From Bacillota bacterium (GTDB taxonomy: Bacteria; Bacillota; Bacilli; Alicyclobacillales; SLC66): a stretch of 37,971 bases of DNA. The notes under the pieces were generated by a model that was not told the origin of the DNA, ran no database searches, and saw only the letters and a program-made list of their open reading frames with translations. Numbering within the stretch: position 1 is the first letter of the stretch; each line of letters begins with the position of its first letter. The position numbers were made by a program, and so were the translations under genes. The DNA lies in contig JAPNUP010000029.1 of NCBI GenBank assembly GCA_026627345.1, forward strand, positions 1-37,971, read 5' to 3'. Shown in pieces: positions 1-37,971 of the stretch.

Positions 1-1
1 C

Positions 2-76
2 TGGCTGGGGAGGAAGGGATCGAACCTTCGAATGACGGAGTCAAAGTCCGTTGCCTTACCACTTGGCTACTCCCCA
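2..76 (-). tRNA. tRNA-Gln (anticodon TTG)
   Basis: Read on the minus strand, the sequence folds as a full cloverleaf. The acceptor starts TGGGGAG and pairs with CTCCCCA, followed by discriminator G and an encoded CCA at 4-2. The anticodon stem ACGGA/TCCGT encloses loop CTTTGAC, so the anticodon is TTG. The T-loop is TTCGATC. It is the last of three tRNA genes read leftward, and the cluster may continue past the window edge. Confidence 0.96.
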
Positions 77-80
77 ATTA

Positions 81-157
81 TGGGGTGAACGATGGGGATC
101 GAACCCACGTATGCCGGAGCCACAATCCGGTGCGTTAACCACTTCGCCACGTCCACC
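81..157 (-). tRNA. tRNA-His (anticodon GTG)
   Basis: Minus-strand cloverleaf. Acceptor GTGGACG pairs with CGTTCAC (one G-T pair), with discriminator C and encoded CCA. The anticodon loop TTGTGGC gives anticodon GTG. The base at 157 supplies the extra G(-1) typical of tRNA-His, opposite C73, so the gene is drawn from 157. It lies 4 bp upstream of tRNA-Gln and is probably processed from the same transcript. Confidence 0.96.
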
Positions 158-186
158 ATAATACATGCGCACTTCGCTCGAGCCAT

Positions 187-262
187 TGGCAGGGGCGGCA
201 GGATTCGAACCCACGACATGCGGTTTTGGAGACCGCCGTTCTACCAGCTGAACTACGCCCCT
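187..262 (-). tRNA. tRNA-Trp (anticodon CCA)
   Basis: Minus-strand cloverleaf. Acceptor AGGGGCG pairs with CGCCCCT, with discriminator G and encoded CCA at 189-187. Anticodon stem GCGGT/ACCGC with loop CTCCAAA gives anticodon CCA. It is the first gene of the Trp-His-Gln tRNA cluster, directly downstream of a good promoter at 298-327. Confidence 0.96.
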
Positions 263-297
263 GTACGCAATTGTCATTCTCGAAACGACGCTTTTAG

Positions 298-327
298 AGT
301 ATACATTGGTCGTCCTGAGAAAGTCAA
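298..327 (-). promoter_or_regulatory. Promoter of the tRNA cluster
   Basis: On the minus strand TTGACT (327-322) and TATACT (303-298) are separated by 18 bp, a near-consensus vegetative sigma-A promoter. Transcription would start around 291, about 30 bp before tRNA-Trp. It is divergent from the tagO promoter at 419-448. Confidence 0.8.
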
Positions 328-418
328 GAGGCCCAGACACAAATCTCATATTCAGACAACATTCGACCCAAAACCCATTACGCCTTTATTACAAATTCAA
401 TACACGGAGACACAATTA

Positions 419-448
419 TTGACGCTCTTCGGACAATCTCACTATAAT
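419..448 (+). promoter_or_regulatory. Promoter of the tagO-like gene
   Basis: TTGACG (419-424) and a perfect TATAAT (443-448), 18 bp apart, form a strong sigma-A promoter about 40 bp before the TTG start at 496. The rest of the 263-495 gap shows no other convincing feature. Confidence 0.8.
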
Positions 449-495
449 GAGCTAGAAGCTTTTGGCCGTTCATCGCCCTTGGGGAGGCTACACGT

Positions 496-1473
496 TTGTA
501 CGTCGACTTGGTCGCCGCTATTATTGCCTTTATCATTGCCTATTCGCTTGTGCCTGTCATGCGGCGCTTGGCCCTGCGTACAGGATTCGTGGATATGCCC
601 ACCGAGCGCAAAGCTCACAAGTCCCCCCTGCCGATGCTAGGCGGTGCGGCGATGTTGGTCGGATTCTTGATCGCGACCGTAGTCATTCGTCATTTCTTTC
701 TGAAAGGCGCCGCGAGCACCAACGAAGCTTTTGACGGACTGATCATTGGTGGCGTCATCATGTTTTGCGTAGGCATGGTCGATGATTATGCCAAGACACG
801 CAGTCGCGATTTTCCTGCATGGCCGAAGTTTCTTGCGCAAGTGATCGCTGCTGCCATTCTCGTTTATTGCGGCGCCTCCATTCGCGGCATACAAGATCCG
901 ATCCACGGTACATACTACATTACGTTTTCATCTTGGTTTAGAGACCTGATCACGATTCTTTGGATTGTAGGCATCGTCAATGTCTTTAACTTTCTAGACG
1001 GTTTGGATGGACTCGCGGGTGGGATTGCAGCGATGTCTGCCTCTACGCTGCTCATCATCTCGATCATCAAAGGCGATATGTCCTCTGCCATTTCTGCCGC
1101 CTCTTTGATCGGTGTGACGCTCGCCTTCTTGCGTTTTAACTTTTATCCCGCCCGCATTATCATGGGAGATGCAGGTTCCACCTTTATCGGTTACGTCCTT
1201 GCCTCCATTGCGGTGATGGGAGCCTTCAAGTCGGCGACGATTATTTCCATCTTCGTGCCTGTACTCGCTTTGGGCGTCCCGATATTCGATGCTGTCTTTG
1301 TGGTGGCACGCCGTCTCATCGAAAAGCGACCTGTCTACAAGGCTGATCGCAGTCACAGTCACTACAGGCTGATGGCCTCTGGGCTCACCCAGATCCAGAC
1401 CGTCAGCATTTTATATCTGGTGGCACTAGGCTTTTCGGTAGTATCGATCATGATTGCACTGGTCTACAGATAA
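496..1473 (+). CDS. tagO: Undecaprenyl-phosphate GlcNAc-1-phosphate transferase (TagO/WecA type)
   Basis: 325 aa polytopic membrane protein of the MraY/WecA/TagO family. It transfers a sugar-1-phosphate from a UDP-sugar (normally GlcNAc) to undecaprenyl phosphate on the inner membrane face, the first step for teichoic acids and other secondary wall polymers. Seen: the VDDY aspartates (D96, D97), the NxxNFxDGxDG motif (D168, D171), MGDAGS (D225) and the late cytoplasmic histidine motif SHSH (H287, H289), which separates the WecA/TagO branch from MraY. The start is TTG at 496, 8 bp after GGGGAGG (481-487). It has its own promoter and is followed by repeat copy A and a long hairpin, so it is probably monocistronic. 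The family is certain; the sugar and polymer are inferred. Confidence 0.93.
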   Translation: MYVDLVAAIIAFIIAYSLVPVMRRLALRTGFVDMPTERKAHKSPLPMLGGAAMLVGFLIATVVIRHFFLKGAASTNEAFDGLIIGGVIMFCVGMVDDYAKTRSRDFPAWPKFLAQVIAAAILVYCGASIRGIQDPIHGTYYITFSSWFRDLITILWIVGIVNVFNFLDGLDGLAGGIAAMSASTLLIISIIKGDMSSAISAASLIGVTLAFLRFNFYPARIIMGDAGSTFIGYVLASIAVMGAFKSATIISIFVPVLALGVPIFDAVFVVARRLIEKRPVYKADRSHSHYRLMASGLTQIQTVSILYLVALGFSVVSIMIALVYR

Positions 1474-1476
1474 CAT

Positions 1477-1519
1477 CGCACCACGGTCTACGGGTCGAAT
1501 AAGCGGCTAACGCCGTTAT
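1477..1519 (+). repeat. Dispersed two-hairpin repeat, copy A
   Basis: Copy of an intergenic repeat also found at 6821, 20102, 31554 and 32809. It has the right half of the first arm (CGCACCAC), the linker CTACGGG, and the second palindrome AATAAGCGGC-TAA-CGCCGTTAT. The left half of hairpin 1 is missing. It lies directly after the tagO stop in the orientation of that transcript and just ahead of the terminator at 1529. Confidence 0.7.
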
Positions 1520-1528
1520 GTCAAGAGA

Positions 1529-1577
1529 CGCGACGAAGAGGAGAGGTACCGTTTTGGTGCCTCTCCTCTTCGTCGCG
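1529..1577. terminator. Long hairpin between convergent genes
   Basis: About 22 nearly perfect base pairs (CGCGACGAAGAGGAGAGG paired with its complement) close a 5-nt GTTTT loop, between the tagO stop and the converging dehydrogenase stop. No long T-run follows, but the symmetry suits a bidirectional terminator. Confidence 0.75.
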
Positions 1578-1587
1578 CTATGCGCAA

Positions 1588-2586
1588 CTACATCCTGACG
1601 ATCGTTTTCAGCGGTTCTGCGCGCCCTGCAGCCGCCTCTTCAAAGTGCTCGGCCACCTGAGCGAGAGTAATGAAAGACTGTAAGAAAGGTTGAAGCCGCT
1701 GTGTCTCTTTGTCGAGAAACTGTAGTGCGGCAGGATACGTATTGGCATAGCGAAAAACACCTCGCAACTGCAACTCCTTTGCGATCACATCAAACGACGG
1801 GAGATCTGACAGTTCGTCTCGATGCATCCCGACTAACACGACAGTCCCGCCTGCGCGACACGCTCTGCAGCTTTGGGCGATTGTTCCTTTCGCGCCGCTA
1901 CACTCAAACACCGTGTCAAACTCCACGTTCTGAAGCCCAGACGGCGTAACTGCTGCTAATCCTAACCCGTGAGCTTGAGCCAACCGTCTTTCACTCACGT
2001 CTACGATTGTAGCTGTAGCTCCTGCCGCCTGCGCAACGATTCCCGTCAGGGTTCCGATCGGCCCTGCGCCAATCACGAGAACCCGCTGACCTAGAAGATC
2101 CCCTGCCTTGCGGATCGCTTGTATCGCGACGGATACAGGTTCTGCCAAACACGCAGTATCGGCCGTCATACCATCAGGTACCCGATAAGTGAAGCTGGCG
2201 GGGTGCAGCACTGTCTCGGCAATCGCCCCGTCGATCGGTGGCGTTGCGAAAAAGCGGACGTCTGGACACAGATTGTAACGCCCTGCCTTACAAGCCTCAC
2301 AGCGGGCACAGGGAACACCGGGTTCGAGTGCCACCACATCACCTACTTGCAGATGCGTTACCCCTTCTCCCACGGCCTCCACAATACCCGCCGCCTCGTG
2401 CCCCAAAATCATAGGCTGTTCAACGACGAAATGGCCAATGCGCCCATGTGCAAAGTAGTGCACATCTGATCCGCAGACCCCAACCGCTTTCACACGGACC
2501 CGCACTTGTCCCTGAGACGGTGCTCCTGGGTCGTTCACCTCGACAATTCGTACGTCTCCTGTCCCGTATAGCACAGCTGCTTGCAT
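1588..2586 (-). CDS. Zinc-dependent medium-chain dehydrogenase (polyol/sorbitol dehydrogenase-like)
   Basis: 332 aa MDR-family alcohol/polyol dehydrogenase: NAD(P)-linked oxidation of a secondary alcohol in a polyol or sugar derivative, in the cytoplasm. Seen: catalytic zinc ligands in GVCGSD (C38) and GHE (H63, E64), a structural zinc lobe with four cysteines (C93, C96, C99, C107), LAEP (E149), and the Rossmann motif GAGPIG (173-178). The YFxHGxIG segment after the catalytic Cys and the FRYANTYP stretch near the C-terminus resemble sorbitol/xylitol dehydrogenases. An AAAGGAGATG Shine-Dalgarno supports the ATG at 2586. It lies 44 bp after rmuC on the same strand and may be co-transcribed. E. 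coli YcjQ, which acts with epimerases and Gfo-type dehydrogenases, is a possible functional parallel. The substrate is unknown. Confidence 0.88.
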   Translation of the reverse strand: MQAAVLYGTGDVRIVEVNDPGAPSQGQVRVRVKAVGVCGSDVHYFAHGRIGHFVVEQPMILGHEAAGIVEAVGEGVTHLQVGDVVALEPGVPCARCEACKAGRYNLCPDVRFFATPPIDGAIAETVLHPASFTYRVPDGMTADTACLAEPVSVAIQAIRKAGDLLGQRVLVIGAGPIGTLTGIVAQAAGATATIVDVSERRLAQAHGLGLAAVTPSGLQNVEFDTVFECSGAKGTIAQSCRACRAGGTVVLVGMHRDELSDLPSFDVIAKELQLRGVFRYANTYPAALQFLDKETQRLQPFLQSFITLAQVAEHFEEAAAGRAEPLKTIVRM

Positions 2587-2630
2587 ACGCTCATCTCCTT
2601 TATCTGACCCATATCTACGTCACCATCGCG

Positions 2631-4076
2631 TCAGCCAACGGACCCTTCATCTGCCAAACGCTCTACATCCTGCTCACTCGGCAATACTTCTACACTGCGC
2701 AACTTGCGCTCAATCGCTCGCGTGCGTACAGACGCATCATCGATCGTCCGACTCGCTTCTTGCAGTTTCTTTTGCGTCTTTTCGAGCACGTCGCCAAACT
2801 TGCTAAACTCCGACTTGACCGAACCTAGCAGTTGCCAAACTTCACTAGAGCGCTTTTGGATACTCAGTGTGCGAAATCCCATTTGCAGACTGTTCAGCAA
2901 GGCAGTGATCGTCGTCGGACCTGTGATCACTACTCGATAGTCTCTTTGCAACGTCTCCCATAAGCCCGAACGGCGAAGCATCTCTGCAAATAACCCTTCA
3001 ATAGGCAGGAATAAAAGTGCAAAATCCGTAGTCAGCGGTGGCTGAATGTACTTTTCTTGAATGCTTTTGGCCTCTTGGCGAATACGCGCTTCCAGTTGCC
3101 GGGCAGCCTCGGCAGCCACGGTAACATCCCCTTGTTCCTGGGCTTCGAGTAAGCGCTGGTAATCTTCCATCGGAAACTTCGCGTCAATCGGGAGCCACAC
3201 CGGCACATTGGCATCGCCTTGCCCCGGAAGCGCAATCGCAAAGTCTACCCGCTCTGCGCTCCCCGCTCGTAAAGCCACGTTACGGCTATATTGTTCCGGA
3301 CTGAGCAACTGTTCTAGCAGTGTCTCCAATTGAATTTCACCTAGCGTGCCGCGCATCTTCACGTTGGTCAACACGCGTTTTAAATCCCCTACACCAGCGG
3401 CGAGTGTCTGCATCTCCCCTAATCCTTTATGCACAATCTCTAGTCGATCACTGACGAGTTTGAATGACTCTCCCAAACGGCGCTCGAGAGAAGCATGCAA
3501 TTTCTCGTCCACCGTCATACGCATTTGCTCCAGTTTGCGGCTGTTGTCCTCTTGCAGCGCTGACAACTTGACGTCTACCGTTTGCCGTATACTGTCCAGT
3601 TTCTGTTCGTTCATCTGCGTGAGCGCCGTCAACTGACTGGAAAATGTGTCGAGCAGTGACTTTTGCTGCAAAGACATCTCACTGATCGCGGACCTCGTAT
3701 TGTGACTATGCGCCTCCATCCTCTCGCCGGTTTCGCGCGCAAATCCATCGAAGCGATCCCTTTGCTGCGTCGCCATATCGCCGACAATACTGACCAACCG
3801 CTGTAACACGATGTCGACAACTTGCTGCTGCTGCGTTGCCTTATCGGTCAGGTGTGTAAGTAAAGCCTCACGTAGTGCGTGTGAAGCCGCTTGCATCTCC
3901 TCGCGTTCCAACTTGGATGAGCGTAGCGCCTCATCTCGGCTTTGCGCCGCCTCCTCTCTAAGCAAACGGGAGATTGCCTGCAAATCGGCGGAGCCTTTTC
4001 GCGATGACAGAAGAAGAACGACTAACAGGCCTTCTAAGACTAGAGAAACGATACCTACCACCAGGGTAACACTCAT
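2631..4076 (-). CDS. rmuC: DNA recombination protein RmuC homologue
   Basis: 481 aa. An N-terminal membrane helix (about residues 3-24) is followed by a long heptad-rich coiled coil (about 40-220) and the RmuC domain (about 230-440), with the signatures GxLGEIQLE, LPIDAKFPxEDY and FLPIEGLFAE. RmuC proteins limit inversion-type rearrangements and are thought to have a restriction-endonuclease-like fold; the biochemical role is not settled. I chose the ATG at 4076 because AGAGGAG lies 8 bp upstream and the hydrophobic helix follows at once; a longer reading frame to 4127 lacks such a site. The gene sits between an APC transporter and the zinc dehydrogenase on the same strand, with no clear functional link. 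Confidence 0.9.
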   Translation of the reverse strand: MSVTLVVGIVSLVLEGLLVVLLLSSRKGSADLQAISRLLREEAAQSRDEALRSSKLEREEMQAASHALREALLTHLTDKATQQQQVVDIVLQRLVSIVGDMATQQRDRFDGFARETGERMEAHSHNTRSAISEMSLQQKSLLDTFSSQLTALTQMNEQKLDSIRQTVDVKLSALQEDNSRKLEQMRMTVDEKLHASLERRLGESFKLVSDRLEIVHKGLGEMQTLAAGVGDLKRVLTNVKMRGTLGEIQLETLLEQLLSPEQYSRNVALRAGSAERVDFAIALPGQGDANVPVWLPIDAKFPMEDYQRLLEAQEQGDVTVAAEAARQLEARIRQEAKSIQEKYIQPPLTTDFALLFLPIEGLFAEMLRRSGLWETLQRDYRVVITGPTTITALLNSLQMGFRTLSIQKRSSEVWQLLGSVKSEFSKFGDVLEKTQKKLQEASRTIDDASVRTRAIERKLRSVEVLPSEQDVERLADEGSVG

Positions 4077-4155
4077 GATTCTACTCCTCTCACAAGCATC
4101 TGCCTGCAGACGCCTTGCCCAAATCATAGCATAAGGGTGGCGCGATGACGCTAGA

Positions 4156-5424
4156 TCACCGGTTTTCGCCGCCTACGAGACGGCGCAACTGATCAGCGCG
4201 CGCAAGCGCATAGCCGACCGTCAAGATGGCGGCTGGAACAAGCATGATCCAGCCGCTGGCGGCGTACACCAATACACAAGGAAGTAGACTAGACAGAGCC
4301 ATTAGGCGACTGCCCCGATCTCGTAAAATCCGCAGTGCAGCCGCTAGGCTCACAATATAGACTGCCAAGTCTGCCACGCTGACAACCGTCACGAAAGGTT
4401 GTAACTGCAACCGCATTGCACCCGCCAGGCAGAGTGCAACCAGCGAGAGGATCCCCATGAGTAGTAAAGACGACACAGGCGTCTGATAGCGCTTATGTAG
4501 GCGCGCCAATATACGCGGAAAATGTCCATCTCTCGCCTGTGCATAGATCATGCGTGAAAACGACGCAGTATTGGTATGCACCGTACCGAATGTAATGAGC
4601 AGCGCCAAAACAGCCGTCAAAGACGAGAACGCCGGACCGAATCCGCGCGCGACCAATTCACTAAGTGGGGCCAGCCCCATATGCCCGGTATAAGCACGCG
4701 TTCCCACTGTAACGATCGCAAGTGCCAGATAGAGCACTGTGACAATACAAACAGCGACGATTAACCCGAGTGCAAGGTCGCGCTCGGGATTTCTGTATTC
4801 TTCGCTGAGATTCGTGGCCGCCTCCCAACCGACGAAGCACCAAAAGATCAAGACGGAGGCCGTACCAATCACATGCCAGCCATGAGGGGCAAACGGGATA
4901 AACGCGGAGGCGTGCATATGTGGTGCTGCAGCGACAATAGCCACCACCAGTACGACCGCGATGAGACCAGCTAATACCAGCTGAACGGCTCCCGCTAGCT
5001 GCACTCCGCGGATATTGAGTAGCACGCTAATGAGCAAGATAGCGGCCGCCAACGCAAGTCGCGGCCAAAGGGACAAGCCGACAACGCTCCCGACGTAATC
5101 GGCGCCAATAATCGCGACGATCGGAACGCCGATTGGATACATCACGATGAACATCCAACCCATCGCTTGACTCAAGGCAGGACCAAACGCTTGCGCCACA
5201 TACGCTAATATGCCACCGGCGTGTGGAATGCGAGTCGACAATCTGGAGAAAGTCAAGGCGATAGGAATCGAGAGAACAGATAAAAAGGCCCATGCGACAA
5301 TCGCAAGCGGCCCCGCCACCTCGGCCGTGAGTGCTGGAAGTATCAGCACTCCAGAACCTAGTACGGAGCCGATTGTGATGGCGGCAGCGTGTTGCCAACC
5401 AAGTGTTCGTTTGAGTTCAGTCAT
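4156..5424 (-). CDS. APC-family amino acid transporter (YjeH-like)
   Basis: 422 aa, about twelve hydrophobic helices, APC superfamily. The first helix has the unwound substrate-binding motif GSVLGSGVL, and a conserved GWEAxxNLSEEYRNPERD segment follows helix 6. Overall it resembles the YjeH group, which exports methionine and branched-chain amino acids in E. coli; direction and substrate here are not shown. The ATG at 5424 follows the NCS1 permease stop by 21 bp, so the two genes probably share a transcript. No convincing Shine-Dalgarno is visible, so translation may be coupled. Confidence 0.85.
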   Translation of the reverse strand: MTELKRTLGWQHAAAITIGSVLGSGVLILPALTAEVAGPLAIVAWAFLSVLSIPIALTFSRLSTRIPHAGGILAYVAQAFGPALSQAMGWMFIVMYPIGVPIVAIIGADYVGSVVGLSLWPRLALAAAILLISVLLNIRGVQLAGAVQLVLAGLIAVVLVVAIVAAAPHMHASAFIPFAPHGWHVIGTASVLIFWCFVGWEAATNLSEEYRNPERDLALGLIVAVCIVTVLYLALAIVTVGTRAYTGHMGLAPLSELVARGFGPAFSSLTAVLALLITFGTVHTNTASFSRMIYAQARDGHFPRILARLHKRYQTPVSSLLLMGILSLVALCLAGAMRLQLQPFVTVVSVADLAVYIVSLAAALRILRDRGSRLMALSSLLPCVLVYAASGWIMLVPAAILTVGYALARADQLRRLVGGENR

Positions 5425-5445
5425 GTACTCATTGTACAGAGCCTG

Positions 5446-6798
5446 TCAAATGGCGTAGCGCCGCCGTGTCAAAAGCGCATAGACGAGTCCTGCCACGAGA
5501 AATCCGACATAAAACGTCAGATCAGCGCCACCAAGTGCTTTGGACACAGGGCCTTCATAGAAAGGACCGTCCATAAAAGGCAGAGACACCACAATCCCAA
5601 TCAGAAAGCTGATCAACCCTGGCCAGAAAATGGACTGCCTGTTGCGCGTGTCTAGTTCTCTTGCCTGATAGCGCCGCCAGACATAGAAGTCGACGAGTAG
5701 CACCCCGGCCCATGGGGTCATCCAGTAGCCAAGCATCAGCAAAAAATTGCTGTAGTTTTGCTCGAATCTGCCTTCACCGAGCAGACTGAGCACCAACCCA
5801 AGTACACCAGCGACGGCCGTCAACCACGCGCGCGGAATCTGCAATCCGAGCGCGCCGGCGGTGAGTGCGTTCGAGTATAGATTAAGCGCATCAGCCGCCG
5901 TTCCGCCTAAGATAATGGCCACGACCGCCACAGCCCCAAACCCGCCCATTACGGCGTGCAAGGCGGCAATCGGGTCAGCACTCGAAGACCCAGCCAAGAC
6001 GGCGACTGCCGCACCTACAAGCTCCAGCCACACAGAGGATAGAAAGGATCCCCAAAAAACAGCGCCAATGATCTTGGCTCTAGACGTATCAGCGGGGAGA
6101 TAACGACTATAATCGGATGCATACGGCCCCCAACTGCCAATATACGAAAAAGCGGACGCCACCATAATGGCAAACATTGGCCAAAGCGCTGTATGCGCGG
6201 GATGATAACTTGCCAGAGCTGTGCCATGCGTCAGAGAGATTACGGTCGCCACGGCAAAGACGATCCCGAGCACTACAGACATCACGCGCTCATAGGTGTG
6301 TATCAGATTGTGACCGTAAATGGCCAGTGCGCTTTGCACAAAAACCAGTAAGATCGACGCTTCCCAAAATGCGAGCGCTGGAAACAGCACGCGCAAGCCG
6401 AAAGAGCCGAGAATGTTGTTCACGGTAAACCATCCGATCGTGCTCACGTAATTCAAAAGCGCAGGCAAAAAATTGCCGATGCGCCCAAACGTGAAACGAC
6501 CGATGATCAGTTGCGGTGTGCCATAAGATGGTCCCATCGCTGCACACCCACCGAGTAACAGGGCGCCTAGCACATTGCCAAGCAGAATCGAAGCAATCGT
6601 CCACGACCACGGCAAGCCAAGACTGATCGGTAGAAAGCCTAGTGCAAAGTCGGCAATGGTGAGGTTGCTACCCAGCCACAGCGTGAACTGCCCCCCTACA
6701 CCGCCATGCCGCTCCTCTGCAGCCACAGCCTCTACACCAAATGGCTCCACTTGCAAAATGCGCTTCCCGTATCGCGGGTGAACAGGAGATATAGACAA
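5446..6798 (-). CDS. NCS1-family purine/cytosine permease-like transporter
   Basis: 450 aa, twelve predicted membrane helices, nucleobase:cation symporter-1 family (cytosine, purine, allantoin, hydantoin, thiamine-type substrates). Seen: the N-terminal soluble segment ending VEPFGVEAV, then helix 1 with WLGSNLTIADF, the conserved PQLIIGRFTFG segment in the helix 2-3 region, and a GYWMTPWAGVLLVDFYVWRR motif late in the protein, as in cytosine permeases. The start is TTG at 6798, 6 bp after GGAGGGGAC; no in-frame ATG fits better. A promoter at 6894-6922 drives it, and repeat copy B occupies the 5' untranslated region. The substrate cannot be read from the sequence. Confidence 0.88.
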   Translation of the reverse strand: MSISPVHPRYGKRILQVEPFGVEAVAAEERHGGVGGQFTLWLGSNLTIADFALGFLPISLGLPWSWTIASILLGNVLGALLLGGCAAMGPSYGTPQLIIGRFTFGRIGNFLPALLNYVSTIGWFTVNNILGSFGLRVLFPALAFWEASILLVFVQSALAIYGHNLIHTYERVMSVVLGIVFAVATVISLTHGTALASYHPAHTALWPMFAIMVASAFSYIGSWGPYASDYSRYLPADTSRAKIIGAVFWGSFLSSVWLELVGAAVAVLAGSSSADPIAALHAVMGGFGAVAVVAIILGGTAADALNLYSNALTAGALGLQIPRAWLTAVAGVLGLVLSLLGEGRFEQNYSNFLLMLGYWMTPWAGVLLVDFYVWRRYQARELDTRNRQSIFWPGLISFLIGIVVSLPFMDGPFYEGPVSKALGGADLTFYVGFLVAGLVYALLTRRRYAI

Positions 6799-6820
6799 GT
6801 CAGTCCCCTCCGAATCTCTG

Positions 6821-6862
6821 AATAGAGGCGTAGCCGTCTATGCTTGTCGTAGACTGTGACGC
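6821..6862 (-). repeat. Dispersed two-hairpin repeat, copy B
   Basis: Most diverged copy of the family. On the minus strand it reads GCGTCACAGTCTACGACAAG then the palindrome CATAGACGGCTACGCCTCTATT. Against the consensus AATAAGCGGCTACGCCGTTATT, the stem pair A5-T18 is replaced by G5-C18 and a neighbouring pair is re-formed as A-T with the bulge shifted, so pairing is kept although the bases changed. It lies in the 5' leader of the NCS1 permease transcript. Confidence 0.65.
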
Positions 6863-6893
6863 AAGCACGCCAAATAAATAGTCTATTCTCATG

Positions 6894-6922
6894 TATATAC
6901 ACCTGTTTTACGAGAAACGCAA
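6894..6922 (-). promoter_or_regulatory. Promoter of the NCS1/APC transporter operon
   Basis: On the minus strand TTGCGT (6922-6917) and TATATA (6899-6894) are exactly 17 bp apart. Transcription would begin near 6887, placing repeat copy B in an approximately 90-nt leader before the TTG start at 6798. Confidence 0.65.
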
Positions 6923-6944
6923 CCGCCATGTCCGAATGCCTCGT

Positions 6945-8627
6945 TTAAGGCAGTATAATGCCTTGCTGTGCGCTCCCACTTCGCTCACCGCGAAAGCGTA
7001 CAGTCAGTCGCGAGGCGGATGGCGCTTGTATGACCCACTCTGCGTAAGCCGACTGGCTTTTCGGAGGATGATAGCTGCCTTGACTGCCATACCCATCCAA
7101 GTGTCCGATGGCAAACGGCGAGCGGCCCGAGATCATCTCATAAGAGCCATCTAGTTCAGCCTGCACGCCTTGCAGCGTCAGTTCTTTACCCTTTTGGGTA
7201 CTAGAAGTCGGGAGATAACCACCATTGCATACTTGTGCCACAATGCGGTATACCTCAGGTCCTTCTTTCGTGACTTCCACTGAAGCGACCGTCAGTTTCG
7301 GAGCTGACAACCCTAGTTTAGTCAAAAAAGCACTAATATTTACACATTCTTCCTCAAGCAGATGCAACGGAGGATTTTGAATCACGTATTTAGGATCTAA
7401 TCCACCAATTTCGACCCGCCCAAAATCAGGGTGCACAACCGGTGTCCACGGGATGAACCCTTTATCCCCTACTTCCTTGTGCGCCCAAGCGACCATTTTA
7501 CGATGATCTTCGGTGTGCTCTTCCGGAGTCAAGTCCATCATCCGGCGCATACCGATCTCCCCATACCCGCGTGCCCCTGCCCGACCTGCCAAGTTCCAGA
7601 TCTCCACCGTAAAGCTCAGTACACCGAGATGATCGTACATCCAATCGTCTCCGGCGCCTGGCATCAATACCTTCTCGTGGCCTGTCGCGAACTTATGAAA
7701 GTTAGACCCTGCAAAATAGCCACTTACTTTTGCACCCATATCCGCAACACGTGTGAACAAATGACGGTCTGTCTCAGATAACACAGTGTCGTCTCCAGTG
7801 GAAGGCTGACGCAAAATCACTCCGCCTGAAGTGTGCAGCGCCGCGTATGCAGCGATATTCGGATGCGCCACAATGAAGTCTGCAAGGTTGCGCAGTTCCG
7901 GTTCCGACAGTGGCATCGTACCGGCACCTGATTGACCACTTTCACCAGCCCAACGAATCGGAAAATTTCGATTGAAATCCATCCCGTAGCGGCGGGCTGA
8001 GCCGGATTGTGCGAGGGCAGGCAGTGCACCGGTCTTCGCTACTCGGTCGATGCGGCCTTCTGGGAACACATGATAGTACTGACCGCCGATTTCACCTGGC
8101 TGCCGAGGCCGCATCACACGCGGATCGACTTCATCAATGACAAAAGCGCCATCTGGTGACGGCACGCGCATCTGCAGAATCTTGCCGTCATCGTTCATAT
8201 CTTCCTCGATAAAGCCATCACGCGGCTCACTATAGGGATAGAGATGCCCACTCGAGCGAAAGCGCGCTGGCGTCGTCAAGTAAAGTTCGGCTCCATCGAC
8301 CGCGATACGCGGAACAATGTAGACGGTGTGCTGATCGAGCAGTTCAGTCGCTTCCGGATCGTGCCCATGCTGCTCCATAGACCACTGCATCCAGTACATA
8401 GCAACCGCGTTTGTGGCAACTTCGCCAGCGTGAATATTGGCATCGATGAAGACGGCCGACTTTTGATCGTCAGAACCTGTCTGCGCATTCGTCAAGATCA
8501 CTGCAGGCATGTCACGCCCGTCCCGGCTTGCGCCGATAGACACCACTTTCATCAAGTGCGGGTACTGATCGGACCACTCGCGCAGCGCCTCTTGCATTTG
8601 CTGGTACGTATAATACATCGCTTTCAT
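6945..8627 (-). CDS. M14-family zinc carboxypeptidase
   Basis: 560 aa metallocarboxypeptidase of the M14 family. Seen: zinc ligands H66 and E69 in NIHAGE, third zinc ligand H265 in ALHTSGG, the substrate-carboxylate motif DFNRNFP (N219, R220), and the catalytic glutamate E342 in FTVEIWN. All catalytic residues are present. The catalytic domain covers about residues 5-400; the remaining 150 residues look like a beta-rich accessory domain of unknown role. There is no signal peptide, so the enzyme is probably cytoplasmic and acts on imported peptides or peptidoglycan fragments. ATG at 8627 has a purine-rich region upstream; ATG at 8618 is also possible. A TATAAT lies at 8674-8679 (minus strand), but no good -35 was found. 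No operon partner is evident. Confidence 0.9.
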   Translation of the reverse strand: MKAMYYTYQQMQEALREWSDQYPHLMKVVSIGASRDGRDMPAVILTNAQTGSDDQKSAVFIDANIHAGEVATNAVAMYWMQWSMEQHGHDPEATELLDQHTVYIVPRIAVDGAELYLTTPARFRSSGHLYPYSEPRDGFIEEDMNDDGKILQMRVPSPDGAFVIDEVDPRVMRPRQPGEIGGQYYHVFPEGRIDRVAKTGALPALAQSGSARRYGMDFNRNFPIRWAGESGQSGAGTMPLSEPELRNLADFIVAHPNIAAYAALHTSGGVILRQPSTGDDTVLSETDRHLFTRVADMGAKVSGYFAGSNFHKFATGHEKVLMPGAGDDWMYDHLGVLSFTVEIWNLAGRAGARGYGEIGMRRMMDLTPEEHTEDHRKMVAWAHKEVGDKGFIPWTPVVHPDFGRVEIGGLDPKYVIQNPPLHLLEEECVNISAFLTKLGLSAPKLTVASVEVTKEGPEVYRIVAQVCNGGYLPTSSTQKGKELTLQGVQAELDGSYEMISGRSPFAIGHLDGYGSQGSYHPPKSQSAYAEWVIQAPSASRLTVRFRGERSGSAQQGIILP

Positions 8628-8787
8628 CTACCAAAACCCCTTTCCACTCAAGTGCAACAAAAGACACTCTCGTATTATACATGGGTTTTTCATAGTGCGG
8701 TGCCGTAAAATCAATTTCTGTCAGGCTAGCATTGGGCATACGATTGGATTATCCTTGTACTATCGTTTGGTTAAGGAGCGTGATGGA

Positions 8788-9918
8788 GTGAACGACATCG
8801 TCCGTTTAGGCATTGTCGGACTCGGTAATATTGGACGTCGACACGTGGAGAATGTGCAGGGCATCCCGCGCGCCAAGTTAACAGCGGTGTGCGACGCAGT
8901 GGTAGACCGGGCTCACGAATTTGCGAGACAAACGGGAGCCGCTGCCTATACGGATTATAACGACATGATGGCCAGTGGTACGATCGACGCCGTCATCATT
9001 GCCGTTCCGCATTATGACCACGCCCCCGTGGCAGTCGCCGCATTTGCAGCCGGTATCCATGTGCTGTGCGAAAAGCCGCTAGCTGTGCACGTCGCGGATG
9101 CGGACAAAATCATCACGGCCTACGAACAGGCGAAAGAACAGCATCCTTCCCTTGTATTTGCCATGATGTTTAACGAACGAACCTTCCCGATGCATCTGAA
9201 AATCAAAGAAATCCTATCCTCCGGCACGCTTGGTCAGTTGATTCGCGCGACGTGGATCAACACCAAGTGGTTTCGCACGCAAGCGTACTATGATAGCGGC
9301 AGTTGGCGTGCCACGTGGGAAGGAGAAGGCGGGGGTATCTTGACCAATCAGTGCCCTCACAATCTCGATATGTATCAGTGGCTATTTGGCTTACCTCAGC
9401 GCATACGCGGCCATGCGCACATCGGCAAGTACCATGACATTGAGGTCGAAGATGAAGTGACCGCCTATTTTGAGCATGAAAATGGGATGATCGGTCACTT
9501 TATCGTCTCCACCGCCGAATCGCCCGGTACCAACCGTCTCGAGGTCGTCGGTGAATACGGCAAACTGGTCTTTGAAGACGACCAGTTGCGCCTGTGGCGC
9601 AATGAGCAGTCAATGCTCGTATACAGTCGCGAGACAGATGCCATCTGGGGGCGTATTCAGGCGAATGTAGAAACGATAGACGTCAACCGGGATGTTCCGT
9701 CCGGCCATGGACTGGTCGCAGCGCAGTTCGTGGATGCGATTGTGGATCACACGTCGCTGATTGCCAAAGGCCATGAAGGCCTCGGCTCAGTGACACTCGC
9801 CAACGGCATCATGCTATCCTCGTTTCTCGATCGGGTCATCGAATTGCCCTTTGACCCCGCGTTATTCGAAGCAGAATTACAGGCGCGCATTGAAGCGTCA
9901 AGGAGGCGTCGCGGATGA
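8788..9918 (+). CDS. Gfo/Idh/MocA-family oxidoreductase
   Basis: 376 aa NAD(P)-dependent dehydrogenase acting on a sugar, inositol or sugar-derivative hydroxyl. N-terminal Rossmann fold with GLGNIG (11-16), then the family signature EKP (K96), and a C-terminal beta-sheet domain opening with GGGILTNQCPHNLD, where H181 is the usual catalytic histidine. Length is typical. I chose GTG at 8788, 9 bp after AAGGAG (8773-8778); the open frame extends upstream to 8695 without such a site. Its last bases overlap the next gene by ATGA, so translation is coupled with the downstream isomerase. Together they suggest a 3-keto-sugar type oxidation/epimerisation step. The substrate is unknown. Confidence 0.9.
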   Translation: MNDIVRLGIVGLGNIGRRHVENVQGIPRAKLTAVCDAVVDRAHEFARQTGAAAYTDYNDMMASGTIDAVIIAVPHYDHAPVAVAAFAAGIHVLCEKPLAVHVADADKIITAYEQAKEQHPSLVFAMMFNERTFPMHLKIKEILSSGTLGQLIRATWINTKWFRTQAYYDSGSWRATWEGEGGGILTNQCPHNLDMYQWLFGLPQRIRGHAHIGKYHDIEVEDEVTAYFEHENGMIGHFIVSTAESPGTNRLEVVGEYGKLVFEDDQLRLWRNEQSMLVYSRETDAIWGRIQANVETIDVNRDVPSGHGLVAAQFVDAIVDHTSLIAKGHEGLGSVTLANGIMLSSFLDRVIELPFDPALFEAELQARIEASRRRRG

Positions 9919-10676
9919 AAAGAAACACCATTGCCGCACAGCTTTACACCTTGCGTGATCATCTGAAAACCCCTGAACAGATTGCAAGCTCACTGCAACG
10001 CGTACGTGCGATCGGATATGAAGCGGTGCAAGTATCTGGCCTCGGCCCGATCGATCCTGTAGAGCTCAAAGCCCTGACCGATGATTCTGGGCTCCAGATT
10101 TGCGCCACCCACGTTAGTTACGACTCACTCAAAAACCACCTGCCCGATGTCATCCGTACGCACCAGCTATGGGCGTGCGAGTATGTTGGCCTTGGCATGT
10201 TGCCTGAAGTCTACAGAAACAGCAAGGAAGGCTATGAGGCGTTCGTACGTGAATTCTCGGAAATCGGCCGCCACTTGGCGGATCACAACCTGCACCTCGT
10301 CTACCACAACCACGATCTGGAGTTCGTACGCTTTGACGGCGTCACGGGCTTGGATCTTCTCCTGCAAGGTGCAAGTCCGCAGACGTATAGCCTTGAGCTC
10401 GACACATACTGGGTTCAAGCTGGTGGCGCGAGTCCAATCGAGTGGATCGAAAAGGCGGCAGGTCAGCTCAAGGTGATCCACCTCAAAGATATGGCGGTCG
10501 ATGGACGAACCGCCGTCATGGCGGAGATCGGAGAAGGCAACTTCAACTGGCCAGCCATTATCGAGGCTTGCCGCAACAGTGGGGTGCAGTGGTATGCCGT
10601 GGAACAAGACGTTTGCAAGCGCGATCCGTTTGAAAGTCTTGCCATCAGCTTCTCCTATCTGAGCAATCTGTGCTAA
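9915..10676 (+). CDS. Sugar isomerase/epimerase, xylose-isomerase-like TIM barrel
   Basis: 253 aa AP_endonuc_2-type TIM barrel, a family of metal-dependent ketose epimerases/isomerases (YcjR, IolE/IolI, psicose epimerase). Seen: HNHDLEF with metal ligand E136, LELDTYW with D163, IHLKD with H189, and YAVEQD with E230, the usual E-D-H-E metal site. AGGAGGCG at 9901-9908 precedes the ATG, which overlaps the stop of the Gfo/Idh/MocA gene by 4 bp. The two form a tight translational pair, like the E. coli ycjS/ycjR pair that interconverts 3-keto sugars. The substrate is not determinable. Confidence 0.9.
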   Translation: MKRNTIAAQLYTLRDHLKTPEQIASSLQRVRAIGYEAVQVSGLGPIDPVELKALTDDSGLQICATHVSYDSLKNHLPDVIRTHQLWACEYVGLGMLPEVYRNSKEGYEAFVREFSEIGRHLADHNLHLVYHNHDLEFVRFDGVTGLDLLLQGASPQTYSLELDTYWVQAGGASPIEWIEKAAGQLKVIHLKDMAVDGRTAVMAEIGEGNFNWPAIIEACRNSGVQWYAVEQDVCKRDPFESLAISFSYLSNLC

Positions 10677-10734
10677 AACTGGCCATCTGTTAAAAGCGTA
10701 GAGGTGGTCCGTGCACAAAAGGAGGAAGGTAAGC

Positions 10735-11223
10735 GTGCAATCAAGTACTGAACAAATCGTTGGGGACGCATCCTACTGGATGGAGTTCGACTTTACTCAC
10801 GAGATGGGCTATCAGGAATGGCGCGGGATGTTCCTCGAAGCTGGCTCATTGAGTCAGTTCTTCAACGCCTATATGGTGCAGTTAGCCGAGGGACAGTCCA
10901 TGGTTTCGACAACGCCTGTCAAGCTGAGTCTCTTTGACCATGCGATGTATCTCGCCCCGCCCTTGGAAGAAAGAGAGTATTACATGGAAATCCCGCGCAC
11001 CGCAGCCGCTCGCGGTCGCCTCTACTTTACCCTTCCAAAAGGGCAGACCGGCAGATCTCTCGAGGGGTACAAACCACCGCTGTCCACGTGGCAAGCACTC
11101 GATATCTGGACGGTCATGGGCGGCGTCGATACACAGACGGTGGTGACTCTACTGTGTGAAGCCAATTTTCGCACCGACTCGAAGGAATATCACATCACGC
11201 GATGGACCAAGATGATGCAGTAA
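10735..11223 (+). CDS. Conserved-looking protein of unknown function
   Basis: 162 aa, not recognised. Soluble, acidic and aromatic-rich, with no signal peptide or membrane helix and few cysteines (one, in LLCEANF). The central part alternates hydrophobic residues as in a beta-sandwich. GTG at 10735 lies 7 bp after AAAGGAGGAAGG (10718-10728), a very strong ribosome site; an in-frame GTG at 10711 has none. It follows the TIM-barrel gene by 58 bp on the same strand and is likely the third gene of that operon. It may therefore take part in the same sugar-derivative pathway, but no function is claimed. Confidence 0.7.
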   Translation: MQSSTEQIVGDASYWMEFDFTHEMGYQEWRGMFLEAGSLSQFFNAYMVQLAEGQSMVSTTPVKLSLFDHAMYLAPPLEEREYYMEIPRTAAARGRLYFTLPKGQTGRSLEGYKPPLSTWQALDIWTVMGGVDTQTVVTLLCEANFRTDSKEYHITRWTKMMQ

Positions 11224-11239
11224 AGGTGTACGTACAAGG

Positions 11240-11313
11240 GCGGCATTTTGACGAGCTATATACGCCGCGTCCAGTCCTCGGTTTGCGATGATGCGAGGAC
11301 GATGTCGCTCGTT
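11240..11313 (+). other. Nested inverted repeats between two genes
   Basis: Three inverted repeats occur in this gap. GCGGC (11240-11244) can pair with GCCGC (11264-11268). ACGAGC (11251-11256) can pair with GCTCGT (11307-11312), enclosing GTCCTCG (11274-11280) paired with CGAGGAC (11294-11300). The nested ACGAGC and GTCCTCG stems are compatible; the first is an alternative. There is no T-run, so this may be a weak terminator, a processing site or a structured leader of the small membrane peptide gene. Confidence 0.4.
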
Positions 11314-11367
11314 GATAAATGAGAAAGAGACGTATGAGACATCCTTGCTTTTCTAGGAGGTACGCGC

Positions 11368-11469
11368 TTGAAGACGATATGGAAGGTACTTGCTGTCGTT
11401 GCTGTGATCCTGCTTGTGGTGATCGGCATCAAAATGGGTTTCGCTTTAACAAATATGAATTTCAGCTAG
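11368..11469 (+). CDS. Small single-pass membrane peptide, 33 aa
   Basis: A 33-codon frame begins with TTG at 11368, 7 bp after a perfect AGGAGG (11355-11360), and stops with TAG at 11469. The product starts MKTIWKVLAVV, runs through a continuous hydrophobic stretch (about residues 5-26) and ends in a short polar tail, so it is either a one-helix membrane peptide or a bare signal sequence. It lies 27 bp ahead of the alpha/beta hydrolase on the same strand. I do not recognise it. Ribosome site, codon start, basic N-terminus and helix support a real gene; its shortness limits certainty. Confidence 0.55.
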   Translation: MKTIWKVLAVVAVILLVVIGIKMGFALTNMNFS

Positions 11470-11496
11470 GTCACTATGTTGACCACGGAGGTCATG

Positions 11497-12243
11497 ATGT
11501 CTGACGTTTTAGAGGTAAATGGTATTCCTGTTTTGGCATCCAAAGCTGACTTGGAGACTGGTCATCCAGTCGTCATCGTCATTCACGGAATGAGCACTAC
11601 AGCCGAGACGCTGCGCACAGGCTGGCCCGATCATCAACGAGACGGTCTGACGCGCGTATACTGGCGGCTGCCAGTGCTACGCCAAGAGCGCGACACGGTC
11701 ATCGCACGCCAGAAAGAAGATGTTTTTCGCTCGCTCTTTTGGCCTGTGGTCCATGAAGCGCGTCAAGAATTGACGCAACTGATCGCCTCTCTCGGGCGAA
11801 CGAAGGTCGGACTGTTTGGCTTTTCTATCGGTGGACTCATCAGCCTCTGGGGTGCGCTCGACAATCCCCAGGTCGCAGCCAGCGTCGCGGTCGGCGGCGT
11901 TCCCTACCTAGATTACCTTTTGAACTACTTTCCCGATTACGACTGGGAGGCCCCAGACGTAAAAGCCTGCCGTGAAGCGATCGATCTGCGTAGCTACGTG
12001 TCAACGCTCGCGCAGAAGCCCACGCTCGTTTTACACGGACTGGCTGACGAGCAGGCGAAATGGGAATGGATGAAGCATTTTTCCGATGCGCTGCTTTTGC
12101 ATCCTCAGTCACGTCATGATCGTCGCTTGTACGATCATGTGCAACACAGACTGACCGGCGCAAGCGATGTGCGCGAAGAGGCCGACCTTGCCAATCTGCG
12201 TGAAACTGCCACGAACTTCTTCATCCAACATCTCAGTGAATAA
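11497..12243 (+). CDS. Alpha/beta hydrolase (esterase/peptidase type)
   Basis: 248 aa cytoplasmic alpha/beta hydrolase. Seen: the oxyanion segment IHGM (about 29-32), nucleophile elbow GFSIGG (S110), an acid in HGLADEQ (D184) and a histidine in YDHVQH (H214 or H217), a full catalytic triad in the right order. It resembles the YitV/dienelactone-hydrolase-like esterases; the substrate is unknown. GGAGG at 11487-11491 lies 5 bp before ATG 11497; ATG 11494 and ATG 11476 are alternatives. It follows the 33-aa membrane peptide and ends at a strong terminator (12277-12313). Confidence 0.85.
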   Translation: MSDVLEVNGIPVLASKADLETGHPVVIVIHGMSTTAETLRTGWPDHQRDGLTRVYWRLPVLRQERDTVIARQKEDVFRSLFWPVVHEARQELTQLIASLGRTKVGLFGFSIGGLISLWGALDNPQVAASVAVGGVPYLDYLLNYFPDYDWEAPDVKACREAIDLRSYVSTLAQKPTLVLHGLADEQAKWEWMKHFSDALLLHPQSRHDRRLYDHVQHRLTGASDVREEADLANLRETATNFFIQHLSE

Positions 12244-12276
12244 CAGTCCTATCATGATATCGCTCTTGCAAGATCA

Positions 12277-12313
12277 CTCTGGCTTGTGCCTATGGCGCAT
12301 AGCCGGAGTTTTT
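12277..12313 (+). terminator. Rho-independent terminator after the hydrolase gene
   Basis: A long stem CTCTGGCT/AGCCGGAG stacked on TGTGCC/GGCGCA with a TAT loop is followed by TTTTT (12309-12313). It closes the 8.8-12.2 kb plus-strand gene group before the cyclase. Confidence 0.85.
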
Positions 12314-12415
12314 GCATAAGGGCGAAAAAGATCATCTTCCTCACTCGCCGTGACCACGGTTCATGCAAAGCCGTACATTGTCTGGATGAAAGCGGCGCAG
12401 TGCAGAGGTGATCCG

Positions 12416-14287
12416 GTGGCACAGGCAGATAGGTCAAAAGGAATACACTCCTCGATCGCATACGTGATCAAGGAGTCGATGAACAGCCTCCTTGCGGAGC
12501 AATCGCCGGACGGCGCTTGGCATCACGGCTTCGAGATGGGTGTCATGCCGGACGCACAGACGGCCATCTTTCTCTATGTACTCGGACACACTGATCCTAG
12601 CTGGCTCGACGGGCTCTTGGGAAGGATCGCCCAGGCTCAACACGCTGACGGTTCTTGGGGGCCATACGACGGCGCCTCAGGGGATCTATCCACAACCGTC
12701 GAGTGCTACTATGCGCTTGCCATCTATCAGCGATGGGTCGGGCGTGAGTGTGAGCAGCGACACGCCGAGTCTTTCATTCTGAAAAATGGAGGACTGCGCG
12801 GCTGCCGCAATCTGACTAAAGTCTTACTCGCCATTGGCGGCGAGCTTTCGTGGGATGATCTACCGAGTCCAGCTATTTATACGTGGCTCTGGAGTCGGTT
12901 TTCTCCGATTCAGATCCGTGATATGGTGACCTTCACACGTTTACACGTCGCGTCGATCGTGATTCTGTCTACCTTACGCTACGTATCACCGCGCGTGGAT
13001 CAAGCTCTTTTATCCCATTTGCTAGGGCCATGCCACACCAGTGCGCGGCGCAGGCGCATCCTTCCGGTACCCCGCTTCTTGTTGACAAACTGTCTGCAAT
13101 ACTTGTATAGCGAACGGGAACAAGACGGTACGTTAGCAGGTTACCATTCTGCCACCTTTCTGTTTTTGTGCGTGCAAGAAGCGCTCCCTAGCGACGCTCC
13201 GCTCGCTGATACAGCTGCAACGATCGCGGCTGTCCGGCGCGTATGGGGATGCCCTTTCGGAGAAACACCGAACCACCAACAAACCTGCGACGCCCATGTG
13301 TGGAACACCGCACTCACACTAGGTGCCTTACGTCATTGTAGATTATCTGGTGATCATGAGCAGTTGCGCAAAGCTGTACGATTCCTCGCAAGCAAGCAAC
13401 ACATCACACAGTGGAACGCCTATGATCGATCCTATCATCCAGGCGGCGGCTGGGGCTTTTCGAGTAACAATACGCGCCATCCTGACATCGATGATACAGT
13501 CGCTTGTCTAGAAGCCTTGCTGAACATACCGGACTATCCTGTGAGCGATTGGGAGCGCGGCTTGACGTGGCTCTTGTCGCGTCAGAACCGAGACGGCGGG
13601 TGGTCCGCATTCGATCAAAATTGCGCGAAAACGTGGCTGGAGCGGATTCCGGCGAATGACATGCGGCATGCGATTGCAGATCCTTCGACCCCTGATCTAA
13701 CCGGTCGCACGCTGGCTCTGCTACTTTGTTCAGGGGCTCGCTCCAGTGAATCACACGCTGTGCGAAAAGGTGTGCAGTTTCTCCTGCGCACACAGGAGAA
13801 AGATGGTTCCTGGTACGGCCGGTGGGGCTCCACATACTTGTATGGCACTTGGTGCGCCATCCGCGGCTTGTCTGTCGCATCCGCCACTGCCGACGGCCCT
13901 CGCGTGCAGGCGCTGACACGAGCGCGAATGTGGCTCTTAGATCGGCAAAATACGGACGGCAGTTTCGGAGAGTCTTGTCAAAGCGATCAATTGGGGCGAT
14001 ATGAGCCACTCGGGTATGGCGTCGCCTCGCAAACAGCATGGGCACTCGATGCATTTGTTCTCCTGTATGGACAAACACTGTCGGGAACTGAAAAAAGAAA
14101 ACTGCGATTGGCCATGGACCAAGCGGCCAACTGGCTGGTGCGGACATGCGAACATGGACAATGGCGAGAGGCGATCCCCACCGGATCCGCCTTTCCAGGC
14201 GCCTTGCACATCCGCTATCACCTGTACCCGAAATTGTGGCCACTTTATGCACTCGCCCATTACGAAAGTATACAAAATATGGGGTAG
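12416..14287 (+). CDS. sqhC: Triterpene cyclase, tetraprenyl-beta-curcumene (sporulenol) / squalene-hopene cyclase family
   Basis: 623 aa prokaryotic class II terpene cyclase. It protonates a linear isoprenoid and folds it into a polycyclic product at the membrane. Seen: the catalytic DxDD motif as HPDIDDT (D367, D369, D370), at least four QW motifs (QSPDGAW, QHADGSW, QNRDGGW, QEKDGSW), and the late TGSAFPG segment. The stretch before the acid motif (GGWGFSSNNTRHP) is closer to the Bacillus tetraprenyl-beta-curcumene cyclase than to Alicyclobacillus squalene-hopene cyclase, as is the VWNTAL segment, so a spore sesquarterpene role is favoured. I place the start at GTG 12416, 7 bp after AGAGGTG; an open extension to 12350 adds 22 residues atypical of the family. 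No squalene or prenyl synthase genes lie nearby. Confidence 0.85.
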   Translation: MAQADRSKGIHSSIAYVIKESMNSLLAEQSPDGAWHHGFEMGVMPDAQTAIFLYVLGHTDPSWLDGLLGRIAQAQHADGSWGPYDGASGDLSTTVECYYALAIYQRWVGRECEQRHAESFILKNGGLRGCRNLTKVLLAIGGELSWDDLPSPAIYTWLWSRFSPIQIRDMVTFTRLHVASIVILSTLRYVSPRVDQALLSHLLGPCHTSARRRRILPVPRFLLTNCLQYLYSEREQDGTLAGYHSATFLFLCVQEALPSDAPLADTAATIAAVRRVWGCPFGETPNHQQTCDAHVWNTALTLGALRHCRLSGDHEQLRKAVRFLASKQHITQWNAYDRSYHPGGGWGFSSNNTRHPDIDDTVACLEALLNIPDYPVSDWERGLTWLLSRQNRDGGWSAFDQNCAKTWLERIPANDMRHAIADPSTPDLTGRTLALLLCSGARSSESHAVRKGVQFLLRTQEKDGSWYGRWGSTYLYGTWCAIRGLSVASATADGPRVQALTRARMWLLDRQNTDGSFGESCQSDQLGRYEPLGYGVASQTAWALDAFVLLYGQTLSGTEKRKLRLAMDQAANWLVRTCEHGQWREAIPTGSAFPGALHIRYHLYPKLWPLYALAHYESIQNMG

Positions 14288-14320
14288 GGAGCCAAAGAGT
14301 AGCGCCCCCTTTCCCCCGTG

Positions 14321-15142
14321 CTACATGCCTAAGATCACATCGAGAGCGGTTGACGCGTCTTGTACAGCGCGCCCTGGATCATGCGCGTATGGCATAATCT
14401 CAGTGGTCAAATAATCGTCGTATCCGACGACACGTAGCGCAGACACCACAGCAGGCCAATTCACATCTCCGCTCAACAGGGGGACAAACCCGTGAATATT
14501 GCCGATCTGCAGCGAAAAGTCCTTCACGTGCACTTTGACAATGCGTTTACCAAGCGTCTGAATCCACTGATCTGGATAACCGAAATTCAGGACATTGCCG
14601 ACATCGAAATAGACACCTACGTGCGCGGACCCGATCTCCTCGACGTACCGCGCCATTTCCACAGGAGAAAGCAAAAATCGATTCCAGACGTTTTCGATCC
14701 CGATTGTCACACCGCATGCTCCCGCGTCCTCAGCGAGTACTCTCACTTCTTCTTGACTACGCAAGAAGCACTCTTCATAGGAGGTCGTCTCATTGACCAA
14801 GCCGGGTACCACGAGTACTGTCGAGGCTTTCAAGGCGGCAGCCAACGCAATCTGCTGACGCACAATATCTCGCGCCCTAGCACGTATCGTTCGATCAGGA
14901 GAGGACAACGGCCACTCCCACAATAGGCCGGTCGAGACACTAGGGAGATGAAGGCCTATATCCACTGCAAGCTGCTGGATCGCGAGCGCCTCTTTTTCCG
15001 TTGTATCGAGGGTCAACCCCATGTCACCGGGGACGGAGAGATTGAGCTCCACGCCGTCAAACGATGCTGCCGCAGCTACTGCAAACACGTCACGCAGCGG
15101 CAGACCTGTGGGAAAGCACCACTGATTGACTGCTTTTCTCAT
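14321..15142 (-). CDS. Sugar isomerase/epimerase, xylose-isomerase-like TIM barrel (second copy)
   Basis: 273 aa AP_endonuc_2-type TIM barrel. Metal-site residues are present in order: E150 (GIENVWN), D180 (FDVGN), H205 (VHVKD) and E248 (TTEI). The NVWNRFLLSP and FDVGN motifs resemble hexulose-6-phosphate isomerase and ketose 3-epimerase relatives. It is clearly not a recent duplicate of the barrel at 9915. ATG at 15142 follows AGGCGGGG. It lies 15 bp after a Gfo/Idh/MocA dehydrogenase gene, forming a second dehydrogenase-epimerase operon. The substrate is unknown. The short gap to the converging cyclase gene (14288-14320) holds no clear terminator. Confidence 0.9.
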   Translation of the reverse strand: MRKAVNQWCFPTGLPLRDVFAVAAAASFDGVELNLSVPGDMGLTLDTTEKEALAIQQLAVDIGLHLPSVSTGLLWEWPLSSPDRTIRARARDIVRQQIALAAALKASTVLVVPGLVNETTSYEECFLRSQEEVRVLAEDAGACGVTIGIENVWNRFLLSPVEMARYVEEIGSAHVGVYFDVGNVLNFGYPDQWIQTLGKRIVKVHVKDFSLQIGNIHGFVPLLSGDVNWPAVVSALRVVGYDDYLTTEIMPYAHDPGRAVQDASTALDVILGM

Positions 15143-15157
15143 CTATTCCCCGCCTCT

Positions 15158-16231
15158 CTAGAAGCGAATCTCCGCCTGTTGCCGTGACGATTCGGCAATC
15201 CCGCACAGCATGTCGATGACTGTACGCCCTTCTGTTACGTTGCTGATGGGCGTTTGACCCGTTCGGACGCACTCGAGAAAGTGATTGATCTCCCGCTCGT
15301 AGTATGCTCCCATGCCGACGACCGGTTTGGTCTCAGTCAAGACGCGGTGCGCGACACTATAGTAGCGCAATGGATCGAGCGACACGCCACCTTTAGAACC
15401 AAAAATGTCGACTTTCAGAGCGTCGTCCTGCTCGCCATTGAGTGACCATGCCACCTCGACTTGCAATACGGCACCGGTATCAAAGCGTATGAAAGCCGCT
15501 GCAAAGTCTTCCGTTGTATAGATTTGGTTGTCTTCATTGCCTGCTGACTGTGCTTGCCAAGTGTTGATAAAATCGAGGCCGTCATTGCCAATCCCTTTGT
15601 GCAAGAATCCGCTCACACTGATCGGTCGTGGGGTGCCCATTAACCACCAAGTGAGATCGAGGGCATGAACGCCGATGTCCATCAATGGACCACCACCGGA
15701 AACCTTAGCATCCGTGAACCAGCCTGTGGGAGAGCCCCGTCGGCGCAATATGCGCGTCTTGGCATAATAGAGTTCGCCGAGATCCCCTGCCTCAACAAAG
15801 CGCTTCAGCACGGCAGCATCCTCCCGATAGCGATGCGTCATCCCAACCATCAGCGTCTTACCGGAAGCGCGCGCCACGTCTTTGAGCCGCGCGCCTTCCT
15901 CGCGCGAGAGGCCCATAGGTTTCTCCAATAACACGTGCAATCCGTGTTCCAAAGCATAAACCGCTAACTCGACATGTGAATTGTTCGGCGTACAAATGCT
16001 TACGGCGTCGAGTGTAACGTCCTCAACCATGGCCGCCAGACTGGCATACACGTGTGCCGTTGCGACCCCGTGATCGGCAGCGAGCTTCTTCGCCACCTCC
16101 CTTACACGGCTTTCTTCCGGATCAGCGAACGCAATGATCTCTACATCGTCGCGTCTCAGATAACTCGGGATATGACCTGCCTGGGCGATGGCCCCCACTC
16201 CGACGATACCTACGCGCAGCTTTTCTTGCAC
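15158..16231 (-). CDS. Gfo/Idh/MocA-family oxidoreductase (second copy)
   Basis: 357 aa NAD(P)-dependent dehydrogenase. Rossmann motif GVGAIA (11-16), EKP (K104), and GGPLMDIGVHALD with the conserved D185 and H189 at the start of the substrate domain, the myo-inositol dehydrogenase-like arrangement. GTG at 16231 is placed 8 bp after GAGGAG; an in-frame GTG at 16240 overlaps that site and is less likely. It is the first gene of a two-gene operon with the isomerase at 14321-15142 and is divergent from ldcA. It probably oxidises or reduces a sugar or polyol ring position before epimerisation; the exact substrate cannot be read. Confidence 0.9.
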   Translation of the reverse strand: MQEKLRVGIVGVGAIAQAGHIPSYLRRDDVEIIAFADPEESRVREVAKKLAADHGVATAHVYASLAAMVEDVTLDAVSICTPNNSHVELAVYALEHGLHVLLEKPMGLSREEGARLKDVARASGKTLMVGMTHRYREDAAVLKRFVEAGDLGELYYAKTRILRRRGSPTGWFTDAKVSGGGPLMDIGVHALDLTWWLMGTPRPISVSGFLHKGIGNDGLDFINTWQAQSAGNEDNQIYTTEDFAAAFIRFDTGAVLQVEVAWSLNGEQDDALKVDIFGSKGGVSLDPLRYYSVAHRVLTETKPVVGMGAYYEREINHFLECVRTGQTPISNVTEGRTVIDMLCGIAESSRQQAEIRF

Positions 16232-16331
16232 GGCTCCCACTCCTCGACCTATGTATTTGTATCCTTAAGCTTGTCTTCAATCTATTCGCTCTTCGTCATG
16301 AACTTACCTGCAACGCAGCAAATCTTGCGAA

Positions 16332-16340
16332 TGTTATAAT
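16332..16340 (+). promoter_or_regulatory. Extended -10 promoter element before ldcA
   Basis: TGTTATAAT matches the extended -10 consensus (TGnTATAAT). No good -35 is present at 17 bp, as is common for extended -10 promoters. It lies about 36 bp before the ldcA start. Confidence 0.5.
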
Positions 16341-16375
16341 AACGTACAGATGCAAATTCGCGAGGAGGGCTGCAC

Positions 16376-17347
16376 ATGGGTAAAGATCACGTGACTTTCG
16401 AGCGTCACGTTCGACCGGAGCGTCTGCGCCCTGGTGACACCATCGGCATCATCGCTCCGGCAAGCCCGACCTCTCGTGACGAGCTGGCACGAGCACTGGC
16501 GATCTTCTCTACGTTTGGCTATCCTGTTCGCTTGGGTCGCTCCGTACATGAGCACGTAGGTTATCTGTCTGGGAGTGACGCTGTGCGCGCATACGACATT
16601 CATACGATGTTTGGGGATGATGAGGTCAAGGCGATCGTCTGTTTGCGTGGGGGTTATGGTACGCTACGGCTACTCAATCTCCTCGATTACAGCTTCATTG
16701 CTAGGCATCCTAAAATATTCGTCGGATACAGCGATATCACCGCCTTGCACGTCGCCTTTTCCCAGCGTGCAAACCTACTGACCTTTCACGGTCCGATGGT
16801 TGCGAATCTGGCAGCCCGACAGCCCGATATGCAGTCCTGGCACATCCTGTTCGACCTGCTCAGTGATCCGGCAACCTTCCCTACCTACTCCGGTGATACG
16901 CCGCGCTCAGGGGATGGGGCTTGCTCCTTTACAATTCACGAAGGGAGCGCACAAGGCGCGTTGACTGGCGGCAATCTTTCTCTTCTGGTCAGCACACTAG
17001 GCACGCCTTATGAGGTCGATACACGCGACAAGATCCTGCTCATAGAAGACGTGGATGAACAGCCCTACCGCATCGATCGCATGCTGACACAGCTGTTGCA
17101 CGCAGGGAAACTGCATGCTGCTCGCGGGATTTTGTGTACGGATTTCAAGCGCAGTGAGACGAGTCCGCAACAGGGCTGGCGTATCGCAGATGTGTTGTCC
17201 GACCGCTTGTCTAGCGTCCCTATTCCTGCCTTCTATGGTCTGCCCGTTGGCCACTGCTTCCCTAATTTTACGCTGCCGATCGGTGGACTCATTCACATGG
17301 ACGCAACCGCCCGCCAAGTGAACTTTTTACAAAGTTGTGTGGACTAG
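16376..17347 (+). CDS. ldcA: LD-carboxypeptidase (S66, muramoyltetrapeptide carboxypeptidase)
   Basis: 323 aa S66 serine peptidase. It removes the terminal D-alanine from L,D-linked murein tetrapeptides during peptidoglycan recycling; some relatives cleave microcin-like or other amide bonds. The Ser-Glu-His triad is visible: S119 in GYSDIT, E224 in LLIEDVDE and H293 in GLPVGHC. The N-terminal RPGDTIGIIAPAS segment and the CLRGGYG segment are family hallmarks. There is no signal peptide, so it is cytoplasmic. ATG at 16376 follows GAGGAGGG. It is divergent from the sugar dehydrogenase operon. Confidence 0.92.
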   Translation: MGKDHVTFERHVRPERLRPGDTIGIIAPASPTSRDELARALAIFSTFGYPVRLGRSVHEHVGYLSGSDAVRAYDIHTMFGDDEVKAIVCLRGGYGTLRLLNLLDYSFIARHPKIFVGYSDITALHVAFSQRANLLTFHGPMVANLAARQPDMQSWHILFDLLSDPATFPTYSGDTPRSGDGACSFTIHEGSAQGALTGGNLSLLVSTLGTPYEVDTRDKILLIEDVDEQPYRIDRMLTQLLHAGKLHAARGILCTDFKRSETSPQQGWRIADVLSDRLSSVPIPAFYGLPVGHCFPNFTLPIGGLIHMDATARQVNFLQSCVD

Positions 17348-17533
17348 TGCTGAGAGCCGTACAGATTGCGTGAGCAAACCGTGTCTGTACGATAGCCTTT
17401 CCTTTGGCCTAACTGGAGAATCGTCTACAACGAGGAAAATGAAACCACATATTCTGAAAGGCAGAGAGGTATCGCGATGTGCAGGATTGCGCTCGCCGAT
17501 CCTTTGCGCAACGTGAGAGGAGGTGGAAGAGAC

Positions 17534-17812
17534 ATGACTCTTGATCCTCGACTCGTCGGCGCATTTCGCGCGCGCATTGCGAACCCGCTATACTGGCGGC
17601 GCGCACATCAGTGCCTGCGTTGCTATTCGCGTGAAGCTCTGGCTACACCCGATGGGTGCGCAGCTCTCGTCGATCACATGAGTACCGTGATGAACGTGCC
17701 GCTGACTCCAGGGCAGCGAGCAGGTGCCGTGAACTGGCTATACGCCCAGCGCATAGACCCACGCCACCCCTGGCATCAAGCTCGGATGTGGAGCGTCGTG
17801 CACGGGGCTTAA
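17534..17812 (+). CDS. Small protein of unknown function (CxxC)
   Basis: 92 aa, not recognised. Basic, tryptophan- and arginine-rich, with a single CLRC motif (C48/C51 region) that could bind metal or form a disulfide. No membrane helix or signal peptide. ATG at 17534 lies 8 bp after AGGAGGTGG (17517-17525). An upstream in-frame ATG at 17477 also has a GAGAGG site 8 bp before it and would add 19 residues, so the start is not settled. It follows ldcA by about 190 bp and ends just before a hairpin at 17820. Confidence 0.6.
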   Translation: MTLDPRLVGAFRARIANPLYWRRAHQCLRCYSREALATPDGCAALVDHMSTVMNVPLTPGQRAGAVNWLYAQRIDPRHPWHQARMWSVVHGA

Positions 17813-17819
17813 ACCCTAA

Positions 17820-17847
17820 GAGGGGGCCTCACCCAGAGCGCCCCCTC
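17820..17847. terminator. Hairpin between converging genes
   Basis: GAGGGGGC (17820-17827) pairs with GCCCCCTC (17840-17847) around a 12-nt loop. The stop codon of the converging permease gene lies at its right edge. No long T-run flanks it, so strength is uncertain. Confidence 0.6.
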
Positions 17848-18712
17848 AGCCTTTTAGGCCGCCACTGCCTGAGTAGGCGCCCTCCATGAATTGACGCTGA
17901 GCGATCAAAAAGATGATGAGTACAGGTAGAGTCGTGTAAACGACAGCCGCCGACAACCCGACCCAATCTGTCCCATTGGTGCCGAGAAAGGTCGCTAAGC
18001 CTACTTCTATAGGCTGAACAGCAGGCGTACTTGTCATGATATAAGGCCAAAGAAAACTGTTCCACGATCCAATGAAAATGTATAGACCAATGGTAATCAG
18101 GGCCGGCCTAGCCGAAGGCAAACCAAACTGCCACAAGAATCGAAAGCGACTGGCGCCATCGATCTGCGCAGCTTCCCAGTATTCCACAGGAAAGCTGAGA
18201 AAGAATTGACGCAGCATAAAAATGCCAAATACAGAAGCCCCCCAGGGAACGATCTGCGCCCAATACGTGTTAAGCCAATTCAAATTTTGCATCAAAATAT
18301 AATCCGGTATAAGCAACACGGTTTGCGGTACCATCATGATGGCGAGAAAACCGCCGAACAGAATAGTCTTTCCTGGAAATTCCATGGCGCCAAAGGCAAA
18401 GCCCGCAAGCAAAGAAGTCACGAGCACCAAGAGTGTCGTCGCAAAAGCGATGAACACCGTATTCACAAAATATTGTACCCATGGGGCCTCTGACCACGCC
18501 CGCACGTAGTTGGCTACGTGCCAGTGTGGAAGAAAGATCGGTGGATACTGCAGCGCCTGCGATTGCGTATTCAAGGATGTCACAATCACCCAATAAAAAG
18601 GGGCAACAAATAAAAGCGCCACAACGACTAAAATGAAGATACGAAGGATGTTCAGAAAATTCCCCTTAACCGTACTGCCACCTCCACATCGAAACAAAGG
18701 GAGCCCGCGCAC
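17846..18712 (-). CDS. Carbohydrate ABC transporter permease (MalG type)
   Basis: About 270-288 aa inner-membrane permease with six helices, binding-protein-dependent transport family 2. Seen: the APFYWVIVTS segment after helix 1 and the cytoplasmic coupling helix EAAQIDGASRFRFLWQFGLP, which docks to the ATPase. It is the last gene of the permease-binding protein-permease operon; no ATPase gene is in the window, so a shared MsmX/MalK-type ATPase is expected elsewhere. The start is uncertain. The frame opens with GTG at 18712 and TTG at 18697, both inside a hairpin (18696-18726), while the good ribosome site GGAGGTGG (18685-18678) is followed in frame only by ACG (18673) or CTG (18655). Confidence 0.88.
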   Translation of the reverse strand: MRGLPLFRCGGGSTVKGNFLNILRIFILVVVALLFVAPFYWVIVTSLNTQSQALQYPPIFLPHWHVANYVRAWSEAPWVQYFVNTVFIAFATTLLVLVTSLLAGFAFGAMEFPGKTILFGGFLAIMMVPQTVLLIPDYILMQNLNWLNTYWAQIVPWGASVFGIFMLRQFFLSFPVEYWEAAQIDGASRFRFLWQFGLPSARPALITIGLYIFIGSWNSFLWPYIMTSTPAVQPIEVGLATFLGTNGTDWVGLSAAVVYTTLPVLIIFLIAQRQFMEGAYSGSGGLKG

Positions 18713-18726
18713 GGGCGCCCCCTTTT
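18696..18726 (-). terminator. Intercistronic hairpin after the binding-protein gene
   Basis: On the minus strand AAAGGG and GCCCG pair with CGGGC and CCCTTT around a TGCG tetraloop. It lies about 40 bp downstream of the solute-binding protein stop. There is no proper T-run, so it is probably a partial terminator or a 3' stability element that keeps binding-protein mRNA above permease mRNA, as is common in such operons. Confidence 0.6.
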
Positions 18727-18763
18727 CGCGAACATTGCCTCACAAATGAAGCTGACCTTGACA

Positions 18764-20080
18764 TTACTGTCCGCCTAGTGCCTCTTGCGCCTGTGAAGCG
18801 GCTTGCGTCAGCGCCTGTTTAATGGGCGTATGCTGACTCAGTACTTCAGTAACCGCGTTGCCGATATAGCCAATCGCCTGTTGCAACCCTGGAATCGGTT
18901 CTTGCGGACGCGCGAACTGCAATGACTCTGCGGCAATCTTTTGGTACGGGTGCGTCTTAAAGTAAGCGGTCATGAGCGCATCTGCCGATTTGCGCACGGG
19001 CAGATAACCGGTCTGTTCGGCCCAATATGCCGTTTGCTTGGGCTGTGCCAGGAAGTTCATAAACATCCAGCCCGCTTGTTTCTGCGCTGGCGTCGATTTG
19101 GCGAACAGTACGATGTTGGTTCCTTGCATGATATTGCCTTGCCCTGCAGGACCTGACGGCATCGCAGCGACTTGCATGTTAAACTTGCCGCCGACCGCCT
19201 CGACGTTATACGGGTAAGAAGCAACCGTGCTCAGGTCAAATACGGAACGTCCTGCACCGAGCGCAGTCTGGCCAGGATAATTGCTTCCGAGCTTCAGCGC
19301 GCCTTCGTTGTACAAGGTTTGAAAATATTGCATGGTGCGTACGCCAGCTGGGGAATTGAACGCTACCTTGCCCTTTTGGACGACATGTCCGCCGAACGAA
19401 CGCAGTACAGCCATCCATAGATACGTGCCGTTGGCAGCGGCGGTCGGATTGCCTGGATCGATGCTCAGCGCCCAGTCGCGCTTGGCCGATGACGTCACAG
19501 CCTTGGACACCTTGGCAAAAGCCGTCCATGTCTTCGGCGTTGCCAGATGCAACTGTTTCAGACGAGTGGCATTGTAGTACATCACAAAGTCACTTTTGTT
19601 AAACGGAAACATCCACATCTGTCCATCGGAGAGGTACTGATCCTTCCAGATACTAGGCCAGAAGTCCTTGCGCTGCGCGGCTGTCAAACCACCTTTGCCA
19701 AACACGTATGGTGTCAGCGGTACAATCGCCTTCGCTTGCGCAAACTCAGCAGCCCAATCCTCGTAAGCCTGACCGATCGTGGGTGGATTTTGTGCAGCTA
19801 CCGCCGCTTGCTCTTTGGTCAAAAGCACGCCGTAACTAGGCTCCGGCATCAAACTGACCGTCACATTCGGATGTTGTTTCTCAAACTCTTTGACCAACTG
19901 TGCAAGTGCAGTCTTCTGCGTGCCTGAGGACATCGCTTCTGCGAATGTGATCGTTACTGGTGCCGCGGCATGTTTCACATGCGCTGCAGCAAATGCCGTA
20001 CTCGCGACTCCTCCCCAACCAGATACCACCAAAGCCACTGTCGAAAGCGCGATCGGTGCTGCCATGAGTCCTTTTTTCAC
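18764..20080 (-). CDS. Extracellular carbohydrate-binding protein of the ABC importer (family 1), lipobox altered
   Basis: 438 aa solute-binding protein, UgpB/MalE family. It captures a sugar, oligosaccharide or glycerophosphodiester-type ligand outside the cell and delivers it to the two flanking permeases. The N-terminus is a normal signal peptide (KK, hydrophobic 7-19), but where Gram-positive lipoproteins have V-S-G-C the sequence reads V-S-G-W (W22, codon TGG, one base from a Cys codon). No cysteine is visible anywhere in the protein. Cleavage by signal peptidase I after AFA (A31) is possible instead. GTG at 20080 follows AAGGGGAATGG. Repeat copy C lies in the gap between it and the upstream permease. 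The ligand is unknown. Confidence 0.9.
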   Translation of the reverse strand: MKKGLMAAPIALSTVALVVSGWGGVASTAFAAAHVKHAAAPVTITFAEAMSSGTQKTALAQLVKEFEKQHPNVTVSLMPEPSYGVLLTKEQAAVAAQNPPTIGQAYEDWAAEFAQAKAIVPLTPYVFGKGGLTAAQRKDFWPSIWKDQYLSDGQMWMFPFNKSDFVMYYNATRLKQLHLATPKTWTAFAKVSKAVTSSAKRDWALSIDPGNPTAAANGTYLWMAVLRSFGGHVVQKGKVAFNSPAGVRTMQYFQTLYNEGALKLGSNYPGQTALGAGRSVFDLSTVASYPYNVEAVGGKFNMQVAAMPSGPAGQGNIMQGTNIVLFAKSTPAQKQAGWMFMNFLAQPKQTAYWAEQTGYLPVRKSADALMTAYFKTHPYQKIAAESLQFARPQEPIPGLQQAIGYIGNAVTEVLSQHTPIKQALTQAASQAQEALGGQ

Positions 20081-20101
20081 AAACCATTCCCCTTTTCTCT
20101 A

Positions 20102-20156
20102 TATAACGGCGTAGCCGCTTGGATTTCCCGCATAAAGTAGTGCGAGAACACCACAC
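20102..20156 (-). repeat. Dispersed two-hairpin repeat, copy C
   Basis: On the minus strand hairpin 1 is GTGGTG-TTCTCG-CACTAC, keeping pairing through a G-T pair although the bases differ from copies D and E. The linker TGCGGGAA and hairpin 2 core AAGCGGCTACGCCGTTATA follow; the outer left arm of hairpin 2 is degraded. It fills the intergenic gap between the MalF-type permease and the binding-protein gene, in the sense orientation. Confidence 0.65.
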
Positions 20157-20160
20157 GATG

Positions 20161-21048
20161 CTATTGATAAAAAGTGCGCATGCGAGACAACCGTAACTGG
20201 ACAAACGTCAAAACTGCAATGATGGCAAATAACACGACTGCCATAGCTGCCGCATACCCTGTGTGATAGAACACGAAGGCTTGTTGATATAGGAAAAAAC
20301 TCGTCGTCGTCGTTGCGTCTATCGGCCCACCTCCCGTCAGCGTAAAAAATTGCGTAAACGCCTGTAAGGCGCCTACGGTGTTAATAATGACGACAAACAG
20401 CGTAGTCGGCGATAACATCGGCCAAGTCACGTGCCAAAACTCTTGCCACGCATTCGCGCCATCCATGCGTGCAGCTTCACCAAGTTCACTTGGAATCGTC
20501 GTCAATCCGGACATAAAAATGATGACGTTAAACCCGATACCGTGCCACAAGGTGTACAAAATCACAGACGGCATGGCAAACCGCTCCGACTGCACCCAAC
20601 CGATCTGCGGTAAGTGAACGAGTTGCAACAGCGCATTGAAAAGTCCGAACTGCGGATTGAATAACCAAAGCCATACGATGGAGGTCGCGACTATCGGTGT
20701 GACATACGGGATAAAAAACAATAGCCGCAAGAGTCCTCGGCCACGAAAAGGTTTCATCAGCAAGATCGCGAGCAACAGCGCGCCGAATACGCCGATCGGC
20801 ACCGATCCCACCACAAAGTACAACGTGATCAGCAAGCTATGCCAGAAATTCGCCGAAGTCAGCAAATGTGTGTAGTTTTGCAATCCGATGAAAGTCGACA
20901 TCGACTGATTAAGAAAATTCCAATTAAAAGTGCTGATGTAAAGCACAAACAAGGCCGGGGCAATGGTGAAAACTAAAAAAATCAGCATGGCAGGTGAGAG
21001 GTACAAGTACGCAGAGATAGCTTCTTGGCGTTTTCTACGGCGATTCAT
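20161..21048 (-). CDS. Carbohydrate ABC transporter permease (MalF/UgpA type)
   Basis: 295 aa inner-membrane permease with six helices. Seen: the early PAMLIFLVFTIAPALF helix and the coupling motif EAARMDGANAWQEFWHVTWP, matching the EAA signature that contacts the ATPase. It is the first gene of the three-gene importer operon (permease, binding protein, permease). ATG at 21048 follows GAGGG. No clear sigma-A promoter or CcpA cre site was found in the 92-bp gap upstream. The ligand is unknown; the arrangement matches sugar, oligosaccharide or sn-glycerol-3-phosphate importers. Confidence 0.9.
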   Translation of the reverse strand: MNRRRKRQEAISAYLYLSPAMLIFLVFTIAPALFVLYISTFNWNFLNQSMSTFIGLQNYTHLLTSANFWHSLLITLYFVVGSVPIGVFGALLLAILLMKPFRGRGLLRLLFFIPYVTPIVATSIVWLWLFNPQFGLFNALLQLVHLPQIGWVQSERFAMPSVILYTLWHGIGFNVIIFMSGLTTIPSELGEAARMDGANAWQEFWHVTWPMLSPTTLFVVIINTVGALQAFTQFFTLTGGGPIDATTTTSFFLYQQAFVFYHTGYAAAMAVVLFAIIAVLTFVQLRLSRMRTFYQ

Positions 21049-21140
21049 ATAAACCCTCTTCGAAAGATATGTAAAACCAAGCGAAAACAGATTCCCGATA
21101 TACGGATCTCATAACCAACTGTGATCCCTCTCGTAGTCTA

Positions 21141-22400
21141 TCAAACTGCCTCTCGGCTGGCAAGAGCTTCATGAAGTCTTAACACGCGCGCCATAAGAGG
21201 CGTCGTGCTTGCCTGAAATACCAAAGTCGTAAAGATAGCCAGAACCGTGACCGACAGAAATACATGACCATCAGGCACATGCGCACTGATCAGGACACTG
21301 ACGAGTGTGACGGCGATCACTCCGGTTTCTCTTACCCAGCTAAAAAAGACGATTTCCCGAACCTGCCAATGGGCCTTGCGATCGGGGAGCAGGCAGGCGA
21401 CAACGGTCAGCGGTCTCGCTACCAACACGAAGCACAAGACGACGAGTTGCGCAGGCAAGAAGTACGTAAGAATCTCCTTGATATCAGCCTGACTGCCAAG
21501 CAGGGTGAAAATGAGCATTCTCAACAAAAGACTAAGCCCCTCCATGGAACGCTCTCGCTCTTCTTGCCTGTCTTCTTGCTTTAGCATCGACAGCGAGAAG
21601 TGACGCGTGTTCCCGATCACCAATCCAGCGACAAAAACACTCATGAAGCCACTGGCAGATACAGACTGCGCCAACGTGTATCCGGCGAGTGCCGCCATCA
21701 GGATCAGTAAGGACGGGTACGCACGAAGTTGGACTCGCGACTTGGACGAAAGGAGGTAAGCCGCCACTGCCCCTACTGCCGCCCCCACAAGCGCCCCCCC
21801 TACCGTCAAGCGCAAAAACATGTAGACGAGCCCTAAGTGTGACACAGGCCTCTCGCCTGCTACAAAAGTGAGCACGAGCACAGTGAGAACGGCGCCCGTC
21901 GCGTCCGTAAAAGCAGACTCCGATATGATGGCACCTGAGAGTCGTCTTGATAGTGGCAGTTGATGAAGAATCGGCACGATGGCGGCAGGATCAGTCGAGG
22001 CAAGCAAGGATCCCAAAAGGAAGCACAGCATCAGCGGTATGCCAAAAATCAGGTGCACCGCAAGCGCCACTACAGAAGCAGTGATCAGGATACCAAGCGT
22101 CGACAACAAGGTAACGGTGAGCCAAACCTGCCGCAAGCTTTGTAGCGATGTCGCCATGCCTCCGTGAAGTAAAATAAAGGAGGCACCGAATAGCAGCACA
22201 GTCTGATTAAAAGTACTTGCAACAGGCACATCGATGAGGCCCAGTACACTTGGACCGAGCACGACCCCGGCCAATAAATAAAGGGCGACGTCCGGGATCC
22301 GCCATCGACTGGCCGCCTGTGTGCAAACAGTACCTGCGGCTAAGATGACAAGGACTGTCAGCAAGCGATTCATAGCGAGTTGCAGAGCTGGCGAGTCCAT
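21141..22400 (-). CDS. Cation/proton antiporter (CPA family, KefB/NhaP-like)
   Basis: 419 aa, twelve or thirteen membrane helices, monovalent cation:proton antiporter superfamily. Seen: the unwound-helix segment SLLASTDPAAIVPIL, holding the conserved aspartate that is the ion site of CPA1 proteins, and ISESAFTDATGAV, equivalent to the conserved NES/NDA region. No C-terminal TrkA-N or other cytoplasmic regulatory domain follows. It probably exchanges Na+ or K+ for protons, relevant to pH homeostasis. ATG at 22400 is preceded by GGGAGGAAGG; an upstream in-frame TTG (22427) falls in the preceding terminator region and is less likely. Confidence 0.88.
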   Translation of the reverse strand: MDSPALQLAMNRLLTVLVILAAGTVCTQAASRWRIPDVALYLLAGVVLGPSVLGLIDVPVASTFNQTVLLFGASFILLHGGMATSLQSLRQVWLTVTLLSTLGILITASVVALAVHLIFGIPLMLCFLLGSLLASTDPAAIVPILHQLPLSRRLSGAIISESAFTDATGAVLTVLVLTFVAGERPVSHLGLVYMFLRLTVGGALVGAAVGAVAAYLLSSKSRVQLRAYPSLLILMAALAGYTLAQSVSASGFMSVFVAGLVIGNTRHFSLSMLKQEDRQEERERSMEGLSLLLRMLIFTLLGSQADIKEILTYFLPAQLVVLCFVLVARPLTVVACLLPDRKAHWQVREIVFFSWVRETGVIAVTLVSVLISAHVPDGHVFLSVTVLAIFTTLVFQASTTPLMARVLRLHEALASREAV

Positions 22401-22425
22401 CTGCCTTCCTCCCTCTCCTTCACAC

Positions 22426-22466
22426 AAAAAGAGGATGCAAGCAGCAAAATCGCTGGCCGCATCCTC
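22426..22466 (-). terminator. Rho-independent terminator after the first aldo-keto reductase gene
   Basis: On the minus strand GAGGATGC (22466-22459) pairs with GCATCCTC (22438-22431), followed by TTTTT (22430-22426). It separates this gene from the antiporter gene downstream. Confidence 0.82.
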
Positions 22467-22477
22467 GGCAGATCATT

Positions 22478-23344
22478 TTAGATGGCACGACGGAGCGTCT
22501 CAAAGTCAGCGTCGCTCAGTGTAATCGTCCCTGCTTGCATATTTTCCTCGAGATGTGCCACGGATGCCGTACCGGGAATGGGTAACATCACAGGCGAGCG
22601 TTTGAGTAACCAAGCCAGTGCAATCTGCGATGGCTTGGCGTTCAGACGGTGGGCCATTTCGTCTAGCGGTCCGCCTTCTTTCGCCAGCGCTCCTGTCGCC
22701 AGTGGAAACCATGGGATGAATGCCATCTGGTGCTCCTCGCAGTACGTGAGCACAGGCTCGGCGTCCCTTTTCGCCACATTATAGAGATTTTGCACAGAGA
22801 CGATGCGTGCGATCTGACTGGCCGCCTCGATCTGCGAAACGTTCACCTCGCTCAACCCGATATGGCGAATTTTCCCTTCTTTTTGCAGCAATGCGAGTTC
22901 CCCTACTTGGTCTTCCAAAGGCACCAACGCATCTATGCGATGCAACTGCAACAGGTCAATGCGCTCGAGCCCCAAATGGCGTAGGCTCAGCTCGACTTGT
23001 TGACGCAAGTATTCAGGTCGTCCCACAGGCCGCCAATCATTCGGGCCTGAACGCGTGAGGCCCGCCTTGGTCGCGATCACGAGATCCTTGGCATACGGAT
23101 GCAGTGCCTTTTTAATCAACATCTCGGATACAAAGGGCCCGTAAGAGTCAGCCGTGTCAATGAATGTCACGCCCAATTCCACTGCACGCTGCAACACGCG
23201 AACACACGTTTCCGGATCTTTCGGGTCCCCCCAGATGCCAGGCCCAGTCAGTTGCATAGCTCCGTATCCTAGTCGCTGCACGGTTAAGTCACCGCCAAGG
23301 GCAAATGAACCGGAACGCTTTGCTAAGTCCGCTTGTTGCGTCAT
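22478..23344 (-). CDS. Aldo/keto reductase (first of three)
   Basis: 288 aa NADPH-dependent (beta/alpha)8 oxidoreductase. The catalytic tetrad is complete: D63 and Y68 in [10 protein letters not shown]93 in ATKAG and H135 in LQLHRID. The C-terminal [14 protein letters not shown] segment is the usual cofactor-phosphate site. It resembles general aldehyde-reducing AKRs of the YhdN/oxidoreductase type; the substrate is unknown. The ATG at 23344 has AGGAGG upstream. It ends at its own terminator and its start faces the candidate leader RNA at 23470 across a short gap. Confidence 0.88.
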
Positions 23345-23433
23345 ATGTATGCCTCCTCACAGATGGGCCAAGGCGTCCAAGTGCCTACCGCCCTCTTTTC
23401 AATTGTAGCACAGCTTTTTGACCCTCGCAGTCA

Positions 23434-23462
23434 TTGACGGATAGGAGATCGACTGCTATCAT
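23434..23462 (+). promoter_or_regulatory. Promoter for the leader/small RNA upstream of the second aldo-keto reductase
   Basis: TTGACG (23434-23439) and TATCAT (23457-23462) are exactly 17 bp apart. Transcription would start near 23470, giving about 175 nt before the ATG at 23644. Confidence 0.6.
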
Positions 23463-23469
23463 AAAGCTA

Positions 23470-23600
23470 TCAAACGACGAAAGGGGGTTGGTCATACTTT
23501 TGTGTACGTTACTTGTAAGACCATACCCCAACCTAGCGGCTTGACGGTTGTTGGGTAACGGATAGGCGTGAGCGATTGTGCTCACGCCTTCTCGCTGTTA
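23470..23600 (+). ncRNA. Candidate structured leader or small RNA
   Basis: Between a good promoter and the AKR start lies a hairpin-rich segment. GGTTGG (23486-23491) can pair with CCAACC (23528-23533). The same bases (ACCCCAACC, 23525-23533) can instead pair with GGTTGTTGGGT (23546-23556), and a perfect 9-bp hairpin GGCGTGAGC/GCTCACGCC (23565-23588) follows. Mutually exclusive pairings ahead of a terminator-like stem look like an attenuator. The T-run is weak (TTCTCGCTGTT). A 18-codon frame from GTG 23502 to TAA 23558 overlaps the switch region but lacks a well-spaced ribosome site. I do not recognise it as a known riboswitch class. Confidence 0.45.
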
Positions 23601-23643
23601 GACTGGAACAATGACTACATATCCCCTGAGGAGGTCGCCTGTC

Positions 23644-24561
23644 ATGAGAACCATGAAACTCGGTAACAGCCAACTCGAAGTGCCGGTTGTAGCCGTCGGC
23701 TGTATGCGCATCAACACGCTCAGCAAAGCGCAAGCGGAGAAATTTATTCAAACCTCGATGGAACTCGGTGCCAACTTCTTTGACCACGCCGATATCTACG
23801 GCGGTGGCACGTGCGAGTCGATTTTTTCGGACGCGATCAATATGTCGCCAAGTGTCCGCGAACAGATGATTTTGCAGACCAAGTGCGGCATTCGCAAAGG
23901 GCAGTTCGACTTTTCCAAAGAGCACATTCTAGAGTCAGTCGACGGTAGCTTGAAACGACTGAAAACGGATTATTTAGATGTACTGCTGCTCCATCGGCCT
24001 GATGCGTTAGTCGAGCCAGAAGAAGTAGCTGAAGCATTCGATCGCCTGTCCGCCTCTGGGAAAGTCAAGCACTTCGGGGTATCCAACCAAAACCCGATGC
24101 AGATCGAGCTGCTGAAAAAATCCGTCAAACAGCCGCTGATTGCCAACCAACTGCAGCTAAGCATCACCAATGCCACGATGATTTCTGCCGGCATCAACGT
24201 GAATATGGAAAATGAAGCCGCAGTCAACCGAGACGGCAGCATCCTCGACTATTGCCGCTTGAACGACATGACGGTACAGCCGTGGTCCCCGTTTCAATAC
24301 GGCTTCTTTTCCGGGGTGTTTCTCGATAACCCTGCGTTTCCAGAGCTCAACAAAACCATTGATGCGATTGCTAAAACGTATGACGTCAGCAACACGACGA
24401 TTGCGATCGCTTGGCTGTTGCGCCATCCGGCTCACATGCAACCGGTGACCGGTACGATGAACCTGACGCGGCTCGCGGATTGCTGCAAAGCGAGTGAAGT
24501 CTATCTGACGCGCGAGCAGTGGTACGAAATCTATCGGGCTGCAGGCAACGTGCTACCGTAG
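23644..24561 (+). CDS. Aldo/keto reductase (YdhF-like, second of three)
   Basis: 305 aa aldo-keto reductase with the full tetrad: D47 and Y52 in FFDHADIYG, K80 in LQTKCG, and H117 in LLLHRPD. These motifs match the YdhF group of AKRs. NADPH-dependent reduction of an aldehyde or ketone is expected; the natural substrate is unknown. ATG at 23644 lies 8 bp after AGGAGGT (23629-23635); an in-frame ATG at 23611 has no such site. It is preceded by a structured leader with its own promoter and closed by a strong terminator, so it is monocistronic and may be regulated through the leader. Confidence 0.88.
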   Translation: MRTMKLGNSQLEVPVVAVGCMRINTLSKAQAEKFIQTSMELGANFFDHADIYGGGTCESIFSDAINMSPSVREQMILQTKCGIRKGQFDFSKEHILESVDGSLKRLKTDYLDVLLLHRPDALVEPEEVAEAFDRLSASGKVKHFGVSNQNPMQIELLKKSVKQPLIANQLQLSITNATMISAGINVNMENEAAVNRDGSILDYCRLNDMTVQPWSPFQYGFFSGVFLDNPAFPELNKTIDAIAKTYDVSNTTIAIAWLLRHPAHMQPVTGTMNLTRLADCCKASEVYLTREQWYEIYRAAGNVLP

Positions 24562-24585
24562 AGAACCTTTACCGACAAATCCCTT

Positions 24586-24630
24586 CAGGCAGGTGATCCC
24601 GTATGACAGGGATGGCCTGCCTGTTTTTTT
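24586..24630 (+). terminator. Rho-independent terminator after the second aldo-keto reductase gene
   Basis: CAGGCAGG (24586-24593) pairs with CCTGCCTG (24616-24623), with an inner ATCCC/GGGAT stem, followed by seven T residues (24624-24630). Confidence 0.93.
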
Positions 24631-24739
24631 GGGTTCTTTTGTAAAATTTCTGGTATACGCTTGTGTGCTACGAGGGAAGATGTGGTTAGGGAAAGGATTG
24701 TGAGTAGCTACTACGTATATACTGGAGGTGACAATCGCC

Positions 24740-25246
24740 TTGGTCGTCGATAGCCTAGATACCGGGTTGCGCATCTTGTTTATCGGATTCAACCCCTCCC
24801 CCGCTTCTGAAACTTCAGGCCACCCCTATGCGCATCGAAGCAATCGCTTTTATCGTATCCTTTATGAATCAGGCCTTACCCCAGTCTTGCATGCGCCGGC
24901 AGAGCATCGCGACATGCGGTCTCTCTATGGCTACGGATTCACCAATATCGTTGCGCGCACCACTCGCCGAGCAGATGAACTGAGCACCGAAGAGTATGCG
25001 GCAGGCAGACAACTGGTCATTGAAAAACTAGAGCGCTATCAGCCGTTCATCGCGTGTTTCGTCGGCAAAGGAGTGTACCGTCCATACGCGCGTAAAAGTC
25101 AGTTTCCCTACGGATTTCAAACCATCCCTGTCGTGAACAGCATACGGGAGTTTGTCGGGCCAGCGACCAGTGGCTTGGTACGCATGCCGCTTACGGAACA
25201 GGTGGCCATCTACCGACAACTGGCAGACGCCCTAGAAGCGGACTAA
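24740..25246 (+). CDS. mug: G/U mismatch-specific DNA glycosylase (Mug family)
   Basis: 168 aa member of the uracil-DNA glycosylase superfamily, Mug/TDG branch, which removes uracil or ethenocytosine opposite guanine. Seen: GFNPS with N18, equivalent to the catalytic asparagine in GINPG of E. coli Mug, then SGHPYAHRSNRFY matching the GxxFAxPxNRFW pattern, and the GRxLIEKLERYQP helix. The late substrate-binding motif is diverged (PVVNSIREF in place of LPNPSGxxR). I chose TTG at 24740, 9 bp after GGAGGTG; this gives both the E. coli protein length and N18 numbering. GTG at 24728 overlaps the ribosome site. It stands alone, converging on the kinase gene. Confidence 0.87.
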   Translation: MVVDSLDTGLRILFIGFNPSPASETSGHPYAHRSNRFYRILYESGLTPVLHAPAEHRDMRSLYGYGFTNIVARTTRRADELSTEEYAAGRQLVIEKLERYQPFIACFVGKGVYRPYARKSQFPYGFQTIPVVNSIREFVGPATSGLVRMPLTEQVAIYRQLADALEAD

Positions 25247-25271
25247 CACCACTGCACGCCCGTGTCGTCCT

Positions 25272-27062
25272 TTACTCGGTTTCAGCGCTACTCGGCAAAA
25301 CAATCTGTACGGTTGTACCCTTCCCTAGTTGACTCAAGATCGTCATATTCCCTTCATGCAGATCGAGAATTTTGCGACACACCATCAAGCCAAGGCCTGT
25401 GCCTTTCTCCTTTGTTGTATAGAAAGGCTCTCCTAGTCGCGCAAGGCGTTCTTGTGCGATCCCCGTACCTTCATCGCGAATCTCAATCAAGACGTGTTCG
25501 ACGCGCACCTGGCAGGTAATCCAAATGCGTCCGCCTGACGGCATCGCCTCTACAGCGTTTAGCAACACGTTGATCAACACTTGTTTGAGCTGGTTGGCGT
25601 CTGCCAACACGTACCCGGAACAGTGCAGATCAGCGATCAATTGTACCTTCGCTTTGAGCGCCTCCGGGGAAAAAAACGAGATCACTTCTCCGACAACCGC
25701 ATCGATCGAAACGCGCGCACGTTGCGTCGCTTGGGGTTTTGCGAGCAACAGCAGCTCGCTTAAGACCCGGTCGACTCGTGTGAGCTCTTGCAGTATCATC
25801 TCAACATAAGGAATCTTCTCAGGTGACACTCGCTCATTCAGGAGCTGAACGAAGCCTTTGATTACCGTCATTGGATTGCGAATCTCATGAGCAATGCCTG
25901 CTGCCAGTTGACCGACCACAGCCAGTTTCTCAGACTGAAGAAGGCGCCTTTCCACCTCTTTTTTCTCGGTCACGTCTTGCACGGTTCCGAACACTTTCAG
26001 CACGCGCCCATGAACGACCCCTGCATCCACTTGGTAGATAACCTCACGGATAGAGCCGTCCGGTCTCACCACGCGCAGCTCGGTTTCTGACGATCGCCCG
26101 TTTCGGATGGAGTGCTCCCGTGTTTTCATAAAGCGCTCTTGATCATCCGGGTGAATCACTTGGCAAATCTCTTCGAACGTCACTCGTTGCCCAGGAGTAA
26201 AGCCGAAAATCGCAAACATCGTGTCAGACCAATTCACTGTGTCATGCACGATGTCTAACTCGAAGTGGCCTAGTCCAGCTATGCGCACGGCTTGATTCAA
26301 CTGCTCGGTTAGCTGTCGCTGCTGTGTAATGTCGCGCCCAATACCCAGCCAGCGCACGATCGCGCCTGCACTGTTACGGCGCGCTTTCAACGTCGTTTCA
26401 AACCAAAGGTAATGCCCATCTCTGTGTTGAATCCGGTTGATAAAGCGGCCGACATCGTCTCGTGCCGTTAACTGCTCCAGAAAGAGGTGTAAAGAAGGTA
26501 AATCATCCTGGTGAAAGAATCGGTCGTAGTTCCATCCGAGGACTTCCTGCACTTCGTAACCGAGTAAGACGTGTACAGCTGGGGAGACGTAATCGATTAA
26601 GCCGTCTGCGTTCGTGAAGGTGATCAAATCACTTGTTTGCTCGGCCAAGAGGCTAAAGCGATCTTCCGCCGCCAGTGACTCTTGCTCTCTGGCGTGACGC
26701 AACGTGTTATCGCGAAGGATCCCGATCATCCTCGCAACGCCTTCTGTCTGCACTCTCGATACCGTGAGCTCTACGCAAATCTCACCCCCGCTTTTATGTA
26801 ACGCCATGAGTTCGACTGGCACGCCAACGAGCCGTGATTCTCCCGTCTTCACAAAGCGCTGAAAACCGGCGTCATGCGCATTTTTATAGCGGTCAGGGAT
26901 GAGTAACGACAGTTTTTGTCCGATCTGCTCTTGTGCTGTATACCCAAGCAACTTTTGCGCGGCCTGATTCCACAGGCGGATCGTCCCTTCATCATCCGCG
27001 ATAATCACAGCGTCAGCCAAAGCATCAATGACAGAGACTAGTACCGAAGTTGGTACTGACAC
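25272..27062 (-). CDS. Soluble triple-PAS sensor histidine kinase (sporulation-kinase-like)
   Basis: About 596 aa, with no membrane helix. Three PAS domains lie at about residues 5-120, 130-250 and 260-370, followed by a HisKA domain with the phospho-acceptor in GIAHEIRNPM (H392) and a HATPase domain with N box (LLNAVEA), DEGTGI, and GTGLGL. No response regulator gene is nearby, so it is an orphan kinase. Domain order and solubility match KinA/KinE-type kinases that feed the Spo0F-Spo0B-Spo0A phosphorelay; this assignment is inferred. The start is not certain: GTG at 27062 lies 7 bp after AAAGGGAG, ATG at 27068 is too close to it, and the frame runs open to 27134. Tandem Spo0A-type boxes at 27117-27135 suggest feedback control. 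Confidence 0.88.
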   Translation of the reverse strand: MSVPTSVLVSVIDALADAVIIADDEGTIRLWNQAAQKLLGYTAQEQIGQKLSLLIPDRYKNAHDAGFQRFVKTGESRLVGVPVELMALHKSGGEICVELTVSRVQTEGVARMIGILRDNTLRHAREQESLAAEDRFSLLAEQTSDLITFTNADGLIDYVSPAVHVLLGYEVQEVLGWNYDRFFHQDDLPSLHLFLEQLTARDDVGRFINRIQHRDGHYLWFETTLKARRNSAGAIVRWLGIGRDITQQRQLTEQLNQAVRIAGLGHFELDIVHDTVNWSDTMFAIFGFTPGQRVTFEEICQVIHPDDQERFMKTREHSIRNGRSSETELRVVRPDGSIREVIYQVDAGVVHGRVLKVFGTVQDVTEKKEVERRLLQSEKLAVVGQLAAGIAHEIRNPMTVIKGFVQLLNERVSPEKIPYVEMILQELTRVDRVLSELLLLAKPQATQRARVSIDAVVGEVISFFSPEALKAKVQLIADLHCSGYVLADANQLKQVLINVLLNAVEAMPSGGRIWITCQVRVEHVLIEIRDEGTGIAQERLARLGEPFYTTKEKGTGLGLMVCRKILDLHEGNMTILSQLGKGTTVQIVLPSSAETE

Positions 27063-27116
27063 TTCCATACTCCCTTTCACACATCCCGATTGTATCATCA
27101 ACTCAACCCACATAAA

Positions 27117-27135
27117 TTCGACGTAATTCGACAAA
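27117..27135 (-). promoter_or_regulatory. Tandem Spo0A-type boxes between the kinase and amino acid permease genes
   Basis: On the minus strand TTTGTCGAA (27135-27127), identical to the consensus 0A box, is followed by CGTCGAA (27123-27117). The repeats are 10 bp apart start-to-start, one helical turn, as at known Spo0A targets. They lie about 55 bp upstream of the kinase start and about 80 bp upstream of the divergent permease start. Confidence 0.55.
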
Positions 27136-27215
27136 TCCCTGCCGTCTTAGACCTGCATTGATCAACCAGTCTTTGGATATCCTGAGAGGACGTCAATTCA
27201 AGCGGAGGAACACGC

Positions 27216-28652
27216 ATGCTACGCACAAAGGGTTTTGCCACCGTGTCAACGAGTCATCCATTCCCTTCAAAGGAACGAAAAAAGAGCGGGTCGCTCCGCA
27301 CAGGTGGGCTCGTACTAGTCGGGATCGGAGGCATTATCGGTGCCGGTTTTTTTCTCGGGTGTGGTGTTCCCATTCAAGCGGCTGGACCGGCTGTTTTGTT
27401 GTCTTTCTTACTCGGCGGGCTGATCACATCGCAAGTGACGGGCGCTTTGACGTCGATTGCTACACGGCACCCGGTGGAAGGTTCCTTCAAAGTCTATGCT
27501 GATCACTATATAGGACCTTTTGCAGGTTTCATGGAAGGCTGGGTGTACTACCTCACTGGCGTCATTACCATTGCCAGCGAGGCGGTGGCTATGGGGGTGT
27601 TCACGAAGGTGTGGTTGCCAAGCCTGCCACTATGGATATCTTCTTTAGCCTACTCTGGCATCATTATCCTGATCAACGCATTTGGCGTGCGCAGTTTCAA
27701 CCGCGTAGAGTCTTTCATGACCGTGGTGAAAGTGGCAGCACTCGTTGGCTTCATTGTATTCGCAGTGTTGACCATCACTGGCGTCCTTCATCACGCATCA
27801 GTGCAAGCGACAAGCCCCACAATGACCTCGTACGCCAGTCCCTTTTTTGCACACGGCTTCAGTGGCGTCATGCAATCGATGCTCGTCGTGATCTTTGCCT
27901 ATGCAGGCATTGGCGTATTTGCCACAGCAGCGACTAAAGTGGATAATCCGCAAACGATCGAACGAGGTGCCGGGCTCACTGTACTCGTCTTGACACTTTT
28001 ATACATCGTGTCTATTGCGCTCCTTTTGTGGATCCAACCATGGCAGTCGATTTCCACTGACACCAGTCCCTTTGTCCTGGCCATCCGCCAACATGGGGTT
28101 GGATGGATGTCTGATCTTTTCAACGCAGCGATCCTGATTGCTTCATTTAGCGTCATGGCCGGTTCCGTCTTTTCATCGGCGCAAATTCTGTCGAGTCTCG
28201 GTACCGCCCGCGAAGCACCAGCGTTTGTCTCCAAAACATCAAAACGCGGCGTGGCCTATGGCGCCCTTCTTTTCACAGCTGTCGGCATCGGATGCTCGAT
28301 CGGTGCTGCCTATCTGCTTCCAGCTAATGTGTACAACTTCCTCATTAGCGCCTCTAGCTTCATGACTTTCTTTTATTGGGTTCTTATGCTCTGGACGTTC
28401 TTACGCTGGCGTAAAACAGACGAAGGGAAAACGAGTCGCGCTTCCTTACTGGCGTTCGCTGCGCCTTACGGCACGTGGATCACGATTGTCTTTATCATCG
28501 TGTTGACCGCTTACGCACTATTCGACCCGAGTCAGCGCATCGCCTTTTATGCCTTTCTCGCGATCGTAGTCGTGCTCGCTGTGTCTTATCGATTTGTCTC
28601 GAAATCAGGGAAGTTAACGCAGGGAGCAAGTGATCCGAAGGAATGGAGCTAA
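27216..28652 (+). CDS. APC-family amino acid permease
   Basis: 478 aa, twelve predicted membrane helices after a basic N-terminal tail of about 25 residues. Seen: the substrate-binding unwound motif GIGGIIGAGFFLGCG in helix 1 and the helix 2-3 region segment THPVEGSF-like (TRHPVEGSFKVYA), which place it with AAT/ProY-type importers of amino acids such as proline, GABA or aromatic amino acids. The substrate is not determinable. ATG at 27216 lies about 7 bp after GCGGAGG. It is divergent from the sensor kinase, and the tandem Spo0A-type boxes lie in the shared upstream region. A strong hairpin follows. Confidence 0.88.
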   Translation: MLRTKGFATVSTSHPFPSKERKKSGSLRTGGLVLVGIGGIIGAGFFLGCGVPIQAAGPAVLLSFLLGGLITSQVTGALTSIATRHPVEGSFKVYADHYIGPFAGFMEGWVYYLTGVITIASEAVAMGVFTKVWLPSLPLWISSLAYSGIIILINAFGVRSFNRVESFMTVVKVAALVGFIVFAVLTITGVLHHASVQATSPTMTSYASPFFAHGFSGVMQSMLVVIFAYAGIGVFATAATKVDNPQTIERGAGLTVLVLTLLYIVSIALLLWIQPWQSISTDTSPFVLAIRQHGVGWMSDLFNAAILIASFSVMAGSVFSSAQILSSLGTAREAPAFVSKTSKRGVAYGALLFTAVGIGCSIGAAYLLPANVYNFLISASSFMTFFYWVLMLWTFLRWRKTDEGKTSRASLLAFAAPYGTWITIVFIIVLTAYALFDPSQRIAFYAFLAIVVVLAVSYRFVSKSGKLTQGASDPKEWS

Positions 28653-28671
28653 CCGATCCGTTTCCGACCAC

Positions 28672-28698
28672 GGATGGCGAGAGCGACGCTCGCCATCC
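28672..28698. terminator. Hairpin terminator between converging genes
   Basis: GGATGGCGAG (28672-28681) pairs perfectly with CTCGCCATCC (28689-28698) around a 7-nt loop. It separates the amino acid permease from the converging larC and has a short CGTTTG tail. Confidence 0.75.
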
Positions 28699-28714
28699 CG
28701 TTTGATGGCATGCG

Positions 28715-29941
28715 TTATCGCGTACTGCCGTGCGCGGCCATCGCCGCATGGTACACCTGCTTGATCGGTACATCATGCGCTTTCGCTGCACGCTTGCAAC
28801 TTTCAAACTCAGGCGCGACGTTGGCAATATTGCCGTCGTGATCCCGCGCAATCTTGACGTCGATCTCGCCAAAAGGTGTCGCGACCAGTACGTTTTCGCG
28901 ATCGAGTACAGAGCGCGATACAGGGTACATACGCACACCAATGGACGTCGTTTCCCGGTGAATGAGGTCGATCAACGCAAAGCGCTCCTCAGCTTGGCAA
29001 AGCACATGAAGCACGAAGCCAGGACGGCCCTTTTTCATGTAAACAGGGGTGACCCACGCATCTAGGGCACCCGACTCCAATAGCCGAGCGGTGGCGTGAC
29101 CGAGCCATTCGGGATTCATATCGTCGATATTGCACTCCAACACATAGGCGCTTTGTGCGTCCGTGAGATCTGGTGCCTCCTGCCCGAGCTGAATGCGCAA
29201 AACATTGGCGACTGCAAAGTCCTTGTAACCAGCCCCATAGCCGATCGCCGTTACTTTCATACGCGGCCGAGGACCACTCGTGGCGAGTGTGCGCAACAAG
29301 GCTGCTCCCGTTGGCGTGACTGTTTCGCCTAGAACCCCTGAGGAATAAGTCTCAAAACCTTCTAACAATAACGCGGTGGCAGGAGCCGGTACAGGCAGGA
29401 TGCCATGGGCGCAGGTAACGGTTCCGCCCCCCACTTCGATCGCTGAAGCGATACAAGTGGGCATACCGGCCAAATACCAGCCTGCGATCGCGCCTACAAT
29501 ATCCACTATGGCATCAAGCGCTCCCACTTCGTGAAAATGGATTTCCTGCACCGAGCGGCCGTGGATCCGAGCTTCGGCCTCTGCCAGAGCGCGAAAAGCC
29601 TGCTTGCTCTTCGCGACCACCGGTTCAGGCAAGGTACTCGCATCGAGAATCTCCTCGATCTCCCGAAGTCCGCGGTGCTCATGGTTGTGCTCATGGTTGT
29701 GCTCATGGTTGTGAGATTCGTCGCCGTCATAGTGGGGCTGCTGATTTGCGACCACCACATCGACCTTGCGCGCGCCAATGCCTTGCTTGTACACTTTGCG
29801 CACCGCAATATCCACGCCATGTAGCGCTAAGCCGGCCAGCATCTCCCGCCAAGCCTGTTCATCGATTCCAAGATCTAACCATGCACCTAAGAACATATCG
29901 CCACTAGCGCCTGCCGTGCATTCTATATAGGCCTTTTGCAA
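28715..29941 (-). CDS. larC: LarC, nickel insertase of the nickel-pincer nucleotide cofactor
   Basis: 408 aa LarC/DUF111 family protein. It inserts nickel into pyridinium-3,5-bisthiocarboxylic acid mononucleotide, a CTP-dependent last step in making the cofactor of lactate racemase and relatives. Seen: N-terminal ECTAGASGDMFLGAWLD, a histidine-rich stretch of repeating HNHE at about residues 77-90, FHEVGALDAIVDIVG and the C-terminal CNIDDMNPE and ESCKxAA segments. It is one continuous frame, unlike the frameshifted larC1/larC2 of Lactiplantibacillus. The start is TTG at 29941, about 10 bp after AAAGGGG. It lies 22 bp after larB in the larE-larB-larC operon. Confidence 0.94.
   Translation of the reverse strand: MQKAYIECTAGASGDMFLGAWLDLGIDEQAWREMLAGLALHGVDIAVRKVYKQGIGARKVDVVVANQQPHYDGDESHNHEHNHEHNHEHRGLREIEEILDASTLPEPVVAKSKQAFRALAEAEARIHGRSVQEIHFHEVGALDAIVDIVGAIAGWYLAGMPTCIASAIEVGGGTVTCAHGILPVPAPATALLLEGFETYSSGVLGETVTPTGAALLRTLATSGPRPRMKVTAIGYGAGYKDFAVANVLRIQLGQEAPDLTDAQSAYVLECNIDDMNPEWLGHATARLLESGALDAWVTPVYMKKGRPGFVLHVLCQAEERFALIDLIHRETTSIGVRMYPVSRSVLDRENVLVATPFGEIDVKIARDHDGNIANVAPEFESCKRAAKAHDVPIKQVYHAAMAAHGSTR
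29675..29710 (-). repeat. Three 12-bp tandem repeats encoding the LarC histidine-rich segment
   Basis: The plus-strand unit GTGCTCATGGTT occurs three times in a row without a mismatch and encodes HNHE units on the minus strand, in a probable metal-binding loop. Perfect identity of the units suggests recent expansion or contraction by replication slippage. Confidence 0.85.
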
Positions 29942-29963
29942 TCGTTACACCCCTTTATTTCTT

Positions 29964-30716
29964 TCACGCCCTGACCGCCAAATGATTGATCCGGCTCGCT
30001 GCGACCGCGGCGCCAAAGCCATTATCAATATTGACCACTGTGACGCCAGATGCACAGCTGTTTAGCATCCCTAGCAGGGCGGACAGCCCACCAAAGTTGG
30101 CTCCATACCCGATGCTTGTCGGCACAGCGATCAGCGGTTTGTCCACCAAGCCACCCACCACGCTCGGCAGGGCCCCTTCCATGCCCGCAATGACGATCAC
30201 CACTTGCGCGGCCGCAATTTCAGGCATCCGGGCAAAGAGGCGATGGATGCCGGCAACCCCTACATCTGCGATCAAATCCGCATGATTCCCTAAGAGTTGT
30301 GCCGTATAAACCGCCTCATGAGCCACCGGCAGATCAGACGTACCTGCGCAAACAACCGCGATACGACCCACCTTAGCCCTAGGCCTCGCCTCCACGACCA
30401 CCAAACGCGCGAGTTCGTGATAGACAGCAGTTGGGGCTACCTCACGAACATCGTCGTAGACTTCCTGTCCGACGCGCGTGACGAGGATGGCATCTGCATC
30501 GCGTCGGTGCAGGCTTTCTACGATCGCTACAATCTGTTCGCGCGTCTTGCCTTGTCCGAAGATCACCTCAGGCACACCTTGGCGCAAAGCACGGTGATGA
30601 TCGACGCTGGCAAATCCGAGATCTTCCGTATGTAAATGTTTGAGCCTTTCTTCCGCCTCAGGGACGGATACTCTTCCGTCTTGCACCGCTTGTAGCAAAT
30701 CGCGATACGTACTCAT
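29964..30716 (-). CDS. larB: LarB, carboxylase/hydrolase of nickel-pincer cofactor synthesis
   Basis: 250 aa. LarB carboxylates the pyridinium ring of nicotinic acid adenine dinucleotide and hydrolyses the phosphoanhydride to give pyridinium-3,5-biscarboxylic acid mononucleotide. Seen: an N-terminal helical region (to about 90) and a PurE-like domain with VCAGTSDLPVAHEA, GMEGALPSVVGGL and SIGYGANFGG. The cysteine in LNSCASGVTVVNIDNG matches the conserved catalytic Cys near the C-terminus. ATG at 30716 overlaps the larE stop by ATGA, so translation is coupled. It is the middle gene of larE-larB-larC. Confidence 0.94.
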   Translation of the reverse strand: MSTYRDLLQAVQDGRVSVPEAEERLKHLHTEDLGFASVDHHRALRQGVPEVIFGQGKTREQIVAIVESLHRRDADAILVTRVGQEVYDDVREVAPTAVYHELARLVVVEARPRAKVGRIAVVCAGTSDLPVAHEAVYTAQLLGNHADLIADVGVAGIHRLFARMPEIAAAQVVIVIAGMEGALPSVVGGLVDKPLIAVPTSIGYGANFGGLSALLGMLNSCASGVTVVNIDNGFGAAVAASRINHLAVRA

Positions 30717-31534
30717 GAGGCGGTCCCAGTAGCAGGTACATTCATCGATCCGGACCGGTAGCCTGCCAGATCAAGACTAACAAACGCATACCCCAGCGCA
30801 TGCAAAAAAGCATGAATCTCTTCTGCTCGTCCGGCTACTTTGGCAATCTCCTGCACTGGCACCTCGATGCGCGCATGATCACCGTGATGCCGTACCCGCA
30901 CCTGTGCAAAACCGAGATCCTTCAAAAAGTCTTCCGCTCGCTCGACCTGTGACAACGCCCCAGCCGTCACGCGCTCACCATAGGCCAACCGCGAAGACAG
31001 GCAAGCGCTCGCCGGCTTATGTGCGACTGAAAGCCCAAAGTGTTCCGCCAGTGCCCGCACATCCGCTTTCACAAACTGTGCCTCCGCGAGTGGCCCGCGA
31101 ATGCCGAGTTCACGTGCCGCGCGCATGCCTGGCCGAAAATCTCCAAGGTCATCGAGGATCGCTCCATAAAGGGTATACGCCATGCCTTCTTCTCGCGCAA
31201 CGTCCAGTAAATCCGAAAACAGCGTCTGCTTGCAAAAGTAGCACCGATTCAAATCATTTCTCGCGTAGTCTTCATTGTCCAATTCCCTCGTGTCAATGAC
31301 GCGATGAGCCACGCCAATGTCGCTCGCCAACTGCTTGGCATACGCCACTTCGCGCTTTGGCACACTCTCGGACGCCGATGTCACCGCCAGAACCTGTGCG
31401 GGTCCCAGCACCTCGACGCACGCGGCCACAAGCACTGCGCTGTCTACTCCGCCTGAAAAAGCGACTAACACTCGCTTCATAGGTGCAAGAATGCTGCCAA
31501 GCTGCCTGTACTTTTCCTGCAAGGCTGTGTCCAT
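30713..31534 (-). CDS. larE: LarE, ATP-dependent sulfur transferase of nickel-pincer cofactor synthesis
   Basis: 273 aa PP-loop ATPase. LarE adenylates the two carboxylates of the pyridinium intermediate and converts them to thiocarboxylates. Seen: PP-loop AFSGGVDS (26-33), a CxxC in NRCYFCK (C98, C101) and ACLSSR (C178). In the Lactiplantibacillus enzyme the single active-site Cys gives up its sulfur; three-cysteine relatives such as that of Thermotoga maritima bind a [4Fe-4S] cluster instead, and this protein has the three-cysteine pattern. ATG at 31534 follows GGGGGAG; the frame runs upstream into repeat copy D. It is the first lar gene, 124 bp after the acetyltransferase gene, with a TATAAT at 31620-31625 in between but a poor -35. 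Confidence 0.93.
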   Translation of the reverse strand: MDTALQEKYRQLGSILAPMKRVLVAFSGGVDSAVLVAACVEVLGPAQVLAVTSASESVPKREVAYAKQLASDIGVAHRVIDTRELDNEDYARNDLNRCYFCKQTLFSDLLDVAREEGMAYTLYGAILDDLGDFRPGMRAARELGIRGPLAEAQFVKADVRALAEHFGLSVAHKPASACLSSRLAYGERVTAGALSQVERAEDFLKDLGFAQVRVRHHGDHARIEVPVQEIAKVAGRAEEIHAFLHALGYAFVSLDLAGYRSGSMNVPATGTAS

Positions 31535-31553
31535 GCGATCTCCCCCGTCTGCC

Positions 31554-31609
31554 AATAACGGCGTAGCCGCTTATTTTTCCCGTAGACGGTGGTGCGACAG
31601 CCCCACCGT
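31554..31609 (-). repeat. Dispersed two-hairpin repeat, copy D
   Basis: Nearly intact copy. On the minus strand hairpin 1 is ACGGTGGGGC-TGTC-GCACCACCGT, then CTACGGGAAA, then hairpin 2 AATAAGCGGC-TA-CGCCGTTATT. It occupies the leader immediately upstream of larE, in the sense orientation, about 10 bp after a TATAAT box. Confidence 0.8.
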
Positions 31610-31658
31610 CTCTCCTTTCATTATAAAGGATCAAGGGGCGACATGCGCAGCGCCAACA

Positions 31659-32786
31659 TCAAATGTAGTTCAAGTCATCTGTTCGCGGCAAAGGCAAGTC
31701 GAGCCCGTCGCGACCGAAGAAAAAGCGCGACAGATCGCCGAAGCCTTTGAGAATCTTACCATCGGCGTCGATACGCAATGGCGACGCACCCGCTCTCTCA
31801 TTGTCTCCGCCTTCCCACGAGACCTTCCACTCATCTTGCCGAACCTCTAACAATCGCACCCGAGCACCGTACCGTTCTTCCACCCAAGGCTGACTCTCTT
31901 TTATCAGTAGATCCGGGTTCAGGATCCGGATCGTACCTTGGTTCTCACAAGGGGTTGAGACTGTCTCGCGATCGTGCAATATGGCTCGCGCACTGAAATC
32001 CTCGGGTTCAACATACAGTTGGGCTTGCGCACAGTCAAAATGGCGCATCGCAGCTTCAAGTAAAGCCGGAAGCGCACTACGCGCCCCTGCCCACTCCAAA
32101 AGATGAGCCACGCCGTCCTGTGAGGGAAGGGCAATCGCGTACGCCACCACCTCCTGTCGCAGTCGCGCGACAAACATCTGAGGAGGCGTCGCTGTAGCGC
32201 GAAAATGGGGTGCGCGAAGTGTCGCTAAGAGACTGGCCATCTGCGCGGGCGTACGCGAGAAGCGCAAGCGCTCGGCTTGATACACCCTTGTCGCCTCGTC
32301 CGCGACTCGTTCAGGCAATGTGGTATCAATCACGATTCCATCTGAGCTCTGACCGCGCCCTCTGGGTACAGACATAGAGAGGTAATTGCCGAAGGTGACG
32401 CACCCGATACGCCTGTAGATAGACAGATCTCCTGAAACCAGCAACACGCTTGTGCTCATTGAGAAATCCTGCAGGATCTGTTCAATGGCAGCCGAAGCCA
32501 GTTGTCGCTTGCGATAGTTAGCCAAGGTGCATACAGAGCCCATGGAAGCGACACTGATGCGGGCACTTCCGACTTGCACAATGCCCGGCATCATCCCGAC
32601 CAGGCAGACTGGTTCATCCACGTCTGCGGCGAAATATAGATTCGCTGCATTGGTGCTCGAAAACATTGGGCCAAATTCCAAAGGCATACCCGTTCCTGGA
32701 ACAAGCGTGGGACGAAAAACGCGATCAGACAGTTGTCCTAATCGGTCTATATCGCCTGGAACCGCCCGCTTAATCACCATATCCAT
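31659..32786 (-). CDS. Eis-like N-acetyltransferase (GNAT plus SCP2-like domain)
   Basis: 375 aa, resembling the Eis family: an N-terminal GNAT domain (about 1-145) with the acetyl-CoA loop as VCTLANYRKRQLA, a second GNAT-like domain (about 150-290) and a C-terminal SCP2-like domain (about 290-375). Eis relatives acetylate amines of small molecules, aminoglycosides or protein lysines; the substrate here is unknown. ATG at 32786 lies 8 bp after AGGGGG; an in-frame TTG at 32792 is less well placed. Repeat copy E lies just upstream and copy D just downstream. It may be co-transcribed with larEBC. Confidence 0.82.
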   Translation of the reverse strand: MDMVIKRAVPGDIDRLGQLSDRVFRPTLVPGTGMPLEFGPMFSSTNAANLYFAADVDEPVCLVGMMPGIVQVGSARISVASMGSVCTLANYRKRQLASAAIEQILQDFSMSTSVLLVSGDLSIYRRIGCVTFGNYLSMSVPRGRGQSSDGIVIDTTLPERVADEATRVYQAERLRFSRTPAQMASLLATLRAPHFRATATPPQMFVARLRQEVVAYAIALPSQDGVAHLLEWAGARSALPALLEAAMRHFDCAQAQLYVEPEDFSARAILHDRETVSTPCENQGTIRILNPDLLIKESQPWVEERYGARVRLLEVRQDEWKVSWEGGDNERAGASPLRIDADGKILKGFGDLSRFFFGRDGLDLPLPRTDDLNYI

Positions 32787-32808
32787 CCACAAAACCCCCT
32801 ATATCCGG

Positions 32809-32866
32809 AATAACGGCGTCAGCCGCTTATTCTTCCCGTATACGGTGGTGCGACAGCACCACCGTA
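32809..32866 (-). repeat. Dispersed two-hairpin repeat, copy E
   Basis: Most complete copy. On the minus strand hairpin 1 is a perfect TACGGTGGTGC-TGTC-GCACCACCGTA, then the linker TACGGGAAG, then hairpin 2 AATAAGCGGC-TGA-CGCCGTTATT. It lies directly after the terminator of the Spo0E-like gene and about 25 bp before the acetyltransferase start, in the sense orientation. Confidence 0.85.
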
Positions 32867-32867
32867 T

Positions 32868-32903
32868 AAAAAAACGGGTTGCACGCCACTGGCGCACAAC
32901 CCG
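32868..32903 (-). terminator. Rho-independent terminator of the Spo0E-like gene
   Basis: On the minus strand CGGGTTG pairs with CAACCCG, with an inner CGCCA/TGGCG stem, followed by TTTTTTT (32874-32868). Confidence 0.88.
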
Positions 32904-32934
32904 GCTTAGTACCCGCACATGTCCTTGGCGCTGA

Positions 32935-33249
32935 TCACATTGCGCCAGAAGCACTCTGCTGGAGTGCCTGTCCGCGAACATCGAGCGTCCTCATCAACGC
33001 AGGAACGCTGGTTTCAAGGAGGTATGTAACGGAATCCTGCTTACCGTTGGCACCTTGTTTCATTAACTGTCGTTGATACTGCACAATCAGCTGATCCAAT
33101 CGCTGGCTGGCAGCGACGACGTCTGAATGTGTCAGCGTTCCTCTTTCTTGCGCCAAATCTATCATCTGTTGACGCAGATACCCCAGCATATCTAACCCCT
33201 GTTGCACCATCATCGCTCCGATCCATGCAGACCGGCCATCATAGGTCAT
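32935..33249 (-). CDS. Spo0E-like aspartyl-phosphate phosphatase, extended form
   Basis: 104 aa. The central part fits the Spo0E family: a helix YLRQQMIDLAQERG, a short turn, and the second helix with the signature SQRLDQLIVQYQ (SQxLD motif). Spo0E proteins dephosphorylate Spo0A~P and so delay sporulation. Most are 50-85 aa; this one has about 20 extra N-terminal and 35 extra C-terminal residues. ATG at 33249 has only a weak ribosome site; ATG at 33210, 5 bp after GGAG, is a good alternative giving 91 aa. It ends at a strong terminator. A soluble PAS kinase of the type that opposes Spo0E lies about 6 kb away. Confidence 0.75.
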   Translation of the reverse strand: MTYDGRSAWIGAMMVQQGLDMLGYLRQQMIDLAQERGTLTHSDVVAASQRLDQLIVQYQRQLMKQGANGKQDSVTYLLETSVPALMRTLDVRGQALQQSASGAM

Positions 33250-33355
33250 AATACCCGTAGATCCGTGCCTTTGCGTCCCTGTTTTTCAACGAGGTTTGCC
33301 CTAATTCGATTCATTTTGTACTGATAGACAATATCACGTGTAACCGCTCGAAGAG

Positions 33356-33371
33356 TGTCGGTTCTTGTCGG
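33356..33371 (+). promoter_or_regulatory. Tandem TGTCGG repeats upstream of the Spo0E-like gene
   Basis: TGTCGG occurs at 33356-33361 and again at 33366-33371, 10 bp apart, resembling a degenerate tandem 0A box (core TGTCGA). It lies about 110 bp upstream of the Spo0E-like start. The rest of the 33250-33432 gap is A/T-rich with no clear promoter. Confidence 0.3.
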
Positions 33372-33432
33372 TCACACAAATAACACATATTGTCCAAATC
33401 CTATACAACTTCAGTTATCCAGTTACATCCAA

Positions 33433-34299
33433 TTAAAAAGGTCCGAATGGTGACGCGAATGCACCTGCAGTGGCCATCAAATCTTCACGTTCCTGCTTAC
33501 CCATCTGACGATACAAAGATACTGCCTCGACGATTTTCGGCAATAAGCGGACATCGCCTGCGCTCGCTAATCCGGTTACTTCAGGATGGGATAAGACGAA
33601 AGATACGCACTGATTGATGTACGCCTGTTCATCAAAGGGCTCATACCACGTGGCGTAGCGTTTGGAATCCTCAGTTGGCCAAGGTCCGCGCGCCACTGTC
33701 TTGATGGTCATCAGTCCAGCATCTTGACGCTTCACTTCGGCCACAAGCGCTTCGTACGAAGTGCGATAAGGTTCATTGTTCTCCAGGATAAAGTTAAGCG
33801 GGGTCAGTACAGTGGCAAATGGGAACCGGCGCAAAGCTTCGAGGTGAACAGCCGGAGCCAAGTGCCCATGTCCTGTGATGCCGATCTGTTTGACAAGCCC
33901 CTGTTCCTTGGCTTGAATCAGAGCCTCGAGAGCACCACCGGCTCTCGTACATAAATCCAACTCCTCAAAACTGGTCACTGCGTGCAACTGAATCAAGTCA
34001 ACATCATCAACTTGGAGACGCTTTAAAGAACGTTCGATCGAGTGCCAGGCGCTGTCACGATCACGATCGCCAGTCTTAGTGGCAAGGAAGATCTGCTTGC
34101 GAATCTTTGGCATCCATGGACCCATACGAAGTTCAGCTTCACCATAGGAAGCGGCGGTGTCAAAGTGATTGATTCCGGCGTCAAGCGCAAATTGGATAGA
34201 CTGATCTGCTTGATCCTGAGTGACTTCCCCTAAACTCGCCGCGCCAAACAGTACGACGGAACTCATATGACCGATTCGTCCTAACCTTCTCATCTCCAT
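33433..34299 (-). CDS. Aldo/keto reductase (third of three)
   Basis: 288 aa aldo-keto reductase with tetrad D47 and Y52 (FDTAASYG), K75 (ATKTG) and H106 (QLHAV). The C-terminal half lacks the usual PIPG cofactor motif and instead has [14 protein letters not shown], as in AKR-like proteins that couple to other functions. ATG at 34299 follows AGGAGG. It is divergent from the LarA-superfamily gene, with 195 bp between the starts, so the two may share regulation; a carbonyl-reducing partner for a 2-hydroxyacid epimerase would make sense but is inferred. Confidence 0.85.
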
Positions 34300-34494
34300 A
34301 AAGCGTCCTCCTCAGTCCACATTTTGGTTATGCCTCTTTCATGAGTATACGCCACAGCAAACCCGACTACCAGTAGCCACTCGTTGCTCCCTGCCTGCCG
34401 ATTATGCTATCGTTTTGGCCATACCCGTTTTGATAATCATATCGCCGCCCGTTTTACCCTGATGTCGAAGAAAACAGAGAGCCGGTGCACAAAG

Positions 34495-35802
34495 ATGCAA
34501 AGGAATGACACGCACACAGCCTCTCGCGAGGTTTTGCGCCGTTTGCTCCATGACATACCGCTACCGTCTATGATCAAGGTGCGCCAACGCTTTGATCCCG
34601 CACACCTGACCGACCCAATCAATGACACGCGCTCACAGTGCGCGACTGTTGGCGCCGAGCGCATACAGCCTGGGCAGCGCGTCGCCATCTGCGTCGGCAG
34701 CCGCGGTATCTCCCAGATCGCAGATATCACGCACGGTGTGATCCAGGAATTGCTCAAACTTGGCGCGTTCCCTTTTCTCGTGCCCTGCATGGGTAGCCAT
34801 GGTGGCGCTACGGCACAGGGGCAGGCGCAGGTTTTGGCGCATCTAGGGATCTCTGAAGAGACAATGGGTGTTCCTGTCCGCTCTTCCATGGATGTGGTAC
34901 GCCTCGGCGCACTTGAAAGCGGCCTCCCTGTCTATGTCGATCGTATCGCTGCCACCGAGGCGGACGCCATCGTTGTGATTAATCGCATCAAACCACATAC
35001 AGCCTTTCGTGGTCCTGTGGAAAGCGGCATCATGAAGATGTTAGCGATAGGACTCGGCAAGCAGCAAGGGGCCGAGGCTTGCCATCAGTTGGGCTTTCGC
35101 TACATGGCAGAGAACATCCCTGCAATGGCTCATATCATCTTGAATCAGCTTCCCATTGCTTTTGCGGTTGCCATTGTCGAAAACGCCTACGATCAGATTT
35201 GCCAAGTAGAAGTGTTGACCCCGGACAAAATAGAAATGCGCGAACATGAGTTGCTCGTAGAGGCTAAGGCGCGGATGCCACGTCTTTTATTCGACTCACT
35301 CGACGTTCTGGTGATCGATCAAATTGGCAAAAACATTAGTGGAGATGGCATGGATCCTAATGTCACAGGTCGCTATCCGACACCTTACGCCGAAGGCGGT
35401 CCGCAGGTTTCGAAGATGGTAGTATTGGATTTGACGGCTGAATCACAAGGTAATGCCAACGGCGTTGGGACCGCAGACTTCACTACGCAGCGACTGGTGG
35501 ACAAGACTGATTGGCCAGCCACGTACTTAAACGGTCTGACGTCTACTGTCTGTGCGCCAACGAAAATGGCCACGGTTTTAGAGACAGACCGATTGGCCAT
35601 CCAAGCGGCCATCAAGACGTGTAACATCCTGGATTACGCAACGTGCCGCATGGTGCGTATCAAGGATACGTTGCACCTCGGAGAGATGTATATCTCACAA
35701 GCGTTGCTCCGGGAAGCGGAGGCTCACCCGGATATCGATATTCTCGGTTCAGCGGATAGTCTCTCTTTTGATGAGCATGAGCAACTTGAACGCGCCTGGT
35801 AA
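34495..35802 (+). CDS. LarA-superfamily nickel-dependent 2-hydroxyacid racemase/epimerase
   Basis: 435 aa, LarA/DUF2088 superfamily. These enzymes carry the nickel-pincer nucleotide and invert 2-hydroxyacids by hydride transfer. Seen: H102 (GSHGG), H168 (KPHTAF), K181 (SGIMK) and H197 (ACH). The two catalytic histidines are 66 residues apart, as in lactate racemase (H108, H174), and K181 and H197 correspond to the cofactor-binding K184 and H200 with a 3-residue insertion. Motifs differ from true lactate racemase, so another substrate (for example malate, a sugar acid or a longer hydroxyacid) is likely. larE, larB and larC lie 3 kb away. The start is uncertain: ATG 34495 gives family length, ATG 34462 is possible, and no strong ribosome site is visible. 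Confidence 0.85.
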   Translation: MQRNDTHTASREVLRRLLHDIPLPSMIKVRQRFDPAHLTDPINDTRSQCATVGAERIQPGQRVAICVGSRGISQIADITHGVIQELLKLGAFPFLVPCMGSHGGATAQGQAQVLAHLGISEETMGVPVRSSMDVVRLGALESGLPVYVDRIAATEADAIVVINRIKPHTAFRGPVESGIMKMLAIGLGKQQGAEACHQLGFRYMAENIPAMAHIILNQLPIAFAVAIVENAYDQICQVEVLTPDKIEMREHELLVEAKARMPRLLFDSLDVLVIDQIGKNISGDGMDPNVTGRYPTPYAEGGPQVSKMVVLDLTAESQGNANGVGTADFTTQRLVDKTDWPATYLNGLTSTVCAPTKMATVLETDRLAIQAAIKTCNILDYATCRMVRIKDTLHLGEMYISQALLREAEAHPDIDILGSADSLSFDEHEQLERAW

Positions 35803-35858
35803 GTGTGCCTAAAGCCCTCATTTGTCTCAAGCACAGGCTGAACATGACCATCTGTCAA

Positions 35859-35901
35859 GACAAGAGCGGTTTCCCCACCAGCGTGGGAAACCGCTCTTGT
35901 C
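35859..35901. terminator. Strong bidirectional hairpin terminator
   Basis: GACAAGAGCGGTTTCCC pairs perfectly with its 17-nt complement around a 9-nt loop, followed by TTTGTCCTT on the plus strand. It separates the LarA-like gene from the converging S53 protease. Confidence 0.92.
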
Positions 35902-35920
35902 TTTGTCCTTCTTGCTTGCC

Positions 35921-37888
35921 CTACCAGTTCACAGTAACCGTCGCTGGCGCGACTTGGCCTGCACTCATAGCAGAGGCGATAAACTGCACGCTGTCCGGCT
36001 GTGCATCACTTACTGTAAAGACCGCTTCCCCTTGACTGTTAGTCGTAGCGAGCGTCGAGGAGGCGTTCACATTCGTGTTTCCATAGTTAAGCGCGACCTG
36101 CTGACCTGCGATCGGTTGACCTTTGACATCAGTCACCGTCGCTGTGAGTTGTACTGACTGCCCTGGTCCTGGATTGCTGGGCGAGGCCGTAAACGTCATG
36201 AACATAGGCAGCGGGCTTTGCAGATCAGCAATCAGGTTAAACACGTCGGGCGTCCCCCAGCCAGTCACAGGATCCCAACCTGTGCCAGCGCTATACGCGC
36301 CGTTGTTGCCTTCCGTGATATCGTGAAAAGCAGTCGCATACTCACCAGTTTGACAGAGTGAGAACCAAAGTGGATTGACAAATCCAAGGGATTTTCCCAG
36401 CGCCTGATCCGCCAAGGCAGTGATCCCAGCCCACTCTGGTGCGGCAAAGGAGGTTCCACCGTAACCGGAGTTCCATGCACCTTCATAGTAGATTTGATAG
36501 CCGGTCAAAGGATCAGCATTGAGGGCCACGTCGGGCAATCCATTCATCAGCGTCGGGTCGGCAATGCCAGCATTTTGCTCCCATGTAGGCTCTTTGAAGT
36601 AGGCGCTGTATCCACCACCGGATCCCCATCCAAGCGCCGGATTGTACGTCCAGGCTGTTTCCTCTACGCGACTGTCATCATCCGGGTTCAGATACAAGGA
36701 GGTGCCACCGGCCGCCGATACATAAGGATCAGATGCAGGGAAATCGACAGTTGGCGAGGACGTATTGGGATCGTCATATGCGGCGCTGTCACCAGATGCC
36801 GCGTAATTCGAAATCCCTTCTGCCGCGGCCTGCATAAATAGATCATTTTCTGCATTCATAAAAGAAGTCGGCGTCTCGTCTTCAGGCGCTCCCCAACTGC
36901 CTGTCATTACCTGTGCTTTATCCTGCGAGACGATGTGCAAGTACGTGTCGATCATAGCCTGCAGACTCGGCCCAGATCCCACGTATTCGAGAATATTCGC
37001 GCCTGGCGCCATAGCGCCTGACTCTTCTGCATCAAGAGTCGACTCATCAGAGCCACTAAACGATGGACCGCTTGAGAGCCAATCGACCGGCACGATGGTC
37101 AGCGTTGGCTGTGCGGGAAGACCTGTGTTTTGCCAAAAATACTGGACGTCAGAAGGGGTAAGATCGGCAAGTGTCATGATGGCGATCGTCTCGCCTTGCC
37201 CTGTGATTCCTTCGTTGTAGACATTGTTGAGATCGTAGGCCGTATGAATGTCGGTCGGCAGGTAGTACCCAGGTAAGTCCGTTCCGGTGGGAGTCGTCCC
37301 GACTTGCTGACCACTCACATTCGCATGAAGCACCATCGGCTTGACCACGGTTTGATCGGACAATCCAACCACACTTGTCACACTTGGCGCGAGCGACCCT
37401 GGTAACAATGGCTGACTGGTCGCACTGAAGAAACTCAGAGTTGGCGTCTTATACTGATCCACTGACACGTGAAAGGCTTGCTCGATCTGAGCCGCTGAAC
37501 CAGACGCCTCCATCATGAGCCCACCGGGGTTAGTCGTTACAGTCAGTCCTTGCGATTGTAGGTAACTGCTCATCGCGCTATAGTCGGGACTACCAAATTT
37601 GTCGCCAATCTCAGAAGGCGTCAAGTAGCTGCGATTGGCGAGTGGTTCACTTTGCAGTTGCTGGACATAAGCCGCCAACCCAGCTGACGGCTGCATGGCC
37701 ACGGTGACTTGCATCGATTGTGAAGCAGGCACGCTTCCGAGGTTTACAGCGTCGGATGGCACCGACAGCACGTCGCTTCCGACTTGCATCAGATTTGTCG
37801 CAGCGTAGGCGCTGACAGAAAACAGTGCTGTCGACAACAGCGTAGTCGCCGCGCCTACCATAGCTGCGCGACGAAGTGTTTTGGCCAC
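35921..37888 (-). CDS. Secreted S53 acid serine-carboxyl protease (kumamolisin-like) with Ig-like tail
   Basis: 655 aa sedolisin-family preproprotein. A signal peptide (basic start, hydrophobic 8-25, cleavage after AYA near 29) is followed by an S53 propeptide (about 45-185) and the catalytic domain (about 210-565). Catalytic residues: E282 and D286 (SDESTLDAEE), oxyanion D367 (ASGDSA) and nucleophile S480 (GGTSFAAPEWAG); the late D-I...G...D calcium loop (FHDITEGNNG) is present. The C-terminal 85 residues form a bacterial Ig-like domain, absent from classic kumamolisin and possibly for substrate or surface binding. These enzymes digest protein at low pH. GTG at 37888 is chosen because the signal peptide starts there and GGGGATGAGG precedes it; the frame stays open to 37951. 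Confidence 0.92.
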   Translation of the reverse strand: MAKTLRRAAMVGAATTLLSTALFSVSAYAATNLMQVGSDVLSVPSDAVNLGSVPASQSMQVTVAMQPSAGLAAYVQQLQSEPLANRSYLTPSEIGDKFGSPDYSAMSSYLQSQGLTVTTNPGGLMMEASGSAAQIEQAFHVSVDQYKTPTLSFFSATSQPLLPGSLAPSVTSVVGLSDQTVVKPMVLHANVSGQQVGTTPTGTDLPGYYLPTDIHTAYDLNNVYNEGITGQGETIAIMTLADLTPSDVQYFWQNTGLPAQPTLTIVPVDWLSSGPSFSGSDESTLDAEESGAMAPGANILEYVGSGPSLQAMIDTYLHIVSQDKAQVMTGSWGAPEDETPTSFMNAENDLFMQAAAEGISNYAASGDSAAYDDPNTSSPTVDFPASDPYVSAAGGTSLYLNPDDDSRVEETAWTYNPALGWGSGGGYSAYFKEPTWEQNAGIADPTLMNGLPDVALNADPLTGYQIYYEGAWNSGYGGTSFAAPEWAGITALADQALGKSLGFVNPLWFSLCQTGEYATAFHDITEGNNGAYSAGTGWDPVTGWGTPDVFNLIADLQSPLPMFMTFTASPSNPGPGQSVQLTATVTDVKGQPIAGQQVALNYGNTNVNASSTLATTNSQGEAVFTVSDAQPDSVQFIASAMSAGQVAPATVTVNW

Positions 37889-37908
37889 GTCCTCATCCCC
37901 TTTGATAA

Positions 37909-37951
37909 TTGACTCCACAGCTAAAAGTCTAACTGATTCGCGTGGAGTCAA
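37909..37951 (-). promoter_or_regulatory. 10-bp inverted repeat upstream of the S53 protease gene
   Basis: TTGACTCCAC at 37951-37942 on the minus strand is repeated inverted at 37918-37909, with a 23-bp spacer, ending about 20 bp before the GTG start. It could be an operator or an mRNA stem-loop close to the ribosome site; TTGACT could also act as a -35 box. Confidence 0.5.
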
Positions 37952-37971
37952 CTATTGCCCAAAGGTATAGA

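Follow-up and report, generated by a model that had tools for sequence, protein, structure and literature searches.

A pair of Spo0A-type boxes lies in the gap between an orphan PAS kinase gene and a divergent amino acid permease gene. In the reading that we favor with moderate confidence, based on sequence comparison, this pair is a candidate Spo0A operator placed within a sigma-H promoter that would drive a sporulation-type sensor kinase. So understood, the locus is probably a local version of a known feedback loop for the timing of sporulation. If this is true, an orphan PAS kinase joins the sporulation inputs of this spore former. The features at and around the pair are listed below in coordinates of the window, by which we mean the whole stretch of 37,971 nucleotides that was analysed.

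25272..27062, minus strand: orphan kinase, PAS-PAS-PAS-HisKA-HATPase_c (Pfam PAS, HisKA, HATPase_c)
27070..27077, minus strand: ribosome-binding-site-like sequence AAAGGGAG
27089..27097, minus strand: alternative sigma-A extended -10 TGATACAAT
27114..27122, minus strand: sigma-H-like -10 GTCGAATTT, matching at 9/9 positions
27117..27123, minus strand: proximal box CGTCGAA, overlapping the sigma-H-like -10
27127..27135, minus strand: distal 0A box TTTGTCGAA (core 27133-27127, exact TGTCGAA), in the spacer of the sigma-H-like promoter
27134..27142, minus strand: sigma-H-like -35 GCAGGGATT, matching at 8/9 positions
27216..28652, plus strand: divergent amino acid permease (AA_permease, E 1.5e-71)

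The box pair coincides with a sigma-H-like promoter

Both boxes are intergenic, between the minus-strand kinase and the plus-strand permease (27216-28652), and both read in the same direction on the minus strand, with the starts of their 7-mer cores 10 bp apart. The first-pass annotation had described just such a tandem, and both of its members are present, at 27135-27127 and 27123-27117. The proximal box differs from TGTCGAA by a single mismatch (C for T at position 1) and retains G2, C4 and G5 of the 0A box, which a published study gives as contacted bases (PMC3485338). In the program-made list, the open reading frame of the kinase begins at TTG 27134, inside the boxes. Likelier starts are ATG 27068 or GTG 27062, which follow AAAGGGAG at 27077-27070, with GTG 27062 the probable one; a start at either of these positions means that the boxes fall upstream of the gene.

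Read along the minus strand from 27142, the region runs GCAGGGATT TGTCGAATTAC GTCGAATTT, followed by TGATACAAT at 27097, AAAGGGAG at 27077 and GTG at 27062. Compared with the sigma-H consensus, RNAGGAWWW-N11/12-RNNGAATWW, the arrangement GCAGGGATT-N11-GTCGAATTT matches at 17 of 18 positions, the sole mismatch being a G for A in the -35 element. This was the top score among 122 tiles of 311 bp across the window. The proximal box doubles as the sigma-H-like -10, while the distal box occupies the start of the spacer. An operator half-site and a sigma-H -10 on identical bases would make a small, testable promoter design. The place of the pair inside a sigma-H-like promoter is absent from the first-pass annotation.

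The kinase resembles sporulation kinases

The window kinase contains three PAS S-box stretches, and its nearest solved relative is annotated 'Sporulation kinase B' (E 3.7e-44). Its earlier description as a soluble orphan agrees with what we found: no membrane segment was seen (the highest 19-residue hydropathy, 1.93, falls in the PAS 1 region), and the neighbours scanned included no response regulator. The H-box, LAAGIAHEIRNPMTVIKGFVQLL, resembles that of KinA, so that the protein combines the KinA-E-type traits of an orphan gene, HisKA/HATPase_c domains and a KinA-like H-box. We do not name it KinD because its match to the KinD equivalog NF053867, which covers the kinase part only, scores 193 bits, far below the cut-off of 775 bits.

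Components through which such a kinase could act are encoded elsewhere in the genome. Spo0A is identified by a match to PF08769 (E 4.9e-45), and Spo0F, at C23:9809-10159, is 57% identical to B. subtilis Spo0F. The Pfam model for Spo0B (PF14689) gave no match in this genome at E 1; the sequence of Spo0B is described as highly variable and poorly conserved (PMC12826061).

Among 60 relatives we found no close orthologue of the window kinase: the best outside match, among the matches listed, reached 47% over part of the protein, and the single same-genus genome (G001) is without a similar kinase. We then considered 91 regions upstream of related kinases (92 chosen from the matches listed, by rank and membership of the same family, minus one that was unreadable). 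One of the 91 contains a tandem pair when a single mismatch is tolerated, and 4 do so with up to two mismatches in either direction. The idea that such kinases generally have a pair was rejected on these counts. Matches to sigma-H of at least 16/18 (GTC model) show a mild excess in these regions, with 8 sense vs 3 antisense. In the nearest paralogue of the same genome (C82, 60% in the kinase part), both the pair and a sigma-H match are missing.

The exact pair is rare and has the spacing seen at spo0A

Single TGTCGAA boxes occur in the window at background level (5 observed vs 6.1 expected). The first-pass annotation had proposed a genome-wide scan for paired boxes and had named frequent identical pairs inside coding regions as evidence against its reading. 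Two copies of the exact pair, TGTCGAANNNNGTCGAA, exist in the 2.76-Mb genome and none of its reversed control, and neither of the two is inside a gene. The second copy is located in the spo0A promoter region, between the spoIVB-like and spo0A genes, on the strand opposite spo0A. Allowing one mismatch yields 8 pairs vs 5 for the reversed control, a class that is mostly background, so only the exact pair stands out. A pair with a period of 11, TGNCGAANNNNTGNCGAA, shows no excess (23 vs 22 reversed).

Across 61 genomes the exact pair was found 73 times, vs 5 for the reversed control, a ratio that overstates function because about 10 of the occurrences represent conserved mraZ codons. Sorting of the 72 distinct records, by reading of the listed loci, placed 12 at spo0A, 6 at kinases and about 10 in mraZ coding sequence, while the remaining 44 are mixed and annotated in part. 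Treatment of all 73 as one regulon was set aside in view of the mraZ coding coincidences and the 44 mixed records. A pair in G013 was also rejected as kinase-linked, as it sits between two PAS-GGDEF-EAL genes.

The spo0A and spoIIGA genes served to calibrate the spacing. Of 39 spo0A loci entered, 10 were without a recognised start, leaving 29 readable promoter regions from relatives. A tandem with a period of 10 and at most one mismatch occurs in 16 of the 29 (14 in the sense direction, 2 on the opposite strand); periods of 9 and 14 were each seen once, and periods of 7, 8, 11, 12, 13 and 15 were not seen in these regions. The spo0A region of the same-genus genome retains the pair with one mismatch. 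Upstream of spoIIGA, degenerate pairs with a period of 10 (up to three mismatches, opposite strand) are present in 19 of 47 regions, vs 0-3 for other periods. At 486 GTCGAA sites from loci other than spo0A and those fetched by the pattern, an exact box 10 bp upstream was never seen. By these three counts, a 10-bp tandem is the arrangement of Spo0A operators in this order, and the window pair has that form. The claim that tandem spacing is typical of Spo0A targets thus finds support in the 16 spo0A regions.

A sigma-H promoter would explain part of the tandem

In 27 of the 29 spo0A regions, the sigma-H match ranked first or second has GTCGAA as its -10, about 57 bp ahead of the gene. The strict sigma-H pattern occurs 225 times in the 61 genomes, vs 36 times when reversed. 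GTC precedes GAAT in 33 of the 118 distinct strict matches typed from relatives, and several strict matches precede genes such as divIVA-like and ftsE-like (names assigned by reading translations). The genome's own spo0F has a 16/18 match. As judged from these patterns, GTCGAAT in this order is both a 0A-like box and the sigma-H -10. It follows that the proximal box is not necessarily bound by Spo0A, and that the Spo0A regulon is overstated when judged by box counts alone. Since the -10 of the window promoter is the proximal box itself, sigma-H accounts for part of the tandem, and feedback may run largely through sigma-H.

To see how often tandem and promoter are merged, we considered 77 pair sites, comprising those of the window's own genome with at most one mismatch and the exact pairs of relatives. 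Four of the 77 have a -35 of at least 8/9 at the fixed offset, compared with a null rate of 0.6%, and 3 of these 4 belong to the window's own genome; both counts are small and were examined after the fact. The three are the window kinase; a second KinA-like kinase operon, on C4, whose products are an anti-sigma-like ATPase and a HisKA-STAS kinase; and a Bmp-family lipoprotein gene on C38. Tentatively, this genome could possess a compact promoter module in which a Spo0A tandem operator and a sigma-H promoter are fused, one half-site being the -10. Such a module, which would drive the Bmp-type lipoprotein gene as well as the two sporulation-type kinase operons, would provide a built-in, self-limiting (bandpass) input common to several sporulation signal entry points.

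The leading alternative is a plain sigma-H promoter, in which the proximal box is nothing but the -10, the distal box is there by chance, and the kinase is induced by starvation without direct contact by Spo0A. We consider this rather unlikely. It would account for the 17/18 match, for GTCGAAT as the usual sigma-H -10 of this order, found before divIVA and ftsE among others, and for another kinase of the genome (C65), whose perfect 18/18 sigma-H match is accompanied by a single box only. It does not lead one to expect, however, an exact box exactly 10 bp upstream, given the absence of this arrangement from the 486 sites, or the tandem-in-promoter layout at two further promoters of the same genome.

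A Spo0A-activated sigma-A promoter is unlikely. Here Spo0A~P, bound at about -38/-48, would stimulate the extended -10 TGATACAAT without a -35 element, producing direct positive feedback. TGATACAAT (27097-27089) is at the correct distance from AAAGGGAG and GTG 27062, and the boxes take the -35 position, as Spo0A boxes do in spoIIG-type activation. Against this, the match to sigma-H is the better of the two and its layout is repeated elsewhere in the genome; moreover, TGNTANAAT, one copy of which is contained in TGATACAAT, occurs at four sites in the window (both strands counted), and a promoter scan of 27000-27300 found no sigma-70-like promoter on either strand.

Chance, with neither Spo0A nor sigma-H acting at the window promoter, seems a quite improbable explanation. 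This is one window among many, read for oddities, and pairs with one mismatch are at background level, but the only exact pairs in the genome are those of the window and spo0A, and the former coincides with a 17/18 sigma-H match. Least probable of all is control of the divergent permease, or of both genes, from the pair: the two genes have the intergenic region in common and the boxes lie 81-99 bp upstream of the permease ATG, but the sigma-H-like promoter is directed at the kinase, the scan of 27000-27300 detected no promoter-like site for the permease, and no kinase stands beside a permease homologue in the neighbourhoods read in four relatives (G001, G004, G011 and G015; the nearest permease in G001 is 45% identical), so that the coupling of amino acid uptake to sporulation suggested by the first-pass annotation is unsupported.

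A proposed circuit and its counterparts in known systems

Under the favored reading, of an operator within a sigma-H promoter, RNA polymerase carrying sigma-H would read GCAGGGATT-N11-GTCGAATTT when nutrients run out, and the kinase would be made. The kinase would phosphorylate Spo0F, and the phosphate would pass on to Spo0A. Spo0A~P raises sigma-H in B. subtilis, and by this route it would act back indirectly on the kinase gene; it would also do so directly, through contact with the 10-bp tandem, which spans the spacer and the -10. At high levels of Spo0A~P, this contact would most likely cap transcription, giving a response that rises and then falls (bandpass). For the window promoter we infer Spo0A binding, sigma-H use, the sign of regulation and phosphotransfer. 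The feedback loop between kinase and Spo0A that had been proposed earlier stands in part: the 10-bp operator form, the likeness to sporulation kinases and the presence of Spo0A and Spo0F in the genome speak for it, whereas the direct share of Spo0A is weakened by the double identity of the proximal box as a sigma-H -10.

The B. subtilis genes kinA, spo0F and spo0A reportedly use sigma-H. They are described in PMC3182994 as activated by low levels of Spo0A~P and repressed by high ones, in a bandpass-like manner, and the promoter-sequence basis of this control is there called poorly understood. The window promoter resembles these promoters in its combination of a phosphorelay-type gene, a sigma-H-type promoter and Spo0A boxes at the promoter; it differs from them in that the tandem 10-bp pair fills the sigma-H spacer and -10, and in that the kinase is only KinA-like. 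At the Ps promoter of B. subtilis spo0A, the 0A4 box overlaps the -10, much as the proximal box before the kinase coincides with a sigma-H-like -10, and the study concerned judges the effect of the box on the Ps -10 to be minimal (PMC12090719). Because of that minimal effect, repression of the window promoter is uncertain, and the sign of regulation is the weakest step of the proposed circuit.

The relatives offer two further comparisons. At their spo0A genes, the 10-bp tandem is separate from the -10 box and lies further upstream, at about -120 to -140, whereas tandem and -10 box are merged at the window kinase. Five relatives (G019, G021, G022, G023 and G025) encode a different orphan KinA-like kinase that, like the window kinase, has a HisKA domain and is preceded by an exact 10-bp pair and a sigma-H-like promoter. 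There, unlike at the window kinase, the pair begins 40 bp upstream of the first base of the -35, a position that looks like an activating one. Given the activator-like layout at this different kinase, such feedback seems to have evolved at orphan kinases on more than one occasion.

Additional 0A-box and sigma-H-like sequences

Box-like sequences also lie in front of kinase genes in two relatives, where the downstream kinases are orthologous and each is preceded by three consecutive boxes with a period of 10. A perfect sigma-H match (18/18 against the consensus) precedes another kinase gene of the genome from which the window comes. These features, and a pair located within a coding region, are as follows.

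Opposite strand, about 111-121 bp ahead of the ORF start of the kinase (loci L267 and L276): row of three box-like sequences
Locus L136 (contig G000:C65), around 2150-2220, 64 bp before the start of the kinase ORF: sigma-H match GAAGGATTT-N11-GTCGAATTA
Relatives' loci, e.g. L231 and L244, around 2001: exact TGTCGAANNNNGTCGAA pair in mraZ

The mraZ pair, conserved within the coding region in about 10 relatives, is driven by codons and counts as a false positive in any scan for 0A pairs. Another relative carries an exact 10-bp 0A pair (locus L171, G013:C156:7240-7256) flanked by two divergent PAS-GGDEF-EAL genes, a position hinting that Spo0A controls cyclic di-GMP in that genome. A 29-base sigma-H-like sequence, AAAGGAAAAGAGCGATGGTTGGAGAATAT, occurs in about 20 copies in one relative (G042) and in two copies in a second (G034), and is probably a piece of an insertion element.

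Lar genes in the window

Consecutive larC, larB and larE genes, those for the nickel pincer cofactor of lactate racemase, occupy positions 28715-31555 of the window; larC is a single uninterrupted ORF matched by both the LarC1 and LarC2 models.
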